From NCBI RefSeq assembly GCF_017355955.1, contig NZ_JAFFID010000001.1:2418001-2482000 (forward strand): a DNA stretch of 64,000 nucleotides, given 5' to 3'. Under the pieces are notes generated by a model that saw only the letters and a list, made by a program, of their open reading frames with translations, did no database searches and was not told where the DNA came from. A program made the translations under genes and the position numbers. Position 1 is the stretch's first letter. Every line of letters starts with the position of its first letter. Origin of the DNA: Sabulibacter ruber. GTDB taxonomy: Bacteria; Bacteroidota; Bacteroidia; Cytophagales; Hymenobacteraceae. Below, piece after piece: positions 1 to 64,000 of the stretch.

Positions 1-2
1 CA

Positions 3-692
3 GAATACCTCTGGGACTTCGGTGACGATAGCGAGCAGTCCCTCCAGTCCAACCCCACGCACATTTACTCCAAGAAAGGCGACTACCTGGTTACACTCAC
101 AGTGAAGAGCAATGGCCAGACCAGCACCTTCCAGGACTCTGTGTATGTGCTGGGGCCTAACATCAAAATTGACGGCGATTTCACCGATTGGGAACACGTG
201 GCCTACACCCACACCAATAACGAGGGCACCGGCGGTACCCTGTTGGCCGTGAAAACCTTTGCCTCTGCCGGACACCTCAACTTCTACTTAGAAGGCACTC
301 AAGACTTCTCGCTGGCAGTAATGGACCTGTACCTGGATGCCGACAACAACCCCGAAACCGGATTTAAAACCTGGATGTATCCAGCCGCTTCTGGCGCCGA
401 TTTCCTCTTTGAGGGCAACCCTACTGGGGGCAGTGTCTTTGCGCACGTGGGTCCCGGCAATGGCTGGTCCTGGAACGAGGTAGCCAACTTTGGTGAGCGC
501 ATGCAGTTCTCGGCCATCAAAACCGTTGGTGGGAAAAAAGTGGTGGAGTTCTCCATCAAGCGCGAAGGTTTGGGCAGCATGAGGAATGCCGCTAATTTCG
601 CCATCCTGGAAATGAACTCCGGCTGGACTGAGGTGGGCAACATTCCTCACAGCCAGCAGGCCAGCTCTAAGTTTGCCTCCATAGATTTATAA
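3..692 (+). CDS. PKD-domain secreted protein, C-terminal part (truncated by window start)
   Basis: The reading frame is open from the first bases of the window, so the gene starts upstream. The first ~35 visible residues end a PKD domain: they hold the typical WDFGDD motif, then THIY and GDYLVTLTV. After a short linker comes a domain of about 165 residues beginning IKIDGDFTDW, which resembles the CBM9/DOMON-like beta-sandwich found at the C-terminus of many Bacteroidota surface and polysaccharide-related proteins. It probably binds sugar or protein outside the cell. There is no sorting-signal tail in the last residues. The N-terminal catalytic or anchoring part is missing, so the overall function cannot be told. 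A palindrome follows 28 bases after the stop. Confidence 0.7.
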   Translation, partial: EYLWDFGDDSEQSLQSNPTHIYSKKGDYLVTLTVKSNGQTSTFQDSVYVLGPNIKIDGDFTDWEHVAYTHTNNEGTGGTLLAVKTFASAGHLNFYLEGTQDFSLAVMDLYLDADNNPETGFKTWMYPAASGADFLFEGNPTGGSVFAHVGPGNGWSWNEVANFGERMQFSAIKTVGGKKVVEFSIKREGLGSMRNAANFAILEMNSGWTEVGNIPHSQQASSKFASIDL

Positions 693-720
693 TCACCAGT
701 TACCTCCTACCCTGATCAGG

Positions 721-754
721 ATTTGGGCTTATCTTCCTGAAAACAGGCCCAAAT
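721..754. repeat. 3'-end palindrome family member
   Basis: Imperfect palindrome with arms ATTTGGGC and GCCCAAAT around a TTCCTGAAAA-type centre, 28 bases after the preceding stop codon. It matches the recurring intergenic palindrome (GTTTTAGGCCTGTTTTC-like) seen throughout the window. It may act as a terminator. Confidence 0.55.
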
Positions 755-831
755 CCCGGCTGTGTGTCCGTCTGTTCCAGAACCGGCACCGGGTGCTTCG
801 TTCGTTTTGTTCCAACCAACTCCCCTGCTTC

Positions 832-2373
832 ATGGCCTTAAATTCTACTCCCCCGCCCCTCTGGAAAAGCATTGCTGCGCTGTGCCTCTTGCTTACGGTG
901 CATTTAACCATCTCTCCTTCGGTTCTTGCCCAAAACCGGAAAATCACTTACGTGGAGAGTTCAGAGGATTTTGCCAACCCCGAGAGAGGCTTTTACCTGG
1001 CCTCCGGGGGCAAACCCGGCACGCTCTCTGCAGAGGAATTGGTGAAGCTGAGAACCCTTCCCGCTAATCAGAACATTAACAACAGCGCCAAGTACTCGGC
1101 CAAACTCTCGTTGGTGTACCGCGGCTACCTGCTCGCTGATTTCAAAAACAAGCCGCTCAGCCCTGAATTCCTGGAAAACCTGCAGAAGGATCTGGACGCT
1201 ACCAGAACAGCGGGTATGAAAATGATTCTGCGGTTTGCGTACACCAATGACACCAAAGCCGGCGACTGCAAAGACGACTACAAAATTTGCCCACCATACG
1301 GCGATGCGCCCAAAGCTATTGTGCTGCAGCATATCTCTCAGCTGAAACCGGTTTTCCAAAAGAACGCCGATGTCATTGCCGTACTGCAACAAGGCTTTAT
1401 TGGCATCTGGGGCGAGAATTACTTTACAGATTATTTCGGGGATGCCTCTACCAACGGCCTGGGCGTAGTGGCAGACAGCAGTTGGCAAGACCGCAACGAC
1501 ATGCTGAAAGCCTTGCTGGATGCTTTGCCTCAGGACCGCATGGTGCAGGTAAGAACGCCCCAGATCAAGCAGCGGTTTGTGTACGGCCCCAAAGCTCCGG
1601 TGACCTCGGCGGCTATCACGGAGCAGGAAGCATTTACCAACGCAGACCGTGCGCGGGTAGGCTTGCACAATGACTGCTTTTTGGCCAGCGAAGATGATTA
1701 CGGCACTTTCTATGACTACGGCAACTCTTCCTCCAAAAGAGGCCCGGCCAAAGAAACGCTCCGTAAATACTTTGAAGCCGAAAGCAAGTACGTTGCCGTA
1801 GGCGGAGAAACCTGCGACAACGCCTATAGCCCCCAGAACGATTGCGCTCCCGCCGGACGCGCCGAGCAGGAAATGGCCGCTATGCACTACAGCTATCTCA
1901 ATAGTTCTTACAACAACCAAGTGAATAATGACTGGGTAACCGGCGGCTGCATGGACAACATCAAACGTCGGTTAGGCTACAGGTTCACCTTGAAATCAGC
2001 CGCTTTGCCGGAAAAGGTTAGAAAAGGAAGTTCGTTGCCAATTGCTCTACAGCTGGAAAACGTAGGCTTCGCCGCTCCCTTCAACCCACGTTCTGTGCAG
2101 GTGGTATTACGGCATAAGAAATCGGGGCAAACGTATGCGCTGCCCTTGAGTACAGAAATCAGGAGATGGTTTCCGGGCCAGATCACCGTTTCGGAGGAAA
2201 TCCCCTTGCCCTCTAACCTGCAGAAAGGCGAGTACGATGTGCTGCTTCATCTGCCAGATGGCTACGAGAGCCTCGCCAAGCGTCCTGAGTACAGCATCAG
2301 GTTCGCCAACAACGATGTCTGGGAAGAGAACACCGGCTATAACCGCTTGAATCATACCATCAAGGTGAATTAA
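832..2373 (+). CDS. DUF4874/DUF4832 domain protein, secreted
   Basis: A protein of 513 residues when started at the ATG at 832. A GTG 39 bases upstream is also in frame, but the ATG start gives a clean signal peptide (hydrophobic stretch about residues 14-33, ending VLAQ). The segment FANPERGFY just after the mature start is the hallmark of the DUF4874 domain, and the C-terminal third fits DUF4832. These paired domains are widespread in Bacteroidota and other bacteria and resemble a glycoside-hydrolase-type TIM barrel followed by a beta-sandwich. No enzyme activity has been established that I can cite. It is monocistronic, between palindromes on both sides. Family assignment is fairly sure; function is unknown. 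Confidence 0.75.
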   Translation: MALNSTPPPLWKSIAALCLLLTVHLTISPSVLAQNRKITYVESSEDFANPERGFYLASGGKPGTLSAEELVKLRTLPANQNINNSAKYSAKLSLVYRGYLLADFKNKPLSPEFLENLQKDLDATRTAGMKMILRFAYTNDTKAGDCKDDYKICPPYGDAPKAIVLQHISQLKPVFQKNADVIAVLQQGFIGIWGENYFTDYFGDASTNGLGVVADSSWQDRNDMLKALLDALPQDRMVQVRTPQIKQRFVYGPKAPVTSAAITEQEAFTNADRARVGLHNDCFLASEDDYGTFYDYGNSSSKRGPAKETLRKYFEAESKYVAVGGETCDNAYSPQNDCAPAGRAEQEMAAMHYSYLNSSYNNQVNNDWVTGGCMDNIKRRLGYRFTLKSAALPEKVRKGSSLPIALQLENVGFAAPFNPRSVQVVLRHKKSGQTYALPLSTEIRRWFPGQITVSEEIPLPSNLQKGEYDVLLHLPDGYESLAKRPEYSIRFANNDVWEENTGYNRLNHTIKVN

Positions 2374-2385
2374 GCGCATGTTTCG

Positions 2386-2418
2386 TTTTGGGGCTGTTTT
2401 GAAGAAATCAGGCCAAAA
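2386..2418. repeat. 3'-end palindrome family member
   Basis: TTTTGGGGCTG and CAGGCCAAAA arms around a TTTTGAAGAAAT centre, 12 bases after the stop codon of the DUF4832 gene. Same family as the other GTTTTAGGCC-type palindromes. Confidence 0.5.
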
Positions 2419-2577
2419 AAGCACAGCCTCTGTTATTGGGGGTGAATAGTCTCAGCGACTACCTGAAAATACGCTTCAACCAAGATTCTCCCCTTGAGGG
2501 GAGAATCTGTGGTAAGCAGACGCACTTAACGGTGTTTAACAGCATCCTTCAATTTCAGAGTTCATGTTCAACAAAAA

Positions 2578-2633
2578 GCCCGATGCCGTTTCGGGACAGT
2601 TTTTCAGAAAACTGCCCCGAAACGGCATCGGGC
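2578..2633. terminator. Bidirectional hairpin terminator
   Basis: A long, nearly perfect inverted repeat (GCCCGATGCCGTTTCGGG arm, one mismatch) with a TTTTTCAGAAAA centre, between two convergent genes. The centre matches the recurring 3'-end palindrome, extended here by a GC-rich outer stem. Confidence 0.75.
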
Positions 2634-2654
2634 TTTATCGGCCTTAAATGTTTG

Positions 2655-4094
2655 CTACGCCTTCACGTTAGTAGTACCGCCGCCTTGCAAGGTTAGCTCT
2701 ACCGGTTTGTTATGCTGCCAAGCCCCCACAGTGAAATCAGGCACGTCAATGGAGTTGGAGCGGTTGGCTACTGACCACTCACTCAACGGAGCTACGGCGC
2801 TCCACAGGGCGGCATCGTATACGTCCTGATCCAGGGGCAGGCCGTTGCGCAGGCAATCTACCAGGCGCCATTCCATCAAGAAATCCATGCCGCCGTGCCC
2901 GCCAATTTTCCTAGCCATTTCGCCTAGCTTCTTGGTAAGAGGCGGGGTGTATTGTTCTTCAATTTTGGCGAATTCCTCTTTGGACAGCCAATCGTGCCCG
3001 GTGGCGATGCGAGCCGGATCTGGCCACTTCTGGGCCATGGCTTTGGAACCGCTGACCAGGTGAATACGGGAGTAAGGCCGCGGCGAAGACACATCGTGCT
3101 GAATCATGATGGTGCGGCCCTTTTTAGTGCGGATGGTGGTGGTATTCATATTCCCCCGAAAATTCATCTGCGCGAAATCCTGGTAGAAGTTGTCTTTAGA
3201 GGCCAGTTCCTTCGCCCTGGCACCCATGTTGAAATCATTGGAGGAGACAGATACCAGGTAATCCATCTGGTCGCCCCGGTTAATATCCATCACCTGGCAG
3301 ATAGGCCCCAACCCGTGCGTAGGATACAAGCTTCCGTTGCGCCCGTTCTCTTTCAGGCGCCACATGTTGTAGTAGGCCTCTTCGGTATCGCTGGTCTTGG
3401 CAAAATTCAAGTCTATGAGGTTATGGATGTAGGCCCCCTCGCCGTGCACAATCTCCCCGAAAAATCCTTGCCGGGCCATGTTTAGGGTGAGCATCTCAAA
3501 AAAATCATAGCAGCAGTTCTCCAGCATCATGCAATGCTTTTTGGTGCGCTCAGAGGTTTCCACCAGCTGCCAGCATTCCTCCAGGGTTTTCGCGGCGGGC
3601 ACTTCCACGGCCACGTGCTTGCCGTGCTCCATGGCATACACCGCCATGGGCGTGTGCAGGTGCCAGGGCGTGGCAATGTACACCAGGTCAATATCATTGC
3701 GGTTGCACAGCTCCTTCCAGGCGTCTTCCTTACCTGAATAGGTGGTTGGTTTATGGTTGGAGCCCTCTATCTTCTTTAAGGTAGCTGCAACCCTGTCTGG
3801 TCTTATGTCACAGAGAGCATTGATCTCCACCCCATCAATATGGTTCATCCGGACTACTGAGGCTGGCCCACGCATGCCCAGCCCAATATAACCTACCCGC
3901 ACTTTGTCCATGCGGGGGGCGGCATACCCGCTCATGTTAAAGTGCTGTCGGTGCGATTTTTTAGCCTGCGCCTGAATCTGGTCAAGGGAAGTTGCGGCTG
4001 CGGAGGAGGCACAGCCACTCACAAAACCTGTACTGGCTAGTCCTACGCCCGCCAGACCGGCTAACTTTAAAAAGTCTCTCCTGTTAGTACTCAT
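2655..4094 (-). CDS. Gfo/Idh/MocA family protein, GH109-like
   Basis: A protein of 479 residues. The N-terminus has a twin-arginine signal (NRRDFLKLAG) and a Cys at 28 after a hydrophobic run, so export by Tat, perhaps as a lipoprotein, is likely. A Rossmann NAD-binding site follows (VGYIGLGMRGPA, residues 68-79). The conserved segments WHLHTPM and EVPAAKTLEECW and the length match glycoside hydrolase family 109, whose founding members are NAD-dependent alpha-N-acetylgalactosaminidases. Many relatives are only annotated as oxidoreductases, so the exact substrate is inferred. It is the last gene of a leftward cluster with kinase, nucleotidyltransferase and NagB genes, which supports a role in releasing N-acetylhexosamines. 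It lies 173 bases from its upstream neighbour. Confidence 0.8.
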   Translation of the reverse strand: MSTNRRDFLKLAGLAGVGLASTGFVSGCASSAAATSLDQIQAQAKKSHRQHFNMSGYAAPRMDKVRVGYIGLGMRGPASVVRMNHIDGVEINALCDIRPDRVAATLKKIEGSNHKPTTYSGKEDAWKELCNRNDIDLVYIATPWHLHTPMAVYAMEHGKHVAVEVPAAKTLEECWQLVETSERTKKHCMMLENCCYDFFEMLTLNMARQGFFGEIVHGEGAYIHNLIDLNFAKTSDTEEAYYNMWRLKENGRNGSLYPTHGLGPICQVMDINRGDQMDYLVSVSSNDFNMGARAKELASKDNFYQDFAQMNFRGNMNTTTIRTKKGRTIMIQHDVSSPRPYSRIHLVSGSKAMAQKWPDPARIATGHDWLSKEEFAKIEEQYTPPLTKKLGEMARKIGGHGGMDFLMEWRLVDCLRNGLPLDQDVYDAALWSAVAPLSEWSVANRSNSIDVPDFTVGAWQHNKPVELTLQGGGTTNVKA

Positions 4095-4267
4095 AGATGT
4101 GTTTCTTTATGGGGTGAAAGAGCAAAACGTGGTTCAGAAGTAAGATAAGCGGTAGAATTGCGTGAGAAGAAGCCAAGAGGAAATTCACCGGAGTGCCCCA
4201 CCGCTTGGGGCCAATTCTCCCCAAAGTAGCCCCTAAACGCAACAAACTGCCACCTGGCGCAGAATCG

Positions 4268-4918
4268 CTATAGGAACTGCAGTTCGCCGAAGTACTCTGG
4301 CAAGTGGAAATCTGGGGCAGCAGCCCAGATGCGGTTCCAGGTTAGGTAATGCGGGGTGGGCAGATCATCGCCGCATTTATAAAAGTTCACCCTGCACTGC
4401 TGCTCATGCAAAGACCCAAACTGGTGGAAGCAGAACACCTCTTCCGGAATTACCAGCGTCAGTTCCCATTTCACCGGGGTGTCTGAAGTAGCGGCATCGC
4501 CCACTGTCATTTGAGCATACCGCTTTATCTCTCTGATCACTGCCTCTGACAAGAACCGGCGGTTTTCTTTTTCTGGGCCGTAAGCCATTAAGCAGGAACC
4601 AAGGCTATTGAACTCCAAATTGTAGTAGGCTTTTTCCTGGTTGAAGGCAATGAAAAGCTCCACGCAACTGTCTTTGTACACCGGGTCATTGGTGCGGCGG
4701 AACACGGCCCTGATGGCCTCCTCCTCCACATAGAACTTTACAAACAGACAGTCCTTGCTGTGGGCAACCGAGAAGAACACCTGTGGTTTGTAGTTGTAAG
4801 AGGGCCATGACACGGCGTCAATGGCATTCTTTTCCAGCTTATCTAACAGCTCAGACACTTCGGCTAAGGGCGTGTCTTTCTGGAGCAAAGGCAAATACGG
4901 CACTTCCAGCTGTTTCAT
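4268..4918 (-). CDS. CBM9-like carbohydrate-binding family protein
   Basis: A protein of 216 residues from the ATG at 4918. A longer frame begins at 4978 but would run into the upstream kinase gene. Segments such as VYKDSCVELFIAF, YYNLEFNSLGSCLMAYG and KWELTLVIPEE are typical of the carbohydrate-binding-module-9-like proteins of Bacteroidota, a beta-sandwich of about 200 residues that binds sugars. No signal peptide is seen, so it may be cytoplasmic. It starts only 7 bases after the stop of the kinase gene, so the two are surely co-transcribed. This places it in the amino-sugar cluster. What it binds is not known. Confidence 0.7.
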   Translation of the reverse strand: MKQLEVPYLPLLQKDTPLAEVSELLDKLEKNAIDAVSWPSYNYKPQVFFSVAHSKDCLFVKFYVEEEAIRAVFRRTNDPVYKDSCVELFIAFNQEKAYYNLEFNSLGSCLMAYGPEKENRRFLSEAVIREIKRYAQMTVGDAATSDTPVKWELTLVIPEEVFCFHQFGSLHEQQCRVNFYKCGDDLPTPHYLTWNRIWAAAPDFHLPEYFGELQFL

Positions 4919-4925
4919 GGCTCGT

Positions 4926-6074
4926 TCAGGCTTTTGAGGTGATTTCTGACAGCCGGGTTTCCTGCACCACCTTTTCAATGATTTCCTGGAACTGCGGAAG
5001 CTTCGCCTCCAACTGCCGAACCAACTGAAACTGCGCTCTGCAGCGTTGCAGGTTGTGCTCAGGGAAGTGGATTTTATAGTAATGGTCGCCCTCCAGGTAA
5101 TCGGTCAGGAACCGCAACCCCATGATAAAAGGCAGCAGCAGCACGCCGTGCGTGAGCGAGGCGATTTCCTGGTCCGTCAATGAACTGCTGGTTTCCTCCA
5201 AGAACCCTTTGGCAAATCCCTCAAACAGCGAAACGTCTACCTGAATCTTCTCCAACTGCGGCTCATCTTCTGGAGCGGTGTTGACCGTGGTCCTGATCGC
5301 GTCCCCGAAATCATAGGCCACGTAGCCAGGCATGACCGTATCCAGGTCTATCACACACTGGGCTTTGCCGGTTTGGTCTAATAAGACGTTGTTGAATTTA
5401 GTATCATTGTGGGTGATGCGCAACGGCAGCTCGCCGCGTTCCCCCATGTGGTAGATGGTGCTCATGGCTTCGGCTTTCTCTTCCACAAACCCAATCTCAG
5501 GGCCGGTTTCGTGTACCCTGCTCACCGCATCTTTGGCCACGGCCTCCTTAAAGAGCCGGAGCCGATTTACCACGTTGTGAAAGTTAGGGATGGTATCGTG
5601 CAGCAGTTCCACAGGTAAGTCAGCCAACAGCGCCTGGAAACGGCCAAATGCCTTGCCACCTTCATAGGCTTGCTGCGAAGTACTTACCAGGTCAAAACTG
5701 TTGGTACCTTCCAGAAAGTAGTACATACGCCAGTAATTCCCCTTGTCATCTTGGTAAAACCATTTCTGGTCCAGGGTAGGAATGAGGGTAAGCACTTCTG
5801 CCGAAGGTTGGGTTTCTGAGGTGTTTTCCAGTTTTTGGCGCAAATGCGTGGTCACTACATGAATGTTCTCCATCAGGGCCGGCACGTTCTTGAAAACGTG
5901 GTGGTTCACCCGCTGCAACAGGTAATCCGGGCAGTCGGGCTGGGCATTTGCCACATGGTAGGTGTCATGGATATGCCCCGAGCCGTGCGGCACAACGGAG
6001 GCGGCAGCCCCTTGCAGGTTGAACCGGGAAACGATGAACGATAACGTAGCGTCTTGTCCTGCTGTTTGTACCAT
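4926..6074 (-). CDS. Aminoglycoside-phosphotransferase-fold sugar kinase, N-acetylhexosamine 1-kinase-like
   Basis: A 382-residue protein when started at the ATG at 6074, which sits right behind the stop codon of the upstream nucleotidyltransferase. A longer frame to 6131 would overlap that gene. The early VPHGSGHIHDTYHV segment is the nucleotide-binding loop. HNDTKFNN (about residue 220) is the catalytic loop, and VIDLDTVMPG with DFGD is the metal-binding part. These match the NahK-type N-acetylhexosamine 1-kinases, which phosphorylate free GlcNAc or GalNAc at C1. Paired with the adjacent sugar-1-phosphate nucleotidyltransferase it could form a salvage route to a UDP-sugar. Family is sure; substrate is inferred. 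Confidence 0.8.
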   Translation of the reverse strand: MVQTAGQDATLSFIVSRFNLQGAAASVVPHGSGHIHDTYHVANAQPDCPDYLLQRVNHHVFKNVPALMENIHVVTTHLRQKLENTSETQPSAEVLTLIPTLDQKWFYQDDKGNYWRMYYFLEGTNSFDLVSTSQQAYEGGKAFGRFQALLADLPVELLHDTIPNFHNVVNRLRLFKEAVAKDAVSRVHETGPEIGFVEEKAEAMSTIYHMGERGELPLRITHNDTKFNNVLLDQTGKAQCVIDLDTVMPGYVAYDFGDAIRTTVNTAPEDEPQLEKIQVDVSLFEGFAKGFLEETSSSLTDQEIASLTHGVLLLPFIMGLRFLTDYLEGDHYYKIHFPEHNLQRCRAQFQLVRQLEAKLPQFQEIIEKVVQETRLSEITSKA

Positions 6075-6075
6075 C

Positions 6076-6993
6076 TTATATGCTGTTAACGGGGGTGTTC
6101 CAAAGATTTTCTGGGTAGGTCCCGGCCTCAATGAGCTTTCTAAGGGCTTCCACCACCAAGGGCTTGTCAGCGGGATAGGTCACCCCAAACCATTTCTCCG
6201 GGGTAGGCAGTACTTTCACCTGCGTGGCACCTTCTTTTACCAACTTATCCAACACTAGGGGCAGAAAGAATTCCGCCTTGGGCAGGTGGGCCTTTTCCCA
6301 CAGGAACCCTTCCAGGTATTTCCCAAAGTAAGGCAGCAAGGAAGGCGCAAAGCCCATGAGGTTCATAGATACCATCTGGTCTGGGGCCAAGGAAATGGGT
6401 TGCTGATCAGGGCCAATGGCGACAATGCCGTCCTGGGTTTTCTCTATATGAGTCTGTTCCGTGATGCTCACCAGGTTCCCGCCGGTATCCACTTCACAGA
6501 TGCCTCTTGACACCGCGCCGTGCTCAGACAGCGTGTTGGCCAACAGATAGCCTACCAAACCGCATTCTTGCCCGCTTTTAAGAAAATCTGCCATGATCTG
6601 GAAAGACTGGTAACCATAGAAATCATCGCCGTTGATGACCGCAAAAGGCTCTGTGAGCTTACCTGCAGCCACCCAAACGGCGTGCGCGGTTCCCCAGGGC
6701 TTCACCCGGTCCTGAGGCACCGAAAAACCTTCCGGTAGTATATCCAGCTCCTGCAACACAAAATCCACCTCTATCCTCCCGCTGAACTTATCCTGCATGG
6801 CGGCTTTAAACTCGGCTTCAATTGACTTCCGGATGATGAAAACAACCTTCCCGAAACCTGCCTTAATGGCATCATAGATGGAATAGTCAATGATGGTTTC
6901 TCCGTTAGGCCCAAAGGCCTCTATCTGTTTCAGGCTGCCGTACCGGGTAGCCATACCGGCCGCCAGGACCAGCAGCGTTGGTTTTATATCCAT
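6076..6993 (-). CDS. Sugar-1-phosphate nucleotidyltransferase
   Basis: A 305-residue protein with the nucleotidyltransferase signature LAAGMATRYGSLKQ at residues 10-23 and the metal-binding NGDDFYG segment. WGTAHAVWVA is the usual uridylyl/thymidylyl-transferase region. The fold joins NTP and a sugar 1-phosphate to give an NDP-sugar. The neighbouring NahK-like kinase makes a sugar 1-phosphate, so a UDP-HexNAc (or UDP-glucose) pyrophosphorylase role is likely but not proven. It lies 81 bases downstream of nagB, and its stop abuts the kinase start, which suggests coupled translation. No hexapeptide-repeat acetyltransferase domain follows, unlike GlmU. Confidence 0.8.
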   Translation of the reverse strand: MDIKPTLLVLAAGMATRYGSLKQIEAFGPNGETIIDYSIYDAIKAGFGKVVFIIRKSIEAEFKAAMQDKFSGRIEVDFVLQELDILPEGFSVPQDRVKPWGTAHAVWVAAGKLTEPFAVINGDDFYGYQSFQIMADFLKSGQECGLVGYLLANTLSEHGAVSRGICEVDTGGNLVSITEQTHIEKTQDGIVAIGPDQQPISLAPDQMVSMNLMGFAPSLLPYFGKYLEGFLWEKAHLPKAEFFLPLVLDKLVKEGATQVKVLPTPEKWFGVTYPADKPLVVEALRKLIEAGTYPENLWNTPVNSI

Positions 6994-7074
6994 TGCAAAC
7001 CGAAGTCTATTTTTGTATTGATTTGTAGATTGTAACCTGATTCCTAAGACTCAAGGTGAATTGCCACCTCTGCC

Positions 7075-8988
7075 TTAGAAAGTGTAGCGTTTAAAGGCTT
7101 CTATGGCTTCGTACTCAGTCAAGCCAAGTTTATCGTAGATTCTGGCAGTGGCCCGGTTCCTTTCCTCAGCTCGTTGCCAGAACTCCCGTTTGTCATTGCC
7201 GGGGAAAACCGGGCTGTCTTTCTGCGATTGATGCTTGAAAATAGCCTTGCGTTTCCGCAATAGTTCTTCCGGGCTGATGGGCACCGCCATTTCAATGTCT
7301 TCAATGTCCCACTCCTGCCAGGCCCCGCGGTAAAGCCAGACGTAGCAGTCCTGCATCCAAGACTCCTGCTTCAGGCGGTCTATTGCTTCCAGAATAGCAT
7401 TCAGGCATACCCGGTGCGTTCCGTGGGGATCTCTTAGGTCGCCGGCAGCAAAGATTTGTTGTGGCTTAATCCTGGTCAGCAGCTCTACCACCACCTGCAC
7501 ATCTGCTTCGCTTAACGGCTTCTTTTTCACTTGACCAGTTTCATAGAACGGCATGTTCATAAAATGCACGTTCTCCTTCTTTACTCCGCAGAAGCGGCAA
7601 GCAGCCATAGCTTCACCCTGCCTGATTAAACCTTTAATGCTCTGCACTACCTCTGTATCCTCAGCTCCTAGCTTTTTCTGCTGCAGAAACGTTTCTACGG
7701 CGGTGTGAATCTTCCGGAACTCATCCCTGGCGAATCCCAACTTTTGGGAAAGGCCCAAAGCGAAGTCTGCGAAACGTTGGGCATCATCATCAAAAACAGC
7801 AATGTTGCCCGAGGTCTGGTAAGCTACATGCACGTCATGACCCTGGTCTACTAACCGCAGCAAAGTACCGCCCATGGAAATGACATCATCATCTGGGTGA
7901 GGACTGAAAACCAGGGAAGTTTTAGGAAAAGGATTGGCGCGTTCCGGCCGATGTTGATCTTCAGCGCCAGGTTTGCCACCCGGCCATCCGGTAATGGTGT
8001 TCTGAATAGAGGTATGTACCTGTATATTCAGCCGGTAGGCAGAACCTTCCTGTACCAGCAAATCTGTTAAGCCCCAGGTACGGTAGTCTTCATCTGTGAG
8101 CTTCAAGAGGGGCTTATTTGCCTGCAAACTAAGCCAGATGACTGCCCGGCGTATCAAGTTTTGGTCCCACTCACATAAGCCTACGAGCCAAGGAGTCTTA
8201 ATGCGAGCAAGCTCAGTGGCGGCCCATTGGTCTAAGACCACGCTCACGTGCGAATGTTGTTGCAAAAAGGAAGCGGGCACTTTCTCAGTGATCTTTCCTT
8301 CTACCATGTGCCGTACAATCCGGGCCTTGCCTTCACCCCACGCCAGCAAAAAAATCTGTCGGGCTTTCATGATAGTGCCTATACCCATGGTAAGGGCTCG
8401 CAACGGAACAAATTCTTCTTTGATGAAGTCTTTAGCGGCATCTGCAATGGTAAGCGATTCCAACTTTACCAGACGTGTATGGGAGGCTAATCCAGAGCCT
8501 GGCTCATTGAACCCAATATGCCCGGTGCGGCCAATCCCTAATAATTGCACATCAATACCACCGGCTTCCTCAATCTGGCGCTCATAGGCAGCACAGTACT
8601 CCGCTACTTTTTCAATGGCAAGTGCCCCATCTGGGATATGGATGTTTTCTGGCAAAATATCCACGTGCCTGAAAAAATGCTCCTGCATGAAATACACATA
8701 ACTCTGCAGGGCATCTGGTTGCATAGGATAATACTCGTCCAGATTAAAAGTAATGACGTTCCTAAAACTCAGGTTCTCTTCTAGATGAAGGCGCACTAAC
8801 TCCTTATACACTCCAATAGGAGAAGACCCGGTAGCTAAGCCCAACACGGCCATCTCGCCATTTTCCTGTTTGTTTAGGATAATGTCGGCAATAACCCGGG
8901 CCACATGTTTGCACCCTTCTTCAGGGCTGTCAAAAATGGTAACCGGAAGCTTCTCAAAGGTGGTATTAGAAAAGGTTAATGTTTCCAT
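7075..8988 (-). CDS. nagB: Glucosamine-6-phosphate deaminase fused to a PIG-L (LmbE-like) deacetylase domain
   Basis: A 637-residue two-domain protein from the ATG at 8988 (a TTG lies two codons upstream). The N-terminal ~270 residues are NagB, with GLATGSSPIGVYKEL and the active-site GIGRTGHIGFNEPGSG; it turns glucosamine 6-phosphate into fructose 6-phosphate and ammonia. From about residue 350 a PIG-L/LmbE zinc-deacetylase domain begins (FSPHPDDDVISMGG, later DPHGTH). This fusion is common in Bacteroidota. The second domain could remove N-acetyl groups from GlcNAc-type substrates, which would feed the first; that link is inferred. It is the first gene of the leftward amino-sugar cluster, behind an intergenic region with two operator-like palindromes. 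Confidence 0.93.
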   Translation of the reverse strand: METLTFSNTTFEKLPVTIFDSPEEGCKHVARVIADIILNKQENGEMAVLGLATGSSPIGVYKELVRLHLEENLSFRNVITFNLDEYYPMQPDALQSYVYFMQEHFFRHVDILPENIHIPDGALAIEKVAEYCAAYERQIEEAGGIDVQLLGIGRTGHIGFNEPGSGLASHTRLVKLESLTIADAAKDFIKEEFVPLRALTMGIGTIMKARQIFLLAWGEGKARIVRHMVEGKITEKVPASFLQQHSHVSVVLDQWAATELARIKTPWLVGLCEWDQNLIRRAVIWLSLQANKPLLKLTDEDYRTWGLTDLLVQEGSAYRLNIQVHTSIQNTITGWPGGKPGAEDQHRPERANPFPKTSLVFSPHPDDDVISMGGTLLRLVDQGHDVHVAYQTSGNIAVFDDDAQRFADFALGLSQKLGFARDEFRKIHTAVETFLQQKKLGAEDTEVVQSIKGLIRQGEAMAACRFCGVKKENVHFMNMPFYETGQVKKKPLSEADVQVVVELLTRIKPQQIFAAGDLRDPHGTHRVCLNAILEAIDRLKQESWMQDCYVWLYRGAWQEWDIEDIEMAVPISPEELLRKRKAIFKHQSQKDSPVFPGNDKREFWQRAEERNRATARIYDKLGLTEYEAIEAFKRYTF

Positions 8989-9098
8989 AAGCAACGAGGA
9001 TTAGAAAAGCGTAACCAGAAGAGAGGAAATCATCATTTTTGATTTCTTATCTAAACATAGAAACATTAAATAAGAATAACAAAGAAAATCATCATAAA

Positions 9099-9112
9099 TG
9101 TGTTCGAACACA
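9099..9112. promoter_or_regulatory. Candidate operator 1 (TGTGTTCGAACACA)
   Basis: A perfect 14-base palindrome with a central TTCGAA, 111 bases upstream of the nagB start. The form is that of a GntR- or LacI-type repressor site. The regulator is not in the window. Confidence 0.55.
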
Positions 9113-9129
9113 CTTAAAAAAGTTTTATT

Positions 9130-9143
9130 TGTGCACGAACACA
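9130..9143. promoter_or_regulatory. Candidate operator 2 (TGTGCACGAACACA)
   Basis: Matches operator 1 in 12 of 14 positions. The centres are 31 bases apart, about three helical turns, so both would face the same side of the DNA. This spacing supports cooperative binding by one regulator. Confidence 0.5.
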
Positions 9144-9378
9144 TCAACACACTCTCCTATCATCACCATTTTGCATCTCTGTCAGCATTTAGGATATATC
9201 TAACCTACAATTCAACGCAGCACCTTAGTGTTAATGGAAGTAAATAGTATTATCAAAGAAAAATTCTACAACTACTTTCTCTTTAGAAGACTTTCCTAAA
9301 GCAGGTTGAGGCAAGGAATCCATAAAACATTTGCACTTCAGGTGCAGTATCTGATAAAGCATTACTTAACCTTCAGAT

Positions 9379-10188
9379 ATGGAAGCAGCAAACACGAATC
9401 GCTTACAAAGCCAGGTAGCCTTGGTAACGGGTGCCAGTTCCGGGATAGGGCAAGGAATTGCGATCAAGCTGGGACAGCACGGGGCCAACGTGGTAGTGAA
9501 CTACCATTCAGATGAGGAAGGCGCCCTAGCCACCAAAGACCAGATTGAAGCGGCTGGTGGAAAAGCCCTTGTCATAAAAGCCGATGTATCGAAAGAAGAA
9601 GAGGTAGAAGCCATGTTCCAGACCACCCTGGATACGTTTGGCACCCTGGATATCCTGGTAAACAATGCCGGTATTCAGCAAGATGCGGCGCTCGTAGACA
9701 TGACGCTGGACCAGTGGAACAAAGTAATAGACACCAACCTTACCGGACCGTTTCTTTGCGCCCGGGCAGCCACCAAGATCTTTTTAAAGCAAGGTATCAG
9801 AAAAGACGTGTCCAGAGCCGCGGGCAAAATCATCTTCATCAGCTCGGTGCATGATATCATTCCATGGGCAGGCCACGTCAATTACGCAACGTCTAAAGGC
9901 GGCGTGGCCATGATGATGAAAACCATGGCGCAGGAATTAGCACCGCAACGCATTAGAGTGAACAGTATCTCGCCGGGAGCTATCAAAACTGATATCAACA
10001 AAGAAGACTGGAGCTCTAAAGAAGGAGAAGAGAAGATGCTTTCGCAGATACCTTATGGCCGCATAGGCGAACCAGATGATATTGCCCGGGTAGCGGCATG
10101 GCTGGCGTCTGATGAAGCCGACTATGTGGCGGGGGCCACTATTTACGTAGACGGAGGAATGACGCTGTTTCCTTCGTTCAGAGAATAG
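9379..10188 (+). CDS. SDR family oxidoreductase, glucose 1-dehydrogenase-like
   Basis: A 269-residue short-chain dehydrogenase. The cofactor loop TGASSGIG is at residues 17-24, NNAG follows beta-4, and the catalytic Ser, Tyr and Lys fall in ISSVHDIIPWAGHVNYATSKGG. The C-terminal GATIYVDGGMTL is typical of the glucose 1-dehydrogenase/3-oxoacyl-reductase branch. The N-terminus suits NADP or NAD and cannot be decided by eye. It is transcribed away from nagB and may share its control region, so a sugar substrate is plausible. A hairpin terminator follows. Family is certain; substrate is not. Confidence 0.85.
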   Translation: MEAANTNRLQSQVALVTGASSGIGQGIAIKLGQHGANVVVNYHSDEEGALATKDQIEAAGGKALVIKADVSKEEEVEAMFQTTLDTFGTLDILVNNAGIQQDAALVDMTLDQWNKVIDTNLTGPFLCARAATKIFLKQGIRKDVSRAAGKIIFISSVHDIIPWAGHVNYATSKGGVAMMMKTMAQELAPQRIRVNSISPGAIKTDINKEDWSSKEGEEKMLSQIPYGRIGEPDDIARVAAWLASDEADYVAGATIYVDGGMTLFPSFRE

Positions 10189-10230
10189 TATAAGGCTGTA
10201 GCACAAAGCAACTACAAAGGCATACTTCAG

Positions 10231-10277
10231 AAAAGGCAAGGTTGATCTGAGTCAAAATCAGAGCAGCCTTGCCTTTT
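10231..10277. terminator. Bidirectional terminator
   Basis: AAAAGGCAAGG and CCTTGCCTTTT arms, with a second inner stem (CTGA...TCAG), between the convergent SDR gene and the 145-residue hypothetical gene. Confidence 0.8.
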
Positions 10278-10305
10278 GTGTTTTAGCCCTCAAAAAAGGA
10301 AGTTG

Positions 10306-10743
10306 CTACAGATCGCTTTTGCGGTGTTCCATTTTGCTAACAGAATCCTCCAGCCATTGTACGGCCTCCTGTTCGGTGAGAAAGGCTTTCCGCATTACAT
10401 CAGGACAGTCAGAAGAGATGGCCGAGAGAGAACCTCCTTCCTGCAGGCGCTGCATCTGCCTTGGGTTCAGCAACCAGGCTACCACTACGTGGGATGCCAC
10501 CAACTGCAAGGTCTTGGGGTAGAATTCCTGACTAAGCCAGTCGCTTTCATCCTGGGTGATCTCGCCTTTGGAACGGCAATCAAACAACCAGGAGCAAGCC
10601 GTATGTTCTTTGGCCAGGGAGAGAATGGCCAGGCAGTTCATTTTGAACTCTGTGAAGGTGACAGGCTGCTGCCAACGGATAATAACCGTTTGCATATCCG
10701 CCCGATAGGAGATCTTAATATGTTTGGCAAATCCTATCTGCAT
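10306..10743 (-). CDS. Hypothetical protein, STAS/SpoIIAA-like
   Basis: A 145-residue soluble protein without signal peptide. Alternating helices and strands (for example ACSWLFDCRSKGEIT, then SHVVVAWLLNP and LTEQEAVQWLEDS) resemble the SpoIIAA/STAS-like small proteins common in Cytophagales, in which a strand carrying a short Asp-containing turn is followed by an amphipathic helix. The last helix with EAVQWLEDS is a frequent feature of these. No catalytic motif is seen. It stands alone between terminators. The fold assignment is tentative, and the role is unknown. Confidence 0.6.
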   Translation of the reverse strand: MQIGFAKHIKISYRADMQTVIIRWQQPVTFTEFKMNCLAILSLAKEHTACSWLFDCRSKGEITQDESDWLSQEFYPKTLQLVASHVVVAWLLNPRQMQRLQEGGSLSAISSDCPDVMRKAFLTEQEAVQWLEDSVSKMEHRKSDL

Positions 10744-10918
10744 GGCGTTAGAGGTCTACACGCTACAAAGTAGCGCTTGGGTTAAACTCACACGTTGTTG
10801 CTTGTCTGTCTGAAATGAAATTAGGGCTTGCATCTGGCAATTCCAAGTTCTCCACACCCTTTTCCACAGTTTTGCAGAAAATAAGGTAGAAATACGCGGC
10901 GTTTGTAGTGCTTACCGC

Positions 10919-11164
10919 TTACTCGTGGCGTCTACGGGTTTCGTGCAGATTTTTCCGCATGGCAAGGAAAAGTTCAATACTGCCCTGCAGAAACTCCTCG
11001 TCCAGCCAGGTTTTTACTTCTTCGTCGCCGCCCAGCACATCCATCTCGCTCACTTTATAGGTCTGCTCAAAAGGGCCCAATTCCAGCTTAAGGAGGTATT
11101 TACCGTTCCAGGCCAGCAAAGTGATTTTGATCTCGGGGTGGGGAATATCAGCTACAACGCGCAT
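10919..11164 (-). CDS. Small hypothetical protein
   Basis: An 81-residue protein with a strand-rich first half (EIKITLLAWNGKYLLKLELG, FEQTYKVSE) and a helical, charged end (NLHETRRRHE). Its pattern of synonymous choices resembles the neighbours, and it keeps good codon structure, so it is probably real. I recognise no family. It is separated from the next gene by a terminator-like hairpin. Confidence 0.6.
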   Translation of the reverse strand: MRVVADIPHPEIKITLLAWNGKYLLKLELGPFEQTYKVSEMDVLGGDEEVKTWLDEEFLQGSIELFLAMRKNLHETRRRHE

Positions 11165-11287
11165 GGTAGAAAGAAATTTGACGTACTAAAACTACTATAC
11201 GCAAAGGTAACCGGCAGGAGTACACCATTGTTAGCCAAAAATTTTAAGATTGGATAACGTTTCCTTACCGAGACTATCTTAAACAAC

Positions 11288-11330
11288 TAAGCCCCAATTC
11301 TTTGCATCTCAAACAAAGAACCGGGGCTTA
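11288..11330. terminator. Terminator of the MutS-like gene
   Basis: TAAGCCCC and GGGGCTTA arms with inner ATTCTTTG/CAAAGAA pairing, 37 bases downstream of the MutS-like stop on the minus strand. Confidence 0.7.
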
Positions 11331-11367
11331 CCTGATTATGGGCTATATTTCTCAAACCACGCCTAAA

Positions 11368-13170
11368 CTACAGCTCAATGCCCATCTGCCGCATGAGTTG
11401 GCTGGCGTTGAAGCTTTGGCAGATGCCTGGACGCAACGTGTAATCGAACCGCAGCTGGCCGTCTTCAAAGTAGCTGTTGAAACTGAAATTCTGCACTGAG
11501 CCCGGCAATTCCTGCTCCATGTTGCCCAACTCCAGGTCATGGGTAGACACAAACCCCGCTGCCTGGCGGTGGTTCAGCTGCCTGATCAGGGCCATGGCCC
11601 CCTCGTGCCGGTCATGGGAGTTGGTGCCTTTCAGGATCTCGTCCAGGAAGTAATACACGGGCTGGCCGGTGGCGGTTAAATCAATCAAAATTTTGAGGCG
11701 CTTCAGTTCGGCGTAGAAAGAAGAAGTGTTCTCGGCCAGGTTGTCTTCGGTGCGCATGCTGGTGTACACCTGCCCGGGGAAAACCGTAAGCCGGTTGGCG
11801 CAGACGGCCGTACCCGTAAAAGCCAGCACCATGTTCACGCCCACGGCCCGCAGAAACGTACTCTTACCAGACATATTGGAGCCCGTAATGAGCACCGTAT
11901 GACCTGCCCCAGCAAAAGCGATGCTGTTGGCTTTACGGCCCGGGTTAAAGATAAGCGGATGACTCAGGTCTTCGGCCTCAAACGTGAACGGCTGGTTACT
12001 GATGCGCGGCACCGCGTACCCTGGGTTGGCGTACTGGAAAGCCGCCAGACTGGCCAAAGCCTCAAACTCGGCAGCGGTATTCAGCACCTGCCCAATGTTC
12101 CCCGACATGGTTTTCTTCCAGCGTTCCAGGCGCCACATCCAGATGAAATCCCACATGAGCACGTGGTTCAGGATGAAGTTGAGGTACGTGTTCAGCCTGG
12201 CCGAAAGGAACTGAATAATGGAAGCTAACCGGCGTACGTGCTCTGAGGCCAGTTTCTCGTCAAACTTCAGTTGCTGCTGCAGCGCTTTGGCTTTGGCGCT
12301 CTGGAAGGTGCGGCCTTCTATGTGCACCAAAAGGTCTGTATAGCTGCGCAGGGTCTCGTACATGCCGGTGCTTTCCTCGTAGTACTCATCGCGCTGGCGG
12401 GTGAACTTGGCGGCAATCAGGAACTGGATCAGGACCAAACCCAGAAAAGGATAGTGCGTGTGGCCCTTGGCCCAGAACACAGCAGCGGCAATGGTGAGCA
12501 AGGGCAACAGAAACGTAGCTGCTACCAACCAGCCTTTGCCGTCAAAAAAGTTGGGACTCCGGAGCCACAGCAGGAAAGGCTGAGGCAGTTGCTGCGTTTT
12601 GCGGTGATGGTGCATGGCCCGGGCCTGCAGGTTCTGTCGCCATTCCAGATCGGGTTGCAGTTCGGCTACGGCTTCCTGGCGGGCCAGGATTTCCTGGGCA
12701 TTGGCCGGTGTTTTGAGCCACTCGGCCAGGCGTTGCTGTCCCAGTCTGGTCACGGCCCGATTTAAGACCTGAAAAACGGAATTCGGCCCGAAAACGTCCA
12801 GATCAGCGGTGTAGTAATGGTTGGGTTCCTGGAATTCGGCGCCATCGGGGAAATCAGAAAGCTCGCCGCGCAGGCGTTCGCGTTCCCGGCGGTTGATCAG
12901 GCCCAGGTAGAGTTGGTGCTTGCGGGCGTACTCAATTTTATTGTGCCAATGGATGAGCGCCGCGAAGATAAAGTACCCACTGATCAGCAAGGCTAGCCCC
13001 GCCCCATTACGGCCATAATAGAACAACACTACGCAGCCCAACACGGAGCCCACAAAGAACGCCAGCCGCAACCAACCCACCCACCGGTACTTAGCGGCCT
13101 GCCGTTCCTCGGCGGCGAAAAAGCGTTGCTCACGTTCGGCAAACAACGCTTCTGGAGAATTCTGTATCAT
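11368..13170 (-). CDS. Membrane-anchored MutS-like ATPase
   Basis: A 600-residue protein. Residues ~33-74 hold two membrane segments, and a second hydrophobic pair lies near residues 209-245. The C-terminal ~200 residues are a MutS-type ATPase domain with Walker A GSNMSGKST (about residue 425-433) and Walker B YFLDEILKGTNS, followed by a conserved STHD. It lacks the mismatch-recognition domains I and II of true MutS. Proteins of this shape are common in Bacteroidota and annotated as MutS family or DNA mismatch repair ATPase, but the membrane anchors make classical repair doubtful. Monocistronic. Confidence 0.85.
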   Translation of the reverse strand: MIQNSPEALFAEREQRFFAAEERQAAKYRWVGWLRLAFFVGSVLGCVVLFYYGRNGAGLALLISGYFIFAALIHWHNKIEYARKHQLYLGLINRRERERLRGELSDFPDGAEFQEPNHYYTADLDVFGPNSVFQVLNRAVTRLGQQRLAEWLKTPANAQEILARQEAVAELQPDLEWRQNLQARAMHHHRKTQQLPQPFLLWLRSPNFFDGKGWLVAATFLLPLLTIAAAVFWAKGHTHYPFLGLVLIQFLIAAKFTRQRDEYYEESTGMYETLRSYTDLLVHIEGRTFQSAKAKALQQQLKFDEKLASEHVRRLASIIQFLSARLNTYLNFILNHVLMWDFIWMWRLERWKKTMSGNIGQVLNTAAEFEALASLAAFQYANPGYAVPRISNQPFTFEAEDLSHPLIFNPGRKANSIAFAGAGHTVLITGSNMSGKSTFLRAVGVNMVLAFTGTAVCANRLTVFPGQVYTSMRTEDNLAENTSSFYAELKRLKILIDLTATGQPVYYFLDEILKGTNSHDRHEGAMALIRQLNHRQAAGFVSTHDLELGNMEQELPGSVQNFSFNSYFEDGQLRFDYTLRPGICQSFNASQLMRQMGIEL

Positions 13171-13483
13171 TAAAAACTACTTCAATGTATAATAGAATCC
13201 GCGGCGAAAAGTACACTTGCACCACCGGGTTCTGTGCTGCAGCCAGGCTTGCGCCTAACCACCCAGGCAAAATAGGAAACTGCCGGCAGTTATTCCTGTT
13301 TTATGCCTGATTTTTGGAAACTACAGGCAAAGCAACCAGCCTACCTTCAGAAAGGGAAAACGGTCAAGTTATTGCCTCGTTACCCCACATTATAACCAGA
13401 AGTTGGGGCCAGGGTTCCCAAGGAGCCCCCTGCCCTATCAAGGAACAACTACTAAAAACAAGCCTTATTAGATTTATCAGTAC

Positions 13484-13524
13484 GCTGGCGCGAGCGCCCC
13501 GCTTGTGTCCGCACGCATTGCTGG
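13484..13524 (+). repeat. GCTGGCGCGAGC repeat, copy 1
   Basis: A 41-base element starting GCTGGCGCGAGCG, with an internal hairpin (CGAGCG/CGCTTG) and the tail TCCGCACGCATTGCTG. It forms an inverted pair with the copy at 13809-13849, and a third copy lies at 41673-41708. Confidence 0.85.
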
Positions 13525-13584
13525 TTCTTTCTGTGGTTCACAAAGCCGTTACCCTTCTCTCTCTCAATGGTTCTTCTTTCCCTA

Positions 13585-13674
13585 TGTCATCTTGGAAAGA
13601 TCTTGTGGGCGAACGGAAAAGGCGTTTCCTTAAATGACACTACCGTTCGCTCACAAGATCCTTTCAGGATGACA
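13585..13674. repeat. TGTCATCTTGG hairpin element, copy 1
   Basis: A 90-base imperfect palindrome: left arm TGTCATCTTGGAAAGATCTT, right arm ending AAGATCCTTTCAGGATGACA, with inner arms GCGAACGG and CCGTTCGC. A second copy is at 58986-59074. Confidence 0.85.
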
Positions 13675-13719
13675 AAATAGAAGTCACTAAGTTGTAAAAA
13701 TACCCCAAAGCTAATCTTA

Positions 13720-13785
13720 CTATGGCGCGGAAGTTACTTCCGTGCCTTTTATTCACAAGGCACGGAAGTAACTTCCGCGCCATAG
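13720..13785. repeat. ATGGCGCGGAAGTTAC hairpin element, copy 1
   Basis: A 66-base perfect hairpin with 29-base arms and an 8-base loop. Each arm also holds the smaller palindrome GGAAGTTACTTCC, so it is doubly self-complementary. A second copy is at 53154-53231. Confidence 0.9.
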
Positions 13786-13808
13786 AGGTTTCAGAAAAAT
13801 ATAGACGT

Positions 13809-13849
13809 CAGCAATGCGTGCGGACACGAGCGGGACGCTCGCGCCAGCG
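13809..13849 (-). repeat. GCTGGCGCGAGC repeat, copy 2 (inverted)
   Basis: Reverse complement of copy 1 at 13484-13524, with the internal hairpin CGAGCGTCCCGCTCG on the minus strand. It closes a 366-base mirrored block that encloses the two other hairpin elements. The rest of 13171-13483 holds no gene that I can support. Confidence 0.85.
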
Positions 13850-13860
13850 ATTTGGAAAGT

Positions 13861-13896
13861 GTTTAAGGCCAGTTTTCAGGAAACCAGCCCAAAAAC
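13861..13896. repeat. 3'-end palindrome family member
   Basis: GTTTAAGGCCAGTTTTC followed by GGAAACCAGCCCAAAAAC, immediately after the RidA stop codon (minus strand). Confidence 0.5.
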
Positions 13897-13900
13897 AAAC

Positions 13901-14338
13901 TCAAATAGTAGCAATGCACTTCAGCTCTATAGCGATGGGTGTGGGCAGGGCATTTATTTCCACGGTGGTGCGGCAGGGTTGGCAGTCTTTGAAGTACTCG
14001 GCGTAGAGGCGGTTGTACGTCTGGAAATCAGCTTTCATGTTGGTGAGGAACACGGTTACGTCAACCAGGTTCTCCCAGGCTGAACCAGCCTCCTCCAGAA
14101 TGGCGCGCACGTTCCGGAATACTGAGTGGCACTGCGCCTCTATGTCATAACTTAGGATGTAGCCTTCTTCGTCCAGCGTCACGCCGGGGATTTGTTTGGA
14201 GCCTTTCTCACGCGGACCAACCCCCGACAGAAACAAGAGGTTGCCCACGCGCCGGGCGTGCGGATACAAACCCACCGGTTCAGGGGCTTGGGAAGCATGT
14301 ACTATGTTTGGGGGCGTGTTGTCCATAGCAGAATTCAT
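13901..14338 (-). CDS. RidA family (YjgF/UK114) protein
   Basis: A 145-residue protein matching the RidA fold along its whole length: GLYPHARRVGNLLFLSGVGPR near the start, NVRAILEEAGSAWENLVDVTVFLTNM in the middle, and CRTTVEINALPTPIAIELKCIA at the end. Family members hydrolyse reactive enamine/imine intermediates made by PLP enzymes, or act as 2-aminomuconate deaminases. The central Arg usually needed for imine hydrolysis is at CRTTVE. It starts at MNSAMDN; a start at the second Met is also possible. It stands alone, with palindromes on both sides. Confidence 0.9.
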   Translation of the reverse strand: MNSAMDNTPPNIVHASQAPEPVGLYPHARRVGNLLFLSGVGPREKGSKQIPGVTLDEEGYILSYDIEAQCHSVFRNVRAILEEAGSAWENLVDVTVFLTNMKADFQTYNRLYAEYFKDCQPCRTTVEINALPTPIAIELKCIATI

Positions 14339-14385
14339 TTTAGGCCTGATTTCCCGAAAATAACCTAAAAACCACCGGATAAAAA

Positions 14386-14416
14386 AAGGAGCGGGCCTTT
14401 CTCAGACCCGCTCCTT
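14386..14416. terminator. Terminator of the adhesin-like gene
   Basis: AAGGAGCGGG and CCCGCTCCTT arms, 25 bases after the stop of the leftward gene ending at 14441. A GTTTTAGGCC-type palindrome (14339-14370) lies between it and ridA. Confidence 0.75.
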
Positions 14417-14440
14417 CCTACATTGACACCAAACTTCTGC

Positions 14441-15739
14441 TTAATTGAACTGTACGTTGCCGTATCTGCTGTTCACGCTCACGGTTCCTTTAGGCGATGT
14501 TTTCCCGTATTTTCCTTTGTAGGAAGCAGAAGTGTTCTTCACTTCCCGGAAGCTGAAATCTACCAATCCCTGGTCTACCTGCAGGTTGCTGTAATTGGTG
14601 TTCACGTCAAAGTTGAAGGCGCTCTTGTCAGAGAAACCTAGTTTCACCGAGGTGTAACCGCTCACCACGTCTACTTTCTTGAAGTTCTGGGCGATGCTGC
14701 CAATCTCAAACTTAGAGCAGTACTTCACTTCCATACCGGCTGAGCCCCGCAGGTTATCAATTACGAAGGAAGAATAGCTGCCTTTGCCGTTCACCTGGTT
14801 CACGCTGCCTACTTTGAACACGCGGTCATAGCGGCTCTCCACGTTCAGGTCTTCCACGCGGTCAATGCTCACGGCGCTGTAGGCGGTATAGGCGTTGATG
14901 TCTTCGCCCCCGTTCAGGCGCAGGGCCGAGTATTTGATGGCCAGGTCGCCGGCTCTCAGGTATTCAATGAGGCACTCGCCGCTGCTGTAATCCACTGAGA
15001 TCTTGTTGGAGCGGTTGTTCAGGCGGCCGGCGGTTAGCTTGCCGTAGCGGGTGCACAGTTCGGTGGGGCCGTCAAAATCAGGTAGTTGCACAGAGCCGTA
15101 TTTGTTTGTGACCCGCAGCGGGTTGGCACGGGGCATTTTTACCAGGTAGTTGATCTCAAAGCTTTTCTGGGTGCTGCTTCTGATGTGCATGGGCTCGCGC
15201 TCGGTCACAAAGGAAACCAACCCGGTGCTTCTTTCATCGTTTACCCGCACGTTGATCTTGTCCAGGATTTCCTGTGCTTTGGCTTCTACCTCGGCGCGGG
15301 CAATAATGGTCACTTCCACCGAGATCTCAGGGCGGGTCCAGGTCTGCACCGTCACCTGGCCAAACTGGTTATCTATGCTCAGCTTATCAGAGGTTTTCAC
15401 CTTGAAAGACCGGTTCACGCTTTTCACTTTCTCGTGCGGGAAAGCCGGCGAGGGCTGGGCGCTGCCGTAAACAATGACCGTAGAACTACCCGAGTCTGGT
15501 TGCTGCCCCGGGGTTACATCGCCCTGGACGTAGAGCGCTCCCAGAGAAGAAAGCGACTGGGAGACCGCTGCATTGATCTTCTCTGAACAATTCTCCTTCA
15601 CTTTCACCTTGACCTTAGGCAACACGAAAGGTTCTGGTGAGATTTCCTGCAGTGACAGCATCTGGCCCTGCCCACTTGCCGTGGGGGTAAAGAGACTGGC
15701 CGCAAACAGGAGGGTGATACTAGATAGAAGTAGTTTCAT
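14441..15739 (-). CDS. Secreted beta-repeat protein (DUF4097-like putative adhesin)
   Basis: A 432-residue protein with a signal peptide (residues 1-23, ending ASG). From about residue 105 on it is a run of short strands with repeated patterns such as LSIDNQFGQVTVQTW, LRVTNKYGSVQLPDF and VSVNSRYGNVQF. This pattern is seen in DUF4097-type proteins, which fold as beta-helix-like adhesins. It is the third gene of a leftward trio behind an ECF sigma factor and a membrane regulator, and its start overlaps the end of the regulator gene by 20 bases. In other Bacteroidota such proteins sit downstream of ECF sigma/anti-sigma pairs, so it may be a target or sensor of that system. Ligand unknown. Confidence 0.7.
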   Translation of the reverse strand: MKLLLSSITLLFAASLFTPTASGQGQMLSLQEISPEPFVLPKVKVKVKENCSEKINAAVSQSLSSLGALYVQGDVTPGQQPDSGSSTVIVYGSAQPSPAFPHEKVKSVNRSFKVKTSDKLSIDNQFGQVTVQTWTRPEISVEVTIIARAEVEAKAQEILDKINVRVNDERSTGLVSFVTEREPMHIRSSTQKSFEINYLVKMPRANPLRVTNKYGSVQLPDFDGPTELCTRYGKLTAGRLNNRSNKISVDYSSGECLIEYLRAGDLAIKYSALRLNGGEDINAYTAYSAVSIDRVEDLNVESRYDRVFKVGSVNQVNGKGSYSSFVIDNLRGSAGMEVKYCSKFEIGSIAQNFKKVDVVSGYTSVKLGFSDKSAFNFDVNTNYSNLQVDQGLVDFSFREVKNTSASYKGKYGKTSPKGTVSVNSRYGNVQFN

Positions 15740-16334
15740 TGGGTACTTGTTTTTTCACTTGCTGTATGTTTTCAAGAACCTGTAACTGCCGGTTCAGAAT
15801 CGCGATTCGCATTTTTAAGTTGTCACGCATAGCTTCTACTACCACATCCTTGTTAGGCGTGGTGTAAAGTTCTTTTTTAAGCTCTGTGTAAGCCGAGTCC
15901 AGGGTGGCTGCTTCCCGCTCCCACTCCTTGTCCATGCCCAGGGCTTTCAGGTCATACTCTCTCAGTTGGGCTTCCTTCTGTTCAATCACACTGGCAAAGC
16001 GGGTTTCAAGCTGAGGCACCTCCGGGGCTATTTTCTCCAGCGGAACGGGTTGTGTGGCAGCCACCGTTCCCGATGGCTGCGCCCCATTGTTCATGTAATA
16101 GTAGGCCGAAAAGGCTACCATAATCAGCATGGCCACGGCGGCGGCGTACCGCCAGGCATGGTGCCAATTGATGGAGATCACCTTGGCTTCTCTCTCTGGT
16201 TCAACGGCCATGGTGGGCTTCACTTCCTCCTGCTGCAGCTCGGCGGCAATGTCCTGCCAGAGATCCGGTCGAGGGGTGAAGGTGTCAAACTCGTCTCGGT
16301 GGGCCTGTACAAAATCCTTTAATCTATCTTTCAT
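15720..16334 (-). CDS. Membrane protein, probable anti-sigma factor
   Basis: A 204-residue protein from the ATG at 16334 (a GTG two codons upstream is in frame). The first ~55 residues are soluble, with HRDEFDTFTPRPDLWQDIAAEL. One membrane segment follows (about WRYAAAVAMLIMVAFSAYYY), and the remainder, about 120 residues, is helical and outside the membrane. This layout, and its place 35 bases after an ECF sigma factor, fit an anti-sigma regulator of Bacteroidota. It lacks the zinc-binding HxxxCxxC motif of the ZAS class. It overlaps the downstream gene by 20 bases. The role rests mainly on context. Confidence 0.65.
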   Translation of the reverse strand: MKDRLKDFVQAHRDEFDTFTPRPDLWQDIAAELQQEEVKPTMAVEPEREAKVISINWHHAWRYAAAVAMLIMVAFSAYYYMNNGAQPSGTVAATQPVPLEKIAPEVPQLETRFASVIEQKEAQLREYDLKALGMDKEWEREAATLDSAYTELKKELYTTPNKDVVVEAMRDNLKMRIAILNRQLQVLENIQQVKKQVPNETTSI

Positions 16335-16369
16335 ATGCACTTACTCGTTTTTGAGGTATTTTCTCTAAA

Positions 16370-16930
16370 TCAGCTAAAAAATGACTGTTCCTGCATGAGG
16401 CTCAGCAATTTCTTGCGGGCCCTGCTGTACTGCGACTTGGAGGTAGCCTCACTTATACTCAGGATCTCGGCTATCTCGCCGTGATCGTAACCTTCCAATA
16501 GGTACAAGGTGAGCACCACCCGATAGCCATCAGGCAAGGACTGAATGGCTTTCTTGATGGTCTCCACTTTGTAATCCATGTCTTCCTGGTCATACTCCGG
16601 GGCTTCCTCGGCGAAGTCCTGGAAATCGTCCATCGGTTCTACCTGCAGGCGCCGGCTGCGCACTTTGGTGATGGACTTGTTAATGACGATGCGCTTTAGC
16701 CAACTACCAAAGGTGGAGTCTCCCTTGAAGGTGTGCAGCTCCCTGAACGCGCTCAGGAACGATTCCTGCAAGACATCCTCTGCCTCTGTATAATCATTGG
16801 TAATGCGCATGCTCACGTTGAACATGGACTTACTATAGAGCTTGTACAGCTCATACTGCGCCTTACGGTCGCCCTCCTTGCAGCGGGCTACTATATGCGC
16901 GTTAACGTCGGTGTATTCCAGCGTCTCCAA
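16370..16930 (-). CDS. ECF-type RNA polymerase sigma factor
   Basis: A 186-residue sigma-70 family protein with region 2 (ITNDYTEAEDVLQESFLSAFREL, then TFGSWLKRIVINKSI) and region 4 (QSLPDGYRVVLTLYLLEGYDHGEIAEILSISEATSKSQYSRARKKL). The start is a TTG; an in-frame stop lies a few codons upstream and the next Met is inside region 2, so no better start exists. AAAGG sits just upstream. It heads a leftward trio with a membrane anti-sigma candidate and a secreted adhesin-like protein, so it probably answers an envelope signal. It is divergent from the alpha/beta hydrolase gene. Confidence 0.9.
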   Translation of the reverse strand: METLEYTDVNAHIVARCKEGDRKAQYELYKLYSKSMFNVSMRITNDYTEAEDVLQESFLSAFRELHTFKGDSTFGSWLKRIVINKSITKVRSRRLQVEPMDDFQDFAEEAPEYDQEDMDYKVETIKKAIQSLPDGYRVVLTLYLLEGYDHGEIAEILSISEATSKSQYSRARKKLLSLMQEQSFFS

Positions 16931-17162
16931 ATTGCTACCTTTTAAGGCTCATCATGATGGTAATCTAGTAACAGCAAAACCCGGAACAACACCAACCTCA
17001 CGCAGAGCCTTCAGACGCTCTCTTGTTCCTAACTTCTACCCTAAAGACACACGGTTATGCCAAGGGTTGCACGGTGCTCCAAAAAATTATGATGTTTTTC
17101 TCTACATCAATTTATCTATTTTATTTCTCAATTTTGCCTAAAAATCAACCCTTATTAAACCT

Positions 17163-18110
17163 ATGAAAGCTCGTCTTCCCTTTATTCTGATGTTCCTGCT
17201 GGGCATCAGTCTCTCTGCCTCCTTTGCGCAGACCAAACCAACCGTTTCTGCCCCAAAGGAAATGCGCCTGACCATGACCGATGGTACCGAACTGTATGTG
17301 AAAGTCTCGGGCAAAGGCCGCCCCTGCCTGTTCATCCACGGCGGACCCGGTGCCTGGAGCCACTCGTTTGAGGTGCTGGGCATCAATACCCTGGAAGATT
17401 CTCTGCAGATGATTTATGTAGACCAGCGCGGCAGCGGCCGGTCTGGCAAATCGCCCAGCGGTAACTACAGCCTGCAACGCGTAGCCCAGGACTTTGACGA
17501 GGTGCGCCAGCAGTTAGGCCATAGCAAATGGACGGTACTGGCTCATTCATTCGGGGGCATTCTGGCCACGGAGTACGCCTATTACTATCCGCAGACAATC
17601 TCCAGAATGGTTCTGCTGAGCGCCACCCTGCACCTGGAGCCGTCTATGCACGCCCAGATCAACCGCGGCGTGGAACTGCTGAAACCCGAAGACACCACTC
17701 CGTTCCTGGACCCCAACAAACCAATCTTCGACCGTTTTATGGCCATTATCCAGACCTTGAACCAAAAAGACATGTACCACCAGCTCATGTACACTACCAG
17801 TGATGGGTTGAAGAAGATGAACGAGGAAGACGCCAAACGCCCCGGCAACTACAGTTTTGGGCAGGCCTGGTCTAATTATCCCGAGTATTTCCAAGACTTC
17901 ACCGAAGTCTCCCGCCATTTGAAGATGCCGGTGCTGGTGATCTCCGGTCAGCAGGATTTCTCCATTGGGCCAGACCACTACAAGAGCTTTAAATTCCCGA
18001 ACCAGACCACCGTTTCCATGCCGGGCGGCCATGTGATTTACCTGGAGCAGAATGCCCAGTTCCAGAAGGTGGTGAAAGAGTTCTTAAAGAAAACCAGCCG
18101 TAAGTCTTAG
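17163..18110 (+). CDS. Secreted alpha/beta hydrolase, proline iminopeptidase-like
   Basis: A 315-residue protein with a signal peptide (residues 1-22, ending SFAQ). The oxyanion motif HGGPG is at 59-63 and DQRGSGRS at 87-94. The nucleophile Ser129 lies in AHSFGG (in place of the commoner GHSWGG), with GQQDF and PGGHVIYLEQN supplying the acid and His near the end. HGGPG and DQRGxGRS together are typical of the proline iminopeptidase (S33) branch. Export points to a periplasmic peptide or ester substrate. It is convergent with the DUF4442 gene, and their stop codons overlap by 4 bases. Confidence 0.85.
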   Translation: MKARLPFILMFLLGISLSASFAQTKPTVSAPKEMRLTMTDGTELYVKVSGKGRPCLFIHGGPGAWSHSFEVLGINTLEDSLQMIYVDQRGSGRSGKSPSGNYSLQRVAQDFDEVRQQLGHSKWTVLAHSFGGILATEYAYYYPQTISRMVLLSATLHLEPSMHAQINRGVELLKPEDTTPFLDPNKPIFDRFMAIIQTLNQKDMYHQLMYTTSDGLKKMNEEDAKRPGNYSFGQAWSNYPEYFQDFTEVSRHLKMPVLVISGQQDFSIGPDHYKSFKFPNQTTVSMPGGHVIYLEQNAQFQKVVKEFLKKTSRKS

Positions 18111-18616
18111 CCCTTCTTGGTTCTGGCTTTGTAGGACCACGTGATGCGGAAGCGGGCCACTTCCTCGCCTTGCGCATCACGCCCGATGCTCAATGCCTGC
18201 ACCTGCTGCCCCTCGCCGGTAACCTGGGCCTGGTGCACGGCGGCGGCGATGGCCGCACCATCGGTGCAGGTGAAGGTGATAGTACCCACGGCTTTTTTGG
18301 TGAACTCCGCCTCCATGTGCACCACCAGCATAGACACCGACGGGTGAGCCCGGTACAGGTACATCAAGCTCAGTACCCCGGAGGCCATTTCGGCGGCCAT
18401 GCTCAGACAAGCGAAGTAGATAGATTTGAACGGATTTTTAGTGAGATAGCCGTACTCAACGGTCACCTGCGCCTCATGGTCGGTGAGTTTCTTCATCCTG
18501 ACGCCCGCCAGATACGCCATGGGCAGGTTCTTGAACAAGAACAGCCTCAGTTTCACGGGCCGGGAAATCAACCGGCGGAAAGCGGCGGTGGAAGAAACAG
18601 GCGTTGAGGTAGGCAT
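18107..18616 (-). CDS. DUF4442 domain protein, hotdog thioesterase-like
   Basis: A 169-residue protein from the ATG at 18616; a GTG at 18661 would add 15 residues. The segment VTVEYGYLTKNPFKSIYFACLSMAAEMASGVLSLMYL is the core helix of a hotdog fold, and EAEFTKKAVGTITFTCTDGAAI and VARFRITWSYKAR are its strands. DUF4442 proteins are related to acyl-CoA thioesterases such as PaaI. The substrate is not known. Its end overlaps the convergent hydrolase gene by 4 bases. Confidence 0.75.
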   Translation of the reverse strand: MPTSTPVSSTAAFRRLISRPVKLRLFLFKNLPMAYLAGVRMKKLTDHEAQVTVEYGYLTKNPFKSIYFACLSMAAEMASGVLSLMYLYRAHPSVSMLVVHMEAEFTKKAVGTITFTCTDGAAIAAAVHQAQVTGEGQQVQALSIGRDAQGEEVARFRITWSYKARTKKG

Positions 18617-18731
18617 AGGCGAAGGCTGAAGTTCACTAGTAAAATAGCGATTCTGCTGCACTTTAAGAAATTACGCCTAACTGTTAAGCAGCGTTTTCTG
18701 TCCCTTTCCTAATAAACTGCCCTAAAACAGG

Positions 18732-18765
18732 AAAGCCCAAGCCGGTTAAACCGACTTGGGCTTTT
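18732..18765. terminator. Hairpin terminator
   Basis: AAAGCCCAAG and CTTGGGCTTT arms with an inner CCGGTTAAACCG stem, between leftward genes. A weaker palindrome of the 3'-end family follows at 18827-18859. Confidence 0.7.
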
Positions 18766-18826
18766 CTGTTTACTTTCTGGATAACTTAACAAGTAGTAGC
18801 GATCTCGGCTTTCCACAACTTTTCTG

Positions 18827-18859
18827 AGCTGTTTTCGCGAAAACAAGGCCAAAACAGCT
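18827..18859. repeat. 3'-end palindrome family member
   Basis: AGCTGTTTT and AAAACAGCT outer arms, with TTTTCGCGAAAA inside. It lies 23 bases after the SMP-30 gene stop on the minus strand. Confidence 0.55.
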
Positions 18860-18882
18860 TTCTTTTAAGTGAAGCAGAAGCT

Positions 18883-19800
18883 CTAATTTACGCCCTTCAC
18901 CTTCATTTTCACTCCGTATACCGCTCCCATGGCCGTGATAAAGAGCGTGGAGCGATCTTTTCCGCCGAACGTCACGTTGGCAGTCCAGTTCTCGGGAACG
19001 GGGATCTGCGCAATCTGCTGGCCTTCTTTGTCAAAAACGGTTACGCCTTTGCCGGTGAGGTACACGTTACCTTGGTTGTCAATCGTCATCCCGTCTGAGC
19101 CCATGTTGGCAAACAGCTTTTTGTTAGCCAGAGAACCATCGGCATTGATGTTGTACACATAGGTTTTATTGGCGTCAATGTCTGCCACGTACAGTTTCTT
19201 GCCGTCAGGGGTGCCTATGATTCCGTTGGGCTTCACCAAAGCTTCGTCTACCGGATAAAACTTCTTCCTGTCAGGGCTTAGATAATACACGTATTCGCCA
19301 TTTTGCTGCCGCTCGGGGTTACGGGTCCAGTAGTCTCGTTTGTACAGAGGATCTGTGAGGTACATGGCGCCCGAAGGAGCAATCCAGAGGTCGTTGGGTC
19401 CGTTGAGCAGTTTGCCTGCATAGTCCTTCACCAGCACTGTGGGTTTACCGACCAGGTCAAAAGACCAGAGCTGGTTGTCCATATCGGCGGCGGCGATGAG
19501 GTTGCCTTTCCGGTCAAAATACAGCCCGTTGGAACGACCCGCCTGATCTGTGAACAAACTGATTTTTCCCGTCTCCGCCGACCATTTGAAGATCTTGTTA
19601 TTCGGCTGATCGGTGAAGTACACGTTACCGGCCCGGTCCACGGCCGGCCCCTCGGTAAAGGAGAAACCATCGCCCAGCTTCTCCAGTTTGGCTCCCTTGG
19701 CTATAATTGAATTCTTATCGGTGATCTGGGCTGAAAGCAGGACCGGCAGCAGCAAAATAGCAGCACTCGCCAATCCTAGGAGGATGTTTCGTTTCGTCAT
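18883..19800 (-). CDS. SMP-30/gluconolactonase family protein, secreted
   Basis: A 305-residue protein from the ATG at 19800, which overlaps the stop of the upstream gene as TAATG. The longer frame to 19839 would run into that gene. Signal peptide: residues 1-24, ending LLSAQ. The rest is a six-bladed propeller of the SMP-30 type, with EGPAVDRAGNVYFTD, NGPNDLWIAPSGAMYLTD and KPNGIIGTPDGKKLYVAD repeating; the metal-binding Glu and Asn are present. Family members hydrolyse gluconolactone and other lactones. Export suggests a periplasmic lactone or sugar-acid substrate. Probably translated together with the membrane protein before it. Confidence 0.85.
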   Translation of the reverse strand: MTKRNILLGLASAAILLLPVLLSAQITDKNSIIAKGAKLEKLGDGFSFTEGPAVDRAGNVYFTDQPNNKIFKWSAETGKISLFTDQAGRSNGLYFDRKGNLIAAADMDNQLWSFDLVGKPTVLVKDYAGKLLNGPNDLWIAPSGAMYLTDPLYKRDYWTRNPERQQNGEYVYYLSPDRKKFYPVDEALVKPNGIIGTPDGKKLYVADIDANKTYVYNINADGSLANKKLFANMGSDGMTIDNQGNVYLTGKGVTVFDKEGQQIAQIPVPENWTANVTFGGKDRSTLFITAMGAVYGVKMKVKGVN

Positions 19801-20282
19801 TAGCGCACCAATTTGCTTTTGAGTTTGTGCCCGTACCACAGGCCGGCAATAGAAACAGGCACCAGGCAGAGCAAGCCCAGCCAGGCAAACGGTTTCATGA
19901 CGTAGTTCAGCAACCAGCCTTTCTCCAGGGCTCCGGCGGTGGCTTGCATGAGCAAGGTCACCAAACTACAGAGCACCGTGGAAAGCAAGACCACCTCCAG
20001 CCCGGAGATAAGCCCTATCCAGGCATGCCGTTTTTTCTTCACCAGTACTTTCACGCCGGCCCGTCTGCCAATTAAGATGGCGAACAGCAGACTGGACAAG
20101 ATGAACACGGTGAAGTTACCCACCCCCAGGTACGTGGCAATGTCCCAGAACATCTGGGCAGAACCCGTCACCGAGAGCAGGAAGGTGAAAAACAGCAGGG
20201 CAATGATCACCTCGGTGACCAGCGTGGCCCTGAGCGCATACGAAGCCCCTTGTCTCTGCGCCTGCTTGATGGTGGTATGCAT
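19800..20282 (-). CDS. Small membrane protein of unknown function
   Basis: A 160-residue protein with four hydrophobic segments (about residues 23-42, 53-70, 87-113 and 131-149), separated by short charged loops such as GRRAGVKVLVKKKRHAW. I recognise no family. Its stop codon shares a base with the start of the SMP-30 gene (TAATG), so the two are likely translationally coupled and may work together. Confidence 0.65.
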   Translation of the reverse strand: MHTTIKQAQRQGASYALRATLVTEVIIALLFFTFLLSVTGSAQMFWDIATYLGVGNFTVFILSSLLFAILIGRRAGVKVLVKKKRHAWIGLISGLEVVLLSTVLCSLVTLLMQATAGALEKGWLLNYVMKPFAWLGLLCLVPVSIAGLWYGHKLKSKLVR

Positions 20283-20398
20283 GGGTATTTTGGTTAATGA
20301 TGATTGAACAAAACAGAATGTCTCTCCTCACCGGAGAGCTCTCCCACTACCTTCCCCACGTTACCACAACGCCTGCCGTTTCTGCTTTATTCTTCAGT

Positions 20399-21970
20399 TT
20401 ACAGGTCAAATTTGATACCCTGCGCCAAGGGCAGCTCCCGCCCGAAATTGATGGTATTGGTTTGCCGGCGCATGTAGAACCGCCAGGCATCGGAACCCGA
20501 TTCACGTCCGCCGCCGGTGTCTTTCTCACCGCCAAACGCCCCGCCAATCTCGGCCCCGGAGGTTCCGATGTTCACGTTGGCAATGCCGCAGTCAGAACCC
20601 CAGTGGCTCAGGAAAGCCTCAGTTTCCAGCAGGTTGGTGGAGAAGATAGACGAGGACAAGCCCTGGCGCACGCCGTTCTGGATTTCGATGGCGTCTTCCA
20701 CCGTGCCGCTGTACTTGATGAGGTACAGAATAGGCGCGAAGGTTTCTTCCTGCACGGTGTGGTAATGGTTCTCGGCTTCCACAATGGCCGGGGTTACGTA
20801 GGTACCGGTGGCGTATTCCTCACCTTCCAGCACGGTTCCGCCGGTCAACAACTTGCCTCCCTCCTGCTGCACCGTTTCCAGCGCTTTCAGGAAGGCCGCC
20901 GTAGCGTCTTTGTCAATGAGCGGGCCTACCAGAATGCCGTCCTTCAGCGGGTCCCCGATGGGCAGATTTGGGTACACCTTCAAAAGGCGCTCTTTTACTT
21001 CGTCATAAATATTCTCGTGGATGATCAGGCGACGGGTAGAGGTACAGCGCTGTCCGCAGGTGCCCACGGCTCCGAACACCACGGCCCGGATGGCCATTTC
21101 CAGATCGGCGTTTTCGGTGAGGATGATAGCGTTGTTTCCGCCCAGTTCCAGCAAAGACTTGCCTAAACGGCGACCCACGGCCTCGCCTACTTTCTTGCCC
21201 ATGCGGGTAGAACCCGTGGCAGACACCAGCGGCACGCGCTCATCATGCGCCATTCTGCTGCCAATCATTGCATCTCCTATGATCACGTTGAACACGCCCT
21301 CCGGTACCTGGTTCTGCTCCAGCACTTCTCTGATGATGTGCTGGCAAGCCACGGCCGTTAAAGGCGTTTTCTCCGATGGTTTCCACACCACCACATCACC
21401 ACAGATAGCAGCCAGCATGGCATTCCAGCTCCAAACCGCCACCGGGAAGTTGAACGCCGAGATCACGCCCACTACGCCCAGTGGGTGGTACTGCTCATAC
21501 ATGCGGTGCGTAGGACGCTCTGAGTGCATGGTGTAGCCGTGCAATTGCCTAGACAAGCCCACCGCGAAATCACAGATGTCAATCATCTCCTGCACTTCGC
21601 CCAGGCCTTCCTGCAAGATCTTGCCCATCTCGTAGCTTACCAGTTTGCCCAACGGCTCTTTGTACTCGCGCAGTTTCTGGCCTATCTGGCGCACTACTTC
21701 GCCGCGCTTAGGCGAGGGCCACTTACGCCACTCCAGAAACGCCTTTTGCGCTACGGTGATGACCTGGTCATAGTCTTCTTCCGTTGCCATGTTCACAGAG
21801 GCGATCAGTTCTCCGTTGGTAGGAGAATGGATGGCGCGGGTTTCAGTGTTGTTTTGGCCGCCCCAGTTCAGGCCGGTACTATAGGCGGGATTGGTTTCCT
21901 GGATACCAAGCTGGGCCAGCAGATCGGTTATTGTCTTTTGCAGCGGTGCTGCCTCGGTGAGTTGTGCCAT
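20399..21970 (-). CDS. Aldehyde dehydrogenase, antiquitin (ALDH7) branch
   Basis: A 523-residue NAD-dependent aldehyde dehydrogenase. FNFPVAVWSWNAMLAAICGDVVVWKPSEKTPLT is the cofactor-binding part, ELGGNNAI holds the general-base Glu, and GTCGQRCTSTRRLIIH holds the catalytic Cys. The EIGGAFGGEKDTGGGRESGSDAW end is characteristic of the ALDH7/antiquitin branch, whose members oxidise alpha-aminoadipic semialdehyde (piperideine-6-carboxylate) in lysine breakdown. No lysine catabolic neighbour is visible, so the substrate is by family only. It stands alone. Confidence 0.9.
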   Translation of the reverse strand: MAQLTEAAPLQKTITDLLAQLGIQETNPAYSTGLNWGGQNNTETRAIHSPTNGELIASVNMATEEDYDQVITVAQKAFLEWRKWPSPKRGEVVRQIGQKLREYKEPLGKLVSYEMGKILQEGLGEVQEMIDICDFAVGLSRQLHGYTMHSERPTHRMYEQYHPLGVVGVISAFNFPVAVWSWNAMLAAICGDVVVWKPSEKTPLTAVACQHIIREVLEQNQVPEGVFNVIIGDAMIGSRMAHDERVPLVSATGSTRMGKKVGEAVGRRLGKSLLELGGNNAIILTENADLEMAIRAVVFGAVGTCGQRCTSTRRLIIHENIYDEVKERLLKVYPNLPIGDPLKDGILVGPLIDKDATAAFLKALETVQQEGGKLLTGGTVLEGEEYATGTYVTPAIVEAENHYHTVQEETFAPILYLIKYSGTVEDAIEIQNGVRQGLSSSIFSTNLLETEAFLSHWGSDCGIANVNIGTSGAEIGGAFGGEKDTGGGRESGSDAWRFYMRRQTNTINFGRELPLAQGIKFDL

Positions 21971-22034
21971 AGTTTTCGGGATTGGGGAAATGAAAGCTCT
22001 AGTTTAGGTCTTTCTGGGAACATTAGAAAACAAA

Positions 22035-22062
22035 AAAGCCCCTGCCTTGGGGCAGGGGCTTT
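22035..22062. terminator. Terminator of htrA
   Basis: AAAGCCCCTGCC and GGCAGGGGCTTT arms with a 4-base loop, 43 bases downstream of the HtrA stop (minus strand). Confidence 0.85.
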
Positions 22063-22104
22063 GGAAAGCCGTTTACGGCCTGTTTTTCTAAAAGGGGGCT
22101 GAAA

Positions 22105-23598
22105 TTAGCGGCCGATGGCATAGTATGCTCTGCGACCATCTGGGTACACCCCTTCAATCAGCAGACCACCTCTGCGGGCGCCATTCAGAATCTTGCTCAC
22201 GTCTTGCGGCGTGTTGGTTGGGTTGCGGTCAATGCTGGTAATGATGAAACCATCTTTCATACCAGTCTCAGCAAATTTGCTGTCTTCCACATCGCTCACT
22301 TTCACTCCGCCGGTGATATCAAGTTTGTTCAGTTCCTGTTTGCTGGCGGCCTCAAACTTGGCTCCGTCAATGGTCATGGCTTTGTTGGAGTTAGGGTCAC
22401 GCTTCACAATCTCGGTGCTGCCGCTGGCGTTACGCAGGGTCACGTTAGCAGTTTTGGTGCTACCCCCTCTCAGGTAAGATACTTTGATCTTATCGCCAGG
22501 ACGGTAACGGGTCACCTGCTCTTGCAACTGGGCACCGGTGTTTACTTTCACGCCGTTGATCTCAGTGATCACGTCGCCTTGCTCAATACCGGCATTTTTA
22601 GCGGCACTGCTTTCAGAGAAACCGGCCACGTACACCCCGTTCAGGGTTTTCAGCCCTTTTTCCTTGGCAAGTTCAGCATCCACTTCCTGCATCTGCACTC
22701 CCAAAAGGGCGCGTTGCACTTCGCCGTATTTCAGAAGGTCATCCACCACTTTGCTCACAATAGAAGAAGGTACCGCGAAGGAATAACCGGCGAAAGAACC
22801 AGTCTGGGAAGCGATGGCGGTGTTGATCCCGATCAGGTCACCGTTCAGGTTCACCAGGGCTCCACCACTGTTACCAGGGTTCACGGCAGCGTCGGTCTGG
22901 ATGAAGGACTCCACGCTCATGTTACCGGCCCCTTGCAGAATACCTACGTTACGACCTTTGGCACTCACGATACCCGCCGTCACGGTAGAGTTCAGGTTGA
23001 AAGGGTTACCAACGGCCAGTACCCACTCGCCTACCTTCACGTTATCAGAGTTTCCGTAGCGCAGGGCAGGCAGGTTGTCAGCGTTGATTTTCAGCAGCGC
23101 AATGTCGGTATTTGGGTCAGTGCCCACCAACGTAGCGTCAAAGGTGCGTTTATCGTCCAGGATCACCTGGATTTTATCGGCCCGGTCAATTACGTGATTG
23201 TTGGTCACGATGTACCCGTTTGAGGCAATGATTACCCCAGAACCAGATCCCATGGCCGGACCTTGCTGCCGCTGATATCCTTCAAACTCATCGCCGAAGA
23301 AGTCACGGAAGAAAGGGTGGATTTCGCTGGGGCCACCACGGCGGGCCTGCACTTTATATTCGGTGGTTACGTGTACCACGGCTGGGGTCACCAGTTCCGC
23401 AGAGGTTACAAAGTTCAATCCTTCCGGTACAATCACATTGGATTCGCGCATGGCGCTGGTGTACCGTACATTGGTATTAGGTAACTGTTGCCCGGCAGCG
23501 GGCGCGTCATCATCTAGCAGTTTATAACTCCCAACGGCTACGCCTCCACCTACCATAGCGGAAAGCGCCAGTCCTAACATAAACTGTTTCGTTCTCAT
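22105..23598 (-). CDS. htrA: HtrA/DegP-type periplasmic serine protease
   Basis: A 497-residue protein with an N-terminal membrane/signal segment (residues 7-24) and a trypsin-like domain whose triad is His135 (TNNHVID), Asp165 (TDIALLK) and Ser244 (NPGNSGGAL). Two PDZ domains follow (about residues 290-380 and 400-495). It degrades or holds misfolded envelope proteins. Length and layout match full-length HtrA/DegP. It lies 218 bases from the small heat-shock gene on the same strand, with a terminator between them, so they are neighbours in stress function but separate transcripts. Confidence 0.95.
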   Translation of the reverse strand: MRTKQFMLGLALSAMVGGGVAVGSYKLLDDDAPAAGQQLPNTNVRYTSAMRESNVIVPEGLNFVTSAELVTPAVVHVTTEYKVQARRGGPSEIHPFFRDFFGDEFEGYQRQQGPAMGSGSGVIIASNGYIVTNNHVIDRADKIQVILDDKRTFDATLVGTDPNTDIALLKINADNLPALRYGNSDNVKVGEWVLAVGNPFNLNSTVTAGIVSAKGRNVGILQGAGNMSVESFIQTDAAVNPGNSGGALVNLNGDLIGINTAIASQTGSFAGYSFAVPSSIVSKVVDDLLKYGEVQRALLGVQMQEVDAELAKEKGLKTLNGVYVAGFSESSAAKNAGIEQGDVITEINGVKVNTGAQLQEQVTRYRPGDKIKVSYLRGGSTKTANVTLRNASGSTEIVKRDPNSNKAMTIDGAKFEAASKQELNKLDITGGVKVSDVEDSKFAETGMKDGFIITSIDRNPTNTPQDVSKILNGARRGGLLIEGVYPDGRRAYYAIGR

Positions 23599-23767
23599 AC
23601 TTTTTATAGTTCAGCTATATAGGTTAATAATGATTTTGATCTGTTTTTTTAGCGCCCAGATTTTTCCCGTGGACCTGTTTATAATCAATACGAAGGTAAA
23701 TCTAACCGGTACGTGGGTAACGCTAAAATAGTAAAACAAGTATGCTTAAATCAACAAAGACTAAGCC

Positions 23768-23793
23768 AAAAAGGCGCCATTTAGCGCCTTTTT
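23768..23793. terminator. Terminator of the small heat-shock gene
   Basis: AAAAAGGCGC and GCGCCTTTTT arms, 24 bases after the stop of the Hsp20 gene. Confidence 0.85.
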
Positions 23794-23816
23794 AACTTTT
23801 CTTTAACACTCTCTGA

Positions 23817-24251
23817 TTACTTCACAGAGATCTGGTGTTTTACTACTTTCTCTTCCACTTTAGGAACAGAGATGTGCAGCACGCCGTTCTCAAACTGAGC
23901 ATCAATTGCAGAGGCATCTACGTTTTCTGGCAGTTGGAAAGAGCGTCTGAACTTACCGTACAGGTTTTCTACTCTGTGGTATTTGTGCTCTCTGGTTTCC
24001 TTGTTGAAGGTACGCTCACCGCTTACCCGCAGCACGCCTTCTTCAAACTCCACGTTGATGTTCTCTTTCTTCAGACCTGGTAAGGCTACTTCCATCTCGT
24101 AGGTAGCTTCGGTTTCCCAAAGGTCTACGGCCGGAGTGAAGCCTTGCACACGACGGTTGCTTACAGCATCATTGAAGAAGGTATCTAACAAGCTGCTGAA
24201 CGTCTGAGGAACTCTGTTTTGCAATACCGGATGTTGTTTTACAGTTGCCAT
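23817..24251 (-). CDS. Hsp20/alpha-crystallin small heat-shock protein
   Basis: A 144-residue protein started at MATVKQHPV (ATG at 24251); a frame to 24287 adds 12 unlikely residues. The alpha-crystallin domain runs from about residue 38 (PAVDLWETEATYEMEVALPGLKKENINVEFEEGVLRVSGER), with the C-terminal GVLHISVPK. There is a short IxV-type tail (ISVK). It holds unfolding proteins in the cytoplasm without ATP. Monocistronic. Confidence 0.93.
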   Translation of the reverse strand: MATVKQHPVLQNRVPQTFSSLLDTFFNDAVSNRRVQGFTPAVDLWETEATYEMEVALPGLKKENINVEFEEGVLRVSGERTFNKETREHKYHRVENLYGKFRRSFQLPENVDASAIDAQFENGVLHISVPKVEEKVVKHQISVK

Positions 24252-24559
24252 TGTCTTTATTTCTTGGGTTTGTAGTTTCAATTTCAATTGGATACTTACC
24301 TATTCATAAATTCTGTACCAATTGAGAAAACAGCCCATTTACTGACACAAAGACACCATTAAAACATTAGAATTTACCAAAACAAGACACATTGTCTTTA
24401 TTCTTCAGTTTAAAAGCTTAAAAAGCGTCAGTTCCTTTTCTGAAAATAAGGTCTTGCCACTTGTGAGACTAGCCTATGCCAAGAAAAACCCCTGCGTTTT
24501 GAGGCTCTTTTCCAAGAAGCAACCGCAAAACGCAGGGGTTTATAACCTTTAGATCAGAG
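24252..24559. other. Intergenic region upstream of the Hsp20 gene
   Basis: No gene seen. It holds an AT-rich leader for the Hsp20 gene, without a clear TAnnTTTG box, and at 24486-24541 the terminator of the M20 gene. Confidence 0.5.
24486..24541. terminator. Hairpin after the M20 gene
   Basis: AAACCCCTGCGTTTT and AAAACGCAGGGGTTT perfect outer arms around a CTCTTTTCCAAGAAG centre, 18 bases after the stop. The core resembles the 3'-end palindrome family. Confidence 0.75.
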
Positions 24560-25765
24560 CTACGCTTGTGAGGCTAGTTCCCGCAATTCATTGATGGCCA
24601 GCCACGCCATGAGACCACTGCCCACTTCCAGGGCGTCTTCATCTACGTTGAAGGTAGGCGTGTGTACGCCGGAGGTGATGCCTTGCGCCTCATTGCGGGT
24701 TCCCAGGCGGTAGAAACAGGCATCGGTTTGCTGGGAATAGTAAGCGAAATCCTCGGCGGCCATCCACATATCCAGTTCCACCACGTTTTCCGGGCCTAAG
24801 TAAGCCTCAGCGGCGGCACGAGCGCGGGAAACCAGGGCCGGATCGTTTTTCAGGAACGGATAGCCATCCATGATGTTGATCTCGCAGGAGCCGCCCATGC
24901 TTTCGCACAGCCCCTCGGCCAGTTTCTTGATTTTCTGCTTGGCCTCGGCACGCCAAACCTCGTCCATGGTCCGGAAAGTGCCTTCTATTTTCACTTCGCC
25001 GGGAATCACGTTGGTTGCGCCGTTGGCAATCACTTTCCCGAACGACAACACCGATGGCACCTTAGGGTTGGCCCTACGACTCACAATCTGCTGAAGCGCT
25101 ACCAACAGGTGGGCAGAAATCAACACCGGGTCCACCAGTTGCTCGGGCAGGCCACCATGACCGCCTTTGCCTTTCACGGTGATGTAGATTTCATCTGCGG
25201 AGGCCATGTACATCCCAGACCGGAAACCCACTTTACCAGCAGGCAGAAACGGAAACACGTGCTGCCCCATGATGCTCTGCGGTGCCGGGTTTTCCAACAC
25301 GCCTTCCTTGATCATCAGAGACGCGCCGCCCGGGAACTTCTCCTCGCCGGGCTGGAAAATCAACTTAACGGTACCTTCAAACTCATCGCGCAGCTCGTGC
25401 AGAATACGGGCAGTAGTTAAGAGCGATGAAGTGTGCACATCATGGCCGCAGGCGTGCATCACCCCTTCGTTCCGGGATTTGTATTCCACCTCATTCGTCT
25501 CCAGAATGGGCAGGGCATCTAAATCGGCGCGGAGGGCAGTGGTGGCTTTCTCGGGGTTTCTGCCTTTGACCAGGGCCACCACGCCGGTTTGGGTGAGGCG
25601 CTCCGGCTCCAGGCCGTACTCCTGCAGTTTCCGGAACACGTACGCCGAGGTCTCAAACTCCTGAAAGGATAGCTCTGGGTTTTGGTGCAGGTGGTGCCGA
25701 GTGGAGATGGTGTCTGCCGCGTATTTCCTGGCCAACTGCTGTATATGATTGGGAAGTTGTGACAT
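24560..25765 (-). CDS. M20 family metallo-amidohydrolase
   Basis: A 401-residue enzyme of the M20D group (N-acyl-amino-acid amidohydrolase/hippurate hydrolase-like). HACGHDVHTSSLL and FQPGEEKFPGGASLM carry metal ligands and the catalytic Glu, and AAEDFAYYSQ with SGVHTPTFNVDEDALEVG supplies the rest. A dimerisation/lid domain sits at about residues 190-300. No signal peptide. It releases an acyl group from an amino acid or a related compound; the precise substrate is open. It stands alone between palindromes. Confidence 0.9.
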   Translation of the reverse strand: MSQLPNHIQQLARKYAADTISTRHHLHQNPELSFQEFETSAYVFRKLQEYGLEPERLTQTGVVALVKGRNPEKATTALRADLDALPILETNEVEYKSRNEGVMHACGHDVHTSSLLTTARILHELRDEFEGTVKLIFQPGEEKFPGGASLMIKEGVLENPAPQSIMGQHVFPFLPAGKVGFRSGMYMASADEIYITVKGKGGHGGLPEQLVDPVLISAHLLVALQQIVSRRANPKVPSVLSFGKVIANGATNVIPGEVKIEGTFRTMDEVWRAEAKQKIKKLAEGLCESMGGSCEINIMDGYPFLKNDPALVSRARAAAEAYLGPENVVELDMWMAAEDFAYYSQQTDACFYRLGTRNEAQGITSGVHTPTFNVDEDALEVGSGLMAWLAINELRELASQA

Positions 25766-25815
25766 AAGAATTTAGCTGTACTCTTGACAGGCAAAGGTAC
25801 GGCTATAAAACGAAA

Positions 25816-25859
25816 CTGCCGTTTTTACAGTGCTTTCCAGAAAACACGGCAAAAACAGC
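25816..25859. repeat. 3'-end palindrome family member
   Basis: CTGCCGTTTTT and AAAAACAG-type arms around TTTCCAGAAAA, 35 bases after the stop of the 86-residue gene (minus strand). Confidence 0.5.
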
Positions 25860-25893
25860 AAGCCTCTCTCCGGTAGCAATGGAAATAGCTTAA

Positions 25894-26154
25894 TCAGGAA
25901 CCAATGGTGGCAGTATGGATTCTTCGGGCCCGGGCCACCCCCGTAATGGTTAAGTAGATAAGCGGAGGACTATTCAATGGACTGATGGCTAACAAGCCCT
26001 CCCCGGCGAGTTCCTCACAAAGGAGCAACACCTGTTCCAGAGACAGATGGGTGTCTTTGGCAAGCTGGCAGGAAGAAGTAGGATGGTCTTCGGGCTCTGC
26101 AAAGCCTCCTACCCTTGAGAACAAATTTGATATAATTAAGTCTTTTCCTTCCAT
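25894..26154 (-). CDS. Small hypothetical protein, possibly winged-helix
   Basis: An 86-residue protein. The order of predicted helices and strands (QLAKDTHLSLEQVLLLCEEL as a helix-turn-helix-like pair, then GLLAISPLNSPPLIYLTITGVARARRI as a beta-wing and final helix) suggests a small winged-helix domain. I do not recognise a family. It has its own 3' palindrome, which supports it being a gene. Partner and role unknown. Confidence 0.5.
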   Translation of the reverse strand: MEGKDLIISNLFSRVGGFAEPEDHPTSSCQLAKDTHLSLEQVLLLCEELAGEGLLAISPLNSPPLIYLTITGVARARRIHTATIGS

Positions 26155-26514
26155 TGCAAACCAGTGTAGGTAAACCTACGAAGATTTTGGACTCCCTCAA
26201 CTGAGCAGACTGATATTTAGGTATTTAACACCCTATTTTCAGTATCCCCCCCCCCATTACTACGTACAATCCCGAATTCCACAGTAATACAAGCAGACAA
26301 ATGAGTCTCAACTGAAGGACTAAGGATCTCACCCTACCCATAAGATATTGCCCCTTGCAGAGTACATCCATCTCCAAGTTATTTCTCCTTAGTTCTTCCC
26401 TGCACAAACCAGGGAACCTGCAGGAAAGCAGAAAGCATAAAAAAATCCTCCGATTCAAGGCTGATTTCTTAAAAAGAGCCTTAAAACGGAGGATGAAAAA
26501 AATGAACGTACCGC
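26155..26514. other. Intergenic region with a C10 tract
   Basis: A 360-base gap. A run of ten C (26246-26255) is the one striking feature. A terminator-like hairpin with arms ATCCTCCG and CGGAGGAT (26444-26494) ends the SPOR gene transcript. A short frame at 26225-26458 is not convincing as a gene. Confidence 0.5.
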
Positions 26515-27069
26515 TTATTTCGGGATGTTGATGGTCTCCTGAACCAGGAGTGCGTTGGGCAGCAAATCCTGGATTTTTGCCAGTGCCGCCTGGGCCTCTA
26601 CCCTAGTGAAATAGTCACCGATCTTCAACTGGTAAGTAGGCTGCTTGTAGGTGAGATAGTCTTTCTCCTCCGGCAACCGGCGGATGATGTTGTTGCGCAA
26701 ATTCATGGCCGTTTGACGCTCCACGCCGGTATAGGCCAGAATACGGTACCCCGCCGCATACTTGATGTTTCTGTTCACCTGTGCCACACTGTCCATCAGC
26801 AGAGAAACCTGTTCCCGCACGTGGTTGGTAGGGGCCGCTGGTGCAGCTGGGGCTGAGCTATTGGAAGGAGCAGCCGGGAAAGTGGTGCGGTACTTCCTGG
26901 TATCAATGTTGGTAGCCGTGCCACCGCTCTTCTTGGTGGAACGGGTTTCTACCGAGGCAGAACCGTTGCCGTCAGAAGTACCGGAGCTGCTGCCGGTGGC
27001 GGCGCAACTCATCATGGCACCAAAGCAAAGGAAAGCAAAAAATCTGGATGTCATGTTTCTCCAAGTCAT
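26515..27069 (-). CDS. SPOR-domain envelope protein, probable lipoprotein
   Basis: A 184-residue protein with a signal peptide (residues ~6-20) ending at AMMSC, so Cys22 may be lipidated. A low-complexity Ser/Thr/Ala/Pro stretch runs to about residue 85. The C-terminal ~75 residues (AAGYRILAYTGVERQTAMNLRNNIIRRL, then YQLKIGDYFTRVEAQAALAKI) fit a SPOR domain, which binds denuded peptidoglycan at division sites. Its ATG overlaps the deoC stop as ATGA, so it is translationally coupled to deoC. A second Met five codons in could also be the start. Confidence 0.75.
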   Translation of the reverse strand: MTWRNMTSRFFAFLCFGAMMSCAATGSSSGTSDGNGSASVETRSTKKSGGTATNIDTRKYRTTFPAAPSNSSAPAAPAAPTNHVREQVSLLMDSVAQVNRNIKYAAGYRILAYTGVERQTAMNLRNNIIRRLPEEKDYLTYKQPTYQLKIGDYFTRVEAQAALAKIQDLLPNALLVQETINIPK

Positions 27070-27743
27070 AGCAATGAAACGCCGGAAGATGTTCCAATCC
27101 GGTCCGCTCCTGCGTTCACCAACGCAAGGGCAGCTTCCTTGGTTTTGATTCCGCCCGATGCCTTGATCTTAATATGTTTGGGTAAGTTGGCGCGCATCAG
27201 CACCACATCTTCTATCTGCGCCCCGGTGGCGGCAAATCCGGTAGAGGTCTTCACGTAGTCCACCTCCGCTTCCACACAGAGTTTGCAGACCTGCACAATC
27301 TCCTCAGGGGAAAGCAGAGCGGTTTCAATGATCACCTTCAGGATGGAGCTTTTGAAGTGGCACAGCGTGCTGAGTTCCTGCAGTTCAGAGACTACCTCCT
27401 CATGCTTGCCAGATTTGAACGCGGCAATGTTCATGACCACGTCAATCTCATTGGCTCCCTCAGACAAGGCCTGGTGCGCTTCAAAAAACTTCACTTTGGT
27501 TAATTGGTAGCCCAGCGGGAAACCCACTACGGTGGCTACTTTCACCCCGGTATCCTGCAGGGCGGCTACCGCCTGGCGCACAAAGCAAGGTGGCACGCAC
27601 ACTGCCGCGAACCGATGCTGAATCGCTTCCTGGCAGAGTTGTGCCACCATGGCTTGGGTGGTATCAGGCCTGAGCACCGTATGGTCTATATACGGTGCCA
27701 GGCTCTGTTCCGGAAATATGGGTACGTTTACGTTAGTCTTCAA
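27066..27743 (-). CDS. deoC: Deoxyribose-phosphate aldolase
   Basis: A 225-residue class I aldolase. [63 protein letters not shown] (with the Schiff-base Lys) and IKASGGIKT are all present. It cleaves 2-deoxyribose 5-phosphate to glyceraldehyde 3-phosphate and acetaldehyde. The start is a TTG at 27743, inside the last codons of secA (11-base overlap); no in-frame ATG exists before the conserved IDHTVLRP. Such tight overlap suggests it is read on the secA transcript. Confidence 0.93.
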
Positions 27744-30700
27744 TGAGTACGCAACGGTTGTTGAGCAAATCGTTTTCTACGTTTTTGAACTTTACGTCTT
27801 TGAGTACGCGGCCATCAGAATACATCACGTTCACACGGTCGTTACGGCCAGCATGCTTCTCAGCTCTCACAGGCGTCTGCTTAGGAGCAGCTGCCTGCGG
27901 CATAGACGGCATGCCTTGCGTTGGTTCTTCCAGCGTAGAATGCACTTCTTCTTTCTGCTCATGCAGTTTTGGAGGTCTTGGCGCCTGCTGCGGACGGGCT
28001 TCCTGCACCGGAGCGGGTTGCTCCTGCTGTACCGGAAGATCTGCCTTGAACAGGAAGGAAACGGTTTCTTCGTTCACCTTGCTGATCATGCGCTTGAACA
28101 GCTCAAAAGACTCAAATTTGTAGATCAACAACGGATCTTTCTGCTCATACACCGCATTCTGCACGCTCTGCTTCAGGTCATCCATCTCGCGGAGGTGCTG
28201 CGTCCAGGCCTGGTCAATGGTAGCCAGCGTGATCACTTTCTCTACCGTCTTGATCAGCTCACGGCCGTGGGTGCTTACCACTTTCTCTAGATTAGCAATA
28301 GCAGTTACCTGCTTGCGGCCATCGGTGAACGGTACGGCAATGTTCTCAATCATAGGACCACGGTTCTCGTAGATATCGGCCATGATGGGGGCCGCGTGGT
28401 TCATGATCTGCTGGTTCTTGTTCAGGTAGAAATCAAGCGCCTCGTTGTACAGGCGATCCATCAACACCTCAGCAGACTGGTTGGTTAACTCAGTAGCCGT
28501 GATAGCCGAGTTGAAGCCGTACACTCTGATGATGTGCAGCAGGAAGTCTTCATGGTTACCGGTGGCTTTGTAGGTCTGTACAATGTCCTCAGCGGTATCA
28601 TAGATCATGTTCCAGATGTCCAGCTCCAGACGCTCGCCGTACAGGGCGTTGCGGCGGCGCTTGTACACCACCTCGCGCTGGGCGTTCATCACGTCATCGT
28701 ACTCCAACAGGCGCTTACGCGTTCCGAAGTTGTTCTCCTCCACTTTCTTCTGCGCTCTTTCAATAGAGTTGGTGATCATGGAGTGCTGAATCACTTCGCC
28801 TTCCTCCAGACCCATGCGGTCCATCAGGCGGGCAATGCGGTCAGAACCGAACAGACGCATTAGGCTGTCTTCCAGTGACACGAAGAACTGAGAAGATCCC
28901 GGATCACCCTGGCGGCCAGAACGACCACGCAACTGACGGTCTACCCGGCGAGACTCGTGACGCTCTGTACCAATGATGGCCAGACCACCCGCAGCTCTTG
29001 ATTCCGGTGTCAGTTTAATGTCGGTACCACGCCCCGCCATGTTGGTAGCGATGGTCACGGTGCCCGCCTTACCGGCTTCGGCCACCACTTCGGCTTCGCG
29101 TTGGTGGTGTTTCGCGTTCAATACCTGGTGCGGGATACCGCGCAGCTTCAGCATACGGCTCACCAGCTCAGAGATCTCCACGGAAGTAGTACCTACCAGT
29201 ACCGGACGGCCCAGCTTGGTCAGCTCCTGGATTTCCTCGGCCACGGCGTTGTATTTCTCACGCATGGTCTTGTAGACCTTGTCGTGCTCGTCTTTGCGGG
29301 AGATAGGACGGTTAGTAGGAATCACCACCACGTCCAGTTTATAGATTTCCCAGAACTCACCAGCTTCAGTTTCCGCGGTACCGGTCATACCAGCCAGTTT
29401 GTGGTACATCCGGAAGTAGTTCTGCAAGGTTACCGTAGCGTAGGTTTGCGTGGCATCTTCTACGCGCACGTTTTCCTTGGCTTCAATGGCCTGGTGCAAA
29501 CCGTCTGAATAACGACGGCCCTCCATCACGCGGCCGGTCTGCTCATCTACAATCTTCACCTTGCGGTCTTCGGTCACGATGTACTCTACATCTTTCTCGA
29601 ACAAGGTGTAGGCTTTGAGCAACTGGTTGATGGTGTGCACACGCTGCGATTTCTCCTGGTACTCCTGGATCAGGCGCTCTTTCTGGTGCAGTTTATCTTC
29701 AGCAGACAGTTCTTTGTGGCCTTCAATGTTGGCCAACTCTGTTCCGATGTCTGGCAGAATGAACAGATGCGGATCTTCGCCCTGACCGGTGATCAGGTCA
29801 ATCCCGTTCTCGGTGAGTTCAATCTGGTTATGTTTCTCGTCAATGGTGAAGTACAAAGGCTTGTCGGCCTCTGGCATCTGACGGGCATGGTCTTGTAGAT
29901 AGTATGCCTCTGTTTTCAACAGAATCTGGCGTACGCCGGTTTCGCTCAGGAACTTGATCAACGGCTTGTTTTTAGGCAAACCGCGGTACGCTCTGAACAA
30001 AGCCAGACCGCCTTCTTTCTCGTTTCCTTCTTTAATGAGACGCTTGGCTTCTACCAGGTAGTTGCTCACCAGTTTACGTTGGGCTTCTACCAGGGCAGCC
30101 ACGCGTGGCTTCAACACGTAGAACTCGTGCTCATCGCCGCGCGGCACCGGACCAGAGATGATCAATGGCGTACGGGCATCGTCAATCAATACAGAGTCCA
30201 CCTCATCCACCATGGCGTAGTGGTGCTTGCGCTGTACCAGCTCACTGGTTTCACGAGACATGTTGTCGCGCAGGTAGTCAAACCCGAACTCGTTGTTGGT
30301 ACCGTAGGTGATGTCGGCCAGGTACGCGTTGCGGCGGGCATCGGTGTTTGGCTGGTGCTTGTCAATACAGTCAATGGTGATGCCGTGGAATTCAAACAAC
30401 GGCGCCATCCACTCAGAGTCACGCTTGGCCAGGTAGTCGTTCACGGTTACCACGTGCACGCCGCGCTTGGCCAGGGCGTTCAGGAAAGATGGCAAGGTAG
30501 CCACCAGGGTTTTACCCTCACCAGTCGCCATCTCGGCAATTTTACCCTGGTGCAAGACAATACCACCAATCAGCTGCACGTCATAGTGCACCATGTCCCA
30601 GGTAACCTCGTTGCCAGCGGCAATCCATCGGTTCAGCCAAACGGCTTTATCGCCCTGGATCTGTACGTTGGGTTTGAGGGCGGACAGGTTGCGGTCAAAG

Positions 30701-31113
30701 TCAGTGGCGGTAACCACCAGTTGCCCGTTCTCTTTATAACGGCGGGCAGTTTCTTTCACAATGGCAAAGGCCTGCGGCAGCACTTCCAGGAGCACCACTT
30801 CCAGGTCTTTGTTGCGGTCTTTCTCAAGCTCGTCAATCTGGATGAAGATCTCCTCTTTGTCGGCGATGTCCAGCTCGGGCTCGTTCTCAATACGCTGGTG
30901 AAGCGCGTTTATTTTATCATCAATGGGTTTCAGGCGCTCGGCAATGGTGGCTTGCACCTCCTGCGTACGGTTCCGCAATTGGTCATCAGAAAGAGAAGCC
31001 AGTTGGGCAAACTCCTGGTTGATGAGCGTCACATACGGCAGTACGCCCTTGATATCCCGATCCGATTTGGTTCCGAAAATCTTGGCGACCGTCTTCCCAA
31101 AAAAATCAAACAT
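27733..31113 (-). CDS. secA: Preprotein translocase ATPase SecA
   Basis: An 1126-residue motor protein, longer than the ~900-residue SecA of Escherichia coli owing to insertions usual in Bacteroidota. [11 protein letters not shown] is Walker A and [21 protein letters not shown] is Walker B with the DEVD box. [12 protein letters not shown] and [18 protein letters not shown] are helicase motifs V and VI. It drives proteins through SecYEG. The C-terminus carries a Gln/Pro-rich linker and ends ...[19 protein letters not shown]; the zinc-binding CxCxSG tail is absent, as in many relatives. A TATTTTTG box lies 34 bases upstream. Confidence 0.97.
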
Positions 31114-31146
31114 AAAGTGTTATTTAAGATGTACTTGATTCAATTT

Positions 31147-31154
31147 CAAAAATA
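31147..31154 (-). promoter_or_regulatory. Promoter -7 box of secA
   Basis: TATTTTTG on the minus strand, matching the TAnnTTTG box of Bacteroidota, 34 bases before the secA ATG. No good -33 TTG is seen at the usual spacing. Confidence 0.5.
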
Positions 31155-31458
31155 CGCGGTTTTTCCGACAATTTTCTATCTAGCTAAAACAATACCACTT
31201 ACACAATAGTGCCCTAAGCCTGACGGGATGTCAGAGAAAGTTGAAATCTGGCAAAAATGGCGAACAAAGGCAACGGTGGTTCCTGTTTTAGGACCGCTTT
31301 TTTGAAAATAAGAAAAAATGAAGCTGTTCTTATTTTACCCACTCACTCCTGAAACCCGCAGTTCATTTGCTTAAGGAATGAAAACCACCTGAAGACAGGG
31401 CCAGCTTTCAAGGTTATAAACAGGAGGTTGAAGACTGCTCTAGCTATAAAACAAAAAC
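31155..31458. other. Gap between secA and the GH1-RmlD gene
   Basis: No gene seen in these 304 bases. A degenerate GTTTTAGGAC-type palindrome lies at about 31281-31310. The rest is plain AT-rich sequence. Confidence 0.5.
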
Positions 31459-31500
31459 TCCGTTTCCGGGCTGTTTTGGTCAAAACAGCCCGGAAACGGA
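31459..31500. terminator. Perfect hairpin after the GH1-RmlD gene
   Basis: Perfect 20-base arms (first arm TCCGTTTCCGGGCTGTTTTG) with a 2-base centre, 21 bases after the stop (minus strand). The core again resembles the 3'-end palindrome family. Confidence 0.85.
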
Positions 31501-31520
31501 ACAAAATTGGATACAAAATT

Positions 31521-33759
31521 CTAAGCGCCGGCCGAGAGTCTTCTTTCCACCTGCACTTCTTCTTCCTGCGGCGGCAAAGAGGGCCTAACGGGGAACTCGG
31601 TAGCTAAAAGGTAGCGGTTGAGAGCATCTTCCAGGGTGGGCAAAATAGCTCTTTTGCCTGTTCCTAAAACCGAGTAAGCTGGTCTTGCAGCAAGCCATTG
31701 CATTGTTTCCTGCGGTACAGGCTTCAGCCAGGGACTTGCCTCTAAACCGGCCAGCTTGGCAGCAAGCTCCGCCAATTCGGCCCAGGTGCAGTTGCCTTGG
31801 TTCGCCAGATGCCAGATGCCACTTTCACCGTCAATGAGCAAATCCAAGGTAGCATTCACCAGATCTGGCACGTAGGTAGGCGTGATTACGGCATCTGCCG
31901 CTGCCTGGAAAACCTTCTGCTGCGAGATAGCGCGCAACGCCTGGTACACAAAGTTATGCTCATCCCATGGCCCGAAGAACGCACTGGTTCTGATAATCAG
32001 CGCCTCGGGCATGGTCTTAAGCAAATGCTCTTCTGCCAGGGTTTTGCTGCTGCCATACACGTTCAATGGATTGGGCAGGTCCTCCTCCAGGTATGGAGCT
32101 CCCTTCTCCCCGTCAAAGACCAGGTCAGAAGAGAATGTAACCAGAGCAACCTGACTGGCGGCACAGGCTTTGGCAAGCACAGCCGGCCCTAAGGCATTCT
32201 CCCGGTAACAGGCTTCTGGCTCGCGTTCTGCCTCATCTACGCGCACGTAGCCAGCCGTATTCACCAACGCCCAGGGCCTGTATTTCTGCAACACCTTCTC
32301 TACCGAAGCTGCGTCTGAAATATCCATCTCCTGGCGGGAAAGCAACACATACGGAATACCTCTGATATCACAAACCCGAGCGAAAGCCCGGCCCAGTGTG
32401 CCGGTAGCGCCGGTAATCAACAGCGGCTGCACCGAGGGGTTTTCCTGCTTCTTCTGTTGATTGACAGACAAATCCCAGACCTCAGGGCATTCAGACAAAG
32501 GCGGATACACACTGCGGCAGGCTCGTTTCCACCAGCCATCAATCTTGAGCAATGGATGGCGTTCCTGGTCGGTGGCTAATCCGCTCAGGAACCTGGAGAC
32601 CGCCGTTTGGGCAGGCACGCCGCCGCGCAGGTCAAATACGCCTATCTCATAATGCCCGTTGTTGTGGGTAAGCAGGCTGTTCCAGTCATAGGCACCCAGT
32701 AATGTCCAGGCGGTTACGGCCAGAATGTTTTTGCCCTGCTTTCGCAAAAGCGAGGCAGAATCCCAGACCTCGGCAAACCAGCGCATCTGCTCCTCACGGG
32801 TGCAGCAGAGATGGGCTTCGGTTATGGCCACCGGAATGTCATAGCGGTCACACACCTGTTCCAGAATTTTCTGGGCCCCTAACGGGTTCGCTGATTGAAC
32901 CCGAACGGCTTCCACATCGGCGTAGCGTTCTTTATGGTTGCTGCCGTGCGTATGCCAGGGGTAGTCAATGATGCGTTCGTCAAGGTAGCGCTCACTGGTT
33001 ACGTAGTAGTTCACGCCTATCACATCAGGCGGGCAAGGGTCTGCCACCAACTCCAGCAAAACAGATTCAGGAACTTTGGCCTTGAGCAGATATCCCCAAA
33101 GCGGGTGCTGCTGGTCTACTTTGCCGCAGAGCAGATCCCAGGACAACCAGCGGCGGTTGTTCTCAAAGTCTGCCTGGTACTGCAGCGCAGGCGTGCTGTG
33201 CGAGTAGCCCAGGTCATCGGTCTGGATAAGTTTAGCGTTGGGATTTATTTCCCTGATGGCCTTCATGGCCAGCCGGGTGGCGTTTACCTGATTGAGTAAA
33301 GCTTTGACAAAGGAGAGGTCATCTTTTGCGTGAGGATACCATAAGCCATACAACGCACTGAACCGGGCAGTAGTGAGCGGTTCATTGATGGGAGTGTAAT
33401 ACGTAACCCAAGGGAACTGCTGGGCCACGGCACGCGCGTACTGCGCAAATTTCTGGGGGAATTCCTCGTCTACGAGGCTGGTATATCGGGGGCCGCTGCC
33501 ATGATGCAGCAGCCCCACGATAGGATCTATGTTAAGCTCCCGAAGTCTGTTCAGGCGTTCGGTGGCCCATGTCCAGTTGTATTGTTCTGGATGCTCAGGG
33601 GCTACACTTTCCCACAACACCGGGTACCGTATCTTCTTCAGGCCCAGGTCAGCAAACAGATCTAGATCTGTAATCCGGTGGGCATGACCGCTTTGCAGAA
33701 GCTGATCAAAGTACTGCTTTCCTACGCGGTTTACGGTACACTCAACGCCGCCCCAAAGC

Positions 33760-33773
<14 letters not shown>
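31521..33773 (-). CDS. Fusion of a GH1-like glycosidase and a RmlD-like sugar-nucleotide reductase
   Basis: A 750-residue two-domain protein. Residues ~5-430 are a family 1 glycoside-hydrolase-type TIM barrel: the acid/base Glu131 lies in TPINEP, a candidate nucleophile Glu319 in AITEAH, and WTLLGAYDWNS matches the end of the barrel. Residues ~448-735 are an NAD(P)-binding RmlD/dTDP-4-dehydrorhamnose-reductase-like domain, with GATGTLG at 455-461 and VYGSSK carrying the Tyr and Lys. Its start overlaps glf by 14 bases, and a glycosyltransferase precedes glf. This suggests a role in making or trimming a galactofuranose-containing surface glycan. Which reaction each half performs is not known. 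Similar fusions occur in other bacteria. Confidence 0.85.
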
Positions 33774-34977
<1,204 letters not shown>

Positions 34978-35142
34978 ATAATTATTTGGCTAAAATTTTT
35001 AATTGTATAGTGGTTGTACGTCATACCTCTCCCGCTCACGCTCCGGGGGAGCAGAAATTGGGGCAGCGTTTTACAGCTGTTTTCTGGTTAATAGTTTAAA
35101 AACAGAGAAGAAACGCGCAGATCCTTTGTTAGACAGTGCTCG

Positions 35143-36447
35143 TTATTTAGCGGCAGAAGCGTTTTTCTTCTTTTCGTCAGATACGCATTGCATCAGGCGT
35201 ACCATGTTCTGCCAGGTTTTGTCCCAGGAGATGCCCGCCAGATAATCATCTGTCTTCCGCATCCAGGCTTTATCGTCTTTTTGGGTAAGGGCTCTCTCAA
35301 TGGCGGCTTCAAAGTCTTTGGCGCCATCGGCTATCTGTACCAGGTTCAAATCTCCGTAAGGCCGCACTACATCTCTGATAGAGGTAGAAACCACTGGTTT
35401 ACCAGCAGCCAGATACTCTGGGGTTTTGGTTGGGCTAATGTATTTGGTAGAGTCATTGTGGGCGAACAGCAACATGGCTACATCCCAGCCGGCCAGGTAA
35501 GAAGGCAGTTCCTGATAGCTTTTACCACCCAGGTAATGGATGTTTGAACTGTTTGGCAGCACCGCCGGATCTATTTTCACAACCGGGCCAATGATGACAA
35601 ACTGCCACTCAGGGCGTGCGTTCGCTACTTCGCGTAGCAATTCAATGTCAAAACGCTCATCTACCACCCCAAAGAATCCCATACGTGGGTGAGGGATTTT
35701 TGCCTGATCTTCTGGATCTGTCTGGGGCTGGCGTGCCTGGGCAAAGTGCGTTTTGTCAATGCTGCTAGGGAAAGCGTACACTTCTTTGTGCCGATCTTTC
35801 TTAGCTTCATACAAGCTCTGGCCACCGGTAAACAGAATATCTGCTTTGGCAATAAGCTCTGCCTCCAGTTCAAGCAGCCTTGGTGGCGCAAACTTGAACG
35901 CAGACAACTCGTCCATAACATCAAATACCGTCAAAGCCGGGTTGAACTGGCGAGAAATCTCCAACGCCATAGGAGTATAGTACCAAAATACGGTGTTATC
36001 CAGATCACGGTCTGCCATGAACTCATTCAGCAGCTCAATTTGCTTGGCATCAGACTCTTCTGGAGTTAACCCAGTTGGCAAATGCGCTATTACAATAGTT
36101 AAACGGCCGTTTTCCCGCTCTTTCATCTCCAGCCGCGGCTGGGCGTTTTCATAGAAATAGGGTTCTTCAAAGAAAAAGATGGGTGTATGCTTGGCAAAAC
36201 GGGACAAAAGGTGTTGCGGACGCTGGTACACGAAATCCCACCGAAGATGCGACAAACAAATAATGGCCGAGACAGACGCGAGGTATGACTCCAAACTAGG
36301 AATATCAGATACTGACACTGGTTTGGAAGACACTTTGGGAGTATTGTTCACGAAAGATGAATAGGCGCTGGAAGAAGTTACCTCGGGTTCAGACGAAGAA
36401 GAGCTACTTCCCCCGCCGGGGATGAAATCTGTGTCTAGGTCAAACAT
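35143..36447 (-). CDS. Glycosyltransferase, GT-B fold
   Basis: A 434-residue protein with a Ser-rich N-terminal extension (residues 1-50). A GT-B glycosyltransferase follows, with LRWDFVYQRPQHLLSRFA early on and the C-terminal donor site SPTKTPEYLAAGKPVVSTSIRDVV. The RPQHLL segment is typical of GT4-type enzymes found beside UDP-galactopyranose mutase genes. It lies 165 bases upstream of glf on the same strand. It probably adds a sugar (perhaps galactofuranose) to a surface glycan; donor and acceptor are inferred. The Ser-rich first 50 residues are unusual for the family. Confidence 0.85.
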   Translation of the reverse strand: MFDLDTDFIPGGGSSSSSSEPEVTSSSAYSSFVNNTPKVSSKPVSVSDIPSLESYLASVSAIICLSHLRWDFVYQRPQHLLSRFAKHTPIFFFEEPYFYENAQPRLEMKERENGRLTIVIAHLPTGLTPEESDAKQIELLNEFMADRDLDNTVFWYYTPMALEISRQFNPALTVFDVMDELSAFKFAPPRLLELEAELIAKADILFTGGQSLYEAKKDRHKEVYAFPSSIDKTHFAQARQPQTDPEDQAKIPHPRMGFFGVVDERFDIELLREVANARPEWQFVIIGPVVKIDPAVLPNSSNIHYLGGKSYQELPSYLAGWDVAMLLFAHNDSTKYISPTKTPEYLAAGKPVVSTSIRDVVRPYGDLNLVQIADGAKDFEAAIERALTQKDDKAWMRKTDDYLAGISWDKTWQNMVRLMQCVSDEKKKNASAAK

Positions 36448-36670
36448 AATCGAATGCGAGTTAGGATGAGTGGGTTCTTAGAAAAAGCGCCACAAGCGTC
36501 TTTTTCTTTTTTTAACCTAGCTTACGTAGGCAAGCCAAAAAAGGCTGCATTCTTTTGGATTTACCCTTGAAATCAATAGGAAAAACGGCAAAATACCGTA
36601 TTAATCCACTAAACTTTAATGCGTTTTACCCCCGTGTTATGCCTCCGTATTTACTCCATCCTACTCAGCA

Positions 36671-37201
36671 TCAGTCAAATAAATCAGACAGGATTTTCTG
36701 GAATTCCACCACATTCTGCCACCCTTGGGCGGTCCTGAGCCACTCTTTCCGGACACCAATCTCCTGAAATCCGGCTTGCCGGAATAGCTTTAAACTAGTT
36801 GAATTTTCCTGAGAAACCGAGCAATAGAGTTGGTGCAATTGCAGTACCTGGGCGGCATATTCTTCCAGAATCTGGAGCGTTTCTGCCCCGTAGCCCTGGC
36901 CTCTATGCGGCGCTGCCAAAGCAATCCCCACGCCGGCCCGGCGGTGCATGGGGTCAAAGTCAAACAGGTCAACGGTACCTACTACGGTGCTTTCCTGCTG
37001 AAGGCAGATCATCAGTCTGAGTTGCCGGGCTGCGTAAATGTCTGCGGCGGCATTCTCCAGATATTGCCTCAACACGTCCTTAGAAAAGGGCGCCACAGAC
37101 AGACTCACCGACCATAATGAGGTATCGTTCTCAAACTGGTAGAGAAACTCAAGATCAGAGGGTTCTAGGGCGCGCAGGAAAATCCGTTGGGTTTGCAGCA
37201 T
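36671..37201 (-). CDS. GNAT family N-acetyltransferase
   Basis: A 176-residue protein from the ATG at 37201 (a TTG three codons upstream is in frame). The acetyl-CoA loop is in GVGIALAAPHRGQGYGAETL, followed by LEEYAAQVLQLHQLYCSVSQENSTSLKLFRQAGFQEIG, as in the RimJ/RimL/SpeG group. It transfers an acetyl group to an amine; the substrate (spermidine, ribosomal protein or other) cannot be told. It stands alone. Confidence 0.85.
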   Translation of the reverse strand: MLQTQRIFLRALEPSDLEFLYQFENDTSLWSVSLSVAPFSKDVLRQYLENAAADIYAARQLRLMICLQQESTVVGTVDLFDFDPMHRRAGVGIALAAPHRGQGYGAETLQILEEYAAQVLQLHQLYCSVSQENSTSLKLFRQAGFQEIGVRKEWLRTAQGWQNVVEFQKILSDLFD

Positions 37202-37235
37202 AAGCGGCAAGTTTAGGAAAACAAAGCGTAAAACA

Positions 37236-37269
37236 GGGCTGCCATTCTTCTGACTGGAAAAGGCAGCCC
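37236..37269. terminator. Terminator of the glycosyltransferase 2 gene
   Basis: GGGCTGCC and GGCAGCCC arms, 10 bases after the stop at 37279 (minus strand), between it and the GNAT gene. Confidence 0.65.
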
Positions 37270-37278
37270 CATTAGTGG

Positions 37279-38094
37279 CTATTTTGCCAGGTACTGATCA
37301 AGCCCAATGGGGCAGTAGGTGATGTTGGTCTGAATGGTAGTGCGCAGCAACTCCTCGTTTATGGCCTTGCGGCTGGTATCTACATACGGATGGTGCAGGT
37401 GGTACTGCACTCCGCCCATTTTAAGGGACATCTTCCGGATACCTGTATTCATGAGGCGGGCCGCTATTTCACTGTCTTCTGGTCCCCAACCCGTATAGTT
37501 TTCATTATAGCCATTCACGGCCAGAAGGTCTTTCCGCCAGAAAGACATGTTACAGCCTTTCACGTAATATTTATTCTTCCCCGTCAGTTTGTACCGATTG
37601 GCCAGAAATCTCCTGAGCAATCCCGAACGCAAACCATTGAAAAGGTTACTGGTTTTGCTTATATCCCTTAGGCTGAAGTTGATGATAGACTTATCCAGTA
37701 TTTCACGGGTAAATTCTTCGCTGAGATTGATTCTGCCACCAGCCAGAAAGCGCCCGGGAGTTGCCATGGTAAGATGGTCCTGCAGAAACTTAGGGTGCAG
37801 AATGACATCGCCGTCTACTTGTACAATGTAAGGTTCTTTGGCCTGGGCAATGGCCCTGTTCAGGATCATGGACCTCTGGAATCCGTTATCGGGATGCCAC
37901 ACATGAATTAACGGAACCGGAAACCGCTTCTGGAAGTGCTCTATCAATTCCCTGGTTTCCTGCCCAGACCCATCATCGGCAATCAATACTTCCTGAGGCA
38001 ATAGAACTTGCCTGGCCACACTCTGCAGACAGAGGTCTAACGCCTTAGGCCAATTGTAAGTTGAGATAATGAGAGAACACTTAGGTAAAGCCAT
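37279..38094 (-). CDS. Glycosyltransferase family 2
   Basis: A 271-residue GT-A enzyme: SLIISTYNWPKALDLCLQS at the N-terminus, ADDGS at 39-43, and the metal-binding DGD at 94-96 (QVDGDVIL). The C-terminal GWGPEDSEIAARL is the segment shared with the galactosyltransferase-like C-domain. No membrane segment. It adds a sugar to an unknown surface acceptor. It lies 52 bases from dapF on the same strand. Confidence 0.88.
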   Translation of the reverse strand: MALPKCSLIISTYNWPKALDLCLQSVARQVLLPQEVLIADDGSGQETRELIEHFQKRFPVPLIHVWHPDNGFQRSMILNRAIAQAKEPYIVQVDGDVILHPKFLQDHLTMATPGRFLAGGRINLSEEFTREILDKSIINFSLRDISKTSNLFNGLRSGLLRRFLANRYKLTGKNKYYVKGCNMSFWRKDLLAVNGYNENYTGWGPEDSEIAARLMNTGIRKMSLKMGGVQYHLHHPYVDTSRKAINEELLRTTIQTNITYCPIGLDQYLAK

Positions 38095-38146
38095 GAAAGA
38101 AGTGTTGGTTTAAGGATGACTGTTTCTGACCGAGACTAAAGTTTAC

Positions 38147-38923
38147 TTAATGCGACAGCGTTATCTCGCCTTTGAATACCTGCACCGCAGGCCCAATGAG
38201 AAACACGTTTCTGAAGGCATCGCCTTCTTTCTCAAAGCTCACCTGCAGGTTTCCGCCCAGAACCTGAATGGCTACGGGGCTGGTATACCCTGCCCGGCTG
38301 GCGGCCAAGGCCGCTGCCGTTACGCCGGTACCGCAGGAGAACGTCTCGTCTTCTACGCCCCGCTCATAGGTGCGCACAAACAGTTTGTTTTCGGGCAGAT
38401 GCTCCACAAAATTCACGTTGGTACCCTCGGCCTTGAACCGGTCTGAGTAACGAACGGCACGGCCTTCAGAGAACACGTCCAGGTCTTGTAAAGCGTTTAC
38501 CTGCTTCACGTAGTGCGGCGAGCCGGTGTTCAGGAAACAAGCGTCTCCTAAGTCCTCTACCTGGTCAACATCTATCATCTGCAGGTGCACCAATCCGTCT
38601 TTCAGGTAGGCTTGATGCGGACCATCGGCAGCGATGAAGTAGGCCTCGTTTTCCACCACGCCCAGGAACTGCGCAAAGGCCACCAGGCAGCGTCCGCCGT
38701 TGCCGCACATAGAGCTGGGCCGTCCGTCTGAGTTGTAGTAGACCATCTCAAAGTCATAGCCTTCTTTCAGTTGGAGCAGCATGAGCCCATCGGCCCCAAT
38801 CCCCTTCCGCCGGTCGCATAAGAACGCTACCTGGTCCTGGGTAAGTTGAATGGTTCCGGCCCGGTTGTCCAGCACCACAAAGTCGTTGCCGGTGCCCTGG
38901 TATTTATAGAAAGTAAGGTTCAT
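38147..38923 (-). CDS. dapF: Diaminopimelate epimerase
   Basis: A 258-residue enzyme with both active-site Cys: Cys73 in SMCGNGGRCL and Cys197 in FSCGTGVTA. The N-terminal FYKYQGTGNDFVVLDN is also typical. It converts LL- to meso-diaminopimelate for lysine and peptidoglycan. It is divergent from the methyltransferase gene to its right. Confidence 0.96.
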   Translation of the reverse strand: MNLTFYKYQGTGNDFVVLDNRAGTIQLTQDQVAFLCDRRKGIGADGLMLLQLKEGYDFEMVYYNSDGRPSSMCGNGGRCLVAFAQFLGVVENEAYFIAADGPHQAYLKDGLVHLQMIDVDQVEDLGDACFLNTGSPHYVKQVNALQDLDVFSEGRAVRYSDRFKAEGTNVNFVEHLPENKLFVRTYERGVEDETFSCGTGVTAAALAASRAGYTSPVAIQVLGGNLQVSFEKEGDAFRNVFLIGPAVQVFKGEITLSH

Positions 38924-39165
38924 GTTGTGAAATACTGATGGTTTAAAGCCGAGGGGCTCTGCCTTCGGTTTGAAATAATCTTGAAAATTAGAAAAAAAAG
39001 AAACGCCACGCTAGTTTACATAAGTCTGACCGAAGCAATCGGTAGGAAGGTTCTCCTGGCGCTGCGTGGTTGCTTCTGTTTTTCTCTTCTTTCCTGAGAA
39101 ACAGGCCTGAAACAGTTTCCGTTTCCTTTCACTGCACACGCACACCGCTACTCACCTGAAAAGCG

Positions 39166-39173
39166 TACCTTTG
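39166..39173 (+). promoter_or_regulatory. Promoter -7 box (TACCTTTG)
   Basis: Matches TAnnTTTG, 23 bases before the methyltransferase ATG. Confidence 0.55.
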
Positions 39174-39196
39174 CACCATTACTTTTTACTGACCCT

Positions 39197-40084
39197 ATGT
39201 ACACTTTCCTGACCACCAGCGCCTGGACCGATTATGAACTGATAGACTGCGGCAATTTTGAGAAGTTGGAGCGCTTCGGGGATTACGTGCTGGCCCGCCC
39301 AGAGCCCCAAGCCGCCTGGGACAAACACCTGCCCGAGCGTGAGTGGGACCGCCTGGCCCAGGCCGTGTTCAAACGCGAAAAAGGCAACGCCGAGAAAGGT
39401 CAGTGGCAACTGAAAAAAGGCATGGCCGAGCAGTGGTTCATCAACTACCGCTACAACGACCTTAAGCTGAAATTCCGGTTGGGCTTGTCGTCCTTCAAAC
39501 ACGTGGGTTTGTTCCCCGAGCAGGACCCCAACTGGCAGTTCATCTTTGACCGCACCCGTGCGCTGCCCGGCAAACCCAAAGTGCTGAACATGTTCGCTTA
39601 CACCGGCGGCGCCTCTTTGGCGGCCAATGCCGGCGGTGCCGATGTCACCCACCTGGACTCAGTGAAGCAGGTGAATTTCTGGGCCCGTCAGAACATGGAA
39701 GCCAGCAACCTGGACAACATCAGGTGGCTGGTGGAAGACGCCATGAAGTACGCCCGCCGCGAGGTGAAACGCGGAAACAAATACCAGGGCATCATCCTGG
39801 ACCCTCCCGCCTACGGCCGCGGCCCCGATGGCGAGAAATGGCTCCTGGAAGAACAAATCAACGAGCTCATCAAGCTCTGCGCTGAACTGCTGGACCCCGA
39901 GCACAATTTCTTCGTGATCAACCTGTACTCCCTGGGCTTCTCGGCTTTGATTCTGGACAACCTCATCAGAGCCTCCTTCGGCAATACCGTACGCAACGAG
40001 GAACTAGGCGAACTGTACCTCAATGACCGCGGCAACCGCAAACTCCCGCTGGGCACTTTCTTCCGGTTCAGCTCCGTGAAGTAA
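39197..40084 (+). CDS. SAM-dependent methyltransferase, RlmI-like
   Basis: A 295-residue class I methyltransferase. The SAM site is in VLNMFAYTGGASLAANAGGADVTHLDSVKQ, and the catalytic IILDPPAYGRGPDGEKW follows. These match the RlmI/RlmK group, which makes 5-methylcytosine or 7-methylguanosine in 23S rRNA. It is shorter than RlmI and lacks the N-terminal PUA domain, so the target is uncertain. A TAnnTTTG box precedes it, and a hairpin of the 3'-end family follows. Confidence 0.85.
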   Translation: MYTFLTTSAWTDYELIDCGNFEKLERFGDYVLARPEPQAAWDKHLPEREWDRLAQAVFKREKGNAEKGQWQLKKGMAEQWFINYRYNDLKLKFRLGLSSFKHVGLFPEQDPNWQFIFDRTRALPGKPKVLNMFAYTGGASLAANAGGADVTHLDSVKQVNFWARQNMEASNLDNIRWLVEDAMKYARREVKRGNKYQGIILDPPAYGRGPDGEKWLLEEQINELIKLCAELLDPEHNFFVINLYSLGFSALILDNLIRASFGNTVRNEELGELYLNDRGNRKLPLGTFFRFSSVK

Positions 40085-40120
40085 TTATTGATTGTTGATT
40101 GTTCATTGCTGGCACCGCCA

Positions 40121-40168
40121 AAAGCCGTTTTAAGTCCGATTTCTAGAAATCTGGCCTAAAACGGCTTT
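40121..40168. terminator. Hairpin after the methyltransferase gene
   Basis: AAAGCCGTTTTA and TAAAACGGCTTT perfect outer arms around ATTTCTAGAAAT; a 48-base member of the 3'-end palindrome family with an extended stem. Confidence 0.75.
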
Positions 40169-40323
40169 CTTTGTTTAGCAGAAGATTTGCCTGGTCAAAG
40201 CACCGCCTTTTACCGTAATGCCTTTTTAAAAACTTATTGACGTTAAAGCTATCCATAGAATTGAGTCCTTTCTTAGAACTGACCCATTCTTAATTCCTAA
40301 TTCTAAATTCCTAATTCAAATAT

Positions 40324-41262
40324 ATGTCGCGCCGTTTAGCCCTTATTGACCTTGGAACCAATACGTTTCACCTGCTAATTGTTGAACTCAACTCTGACGG
40401 CGTGCAGCAGACGCTTTATAAAACCAAGATTCCGGTAAAGTTGGGCGAAGGTGGCATCAGCAAAGGCGAGATCACCCCGGAGGCCCGCGAACGCGGTTTA
40501 CGCACGCTGAAGGAATTCAAGGAGATTATGGCGCAGCATCACGTGGAAGACGTGAAAGCCACCGCTACCAGCGCCCTGCGCAACGCCAGCAACGGAGCCG
40601 AGGTGGTGAAAGCCATCAAAGAACAAACCGGTATTGACGTGGAGGTGATCTCCGGTGCCCGCGAGGCAGAGCTGATTTTCAAAGGCGTGCAACTGGCCAT
40701 GCAGGTAGGCCCCAAACCGGTGCTGGTCATGGACATTGGCGGCGGCAGCATAGAATTCATCATCGGGACGGACAAAGGCATTCTCTGGAAGAAAAGCTTC
40801 GAGATTGGAGCCCAGCGACTGCTGGACAAGTTCTACCCAGACCAGGAGCAGCCTATCCAACCCGAGCAGGTGAAAGCCCTGCGCCATTACCTGCAAGACC
40901 ACCTGCAGAAACTCACCGCAGCCGTGCTGCAACACCAACCCGAGGTGCTAATCGGGTCCTCCGGCACCTTTGACACCCTGGTAGACATGGACCTTGCCTC
41001 CCAAGGCCTCACCCGCGATATTGACGCAACCCCAGACATGGAATTAGGCCTGAACACTTTCAACCGCCAATACAAAGAACTGCTGCAAAAGAACCGCGCC
41101 GAACGTCTGGCCATTCCCGGTATGCTGGCGATGCGGGTTGATATGATTGTAGTGGCCTCTGTTGCCATTGACTGGGTGCTGGAGAAGTATAACCTGGAGA
41201 AGATTCGGGTATCGGCGTATGCGTTGAAGGAAGGGATGCTGGCGGAGTTGTTGCAGCAATAA
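40324..41262 (+). CDS. Ppx/GppA phosphatase family protein
   Basis: A 312-residue exopolyphosphatase/guanosine pentaphosphatase-like protein of the ASKHA fold. LIDLGTNTFHLLIVE (phosphate 1) opens it, and MDIGGGSIEFIIG (phosphate 2) lies near residue 140. It ends after the core domain, without the HD-like C-terminal part of Escherichia coli Ppx (about 510 residues), as is common in Bacteroidota. It degrades polyphosphate or (p)ppGpp precursors; which one is not decidable here. A structured repeat starts 51 bases after its stop. Confidence 0.9.
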   Translation: MSRRLALIDLGTNTFHLLIVELNSDGVQQTLYKTKIPVKLGEGGISKGEITPEARERGLRTLKEFKEIMAQHHVEDVKATATSALRNASNGAEVVKAIKEQTGIDVEVISGAREAELIFKGVQLAMQVGPKPVLVMDIGGGSIEFIIGTDKGILWKKSFEIGAQRLLDKFYPDQEQPIQPEQVKALRHYLQDHLQKLTAAVLQHQPEVLIGSSGTFDTLVDMDLASQGLTRDIDATPDMELGLNTFNRQYKELLQKNRAERLAIPGMLAMRVDMIVVASVAIDWVLEKYNLEKIRVSAYALKEGMLAELLQQ

Positions 41263-41313
41263 TTTGCTTGCTGCATTGTGCGTATTGTTTTTTGCTTTCG
41301 CCAGCGAATTGCC

Positions 41314-41486
41314 GCTTGTCTATGGATTTATGGGCTACTTTTTCCATAGCAGGCGATATGCGCTCACGGCCGCGGGGCCCCGTCTTCCGCGCTCGCGCTG
41401 CTGTTTTAGCCTTGGCCAGCAGGCCTGCCGCATGCGCGGCACCAGGTCTAAAACAAAGGCGCTCACCCGAAAGACTGGAATAAGGG
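41314..41486 (+). repeat. 173-base structured element, copy A
   Basis: Begins GCTTGTCTATGGATTTATG, has the block GATATGCGCTCACGGCCGCG, and ends GAAAGACTGGAATAAGGG. A variable middle keeps self-complementarity (TGTTTTAG paired with CTAAAACA, then GCCGCATGCGCGGC). Copy B is at 44742-44915, inverted. Both copies follow a gene stop on the same strand. Confidence 0.85.
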
Positions 41487-41544
41487 AAAGTAGTAGAAGT
41501 AGAAGCAGAAGCAGTAATGATGTAATCATGTGATGGTGGAACCG

Positions 41545-41639
41545 TAGAGACAAGGCAGTGCCTTGTCTCTATCACGCATTGCCTTACATGGTTCAAGTCT
41601 GTGACTTGGACCTACCATGATGGCAGTTTGCAACTGCCG
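41545..41639. repeat. Cluster of three small hairpins
   Basis: TAGAGACAAGG...CCTTGTCTCTA (41545-41571), a second imperfect hairpin with GGTTCAAGTC and GACTTGGACC (41587-41619), and GGCAGTTTGCAACTGCC (about 41621-41637), one after another. They look like repeat-derived sequence and not terminators of a gene. Confidence 0.7.
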
Positions 41640-41672
41640 TGAGGCTAAGTTTTGAAATACGCTTGCTGATCC

Positions 41673-41708
41673 GCTGGCGCGAGCCTCCGGCTCGTGTCCG
41701 CACGCATT
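41673..41708 (+). repeat. GCTGGCGCGAGC repeat, copy 3
   Basis: Shares GCTGGCGCGAGC and TCCGCACGCATT with the copies at 13.5 and 13.8 kb. The hairpin here is CGAGCCTCCGGCTCG; compared with CGAGCGTCCCGCTCG, the last base pair of the stem is swapped, a compensatory change. Confidence 0.85.
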
Positions 41709-41813
41709 CCAGAAAAGCTTCGTTAGATACTAAGGGTACTCTCATCAATTAACTCAAAACCTTTCTGTACTTCCTGATTGTCAAGATTTCTAAACTGCGT
41801 TCCCAACCGCAGA

Positions 41814-41851
41814 GTCCCCCTTTGAAGGGGGTGAAGGGGGATGTTTACACC
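41814..41851 (+). repeat. CCCCCTTTGAAGGGGG repeat, copy 1
   Basis: A palindromic CCCCCTTTGAAGGGGG core plus GGGGGATGTTTACACC. It is inverted relative to the copy at 44639-44675, so the pair flanks the TPR gene. Confidence 0.85.
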
Positions 41852-41868
41852 CGCTGAACCTACTTCCA

Positions 41869-41903
41869 TTTTCAAGCTCTTTTCTACAAAAAAGAGCTAA
41901 AAC
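41869..41903. repeat. 3'-end palindrome family member
   Basis: AGCTCTTTT and AAAAGAGCT arms around CTAC, followed by AAAAC, downstream of the TPR gene terminator. Confidence 0.5.
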
Positions 41904-41942
41904 AGAAATCCACTTATCAATACTTCTACTTCCATATAAACA

Positions 41943-41978
41943 GAAAGCGCCTCTTCTGCAAGCAAAAGAGGCGCTTTC
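41943..41978. terminator. Terminator of the TPR gene
   Basis: GAAAGCGCCTCTT and AAGAGGCGCTTTC perfect arms with a 10-base loop, 20 bases after the stop (minus strand). Confidence 0.85.
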
Positions 41979-41997
41979 AATTCTAGTTTATTCCAAT

Positions 41998-44361
41998 CTA
42001 AGTCAGCTTTTTGAACTGCTTCTGGTAAGCCTTGTTCAGCTTTTTCAAATCCTTGTTGCCAGCAGTGTAGGTGTTGGCCAGTTGCTTGTAATCCGCTTTG
42101 GGGTTGGTTTGGGCGTCTCGGGTGGCGAGTTGCTGGCCTACTTGTTCCTGCAGTTGGTTCAGGTTGTATTTGGTGTACTTCAGGGAAACCAGGCGTTTTA
42201 CCAGGTCTAAGGAACCAGCGGCATCTCCGTTGGACGCAGTGTGCCGAGCTGCCTCAGCTACGAAGGCTTTGTTCTCGTGGGCCATGGCAAAGGTGAGCAG
42301 GGGCTGGTGCCCGAGGCCGAAACGAGTCACCTCGGTTTCTTCAAAATGGCGGCTGGCTTGCTGATATATTTTCACAGCTTCGGCCATGTTGTTCTGGCTG
42401 ATCAACTCATTAGCTTTCTGCAGCAGCTCCTGATAATGGGCCGGGGCATCAATGCGGGTCAACTCCACATCGGCGGTAGCGAAGGAAATGGCGCAGCCTC
42501 CGTTTTGTTTGGTGGCGGCAATGGCTTTATCCAGTTCGGCGGCAGCTTGGGCAAACTGGCGCTGCCCGCTCAGTTGCAGAGAGCGTTGGTAGTGCTGGTC
42601 ATAGGTAGCCTGGGCATTGGCACACTCCTGCGAGAAGATGCCTTGGCTCAGGGCCCGGAACTTACCATCCAGTTCTTTGTCGTTCACCAGTCCGTACCGG
42701 ATCTGCAGGTTGGTCACCTCTGACGCGATGGTGCGGGCTTGAGGCAGTTTGTTCGAACTGGCTTGCAGTTGTCCCTCGGCAATTTTGGTTAGGATTACCG
42801 GACGGGCGGCCTGCCGAAGCAGTTTCTCCGCATCGGTTTGCGGGGTCAGGTTATACTCGCTGGCCAGGCTTTTCCCTTTCTCAAAGGCTGTCAATGCAGC
42901 ACTGTATTGCTTTGTTTGAAGTGCTTTGCGGCCCTCGGCCATGTAGCCCAGATAGAATTGCTGCTGCACATCGCGCATTAACGTGGTAGCGGCGGCATCT
43001 GAGTCAATGGCGGTTTTGTTGTTGCGGGCGTACTGCTGGGCTTCCTTGGCCAGTTTCTCAGCCTGGCTCAGGTTTTTCTGGTTCAGAGCCTGGCGACCGT
43101 CTTGCAGCAAATCGTCGTAAATCCCGTTTTTGGCGAAGACAATGCCTTTCTCCCACAACTCTGCCCGGCAGCGTAGGCTGGAAATGCTTCGGCAGAAATC
43201 CTGGGCTTGCTCAAACTGCTCCAGCGCCTGGCGGTATTTGCCCTGGTTGTTCAGTTGCTCACCCTCCTGCACGTACTCGTTCTGGATGTCCAGCGCCAGT
43301 TCCTGCCCAAACCGATAGGTCTCCGGATCAACCTGCATGCGGTTCAAAAGATCACGGGTGCGTTGGGCGGCTTCTTTCAGGTAACCAGCTTTGAAGTCCA
43401 GGCGGGCCAGTTGCAGGTGCGCCGGCGCAAAGGCGGGGTTGGCCTGCAAAGAGCGCTCAAAGAACTCCCGCCCGGCCCGGGTGTTGCCGTTCATGGCCAG
43501 TTCCAGACCACGGGTGTAGTAGATCTCGGGCAGGCGCGCCCACATCTGATCCAGGGCCAACCGGCGTTCTCTCATGCGCACTTCCAGGTCTTTTGCCCGA
43601 CGGCGTAACTGCACCGGGTCATGCCGGTTCAAGCCTAGTTCCCGCTCCATGCGGCTGTCGTATAATTGGCTCAGATCCCGCTCCAGGCTCTTTAACCGAT
43701 CGCCGTGCACGGCAAGATGGTCTATGTCATTGGGGTTGATGGTCTGCAGTCCCCGGGAAAGTTCGGCTAACCGGGCATCGGCGGCATAGTATCGGTCTAC
43801 CAGGGTTAATCGGTTCCGCACGGCACCGTCATTCCCCGCAGAAAAGCCGAGCTTTTTCTCCACCACCCGCAGTTTGTATCCCACAAAATCTGAGGTGTCT
43901 TTTAAGGTAGTCTGCACCAGCATGGTGGCGCCATCTTCGCTGATGTGCTTGTTGGAAACATCAAAAGTCTGCAGCACTTTGTCTTCGCGGCCCAGCAACT
44001 GCACCCTGGCATTGATCACGGTGGGCGTTAATGCATCAGCAAAATCGAACTCCCGGAATAGCACTTGTTCCCGCACCCGCACGTTCCGCACCGAGGCGTT
44101 CACCGTTACCTGGCCTCCGGTACGCGTGATTTTCTCCTGCTGCTCAAATTCCACGGGTAGCACCAGTTTCCCCGACCGGTGATGGTTGTCTCTCCCCAGT
44201 TGCTGCACTAAAGCATTCAGTTGCGAATTGGCGAAGCTGGAAATAGACATCGTTTCCTGCCGGTTCTGCTCATAGAGTACCTTGGTTGAAGACTGCGCCT
44301 CGGCCTGCCCGCTCCAGAAGAGCAGCGAAACGAAGAGGAAGGAGAGTAAGCGTGCTTTCAT
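41998..44361 (-). CDS. Secreted TPR-repeat protein
   Basis: A 787-residue protein with a signal peptide (residues 1-22, ending QAEA). The first ~190 residues are strand-rich (VTVNASVRNVRVREQVLFREF). From about residue 280 to 700 it is mostly helical repeats of the TPR type, for example LAMNGNTRAGREFFERSLQANPAFAPAHLQLARL and NQGKYRQALEQFEQAQDF. No enzyme motif. It probably scaffolds partners in the periplasm. Two nested pairs of inverted repeats flank it (41314-41851 and 44639-44915). No co-directional gene is close, so it is its own unit. Confidence 0.75.
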   Translation of the reverse strand: MKARLLSFLFVSLLFWSGQAEAQSSTKVLYEQNRQETMSISSFANSQLNALVQQLGRDNHHRSGKLVLPVEFEQQEKITRTGGQVTVNASVRNVRVREQVLFREFDFADALTPTVINARVQLLGREDKVLQTFDVSNKHISEDGATMLVQTTLKDTSDFVGYKLRVVEKKLGFSAGNDGAVRNRLTLVDRYYAADARLAELSRGLQTINPNDIDHLAVHGDRLKSLERDLSQLYDSRMERELGLNRHDPVQLRRRAKDLEVRMRERRLALDQMWARLPEIYYTRGLELAMNGNTRAGREFFERSLQANPAFAPAHLQLARLDFKAGYLKEAAQRTRDLLNRMQVDPETYRFGQELALDIQNEYVQEGEQLNNQGKYRQALEQFEQAQDFCRSISSLRCRAELWEKGIVFAKNGIYDDLLQDGRQALNQKNLSQAEKLAKEAQQYARNNKTAIDSDAAATTLMRDVQQQFYLGYMAEGRKALQTKQYSAALTAFEKGKSLASEYNLTPQTDAEKLLRQAARPVILTKIAEGQLQASSNKLPQARTIASEVTNLQIRYGLVNDKELDGKFRALSQGIFSQECANAQATYDQHYQRSLQLSGQRQFAQAAAELDKAIAATKQNGGCAISFATADVELTRIDAPAHYQELLQKANELISQNNMAEAVKIYQQASRHFEETEVTRFGLGHQPLLTFAMAHENKAFVAEAARHTASNGDAAGSLDLVKRLVSLKYTKYNLNQLQEQVGQQLATRDAQTNPKADYKQLANTYTAGNKDLKKLNKAYQKQFKKLT

Positions 44362-44498
44362 AATATTAGCAGTTTCTGATATTCAGCAAAAGGCAAAATC
44401 CGTTCCAGAAACATGGCCGGAAGAACCTTTATTTAGAAGATGCCGTCACGCCTCTTTCAGTTGCTTTCCCTTCAGAAATTAGTTGCGTGTAAAATGGT

Positions 44499-44534
44499 GT
44501 TTTAAGGGTGTTTTGCGGAAAATAGGTTCTAAAC
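44499..44534. repeat. 3'-end palindrome family member (degenerate)
   Basis: GTTTTAAGGG and ATAGGTTCTAAAC around TTTTGCGGAAAA. It lies upstream of the TPR gene, so it is one of few members not directly behind a stop. Confidence 0.45.
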
Positions 44535-44638
44535 CCAAAGGTAAGACACGCAGCCCGCCAGTCTCCCCTAGTTTGATGCGGTTAGGATTTCTAAAAGTTT
44601 GAGGTATCGTTGCGAATCTCTATAGAGTTGGACCAGCA

Positions 44639-44675
44639 GGTGTAAACATCCCCCTACCCCCTTCAAAGGGGGACT
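44639..44675 (-). repeat. CCCCCTTTGAAGGGGG repeat, copy 2 (inverted)
   Basis: Reverse complement of the copy at 41814-41851, including the GGTGTAAACATCCCCC side sequence; one or two differences. Confidence 0.85.
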
Positions 44676-44686
44676 TTCTTAATAGA

Positions 44687-44719
44687 AGACCTCACAGGTT
44701 TTCAAAACCTGTGAGGTCT
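44687..44719. repeat. AGACCTCACAGG palindrome
   Basis: A 33-base perfect palindrome (16-base arms, AGACCTCACAGGTTTT) around one base. It sits between copy B of the structured element and the CCCCC repeat. Confidence 0.85.
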
Positions 44720-44741
44720 GAGGCGTTCCTACCAGCGTATT

Positions 44742-44915
44742 CCCCAATTCCAGTCTTTCGGGCGAGCGCCTTAGCAGGTTCCGGTGCCGACAGGCATTGC
44801 GACCGCCAGGGAGCAAAGGAAGCTGGTACAGCGCGAGGCGGGAAGACGGGGCCTCGCGGCCGTGAGCGCATATCGGGAGCGATGCAAAGAGCCGCTCATA
44901 AATCCATAGACAAGC
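44742..44915 (-). repeat. 174-base structured element, copy B (inverted)
   Basis: Matches copy A (41314-41486) on the minus strand in its start, its middle block and its end. The strong hairpin CGCGAGGC...GCCTCGCG is perfect here. The variable middle pairs AGCTTCC with GGAACCTGCT. It lies 41 bases after the stop of the MuiA-like gene. A TGA stops the frame that is open in copy A. Confidence 0.85.
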
Positions 44916-44955
44916 CGCTGCTACGCCAGCATCAGCAGGTTGCAAATACGGTTAT

Positions 44956-46611
44956 TTACAACCCACTCACCTGTTTATTCTTCGGATACTTCACTACATA
45001 CCGAAGGGTGCGCTTCACCGTCTCATTCGGCTTCACCGATACTTGCCAGGTGACTTTCCCAGAATCTTTGTCCAGTTTGCCGCCGTTGAGGTCCACATCT
45101 TCCAGCTCAATCTCAGAGGTAGTGCTCATGGGAATCTGGTCTTCCAGGGTGATGGTCACCGGCTGGGCTTTGGTGTTCCGAAGGCTGATCTCGTAGCCAA
45201 ATTGTTCTTTGATGTTGCTGCCAAGGGTGGAGCGTTTCTGGTAATCTTTCAGGCGTTCGCGCTGCACCACCACGTTCTGGTCCCGGCCCAAAGAAAGGGT
45301 AAGCGTATCGCGGGTTTGCTCTGGGTTGAGGAAGGATTTACCGGTGAAAGTGCCCGCCAAAAACACGTTGGCCTCGCCGGGCAACAGTTTCAGGTTTTCC
45401 CAATTGGTCAGGTAGGCCACCAGAAACGCCGTAGGGTCCAACTTAGGCACAACGGTGTGGGCGTAAGATGTGGTAAGGCTATGCTGCTGGATGTCTACGG
45501 TGTGCGGCTTCCCGTCTGACGGCACACTGAACGGAATCCCAATTTTGAACTCGGCGGCCAGGGTGGTGACCACGGCCTTGGTGAATTCTGAAATACTTGC
45601 TGATGCGGCGGCCATAGGTTTCTCTTCTACGGCATAACCGGTCACTGCCACTTCACCTAACTCTCTGCTATCATCCCGTTTTGACCTGCTCACCTGTACT
45701 CCCGCCGCTCTGCCTTGCAACATGTCGCTAATTGATTTAGGCTGCACAATTCCTAATTGCTGAGGAAATAAATCCGGTTTCTGCGCTCCTTCAGCCGGAT
45801 TAGTGGTCGCTAAAGTCAGTTGCACGTTGTCCCAGTTCACACCGGTGTTCTGCCGCACGTTGGCCTTGTATTGCAATTGTACCGGTCCCTGGTTGCCGCT
45901 AGCCCTGAGGTCATAGATAGGTTCCCAACCAGCATTCAGCACTAAGTAGGTTACTTCTAATCCTACCTGGGCACGAGACTGCGCCTGCACTGCCACAATC
46001 ACGCGGTTGTTCGCTTTTTGGTTCTGCCGGGTTTGGTTTACCTGGTTGTTGAACTGGTCCTGCCGCTCCCGCAGGAAAACTAATTGCAGGTCTACTGCCT
46101 GAATTTCTTTCCGGATGGCCAGTAAACGGGTGCGGTAATAATCCGCTACTTCTTTGAGGCGGGCCGCGGTGAGTCCGGTTTGGGAGCCGCCAAGGTTCTG
46201 GTTGGCCTGCAGCAAAGCCTCCTCCTTCTCTAAGACCTCGCGCTGATCAGTAAGCGTTCTGATGCGTCCGTTATAGCTTTGTAGCGAGTCCTCCAGCCGT
46301 TGCAGCTCGCGGGGCTTGGTGGCGTTCTGCAGGAAATTCCGCTCGTACCGCACCGAGAGCAGCGTCACGCTGCCCGTGGGGTTTACCTGCACGCTGTGCT
46401 CGTCCAGTTGCGCGGGCAGTCCTTCCAAAACCAGTTCGGTTACGCCCGGCTCTACGGAGGTTCTTCCGGTATTGGTCACTTGCGCGCGGTTCAGGAACAC
46501 GGTTACGGCTTTCACCTGGGTGTTCATCATTTCCTGTTTTTGCGCCGAAACAGGAAAAACAAGCCAGAAACAGCTTACCAGAAGGCCGAGGCCAACGCGA
46601 ATCAGGGTCAT
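44956..46611 (-). CDS. MuiA-like DUF4139/DUF4140 protein with a TonB-plug-like insert
   Basis: A 551-residue protein with a signal peptide (residues 1-23, ending VSAQ). The N-terminal DUF4140 region (VKAVTVFLNRAQVTNTGRTSVEPG) leads into a coiled coil (about residues 90-180), then a DUF4139 beta domain with LNAGWEPIYDLRASG and SMSTTSEIELEDVDLNGG-type strands. This is the family of the mucoidy inhibitor MuiA. Between its halves (about residues 290-327) sits SISDMLQGRAAGVQV, then RELGEVAVTGY, which closely resembles the plug signature of SusC-type TonB receptors. Function unknown. A structured repeat follows the stop. Confidence 0.75.
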   Translation of the reverse strand: MTLIRVGLGLLVSCFWLVFPVSAQKQEMMNTQVKAVTVFLNRAQVTNTGRTSVEPGVTELVLEGLPAQLDEHSVQVNPTGSVTLLSVRYERNFLQNATKPRELQRLEDSLQSYNGRIRTLTDQREVLEKEEALLQANQNLGGSQTGLTAARLKEVADYYRTRLLAIRKEIQAVDLQLVFLRERQDQFNNQVNQTRQNQKANNRVIVAVQAQSRAQVGLEVTYLVLNAGWEPIYDLRASGNQGPVQLQYKANVRQNTGVNWDNVQLTLATTNPAEGAQKPDLFPQQLGIVQPKSISDMLQGRAAGVQVSRSKRDDSRELGEVAVTGYAVEEKPMAAASASISEFTKAVVTTLAAEFKIGIPFSVPSDGKPHTVDIQQHSLTTSYAHTVVPKLDPTAFLVAYLTNWENLKLLPGEANVFLAGTFTGKSFLNPEQTRDTLTLSLGRDQNVVVQRERLKDYQKRSTLGSNIKEQFGYEISLRNTKAQPVTITLEDQIPMSTTSEIELEDVDLNGGKLDKDSGKVTWQVSVKPNETVKRTLRYVVKYPKNKQVSGL

Positions 46612-46695
46612 AAAGGGCAGGTTTAGGGTAGAAAGTACAGCACGTTAGAACTACAAAGGAAACATTTCTGCTGGAATCTTTCCCCCGGATTGCCT

Positions 46696-46703
46696 TACCT
46701 TTG
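46696..46703 (+). promoter_or_regulatory. Promoter -7 box (TACCTTTG)
   Basis: Matches TAnnTTTG. It lies 10 bases before the ATG at 46714 and 22 before the ATG at 46726, which favours the second start. Confidence 0.5.
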
Positions 46704-46725
46704 ACCGTTTTAAATGAATTTGCGC

Positions 46726-47784
46726 ATGTACTCTTACCAACGCCTTTTTGACTTCTCCCGCAAGATATTCCTGGCCATCGGCTGCCCCCCAGATGACGCC
46801 CAAACCGCCACCGAAACCCTTCTTTCCGCTGATCTCCGCGGCGTAGACTCGCATGGTGTAGCGCGCCTTATTGGCTACGTACGCTTATGGGAAGCGGGCC
46901 GCATCAACGCTACGCCCAACGTGCGCATTGTGCACGAGACGCCCAGTACCGCCACCGTGGACGGCGACGGCGGTCTTGGCCTGGTAGTGGCTCCAAAGGC
47001 TATGCAGATTGCGCTGGAGAAAGCCAAAGTGGCCGGTACGGGCTGGGTGAGCGTGAAGAATTCCAACCATTACGGCATTGCCGGGTACCACGCCATGAAA
47101 GCCCTGGAGCACGACATGATTGGTTTGGCTATGACCAACGCCAGTCCGCTCGTGGCTCCAACCTATTCCCTGGAAAGATTGCTGGGCACCAACCCCATTG
47201 CCGTGGCGATTCCGGCCAATGAGCAGCCACCCTTCGTCGCCGATCTAGCCACCACCACCGCCGCCAACGGCAAACTGGAGATGCTACAGCGCAAGAACCT
47301 GGAAGCGCCCCTCGGCTGGATTCAGGCCGCCGATGGCTCGGCCTCCGTTAATCCGCATGAACTGAAAGACGGCGGCGCGCTGCTCCCGCTGGGCGGCGAT
47401 ACCGGCAGCCACAAAGGTTATGCGCTGGGTGCGGTGGTAGACATTTTCTCGGCGGTCTTATCCGGGGCCAACTACGGGCCGTGGGTACCGCCGTTCGTGA
47501 GTTTCCTGGCGCCGCCCGCAGATCCGGTGGGCGAAGGCATTGGGCACTTCTTCGGGGCCATGCGCGTAGACGCCTTCCGCCCCGCCGAGGACTTCAAACA
47601 CCACATGGACAACTGGATTACCCGCTTCCGGAGCTCCAAAGCCAAAGAAGGCCACCAGGTCCTCATCCCCGGCGACCCGGAGCGCATATTTACCGAGCAG
47701 CGGATGAAAGAAGGCATTCCGCTGCTTCCGCCAGTGGTGAAGGATCTGGAAGGCTTGGGCAATAAGTTTGGGGTGACGTTGTAA
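46726..47784 (+). CDS. Ldh family NAD(P)-dependent oxidoreductase (malate/L-lactate dehydrogenase type)
   Basis: A 352-residue protein from MYSYQRLF; a start at 46714 would add four residues but would leave almost no leader behind the promoter box. LRGVDSHGVARL holds the catalytic His, and TGWVSVKNSNHYGIAGYHA and MTNASPLVAPTYSLERLLGTNPIAVAIP are cofactor-binding parts of this Rossmann-unrelated family. It reduces or oxidises a 2-hydroxy acid such as malate, ureidoglycolate or 2,3-diketo-gulonate; which one is not clear. Confidence 0.9.
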   Translation: MYSYQRLFDFSRKIFLAIGCPPDDAQTATETLLSADLRGVDSHGVARLIGYVRLWEAGRINATPNVRIVHETPSTATVDGDGGLGLVVAPKAMQIALEKAKVAGTGWVSVKNSNHYGIAGYHAMKALEHDMIGLAMTNASPLVAPTYSLERLLGTNPIAVAIPANEQPPFVADLATTTAANGKLEMLQRKNLEAPLGWIQAADGSASVNPHELKDGGALLPLGGDTGSHKGYALGAVVDIFSAVLSGANYGPWVPPFVSFLAPPADPVGEGIGHFFGAMRVDAFRPAEDFKHHMDNWITRFRSSKAKEGHQVLIPGDPERIFTEQRMKEGIPLLPPVVKDLEGLGNKFGVTL

Positions 47785-47812
47785 AGGAATCAGAAACATC
47801 TGAAAAGAGACT

Positions 47813-48637
47813 ATGCGCTTGCTTTTCCATTACCTGAAAGTTTACACTCTGATTCTTTTCAGGAAACACGGCTGTTCCACGCTTTCAATTCTTAGTGCTT
47901 ACACCAAACTGATAATAAATGCTCACTTTCTAGATAGAAGAGAAAAGCCTTCGGCTAGTCCCCGTATGACAGTTCTGTTCAGAAAGCAAGTTCTATTCCA
48001 TAGCTACATCTTTCTTGTCAATCAATTTGAAGAAATCTTTGTTTTAGATTGCTACCGGAGTCAGTTACGCACCAATAAGAAGGTCATTATAGATGGCGGC
48101 GGCCATTTGGGTATGGCGGTCCTGTACTTCACAACCGTCTACCCTACTGCCAAGATAGTCTCGTTTGAACCAGACCCTAGTTCTTTCAAGCTTCTGCATC
48201 AATTCATTACCCTGAATGGCTTACACCAGGTGACTATAGTCAATGCTGCTCTTGCCCACACTTCGGGCAAAATATCCTTCCATACCTATTCAGAAACCTC
48301 CGGAAAACTGGACGCTGGACTATACAACACCCAAAGCGCCTCGGTTTCAATTGAGGTTCCGGCAGTAACACTTTCAGATTATCTTTCTGAACCTGTGGAT
48401 TTGCTGAAACTAGACATTGAAGGAGCTGAAGTAGGTGTGATTCAGGAGTTAATCAATAGCCATAAAATTTCTCAAGTGCGGGAAATTGTGATGGAGTTTC
48501 ACCCGAGGATTAACAACAATTCAGCAAGTCTGATAGATCAACTGAAAGAATCGGGGTTTGAAGTACAGGCATTTGATTCCTCGGTGCTGTATGAGTCCAC
48601 TTCAGATTACTTGCTTCGCTTTTATAGGACAACTTAG
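47813..48637 (+). CDS. FkbM family methyltransferase
   Basis: A 274-residue protein. The SAM-binding site is in DGGGHLGMAVLYFTTVYPTAKIVSFEPDPSSFKLL, and VDLLKLDIEGAEVGVIQEL is the FkbM signature. An amphipathic N-terminal segment (LLFHYLKVYTLILF) may touch the membrane. Members methylate sugars, antibiotics or surface glycans. Base composition is lower in GC than the flanks, and with the following orphan gene it forms an AT-rich patch, which suggests recent transfer. It lies 28 bases after the Ldh gene stop. Confidence 0.85.
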   Translation: MRLLFHYLKVYTLILFRKHGCSTLSILSAYTKLIINAHFLDRREKPSASPRMTVLFRKQVLFHSYIFLVNQFEEIFVLDCYRSQLRTNKKVIIDGGGHLGMAVLYFTTVYPTAKIVSFEPDPSSFKLLHQFITLNGLHQVTIVNAALAHTSGKISFHTYSETSGKLDAGLYNTQSASVSIEVPAVTLSDYLSEPVDLLKLDIEGAEVGVIQELINSHKISQVREIVMEFHPRINNNSASLIDQLKESGFEVQAFDSSVLYESTSDYLLRFYRTT

Positions 48638-48688
48638 TTTAGAGTAGAAGCCTATTATCAATCAAGTGTAGGTCTCACGCAGGTAAAA

Positions 48689-49432
48689 ATGAATTTCATA
48701 AATCCATATACAAGTATATACTTTTGCCAAGAAGAATTACGAACAGCTTATAACATCCCTTTTTACAAGGAGGTTATTTGGGTATTTCTAAAATGCCTTG
48801 ATAATAGGCTTAAGTTATTTAAGCATAGAGTTAACATCCATATTTCTGACAGAGAAGAACTTTTAAAAACAAGGAGGTTTGGGAGTATCTATGAATATTT
48901 TGTCAGAATAGACCAGAATACTTTTACTCAACTAGATGAACCCACAAAGCGGAGCGTTCTGCTTGATGTTGTCCATAGAGCCTTTTTAGAACTTGCCGAT
49001 TGCCACGGCTGGGACAAAGAAGCTATCAACTCAGCTTATGAGCATGCTAAGCGAGAAGGACTTTACTTTTACTCCCAAACAAAATCAAAGACAAACCGGA
49101 GCAAATCACTGACTGCTTCTCTCCACTTTGAATTAACCGGGAACACCCTCACTTTCTCTTCTCATATCACCGATCTCCGAAATGGGTCAGTTCAAAAGGT
49201 ATTTCTTCTAAAGACAGATGAGGATCATTTTTCCTGGTGGAGAAGAATAAAAGACTTTGGCTGGTATGATAACCAAAGGTTTGGCCTCAAATTATTGAAT
49301 GGGGAATTATGGATTGTAAACAATACTGCCTCAGGAGAGATTGAGGAAATCATAAACCAGAATAAAAAAGAAATAAAAGAGATTAACCAGATGTTGTTCT
49401 TCCTCAAAGAACCTCCTTTTATTCCAAGGTAA
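48689..49432 (+). CDS. Orphan hypothetical protein in an AT-rich patch
   Basis: A 247-residue protein that I do not recognise. The first half is helix-rich with many aromatic and charged residues (EEYFVRIDQ-like segments, LADCHGWDKEAINSAYEHAKREGLYFYSQT). The second half is strand-rich (ASLHFELTGNTLTFSSHITDLRNGSVQKVFLL, then FGLKLLNGELWIVNN) and ends in a charged helix (SGEIEEIINQNKKEIKEINQML). No signal peptide or membrane segment. Codon use is AT-rich, unlike its neighbours. It lies 51 bases after the FkbM gene and ends in a strong terminator that begins in the stop codon, so it is a real unit. Confidence 0.6.
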   Translation: MNFINPYTSIYFCQEELRTAYNIPFYKEVIWVFLKCLDNRLKLFKHRVNIHISDREELLKTRRFGSIYEYFVRIDQNTFTQLDEPTKRSVLLDVVHRAFLELADCHGWDKEAINSAYEHAKREGLYFYSQTKSKTNRSKSLTASLHFELTGNTLTFSSHITDLRNGSVQKVFLLKTDEDHFSWWRRIKDFGWYDNQRFGLKLLNGELWIVNNTASGEIEEIINQNKKEIKEINQMLFFLKEPPFIPR

Positions 49433-49473
49433 ACGTAACCGCCCCTTCATTAACAGAAGGGGCGGTTACGTTT
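49431..49473. terminator. Strong terminator after the orphan gene
   Basis: AAACGTAACCGCCCCTTC and GAAGGGGCGGTTACGTTT perfect 18-base arms, 7-base loop, followed by T. It overlaps the stop codon. Confidence 0.9.
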
Positions 49474-49523
49474 TAAGCTTCTTTTAAGTGAAATAGGCCG
49501 AAATTGATCATGCTGTACTTTCT

Positions 49524-50324
49524 CTATCTTAACCGCAAGTTCTTCGCCATTCTCCGGCTCACCCAGTAATTTACCGCCGCAAAAAGAAGAACAAAGATGA
49601 TCAGTTCCCAAAGGCCCGGGAAAGTGGAAGGGCCTTCTTCTACTTTCAGCACATCCTGCCCCAAGCGGTACACTATATTCCCGGCCCAGTGCGCTCCTAC
49701 GGTGTACCACAGGTTTTTGGTATAGACCAGCGGAATGGTCAGCATGATGCTTAGCGCGAACAGATACGCCAACGCAGCGAAACCGTCATCAAGGGAATGG
49801 ATGTGGTTCAGGACGTAGACGGCGGAAGACACCAGTACAAACCCCCACTTGCTCAACTTCCCTTGCAAATGGCCAAACAGGTAACCCCGGGTGAGAATAT
49901 CCTCGGCCAGAGAAGGCAGAAACGTACCCACCGCGAAAAGCAACGTTTGGGTGAGTACCGTGGCGGTATCGGGTACCAGGCTCACCACCTCAATGCCCAT
50001 CCACAGCCGCACCGCTAAGGCCAGTCCGTTTACCAGCAAGCCCAGCGACAAGCCTACCAGCAGCAGCAACGCGTACTTTTTGTTGAACTGCATGCCCCAG
50101 GCTTTCAAACCCGGGAAGCCCTGTAACCGGGCCACCACATAGGCTACCGGCACCACGGCCAGCATCAACCCCAGGAACAGCGGAATATGCTGGTGGAAAC
50201 GCATGGCATACTCAGCGGCATGATATGTGAGGGCCAGGGCCAGGTAACCGGCCAGAACAGCCCCCCACGAACGACGGCTAGTAATACTAGTAATAGGAGA
50301 CGAGGTTGTTTGCACGAGCGGCAT
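49524..50324 (-). CDS. CPBP family membrane protease (CAAX/Abi-like)
   Basis: A 266-residue protein with about seven to eight membrane segments. The glutamic-protease motifs are EDILTRGYLFGHL (a variant of EExxxR), VLNHIHS and HWAGNI near the C-terminus. The CPBP family processes prenylated or bacteriocin-related substrates in Abi systems. In Bacteroidota many members have unknown targets. No toxin or bacteriocin gene is near. Divergent from the metalloprotease gene. Confidence 0.85.
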   Translation of the reverse strand: MPLVQTTSSPITSITSRRSWGAVLAGYLALALTYHAAEYAMRFHQHIPLFLGLMLAVVPVAYVVARLQGFPGLKAWGMQFNKKYALLLLVGLSLGLLVNGLALAVRLWMGIEVVSLVPDTATVLTQTLLFAVGTFLPSLAEDILTRGYLFGHLQGKLSKWGFVLVSSAVYVLNHIHSLDDGFAALAYLFALSIMLTIPLVYTKNLWYTVGAHWAGNIVYRLGQDVLKVEEGPSTFPGLWELIIFVLLFAAVNYWVSRRMAKNLRLR

Positions 50325-50523
50325 CTTTTCAATAAGGTTTGGTTGGGAAGGTTAGATCGGTTTCAACGCAAATATAGAGGTATTCTGATATTGCTTCCAC
50401 GCACGTTCTCAGGAGCTAACAGATCAAACCTAAGACAACAAGCCAGAACATAGTCTTGCCCCTATGTTTCAAATTCGCTACCTTATCCAGCTCATTCCGT
50501 TTAAGGCTTACTTTTCCAAAAAC

Positions 50524-52953
50524 ATGCGCAAAACGCTCCTCTCCTTTCTCTTCGCTTTTCTGGCATTTTCCCACATCTGGGCCCAAAACAAACCCGCAGC
50601 CATCGCCGGCAAGACCGCTGGCATGCAGAAGTTCAGCGGCTATTTTCCGTTCTACTGGGACGAGGCCACCGGCCGCATCCTGCTGGAGATTGACAAACTA
50701 GACCAGCAATTCCTCTACGTGAACTCCCTGGCCGCCGGCCTTGGCTCCAACGACATCGGGCTGGACCGCGGACAGCTGGGCGGCGAGCACGTGGTGTATT
50801 TCCATAAAGTTGGCCCCAAGGTGCTGCTAATTGAACCCAACCAGGGCTACCGCGCCATGAACGGCAACCCAGCCGAGGAACAGGCCGTGGCCCAGTCTTT
50901 CGCTCAATCCGCGCTGTGGGGCTTCAAGGTGGAGGCCACCGAGGGAGACAAAGTGCTGGTTGATGCTACTCAATTTCTGCTCCGCGATGCTCATGACGTG
51001 GTGGGCAGCATCAAGCGCAGTCGGCAGGGCTCTTACCGGCTGGATGCAGATCGCTCGGTTATGTACCTGCCCCGCACCAAGAACTTTCCGCAGAACACCG
51101 AGTTTGAGGCCACGCTCACGTTTGTGGGCGGTGATGACGCGGGCGGTTTCGTGCGCAGCGTCACACCCTCGGCACAAGCCATCACCTTGCGGCAGCACCA
51201 CTCCTTCATCCAACTACCGGATAAAAATTACACGCCCAGAGCCATGGACCCGCGGGCTGGCTATTTCGGGATTGAGTACATGGATTTCAGCACGCCCGTT
51301 GATGAGCCCATCGTGAAGCGGTTCATTGCCCGGCATCGGCTGCAGAAGAAGAACCCGGCTGCGCCGATTTCTGAGGCCGTAGAACCCATTGTGTACTACG
51401 TAGACCATGCCGCGCCAGAACCTATCAGAACCGCTTTACTGGAAGGTGCCCGCTGGTGGGCGCAGGCGTTTGAGGCCGCAGGGTACAAAGACGCGTTCAA
51501 AGTGGAAATCCTACCCACCGACGCTGACCCCATGGATGTGCGCTACAACGTGATTCAGTGGGTGCACCGCAGCACCCGGGGCTGGAGTTACGGGGCCTCA
51601 GTCACCGATCCCAGAACTGGCGAAATCATCAAAGGGCACGTGAGTCTGGGATCGTTGCGGGTGCGCCAGGATTTCCTCATCGCCGAAGGTCTGCTGGCTC
51701 CTTATGAACAAGGCAAACCGACTAATCCCGAGATGATGAAAATGGCCCTGGCCCGGTTAAGACAGCTATCAGCGCATGAGCTGGGCCACACGCTGGGCAT
51801 CATGCACAACTACGCCGCCAGCGTGAGCAACCGCGCCTCTGTGATGGATTACCCGCACCCTACTGTGAAACTCACCTCCAACGGGCAGATCGACTTGTCT
51901 GATGCCTACGCCGTGGGCATTGGCGAATGGGATAAACTGGCCGTGACCTACGGTTATCAGGATTTTCCGCAAGGCACCAATGAGAAACAAGCGTTAGACC
52001 AATTACTGCGCGCCGGCCACCAGAAAGGCCTGCAATTCATCTCGGACCGCGACTCACGGGCTCCCGGCGGAGCGCATCCGCAGGCCCACCTCTGGGACAA
52101 CGGACCTAACGCTGCCGAGGAACTGAGAAACGTACTCGCCATCCGGCAGAAGGCACTGGAGCGTTTCGGGGAAAACAACATCAAACCTGGCGTGCCGATG
52201 GCCATGCTGGAAGACGTGCTGGTGCCCATCTACAATTACCACCGCTACCAGGTAGAAGCTGCCGCCAAAGTAGTAGGTGGCCTGAACTACACCTACGCCT
52301 CCCGCGGCGACGGACAACTGGTCACCGAGTTCGTACCAGAAGCAGAGCAGCAGCGCGCCTTGGATGCCCTGCTCGCCACGTTACAACCCAACGTACTCAC
52401 CCTGCCGGAGAAGATCATCTCCGCCATCCCACCACGCCCAGCGGGTTGGTCGCCCACACGGGAATTGTTTGACAAACGCACCGGCCTCACCTTTGACCCA
52501 CTGGCCGCCGCCGAAGCCTCCGCTGATTTCACGTTGTCCTTCCTGTTCCATCCCGAACGCGCTGCCCGTCTGGTAGAACTGAAAGCCCGCGGCAGCAAAC
52601 TAGGTCTGGACGAAGTCTGGAACCAGGTAATTGAAGAGACATGGGCCAAACCCGGCTCGGGGCTAGACGGCCAAATCCAATTGCTCACCCAACAACTGGT
52701 ACTCACACACCTCCTGGCGCTCTCGCAGGATGAAAACACGGCCTATCCGGTTCGGGCCGCCGCCCTTTTGCATTTAGAGAACTTAGAGAAAACAGCCAAG
52801 AAACAGGCTAAGTCCTCAAACGAGGCAGTGAAAGCCAATGCCCTGCTAGCCTTAGACCGCCTGAAAAAACCCGTAGAAGCCAAGCCGCAACTGCACAAAG
52901 ACCTTCCGCCCGGCGCCCCCATCGGCTCTGGCGGAGTTATTGGCTGCGAATAA
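50524..52953 (+). CDS. Secreted zinc metalloprotease (DUF5117/DUF5118/DUF4953 type)
   Basis: An 809-residue protein from MRKTLLSFLFAFLAFSHIWAQ, which is a clean signal peptide; an ATG at 50464 would add 20 residues before it and hide the signal. The zinc site HELGHTLGIMHNY (about residue 418) is the metzincin-type HExxHxxGxxH. The N-terminal domain with GKTAGMQKFSGYFPFYWDE and the segment DPRAGYFGIEYMDF match the DUF5117 family of Bacteroidota. It cleaves unknown proteins in the periplasm or outside. A degenerate palindrome and a second hairpin follow the stop. Confidence 0.9.
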   Translation: MRKTLLSFLFAFLAFSHIWAQNKPAAIAGKTAGMQKFSGYFPFYWDEATGRILLEIDKLDQQFLYVNSLAAGLGSNDIGLDRGQLGGEHVVYFHKVGPKVLLIEPNQGYRAMNGNPAEEQAVAQSFAQSALWGFKVEATEGDKVLVDATQFLLRDAHDVVGSIKRSRQGSYRLDADRSVMYLPRTKNFPQNTEFEATLTFVGGDDAGGFVRSVTPSAQAITLRQHHSFIQLPDKNYTPRAMDPRAGYFGIEYMDFSTPVDEPIVKRFIARHRLQKKNPAAPISEAVEPIVYYVDHAAPEPIRTALLEGARWWAQAFEAAGYKDAFKVEILPTDADPMDVRYNVIQWVHRSTRGWSYGASVTDPRTGEIIKGHVSLGSLRVRQDFLIAEGLLAPYEQGKPTNPEMMKMALARLRQLSAHELGHTLGIMHNYAASVSNRASVMDYPHPTVKLTSNGQIDLSDAYAVGIGEWDKLAVTYGYQDFPQGTNEKQALDQLLRAGHQKGLQFISDRDSRAPGGAHPQAHLWDNGPNAAEELRNVLAIRQKALERFGENNIKPGVPMAMLEDVLVPIYNYHRYQVEAAAKVVGGLNYTYASRGDGQLVTEFVPEAEQQRALDALLATLQPNVLTLPEKIISAIPPRPAGWSPTRELFDKRTGLTFDPLAAAEASADFTLSFLFHPERAARLVELKARGSKLGLDEVWNQVIEETWAKPGSGLDGQIQLLTQQLVLTHLLALSQDENTAYPVRAAALLHLENLEKTAKKQAKSSNEAVKANALLALDRLKKPVEAKPQLHKDLPPGAPIGSGGVIGCE

Positions 52954-53015
52954 CGTTTTACCCCCGTTTTCCCGAAAACAGGTTAAAATCCCACTTCAGC
53001 CGGAGTGGGATTTTT
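52954..53015. terminator. Palindrome plus terminator after the metalloprotease gene
   Basis: A 3'-end palindrome (CGTTTTACC...GGTTAAAAT, centre GTTTTCCCGAAAAC, 52954-52989), then a clean hairpin AATCCCACTTC/GAGTGGGATT and a T run. Confidence 0.75.
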
Positions 53016-53087
53016 GTTTGTGGATACTCTAGCTGATTCCTCCCACTTTGGTAAGTCCGCATCCAATTTCACCTTGCACGCATTCTG

Positions 53088-53116
53088 TCCCCCTTTGAAG
53101 GGGGTGGGGGGATGAT
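53088..53116 (+). repeat. CCCCCTTTGAAGGGGG repeat, copy 3
   Basis: TCCCCCTTTGAAGGGGGTGG, then GGGGATGAT. It forms an inverted pair with the copy at 53257-53284. Confidence 0.85.
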
Positions 53117-53153
53117 TATCTCTTGCTGATAATCGCGTTTAGATCTAATTCTC

Positions 53154-53231
53154 AACTATGGCGCGGAAGTTACTTCCGTGACTTCTTCACCCGTCTCTGC
53201 AGGGCCCGGAAGTAACTTCCGCGCCATAGTT
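53154..53231. repeat. ATGGCGCGGAAGTTAC hairpin element, copy 2
   Basis: A 78-base hairpin with 25-base perfect arms, the second copy of the element at 13720-13785. The loop sequence differs entirely between copies, while both arms are kept. Confidence 0.9.
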
Positions 53232-53256
53232 GCCATAGGTAATTCTCTGCAGGTGT

Positions 53257-53284
53257 ATCATCCCCCTACCCCCTTCAAAGGGGA
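53257..53284 (-). repeat. CCCCCTTTGAAGGGGG repeat, copy 4 (inverted)
   Basis: Reverse complement of copy 3. Together they enclose the hairpin at 53154-53231 in a mirrored block of about 200 bases. Confidence 0.85.
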
Positions 53285-53418
53285 ACGATATGCGTGATTG
53301 ATTAAAGATTTAACCCTATCGTTGGACCCACATCTATATAGAAAAAACCTAATCTTATCGCTTGGAAATGCGGGTCAAATCCTTACTTTTAAGTAGTTAA
53401 CAATTAACCTCTTCCACC

Positions 53419-55050
53419 GTGAAAAGACGCGATTTTCTCCAGCTTTCCGGCCTTGGGCTTGGTGCCCTGATGCTGCCGATTCCGCTTTTGGGCCACGATA
53501 TTGCCCCCGAAGCGATGCTCGCTCCCATGGAAGTGGCCCAGAAGAAACAGATTGCCGATGCGGCCCTCAACGCGGCCAAATCCAAAGGCGCTTCCTATAC
53601 AGATGTCCGGATTGGCCGCTACCTGAACCAGTACCTCATCACGCGGGAAGACAAGGTGCAGAACACCGTCAACACCGAGTCCTTCGGGGTGGGCGTGCGC
53701 GTGCTAGTGAACAATACATGGGGTTTTGCCGCCGCCGATGAAGTCTCACCCGCCGGAGCCGCCAAAGCCGCCGAGTTGGCCGTCGCCATCGCGAAAGCTA
53801 ATTCTAAGCTGCAAACCGAGCCGGTGCAACTGGCGCCGCAGCAAGGCTACGGTGAGGTGAGCTGGAGAACGCCCATTGAGCGCAATGCCTTTGAAGTGCC
53901 GCTGAAGGAGAAAGTAGACCTGCTGCTGGGTGCTAACTCGGCCGCCATGCAAAACGGGGCCAACTACGTGAACTCGGCCTTGTTTCTGGTAAATGAGCAG
54001 AAATACTTCGCGTCTACGGACGGTTCTTACATTGACCAGGACGTTCACCGCATCTGGCCGGTGCTCAACGTCACGGCCATCGACCAGAAAACCGGTAAGT
54101 TTGAAACGCGGCAGTCGCTCAGCTCGCCCCGGGGCATGGGCTTTGAATACCTGAGTGGCCGCGCCGCCGACAAGTACAAAGGCATCACTACCCGCTACGG
54201 CAACTCCTATGACATGCTGGAAGACGCCGTGGCCGCCGCCAAACAGGCCAAAGAGAAACTCACGGCTAAATCGGTGCTGGCGGGTAAATATGACTTGGTG
54301 CTGGACCCTTCGCACTTGTGGCTCACCATCCATGAAAGTGTAGGGCACCCGCTGGAACTGGATCGCGTGCTGGGCTATGAGGCCAATTTTGCCGGAACCT
54401 CCTTCGCCACGCTGGACAAGTGGAAATCCAAAACTTTCAAATACGGCAGTCCGCAGGTGAACCTCTTCGCCGATAAGGTGCAGCCGGGTTCTCTGGGCGC
54501 GGTGGGTTACGACGATGAAGGCGTGAAAACCAAACGCTGGGATCTGGTGAAAGACGGCGTCTTGGTGAACTACCAGGCCATCCGGGACCAGGCGCACATC
54601 ATCGGGGAGAAAGAATCGCACGGGTGCTGCTACGCCGATAATTGGAGCTCAGTGCAGTTCCAGCGCATGCCCAACGTGTCTTTGGCGGCGGGTAAGCAGA
54701 AACTGAGCGTGGATGACATGATCAAGAACGTGGAGAAAGGCATCTACATCATAGGCGACGGTTCTTTTTCCATTGACCAGCAGCGCTACAACTTCCAGTT
54801 CGGCGGGCAGCTGTTCTACGAGATCAAAAACGGCAAAATCGTGGGTCCGCTCAAAGACGTGGCCTACCAGAGCAACACCCAGGAATTCTGGAACTCCTGC
54901 GCCGCCGTCTGTGACGAGAGCGATTACCGTTTGGGCGGCTCCTTCTTCGACGGAAAAGGCCAACCCATGCAGGTAAGCGCGGTTTCGCACGGCTCCGCCA
55001 CCACCCGCTTCAACGGCGTGAACGTGATCAATACCGGAAGAAAAATCTAA
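53419..55050 (+). CDS. tldD: TldD-family metalloprotease, Tat-exported
   Basis: A 543-residue protein starting at GTG. The N-terminus is a Tat signal (KRRDFLQLSGLGLGALMLP). The core is the TldD/PmbA fold with the zinc motif HESVGHPLELDR (HExxxH, about residue 305). With a partner of the TldE type, this forms a heterodimeric protease that trims unfolded peptides or modified precursors. A Tat signal on a TldD is not seen in Escherichia coli but is frequent in Bacteroidota. The TldE-like partner follows 137 bases downstream. Confidence 0.88.
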   Translation: MKRRDFLQLSGLGLGALMLPIPLLGHDIAPEAMLAPMEVAQKKQIADAALNAAKSKGASYTDVRIGRYLNQYLITREDKVQNTVNTESFGVGVRVLVNNTWGFAAADEVSPAGAAKAAELAVAIAKANSKLQTEPVQLAPQQGYGEVSWRTPIERNAFEVPLKEKVDLLLGANSAAMQNGANYVNSALFLVNEQKYFASTDGSYIDQDVHRIWPVLNVTAIDQKTGKFETRQSLSSPRGMGFEYLSGRAADKYKGITTRYGNSYDMLEDAVAAAKQAKEKLTAKSVLAGKYDLVLDPSHLWLTIHESVGHPLELDRVLGYEANFAGTSFATLDKWKSKTFKYGSPQVNLFADKVQPGSLGAVGYDDEGVKTKRWDLVKDGVLVNYQAIRDQAHIIGEKESHGCCYADNWSSVQFQRMPNVSLAAGKQKLSVDDMIKNVEKGIYIIGDGSFSIDQQRYNFQFGGQLFYEIKNGKIVGPLKDVAYQSNTQEFWNSCAAVCDESDYRLGGSFFDGKGQPMQVSAVSHGSATTRFNGVNVINTGRKI

Positions 55051-55059
55051 AGAACTTTC

Positions 55060-55145
55060 TACCTGTGTTGATCAGTCCTGAGTTCTGAGTGCATAGTCCT
55101 TAGTCAAATTCTACAACTCAGGACTATGGACTCAAGACTCAAAAC
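55060..55145. repeat. GGACTATGGACTCAAGACTC-type simple repeat
   Basis: Short related words (AGTCCTGAGTTCTGAG, AGTCCTTAGTC, then ACTCAGGACTATGGACTCAAG) face each other around a small centre, in the gap between the tldD- and tldE-like genes. It is degenerate, and no function is visible. Confidence 0.55.
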
Positions 55146-55187
55146 TTACAACAAGTAGTTTCAACATACATCAGACGTAAACCATCC

Positions 55188-56522
55188 ATGGCAATATATA
55201 GCAGAGAACAGGCGCAGGCGATTCTGAGGAAAGTGATGGCCTTGAGCAAAGCCGATGAGTGCGAAGCCAACCTGAACGGAAACAAAGTGGGCAACGTGCG
55301 CTACGCCCGAAACACCGTCTCCACCGCTGGCGAGGCCCACACCACCTCGCTGGTGGTGCAGTCTTCCTTCGGGAAGCGGATGGGCACCGCTACCATCAAC
55401 GAGTTTGACGATACCTCCTTGGAGAAAGTAGTGCGCCGCTCAGAGGAACTGGCCCGACTGGCGCCGGAGAACCCCGAGTACATGGGCGTGCTGGAACCGC
55501 AAAAATACATCTCCACCAATCCATACGTAGCCGCCACGGCCGCTATCACCCCAGACCAACGAGCGGTGATGGTGTCGCAGAGCATTGCGGCGGCCAAAGG
55601 CAAAAACCTGACGGCGGCGGGTTACCTGCAAGACTCGGTGGGGTTCCAGTCCATGATGAACAGCAAAGGACTCTTCGCCTATAATACCGATACCGGGGTG
55701 GATTTCTCGCTCACTGTGCGCACACCTGATGGTACCGGCTCTGGCTACGTTTCCCGCGGGTTCAATGACGTGAACAAATTGGATACGGCCGCGGCCTCCA
55801 ACATTGCGGTGAACAAGGCCGTGAGTTCAGTCAACGCCAAGGCGCTGGAACCGGGCAAATACACCGTTATTCTGGAGCCGGCGGCAGTGGCCGTGATGCT
55901 GGAGAATCTGTTTTTCAACATGGACACCCGCTCCGCCGACGAGGGCCGAAGCTTCCTGAGCAAGCCCGGCGGTGGCAACAAACTAGGCCAGAGACTGGTG
56001 GATGAACGCGTGACCATCTACTCTGATCCCGCCCACCCCGATCTGCCCACCTCACCTTGGGCGCAGGACGGTCAAGCGCTGAACAAAGTCACCTGGATAG
56101 ACAAAGGCGTAGTGAAGCAGATGCCGGTCTCCCGCTATTGGGCGCAGCAGAAAAAGACAACGCCGGTGCCATTCCCCAACTCGGCCATTATGCAGGGCGG
56201 CACCCAAAGCCTGGACGATCTCATCAAAGGCACCACCAAAGGCATTCTGGTGACCCGCCTTTGGTACATCCGTCCGGTAGACCCACAGACGCTACTGCTC
56301 ACCGGCCTCACCCGCGACGGAACCTTCTACATTGAGAATGGCAAAATCAAACACGCCGTGAAGAACTTCCGCTTCAACGAAAGTCCCATTATCATGCTCA
56401 ACAACCTGGAAGCCATCGGGAAAACCGAGCGCGTGGTCAGCGGCGAGTCCAGCAACAATTATCTGCTTCCTCCGCTGAAGATTCGGGACTTTACGTTCAG
56501 CAGCTTGTCTGATGCGGTGTAA
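55188..56522 (+). CDS. TldE/PmbA-family protein
   Basis: A 444-residue protein of the TldD/PmbA fold. It lacks the HExxxH motif of its upstream neighbour, as the TldE half does, and is therefore probably the non-catalytic partner. VIYSDP-type segments and the end region KNFRFNESPIIMLNNLEAIGK are family hallmarks. No signal peptide is seen here, although its partner has a Tat signal; it may be carried out together with TldD or act inside the cell. Probably in one transcript with tldD. Confidence 0.88.
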   Translation: MAIYSREQAQAILRKVMALSKADECEANLNGNKVGNVRYARNTVSTAGEAHTTSLVVQSSFGKRMGTATINEFDDTSLEKVVRRSEELARLAPENPEYMGVLEPQKYISTNPYVAATAAITPDQRAVMVSQSIAAAKGKNLTAAGYLQDSVGFQSMMNSKGLFAYNTDTGVDFSLTVRTPDGTGSGYVSRGFNDVNKLDTAAASNIAVNKAVSSVNAKALEPGKYTVILEPAAVAVMLENLFFNMDTRSADEGRSFLSKPGGGNKLGQRLVDERVTIYSDPAHPDLPTSPWAQDGQALNKVTWIDKGVVKQMPVSRYWAQQKKTTPVPFPNSAIMQGGTQSLDDLIKGTTKGILVTRLWYIRPVDPQTLLLTGLTRDGTFYIENGKIKHAVKNFRFNESPIIMLNNLEAIGKTERVVSGESSNNYLLPPLKIRDFTFSSLSDAV

Positions 56523-56549
56523 GTAAGTTTACTGATGATTTCCATTACA

Positions 56550-56607
56550 ACGACGCTACACTTCAGGCCTGTATTTAGGGAATCAGGCCTGAAACGTAGC
56601 GTCGTTA
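56550..56607. repeat. Composite palindrome (AACGACGCTAC / TTCAGGCCTG)
   Basis: Outer arms AACGACGCTAC and GTAGCGTCGTT, inner arms TTCAGGCCTG and CAGGCCTGAA, with the TTTAGGGAAT centre. It joins the GTAGCGTCGTT repeat to a 3'-end palindrome, 28 bases after the TldE stop. Confidence 0.75.
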
Positions 56608-56621
56608 TACTGTAACGACGT
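56601..56621. repeat. CGTCGTTA hairpin
   Basis: CGTCGTTA and TAACGACG arms, 5-base centre, sharing one arm with the composite palindrome before it. Confidence 0.65.
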
Positions 56622-56723
56622 GGTTCTACAGAGCAAAACCGCCTCTTTGCATTATAAATCATCTGTGCCATGTTTCCTTGTAGTAAGAGTTCTTCTGGGA
56701 GTGCGTTCCTTGTTCCATAGACA

Positions 56724-56748
56724 AGCGTCGTTACGGCGTAACGACGCT
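56724..56748. repeat. AGCGTCGTTACG palindrome
   Basis: A 25-base perfect palindrome, 12-base arms around one base, of the same GTCGTTA word. The remaining part of the 404-base gap holds the hscA promoter and nothing else that I can name. Confidence 0.75.
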
Positions 56749-56859
56749 ACAAATTCCCATTTTAGACGTGTCTTCTTCAAACCATCCCTAAAACGAACTT
56801 CTTATTTCTCTGGGAATCAAGGCCCTCTTTCGCCACCTATCCCGCAGGAAACCGTACCC

Positions 56860-56888
56860 TTGTAAGAGGCTATTTCTTCGTACTTTTG
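56860..56888 (+). promoter_or_regulatory. Promoter of hscA
   Basis: TTG at 56860-56862, an 18-base spacer, and TACTTTTG at 56881-56888: a good match to the Bacteroidota TTG / TAnnTTTG pattern, 38 bases before the ATG. Confidence 0.65.
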
Positions 56889-56926
56889 CGGAAGTGCGCG
56901 GAAACGCGCTGCAATAACTTTGACAC

Positions 56927-58786
56927 ATGGCTAAAATAGCAATAAACTTAACCACGGCTTCCATCCAGCAGGAGGAAGTGATTGTGGGCATTGACCTGGG
57001 AACTACCAACAGCCTGGTGGCCTATATGCACCCGGAGGACCGCGTGCCCATCGCTATCAATGACCAGGGGCTGGGTACCATTGTTCCCTCGGTGGTGCAT
57101 TTCTCCAAAGAAGGCGAGGTGATTGTGGGCAACGCCGCCAGAGAATACCTGCTCACCGATCCGGCCAATACTATTTACTCAGTGAAGCGTCTGTTGGGGA
57201 AATCGTACCAGGATCTGGGCGAGCACAAAGATTTCTTCGGCTACAAGATCATTGACGATAACTCCGAGGGGCTGGTGAAGATACGGGTGCAGGACAAGTT
57301 CTACTCCCCTATTGAGCTTTCCGCCGAGATTCTGAAGGAACTTCGCGCCCGCGCCGAGCACGCCCTTAAGACTCCGGTGAACCGCGCTGTAATCACCGTA
57401 CCCGCTTACTTCAACGACTCTCAGCGCCAGGCCACCCGCGATGCCGGTAAACTGGCTGGGCTGGAAGTACTGCGCATCGTGAACGAACCGACGGCGGCAT
57501 CGCTGGCTTATGGCATCGGCTTGGACCAAAGCGAGGAGCGCACCATTGCCGTGTATGACCTGGGCGGTGGGACCTTTGATATTTCCATTCTGCGCATCCA
57601 CCAGGGCATCTTTGAAGTGCTGTCTACCAACGGTGACACCTACCTGGGCGGCGATGACCTGGACCGCGCCATCATTGATTACTGGAGCCACCAGAACCGG
57701 TTGTTAGCCGATCTGGCAGCCCAAGATCCTAATGCAGCCCAAGCCCTCCGCCTGAAAGCCGAGGAAGCCAAAAAGACGCTGAGCAGCGCGGAGAAATTTA
57801 AATCTGAGCTCAACGGCATCGAGCTGAAGCTGAACAAGCACACCTTTGAAACGCTCATTACGCCTATTGTGGACCGCACCATGGCGTCTTGCCAGATGGC
57901 TCTGAAAGATGCCGGTTTGCAGCCTGAGCAGATTGACACCGTGATTATGGTGGGTGGCTCTACCCGCGTGCCGTTGGTGTACCAGACCGTGAGCGATTTC
58001 TTCGGGAAGCCAGCCAACAACTCTCTGAACCCAGACGAGGTAGTAGCCTTGGGAGCTGCCATACAGGCCGATGTACTCGCCGGGAACCGCAAAGACATCC
58101 TTTTGTTGGACGTGACGCCGCTCACCTTGGGAATTGAAACTATGGGCGGCTTGATGGACCCCATCATCCCGCGCAACTCCAAGATCCCTACCAAAGCAGG
58201 GCGGCAGTACACCACTTCCGTGGACGGACAGGTGAACATGAAAATCTCGGTGTACCAGGGCGAGCGCGATCTGGTGAAAGAGAACCGTAAATTGGCGGAG
58301 TTCGATCTGAAAGGCATTCCGGCCATGCCCGCCGGTTTCCCAAAGGTAGACGTGAACTTCATCCTGAACGCTGATGGGATCCTGAAAGTGGAGGCCATTG
58401 AACTGCGCTCTGGCGTGCGCCAGGAAGTACAGGTGAAACCCCAGTACGGCCTCACCGATGAGCAAGTAGAACAGATGCTGATGGACTCCATCACCCACGC
58501 CCGCGAAGACGTATCGGCGCGCATGGTGATTGAGGCCCGTACCACCGCCGAGCAGATGATTTACCAGGTAGAGCGCTTCCTGGAGAAAAATGGCGAGCAC
58601 CTGACCCAGGAAGAAATTACGCTTACTCGTGAGAATGTGCAGCGTCTGAAAGACGTGTTGCCTTCCGGCGATAAAGACACTATCCTGAAAGCCGTGGATG
58701 TACTGGAAGAGCAAACCAGTCCGTTTGCCGAGCGCGTAATGCAGATTTCCATCAAGAAAGCCATGACCGGTAAGAAGATAGAATAA
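56927..58786 (+). CDS. hscA: Hsp70-type chaperone, HscA-like
   Basis: A 619-residue Hsp70. The ATPase part has VIVGIDLGTTNSLVAY (phosphate 1), YDLGGGTFDISIL (phosphate 2) and VGGSTRVPLV (adenosine). The substrate part follows from about residue 385. The short acidic tail of DnaK is absent, and the ~20-residue N-terminal extension with length near 615-620 fit HscA, which helps move Fe-S clusters from IscU. No other isc/hscB gene is visible, so it may serve as a second general Hsp70. A clean TTG/TACTTTTG promoter precedes it. Confidence 0.85.
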   Translation: MAKIAINLTTASIQQEEVIVGIDLGTTNSLVAYMHPEDRVPIAINDQGLGTIVPSVVHFSKEGEVIVGNAAREYLLTDPANTIYSVKRLLGKSYQDLGEHKDFFGYKIIDDNSEGLVKIRVQDKFYSPIELSAEILKELRARAEHALKTPVNRAVITVPAYFNDSQRQATRDAGKLAGLEVLRIVNEPTAASLAYGIGLDQSEERTIAVYDLGGGTFDISILRIHQGIFEVLSTNGDTYLGGDDLDRAIIDYWSHQNRLLADLAAQDPNAAQALRLKAEEAKKTLSSAEKFKSELNGIELKLNKHTFETLITPIVDRTMASCQMALKDAGLQPEQIDTVIMVGGSTRVPLVYQTVSDFFGKPANNSLNPDEVVALGAAIQADVLAGNRKDILLLDVTPLTLGIETMGGLMDPIIPRNSKIPTKAGRQYTTSVDGQVNMKISVYQGERDLVKENRKLAEFDLKGIPAMPAGFPKVDVNFILNADGILKVEAIELRSGVRQEVQVKPQYGLTDEQVEQMLMDSITHAREDVSARMVIEARTTAEQMIYQVERFLEKNGEHLTQEEITLTRENVQRLKDVLPSGDKDTILKAVDVLEEQTSPFAERVMQISIKKAMTGKKIE

Positions 58787-58788
58787 CT

Positions 58789-58825
58789 CGTTTTAGGCCT
58801 GTTTTGAAGAATTTAGCCTTAAAAT
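58789..58825. repeat. 3'-end palindrome family member
   Basis: CGTTTTAGGCCTG, TTTTGAAGAA, then TTTAGCCTTAAAA, 2 bases after the hscA stop. Confidence 0.6.
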
Positions 58826-58827
58826 GG

Positions 58828-58868
58828 AAAAAAGAGAGTGCCTGTTATTCAGGGGCTCTCTTTTTTTA
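58828..58868 (+). terminator. Terminator of hscA
   Basis: AAAAAAGAGAG...CTCTCTTTTTTT with CCTG/CAGG inside, followed by T. Confidence 0.75.
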
Positions 58869-58938
58869 TGAACGAGGCTTGATTGAATTGTTGATCAACT
58901 GATTGCAAGGATTGAAGTTAACCAATGAAACTGGGCCA

Positions 58939-58974
58939 AGTTTTAGGCCTACTTTCTGGAAAATAGGCTTAAAT
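58939..58974. repeat. 3'-end palindrome family member
   Basis: AGTTTTAGGCCTA and TAGGCTTAAAT around CTTTCTGGAAAA. It is not directly behind a stop, but lies in the same spacer as another member. Confidence 0.55.
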
Positions 58975-58985
58975 CCCCCCTTCTC

Positions 58986-59074
58986 TGTCATCTTGGAAAG
59001 ATCTTGGTGGCGAACGGTAGTAGCACTTTTTAAAAGCAGACTTGATTTTCCTCCAAGATCCTTTCAGGATGACA
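58986..59074. repeat. TGTCATCTTGG hairpin element, copy 2
   Basis: Second copy of the element at 13585-13674: the outer arms are kept, as is the word GGCGAACGG, but the inner right arm has changed. The rest of the 59075-59225 spacer is low-complexity GTAGAAAGTAG-like sequence. Confidence 0.85.
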
Positions 59075-59225
59075 TAAATGAATTAATTATCAGAGAATAG
59101 AATGTAGGCAACAAGTTGCGGGAAGGTAGAAAGTAGCAGTTAGAAGTAACAGGAATGTAGAACGGATAGTAGGCAGACAAACAGTTCCTAGGTAAAACAT
59201 AACTCTGATAGCAGTATTAGAAGTC

Positions 59226-59273
59226 ATAAAAGCAGAACGCGCGGCTCAAATGGGCCGCGCGTTCTGCTTTTAT
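59226..59273. terminator. Strong bidirectional terminator
   Basis: 20-base perfect arms (ATAAAAGCAGAACGCGCGGC and its inverse) with an 8-base loop, 12 bases downstream of the FtsB-like stop on the minus strand. Confidence 0.9.
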
Positions 59274-59285
59274 GAGGTATATAAA

Positions 59286-59591
59286 TTACTTCTCTTCTTC
59301 GTCTTTTTCCACAATGAGGTACAGTTCCTCGGTGGGTTTCTTCATGAGGTACTTTTCCCGGGCGAATTTCTCTAGTAGTTCTGGGTTACTCATCAGCTCT
59401 TTCCGGTCTTTCTGCACCTCGGCAATTTTCTCCAGGTAATAATCGCGCTCATCTTCCAGTTCGGCCAACTTTCGGCTGGTCTGGAACTGCGTCACGAAGT
59501 CGTTGGAGTCAAAGAAGAACATCCAGGCCAGAAAGGCTACACCCGTCAGGAAGTAGAAATTGCGGAAGAATTTTGGTACGCGTGCTAACAT
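59286..59591 (-). CDS. Septum formation initiator (FtsB/DivIC) family protein
   Basis: A 101-residue protein with one membrane segment (about residues 13-28, FLTGVAFLAWMFFFDS), then a coiled coil (QTSRKLAELEDERDYYLEKIAEVQKDRKEL) and the EKFAREKYLMKKPTEELYLIV segment typical of DivIC/FtsB. It takes part in the divisome with FtsL and FtsQ. It follows eno on the same strand, 184 bases away. Confidence 0.9.
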   Translation of the reverse strand: MLARVPKFFRNFYFLTGVAFLAWMFFFDSNDFVTQFQTSRKLAELEDERDYYLEKIAEVQKDRKELMSNPELLEKFAREKYLMKKPTEELYLIVEKDEEEK

Positions 59592-59774
59592 AAGAAAAAA
59601 GAAAATGGCGACAAGCTCGCGCTTGCCGCCATGAATTTACAAAGATTCTGGGAGCTAATCTTCACCTGAAGGCTAACTATTCTCCTGATTCCGTATTTAC
59701 CCTGATTTCAGAAAAACAAGTGCGAAACAGAAGTCCTTTAGTAAGCCTTAGCTAAAGCAACCAGAATCTGAGAA

Positions 59775-61067
<1,293 letters not shown>

Positions 61068-62180
61068 TTAAGAATTCTTTTCTTTTTCCAGCATTTCCAC
61101 GAACAGATCGAACAGGTACTCTGAATCGTGTGGTCCTGGAGAAGACTCTGGGTGGTACTGTACAGAGAAGGCAGGCTTGTTCTTGATTCTGATGCCTTCC
61201 ACCGTGTTATCGTTCAGATTGATGTGAGTAACCTCCACGTTAGGGTTGTTCTTCACTGCCTCCGCGTCTACCGCAAAGCCGTGGTTCTGAGAGGTAATCT
61301 CGCTACGGCCTGTAATCAGATTCTTTACGGGATGGTTCAGCCCGCGGTGGCCATTGTGCATTTTGTAAGTAGGTATACCGTTGGCCTGCGCCAGGATCTG
61401 GTGTCCCATGCAAATCCCGAACATAGGTTTCTCCACCTTCAAGATTTCCTCTACACTTCTAACCGCTTCCGTTGTTACCGCAGGGTCACCTGGCCCATTG
61501 GAGATGAAGTAACCATCTGGTCCCCATTCCTCCATTTCTTCAAAGGTAGTTCCGTAAGGGAAAACCCGGCACTCACATCCTCTGAGAGTAAGGTTATTTA
61601 AAATGTTGCGCTTCACACCAAGATCAAGTACCGCTACTTTGAACCTGGGAGTGGCTACCGGTATGTCATACTGCTCAGGCGTAGTCACTTTAGAAGAAAG
61701 CTCTAACCCCGACATAGAAGGAACATCGGCCAGTTTGGTTTTAAGTGCTTCCACATCGGTGGTTTCAGAGGAGATAATGGCGTTCATAACCCCTTTGTCA
61801 CGCACGTATCTTACCAGCTCGCGGGTGTCCACTTCACAGATACCCACAACCCCAGCTTTCTCAAAGTACTCCTGTAAAGATCCTTCAGCTGTTTTGCGGG
61901 AAAAATGATGCGAAAACTCCTTACACACCAATCCTTTGATCTGGATATTGCCAGATTCTACTTCTTGCGGTTGTACTCCGTAGTTTCCTACGTGAGAAAC
62001 GGTGGTAATCACAATCTGACCATAATAGGAAGGATCAGTGAAGATCTCCTGATACCCAGTCATGCCTGTGTTAAAGCATACCTCGCCGCCGGTAGTTCCT
62101 ATTTTCCCAAGGCTTTTCCCCCGGAACACAGTGCCGTCTTCCAGCACTAATACTGCATCAGTTGTTGTATGAAGCTTCAT
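61068..62180 (-). CDS. carA: Carbamoyl-phosphate synthase small subunit
   Basis: A 370-residue glutamine amidotransferase subunit with catalytic Cys in FGICMGHQ and His and Glu in QYHPESSPGPHDS. The N-terminal domain with ALVLEDGTVFRGKSLG-like sequence and GMTGYQEIFTDPSYYGQIVI is standard. It supplies ammonia from glutamine to CarB for arginine and pyrimidines. carB is not in the window. A TATTTTTG box lies 19 bases before the ATG. eno follows closely. Confidence 0.97.
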   Translation of the reverse strand: MKLHTTTDAVLVLEDGTVFRGKSLGKIGTTGGEVCFNTGMTGYQEIFTDPSYYGQIVITTVSHVGNYGVQPQEVESGNIQIKGLVCKEFSHHFSRKTAEGSLQEYFEKAGVVGICEVDTRELVRYVRDKGVMNAIISSETTDVEALKTKLADVPSMSGLELSSKVTTPEQYDIPVATPRFKVAVLDLGVKRNILNNLTLRGCECRVFPYGTTFEEMEEWGPDGYFISNGPGDPAVTTEAVRSVEEILKVEKPMFGICMGHQILAQANGIPTYKMHNGHRGLNHPVKNLITGRSEITSQNHGFAVDAEAVKNNPNVEVTHINLNDNTVEGIRIKNKPAFSVQYHPESSPGPHDSEYLFDLFVEMLEKEKNS

Positions 62181-62198
62181 TCTAAATTAATAATGGGA

Positions 62199-62206
62199 CA
62201 AAAATA
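62199..62206 (-). promoter_or_regulatory. Promoter -7 box of carA
   Basis: TATTTTTG on the minus strand, 19 bases before the carA ATG, just behind the rplQ terminator. No -33 TTG at the usual spacing. Confidence 0.5.
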
Positions 62207-62239
62207 AAAAAGGGATACGAGTAATATCGTATCCCTTTT
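62207..62239. terminator. Terminator of the rpsD-rpoA-rplQ transcript
   Basis: AAAAGGGATACGA and TCGTATCCCTTTT arms with a short loop, 21 bases after the rplQ stop. Confidence 0.85.
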
Positions 62240-62259
62240 CAATAATTATTGCATGATGA

Positions 62260-62787
62260 TTATTCTGCAGCTGGAGTTTCAGTTGAATCAGCGGCTGGTG
62301 CATCACCTGTTGCCGGAGTTGCAGCATCAGTAGCAGTACCTTCAGCGCCATCTTTTTTCTTGCCAGAAGCACGACGACGAGTTCTGGTTTTGCCAGCTGC
62401 TGCTGTACCTTTTGAAGTTAGCATATCCTCGTTATAGTCAACTAACTCAATGATGCACATCTCAGCGTTGTCACCAAGACGAGTACCAGTCTTCAGAATA
62501 CGAGTGTATCCACCTGGACGGCCCGCAATCTTAGAAGCCACACCATCAAACAGCTCCTTAACAGACTCTTTGTTTTGCAGGTAAGCAAAAACAGTTCTGC
62601 GAGAGTGCGTAGTGTCAGACTTTGACTTAGTTAAAATAGGCTCTACATATTTGCGAAGTGCTTTAGCTTTGGCTACAGTAGTAGTTAAACGCTTATGTAG
62701 AATTAAAGAGGAAGCCATGTTAGAAAGCATAGCAGCACGGTGAGCAGCTGTTCTTCCTAAGTGGTTAATTTTTTTACCGTGTCTCAT
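62260..62787 (-). CDS. rplQ: 50S ribosomal protein L17
   Basis: A 175-residue protein. The first ~120 residues are L17 ([25 protein letters not shown], then [27 protein letters not shown]). The remaining ~50 residues are a low-complexity Lys/Arg then Ala/Thr/Pro/Glu-rich tail, usual in Bacteroidota. It lies 67 bases after rpoA. Confidence 0.98.
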
Positions 62788-62854
62788 TATATTGAATTGT
62801 GCACGTGCATACCGTCGATCAACCTACCGGGATCGGGAATTATGCCGTAGATTA

Positions 62855-63844
62855 CTAATCTTCTTCTAACTTGTACTTGGAGATGTCCATCCCGAAGCTC
62901 AGTCCTTTCTCAGATACTAAGTTTTCTAACTCAGTCAACGATTTCTTACCGAAGTTCCGGAACTTCATCATATCAGAAAGATCCAATTGTACCAGGTCAC
63001 CTAAAGTTCTGATATCAGCTGCTTTCAAGCAGTTGTATGCGCGAACTGATAGGTCCATATCGTGCAAAGGAGTCTTCAGGACTTTTCTCATGTGCAGCAT
63101 TTCCTCGTCTACAGCTTCTTCCTCTTCAGGTTTCACTGTTTCAAAAGTCATGGTGTTGTCAGAGAAAAGCATGAAATGCTGTATCAAAATATTGGCAGCA
63201 CCTTTCAAAGCATCTTCAGGATGGATAGAACCATCTGTAGTGATCTCAAGCAGGAGACGCTCATAGTCAGTTTTCTGCTCCACACGCGTGTTCTCAACGC
63301 TATACTTCACATTTTTGATTGGAGTGAAAATAGCATCAATCGCGATCTGGCCAAAAACCTGATCTGCTGGTTTATTCTCTTCTGCTGGCACATAGCCACG
63401 GCCCTTCTGAATTGTCATTTCAATTTCAAAAGAAGCTTCTGGGTCTAAGTGGCAGATTACAAGCTCTGGATTAAGAACCTGGAAAGAGCCAGAGAATTTA
63501 TTGATGTCACCGGCAGTAAAGGTATCCTGCTTGCTGATGCTAACGGTGATTTTATCATCAACCAAGTCACCAATTTTCTTGAAGCGAACCATTTTCAGGT
63601 TCAGGATAATTTCAGAGACATCTTCAACCACACCTTCAATGGTAGAGAACTCATGGAGCACACCAGGAATACGGATGCTGGTGATGGCGTATCCCTCCAA
63701 TGAGGAGAGAAGGATTCTTCTCAGCGCATTCCCAATGGTAACACCATAGCCCTTTTCTAGCGGCTTAAATTCAAACTGCCCATTAAAGTCATCGGATTTC
63801 TCCATCACGACTTTTTCTGGCATTTGAAAGGCTAATATTGACAT
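62855..63844 (-). CDS. rpoA: RNA polymerase alpha subunit
   Basis: A 329-residue protein with the N-terminal assembly domain ([36 protein letters not shown]) and the C-terminal domain ([26 protein letters not shown], then [17 protein letters not shown]), which contacts UP elements and activators. It lies 37 bases after rpsD, in the alpha operon. Confidence 0.99.
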
Positions 63845-63881
63845 GATTGCTGGTTTAAGGTTGACACTTAAATAGAAGGTA

Positions 63882-64000
63882 TTACTTAGAGTAAAGCTCG
63901 ACGATCAGCTGCTCCTGGATCTTCTCAGGGATTTGATCACGCTGAGGATTGGAGATGAACTTACCAGCCAATTGGCCACCGTCCCACTCTAACCAAGTAA
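63882..64000 (-). CDS. rpsD: 30S ribosomal protein S4, C-terminal end (truncated by window end)
   Basis: The last 38 codons, in frame: ...[19 protein letters not shown], then [19 protein letters not shown] and a stop. This is the C-terminus of S4, as expected just upstream of rpoA in Bacteroidota. The rest of the gene lies past the window. Confidence 0.95.

Follow-up and report, generated by a model that had tools for sequence, protein, structure and literature searches.

We analysed a 64,000-nt stretch of a Rufibacter genome, hereafter the window, in which two inverted copies, A and B, of a folded unit lie on either side of a TPR gene. Copy A stands downstream of the Ppx gene and copy B downstream of the MuiA gene (all three gene names are taken from an earlier, sequence-only reading of the same DNA). 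The features of the locus are:

40324-41262, plus strand: Ppx gene, upstream of copy A
~41294-41488, plus strand: copy A, whole unit (beta subtype), with 5' domain 41294-41359 and core 41360-41488
41368-41379, plus strand: copy A, hairpin P2, made of GGCC (41368-41371), loop GCGG and GGCC (41376-41379)
41380-41389, plus strand: copy A, 5' strand of stem P3, CCGTCTTCCG
41400-41456, plus strand: copy A, apical module (beta subtype), TGTTTTAGCC ... GGTCTAAAACA
41468-41478, plus strand: copy A, 3' strand of stem P3, CGAAAGACTGG
41998-44361, minus strand: TPR gene, between copies A and B
~44740-44935, minus strand: copy B, whole unit (alpha subtype)
44750-44760, minus strand: copy B, 3' strand of stem P3, CGAAAGACTGG
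44840-44849, minus strand: copy B, 5' strand of stem P3, CCGTCTTCCC
44850-44861, minus strand: copy B, hairpin P2, made of GGCC, loop GCGA and GGCC
44956-46611, minus strand: MuiA gene, upstream of copy B

The sequence-only reading had described inverted copies bracketing the TPR gene, and A and B do match in the window through two pairs of inverted arms, one of 90 nt (41311-41400 / 44829-44918, 84% complementary) and one of 33 nt (41456-41488 / 44740-44772, 91% complementary). It had given the element 173 and 174 bases; the copies are real, but the unit is longer because it begins, ahead of the core, with a 5' domain of about 66 nt. The stops of Ppx (41262) and MuiA (44956) are 51 and 40 nt from the element starts assigned in that reading, and its claim that each copy follows a gene on that gene's strand is correct for A and B, but applies in general to only 63 of the 109 copies whose neighbours could be scored. 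The inner P3 pairs of copy B are broken because its two P3 strands derive from different alleles. A second inverted pair had been noted between the copies. These CCCCCTTTGAAGGGGG repeats are present but do not belong to the element: they are a separate, unrelated and nearly palindromic dispersed repeat, found four times in the window at up to one substitution, and we see no special meaning in their mirrored order around the TPR gene. Another inverted repeat, at 41943-41978, could serve as the TPR gene's own terminator.

Architecture of the unit and compensatory change

The Rufibacter unit measures about 190 bp and consists of a loosely conserved 5' domain, a hairpin P2 with the pattern GGCC-GCRR-GGCC, and a long hairpin P3-P4, which is closed by ...GTCTT/AAGAC... 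and bears a replaceable apical module. The motifs GCGCTC and AGGCGC are constant in Rufibacter copies. We searched the 5' domain for conserved pairs and found none.

Compensatory change confirms the fold. Both sides have changed in 17 of the 31 pairs of alignment A4, which was built from sequence only and includes 22 copies from three genera, against a mean of 8.8 in shuffled alignments (none of 500 reaches 17) and at most 7 in slid controls; 89.7% of its 678 cells are paired. The paired fraction is 97.9% in alignment A5 (92 copies), and alignment A8, which extends to other families (42 copies), contains 91 double-change cells against 30.7 in shuffles (0 of 500). The covariation analysis that the sequence-only reading had proposed is thus significant, and its view that the variable middle remains self-complementary was right. 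Counts of G-U and A-C on the oriented strand show no asymmetry (24 and 26 in A8, 7 and 11 in A4), and the element may act either as RNA or as single-stranded DNA.

Distribution and placement

A genome-wide search, also proposed earlier, identified 30 covariance-model matches in the window's own genome (weakest E = 1.1e-15), well beyond what chance would give, with A and B being two of them. The model finds 52 copies in G006, 47 in G013, 46 in G009, and 45 in G002. All 16 Rufibacter genomes have matches, as do 65 of the 200 genomes of the family. Elsewhere in Bacteroidia relatives are sparse; they were met in further families of the order and in at least one genome from a different order. Of the 390 genomes sampled across the order, 351 have no match under strict filters. 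This absence from many relatives makes a housekeeping role unlikely. Eleven genomes outside the family are positive, and the sequences were read for four of them (G034, G362, G217, and G430). Four genomes of one genus in family f11 have one match each; in two of them, G034 and G362, the elements are placed alike, upstream of homologous genes. No copy was found in plasmids and phages by blastn, or in viral contigs with an exact 25-base pattern. A match in G540 (1.7e-4) was rejected because it sits in what we judged by eye to be a hemC-like coding frame, and so was the pattern call at 3792-3964 of L118, which is by eye coding sequence. G628 has a candidate match (8.8e-5).

The element sits between genes. 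Sufficient flank and two neighbouring ORFs were available for 109 of 144 pattern-called copies from several species, which we compared with 107 background gaps of G002. The copies are in excess in convergent gaps (43 of 109 versus 24 of 107, p = 0.008) and depleted in divergent ones (12 versus 29, p = 0.003), a placement that is parasite-like. In tandem gaps they are not biased towards the sense strand (20 sense, 34 antisense, p = 0.08), and 34 of the 109 are antisense to both neighbours. With the L118 call removed, all seven close pairs of copies are tail-to-tail (L032, L039, and L073 called by pattern; L046, L050, L223, and L331 by the model).

Concerted evolution at fixed sites

For 20 of the 30 loci, the corresponding locus in the sister species G002 is also occupied, always in the same orientation (20 of 20) and almost always by an element with a different apical module, i.e., of another subtype (19 of 20). 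Our coverage of G002 comprised the surroundings of 42 of its 45 copies and roughly 0.8 Mb more, and its element-free sites are therefore under-sampled. Apical modules were compared in 19 of the 20 orthologous pairs (L004 was left out): orthologues are 0.53 identical, the same as non-orthologous pairs, versus 0.91 among paralogues of the window's genome, and 18 of these 19 copies are closer to their paralogues. Two observations count against uniform replacement. The G002 paralogues, which comprise two subtypes with variable loops, are only 0.55 identical in this module, and in the 5' domain only 10 of the 19 copies are closer to paralogues than to the orthologue.

All four combinations of alleles are present in 357 of 465 site pairs among 28 alpha copies, a mosaic pattern that points to recombination of the copies with one another. 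The alleles of the 5' and 3' strands of P3 are coupled (23/0/1/4, p = 2.4e-4), a result that relies on the five copies bearing a minor allele, and a marker lying between the strands shows no clear coupling to the one or the other (p = 0.21 and 0.14). Many copies stay put for long times, yet seem to be overwritten by one another. Such concerted evolution at fixed sites is a new finding.

Persistence can also be followed at the locus itself. Of the 16 Rufibacter species compared, 10 carry an element at site A and 6 at site B; the two sites are filled independently of each other, and each in one orientation only. The sequence-only reading had suggested that recombination between the arms could invert the TPR gene, and that its orientation be compared among strains. 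We reject this inversion: the order and relative orientation of Ppx and TPR are identical in all 16 genomes. At L006, the matches on either side lie about 590-610 bp apart in the window's genome but about 110-170 bp apart in G014, G004, and G003; the element is absent in these three species, where the diverged gap sequence prevents placing the junction for a target-site duplication.

The gamma subtype, with 33 copies in G002 and 39 collected from Rufibacter sp. XAAS-G3-1, joins a nearly invariant scaffold to a hypervariable loop whose length ranges from 34 to 38 nt (36 or 37 in most copies) and in which two variable stretches flank a conserved CTCTTAG. Computed on copies of equal length (31 of 33, 30 of 39, 4 of 10, and 11 of 12), the entropy is 0.00-0.11 bits per position in the scaffold versus 0.52-0.78 in the loop. 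The loops show no match signal to their own flanks in the copies with enough flank (29 from G002 and 30 from XAAS-G3-1, permutation p 0.12-0.89), and no signal of pairing with the 5' domain. Mean folding z values of the loop are -0.85 in G002, -0.18 in XAAS-G3-1, -1.53 in R. immobilis (n = 10), and +0.43 in R. glacialis; pairing within the loop is at best in small excess in the two larger sets, and, given their mean value, those of R. immobilis may be partly paired. The gamma loops could be imagined as a repertoire of recognition loops on one scaffold, kept by genome-wide, gene-drive-like conversion in a family that overwrites itself, an RNA- or DNA-structure-dependent enzyme converting old copies to the new subtype. 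We regard this scenario as decidedly unlikely.

Nature of the element

The element is probably a new family, old and patchy, of small non-coding structured interspersed repeats, rarely seeded in trans as a non-autonomous mobile element and homogenised by ectopic gene conversion. A mobilising or binding factor would recognise its fold, formed either by RNA or by one strand of DNA. After seeding, ectopic gene conversion among the dispersed copies would allow one subtype to sweep the occupied sites, while selection would hold both strands of P3 matched. Effects on neighbouring mRNAs are hypothetical and would be secondary. The short non-coding unit, the many intergenic copies, the high base-pairing, and the excess in convergent gaps are traits of MITEs; the AT-richness of MITEs is lacking (GC of 0.60 and 0.63 versus 0.518 for the window). 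We found no terminal inverted repeats: when the ends of A and B were compared, at best 11 and 12 of 20 positions matched. Also counting against this reading, the searches of plasmids, phages, and viral contigs were negative, no mobilising enzyme was found, we see long-term gain or loss of copies but no recent transposition, and the alpha module is common to three genera, which would also fit a functional RNA. Y1_Tnp matches (E <= 0.001) are present in 26 of 29 genomes, but not in G007, which carries copies, so that RAYT is not supported as an obligatory partner.

Rfam gave no hit in the window at the gathering threshold, and eight sub-threshold hits off copies A and B were judged to be chance. 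When copies from several genera and families were scanned permissively, only two elements were overlapped by a hit: L312 by a microRNA family (23.2 bits where the threshold is 211) and L339, on its opposite strand, by a worm sRNA family (26.5 bits where it is 44). We attribute these two sub-threshold hits to chance as well. A literature search, with most subscription journals and preprints outside its scope, returned no report of the element.

The BOX elements of Streptococcus pneumoniae have terminal inverted repeats and target-site duplications and are mainly found in pneumococcus and its close relatives (PMC3049150). Like our element, they are small, modular, and strongly folded interspersed repeats whose modules vary between copies, they are over-represented between convergent genes, and they transpose more slowly than IS elements. 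Unlike BOX, our element has no terminal repeats that we could find, its fold is backed by compensatory change over several families, and two sister species carry different modules at almost all the sites they share. The ERIC sequences of enterobacteria are non-coding intergenic repeats of 127 bp with extended pairing. By description, the element resembles ERIC and the RU repeats, also of enterobacteria, in being non-coding, intergenic, of similar size, and extensively paired; we know of no subtype sweeps of this kind in ERIC. Structured scaffolds with variable loops are also found in IS110 bridge RNAs and IscB/TnpB omega RNAs. Our element differs in that Ppx, TPR, and MuiA are the large ORFs next to A and B, and in that the gamma loops, unlike guide RNAs, show no match to the flanks of their own copies. 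Gene conversion was reportedly raised as a mode of REP evolution in the title of a 1988 review. REP/REPIN elements with RAYT transposases (PMC3733652, PMC2817692) are structured intergenic repeats, and our element shares this character and the inverted arrangement of close pairs. It differs from the REP palindrome of 20-40 nt with its GTAG or CGTC tag in measuring about 190 bp and having no constant tag (the CGTC at the start of P3 reads CGTTT in L046 and L050), and RAYT-like genes are apparently not obligatory for it. The family provides a bacterial interspersed repeat with a fold that compensatory change supports across genera and families, and a natural system to measure ectopic gene conversion between dispersed sequences of about 190 bp in a bacterium. 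It also lets one ask whether a repeat's fold is selected for mobility, for protein binding, or for RNA function.

The copies might instead be multi-copy functional small RNAs, with their own promoters or as parts of 3' UTRs, in which an invariant scaffold serves a protein partner and concerted evolution keeps the copies matched to it, as for rRNA genes. Compensatory change across genera and families, the persistence of sites, the invariant gamma scaffold beside its variable loop, and the single matches in family f11, two of them similarly placed, are all consistent with this. We nevertheless consider it rather unlikely: the excess of G-U over A-C expected under selection on RNA is absent, we saw no conserved promoter-like block by eye, copies in tandem gaps have no sense preference, and most sampled genomes of the order have no match. 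A role in chromosome organisation or supercoiling control has been proposed for REP/BIME elements, and the copies could be protein-binding sites of this sort whose hairpins act as extruded DNA. Structure without strand asymmetry, scattered positions, and the constant Rufibacter motifs would suit such sites, but by eye the copies along G006 seem to lie on both strands in mixed order, and many relatives lack the element, making this reading improbable. Ordinary bidirectional terminators or 3'-end hairpins that happen to resemble one another would explain the enrichment between convergent genes; they are very improbable because no T-run follows P3 (the 3' flank mostly reads GGAATnGGGGAAA), the TPR gene may have its terminator elsewhere, and many copies run antisense to the genes on both sides. 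Mechanical ORFs do extend across the copies, but short protein-coding genes, already thought unlikely in the sequence-only reading, can be rejected with near certainty because the core lengths break the frame, even within one subtype; the 30 copies of the window's genome have cores of 114, 118, 119, 120, and 122 nt, falling in all three classes modulo 3 (15, 13, and 2 copies). On the three points by which that reading could have failed, copies proved to be numerous, covariation was significant, and no reading frame is conserved.

Anatomy, kinship and spread of the element

The sequence-only reading had described two inverted copies of a structured element around the TPR gene, and the window sequence bears out this arrangement:

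41294-41488, plus strand: copy A, behind the Ppx gene
44740-44935, minus strand: copy B, behind the MuiA gene

A whole-genome search for more copies with a covariance model returned 30 (weakest match 1.1e-15, in a genome of 6.16 Mb), of which A and B are two. The element is matched in all 16 genomes of the genus Rufibacter, with model counts of 52, 47, 46 and 45 copies in four of them (G006, G013, G009 and the sister species G002, respectively). A 29-base pattern from the core, i.e., the element minus its 5' domain, occurs in at least 107 stretches of named genomes, and the matches listed (80) are all from Rufibacter, which places the own genome in this genus by kinship.

When the 30 own copies are aligned, the element begins with a 5' domain of about 66 nt, which exists in two main versions. 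Behind it come hairpin P2 (GCGCTCACGGCC-GCGG-GGCC) and the stems P3 (CC-GTCTT-CC with GG-AAGAC-TGG) and P4 (CGC-CT with AGGCG), together with an apical module. We found no conserved base pairs in the 5' domain; a sequence resembling it also precedes the core in other genera. We sorted the apical modules into subtypes, here called alpha to epsilon. Of the own copies, 28 are alpha, copy A is the only beta, and one is gamma. The 45 pattern calls in the stretches of G002 divide into 33 gamma, 7 delta, and 5 unclassified, some of which may be spurious.

In how it works, the element resembles BOX, ERIC, and REP, which are small interspersed repeats. It lacks the terminal inverted repeats and the AT-richness of classical MITEs, fails the tag and the size of REP, and matches no Rfam family. 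It was therefore classed as a new form of small, structured interspersed repeat that stands outside the named families. No description of it was found in the literature searched. A 2010 survey (PMC2864571) includes motifs from Bacteroidetes. The comparison covered those with Rfam numbers, which are the majority, and the element matches none of them; a few others, for example Bacteroides-2 and GUCCY-hairpin, carry no number.

Beyond the genus, search model R1 matched 65 of the 200 family genomes. In the order, R1 had matched 14 of 291 genomes; model R2 matched 39 of 390, of which 11 belong to other families and gave 1-5 matches each. Its strict filters may miss weak matches, and counts in rich genomes are lower bounds because at most eight candidates were scored per genome. 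Matches were found in 5 of 395 genomes of a phylum sample (R2) and in 4 of 395 of a class sample (model R3). One genome of another order, G880, carries three copies that by eye show the full architecture. The match in genome G540 of the phylum sample was judged to be due to chance. The distribution is patchy even inside one genus, in which G217 is positive and G272 negative.

Selection on the fold and the acting strand

The structure of the element is under selection, as had been proposed from the two window copies, and the covariation check supports this by compensatory changes in several alignments. The cleanest test is A4, in which 22 alpha-type copies of three genera (g1, g3, g4) were aligned by sequence alone. 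Its 31 pairs, including an apical three-way junction, are 89.7% paired, and 17 of them changed on both sides, a count that neither the slid controls nor any of 500 shuffles came near. The weakest pairs are the five distal ones of P4 (unpaired in 6 to 16 of the 22 copies), and in further pair types the alignment is within the range of the shuffles (97/500).

Among 34 Rufibacter copies (A1), six P3 pairs show double-sided changes, one of which (columns 34/122) fails to pair in 29 of the 34. This count is not striking alone, being reached by 30 of 500 shuffles; the cells paired and the covariation score are above all shuffles. In 36 copies of several genera (A2), 97.2% of 646 cells are paired and 9 of 18 pairs changed on both sides. 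Alignments with more copies and more distant ones (A5, A6, A8) give the same support, even if they were fitted to the model and are hence biased towards it. In A8, none of 500 shuffles equals the alignment in cells paired, double-change cells, or covariation score; 10 of 500 reach its count of doubly changed pairs and 69 of 500 its count of pair types. The A8 pair G30-C263 is invariant in 42 of 42 copies, and its neighbours show at most four pair types.

As a general expectation, selection on an RNA would leave more G-U than A-C pairs on the strand that is transcribed. Counts limited to pairs at least 75% paired revealed no excess of G-U over A-C (24 versus 26 in A8, 7 versus 11 in A4). The data therefore support a folded DNA strand as the acting form no less than an RNA.

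Exchange between copies and the gamma loops

Copies of the element seem to overwrite each other. The subtype differs between the own genome and G002 at 19 of 20 matched loci, and apical modules are no more identical between orthologues (0.53, 19 measured pairs) than between unrelated loci (0.53). Paralogues of the own genome are 0.91 identical in this module. Those of G002 are heterogeneous (0.55), since that genome has two subtypes side by side as well as variable loops. The concerted signal was not seen in the 5' domain, where own copies are nearer to their paralogues than to the orthologue in 10 of 19 cases. At the site of copy A, the flank is near-identical up to the element, and the P3-P4 part that follows belongs to another subtype, the two P3 strands having changed jointly. 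Since alpha-like modules are present in other genera and gamma already occurs once in the own genome (locus L029), the simplest history would be that gamma and delta swept through the lineage of G002.

When the variable sites of the 28 alpha copies are compared two by two, all four combinations occur in 357 of 465 cases. These counts show extensive exchange, to which recurrent mutation may contribute. The P3 strands are coupled (23, 0, 1, 4; p = 2.4e-4), and a marker between them shows no clear coupling to either. The sole mismatched P3 combination is copy B, which looks like a conversion tract that ends within the element.

Gamma copies join a nearly constant scaffold (0.00-0.11 bits per position) to a hypervariable loop (0.52-0.78 bits), of which we gathered 127 distinct sequences. 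In G002, 32 of 33 loops are 37 nt long; a length of 36 nt prevails in XAAS-G3-1 (30 of 39 copies) and R. glacialis (11 of 12), and 10 copies of R. immobilis range from 36 to 38 nt. Compared with the flanks and the 5' domain of their own copy, the loops neither match nor pair better than with those of other copies. Their variability may reflect rapid neutral drift of an unconstrained tip.

Sites, placement and neighbouring repeats

The sites of the element are old. Matching G002 loci carry it for 20 of the 30 own loci, in the same orientation in all 20. Within Rufibacter it occupies the interval between Ppx and the TPR gene in 10 of 16 genomes and the MuiA side in 6 of 16, each with constant orientation. 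At the site of locus L006, three other species show a short gap without it. Recombination between the arms had been suggested to invert the TPR gene; this found no support, as the gene is never inverted relative to Ppx in the 16 genomes. MuiA is absent between the TPR and LDH-like genes in G002 (L186), G010 (L190), and G015 (L195); in G009 (L192), the stretch yielded neither MuiA nor the LDH-like gene, and synteny from DapF to TPR is preserved.

The 109 copies with scorable neighbours lie in 43 convergent, 34 tandem antisense, 20 tandem sense, and 12 divergent gaps, compared with 24 convergent, 54 tandem, and 29 divergent among 107 background gaps of at least 300 bp in G002. Convergent gaps are thus over-represented (p = 0.008) and divergent ones under-represented (p = 0.003), in approximate counts that use ORFs from a simple length rule and copies from several species. 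This resembles the placement of BOX, RUP, and SPRITE, which Croucher and colleagues (PMC3049150) take as a sign of mobile, parasitic elements. Neighbouring elements less than 700 nt apart are tail-to-tail in seven of seven pairs (L032, L039, L073, L046, L050, L223, L331), spaced by 82-441 nt.

Other repeats and a hairpin were noted in the window:

41544-41640: behind copy A, a train made up of the GTAGAGACAAGGCACTGCC palindrome, GTTCAAGTCTGTGACTTGGACCTA and GCAGTTTGCAACTGCC
41814-41851, 44639-44675, 53089 and 53269: CCCCCTTTGAAGGGGG palindrome
41936-42021, minus strand: hairpin behind the TPR gene
44687-44719: AGACCTCACAGGTTTTcAAAACCTGTGAGGTCT palindrome

The hairpin gave a sub-threshold match to PyrG_leader (31.9 bits, threshold 65, E 0.15), judged to be due to chance. 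The CCCCCTTTGAAGGGGG palindrome is dispersed, with four occurrences in the window at no more than one substitution and three in 0.79 Mb of G002. The dispersed repeats of the train partly recur many times in G014 and G004, and GTAGAGACAAGGCACTGCC, the first of them, also lies behind many other own copies. The AGACCTCACAGGTTTTcAAAACCTGTGAGGTCT palindrome is also found behind elements in other Rufibacter species.
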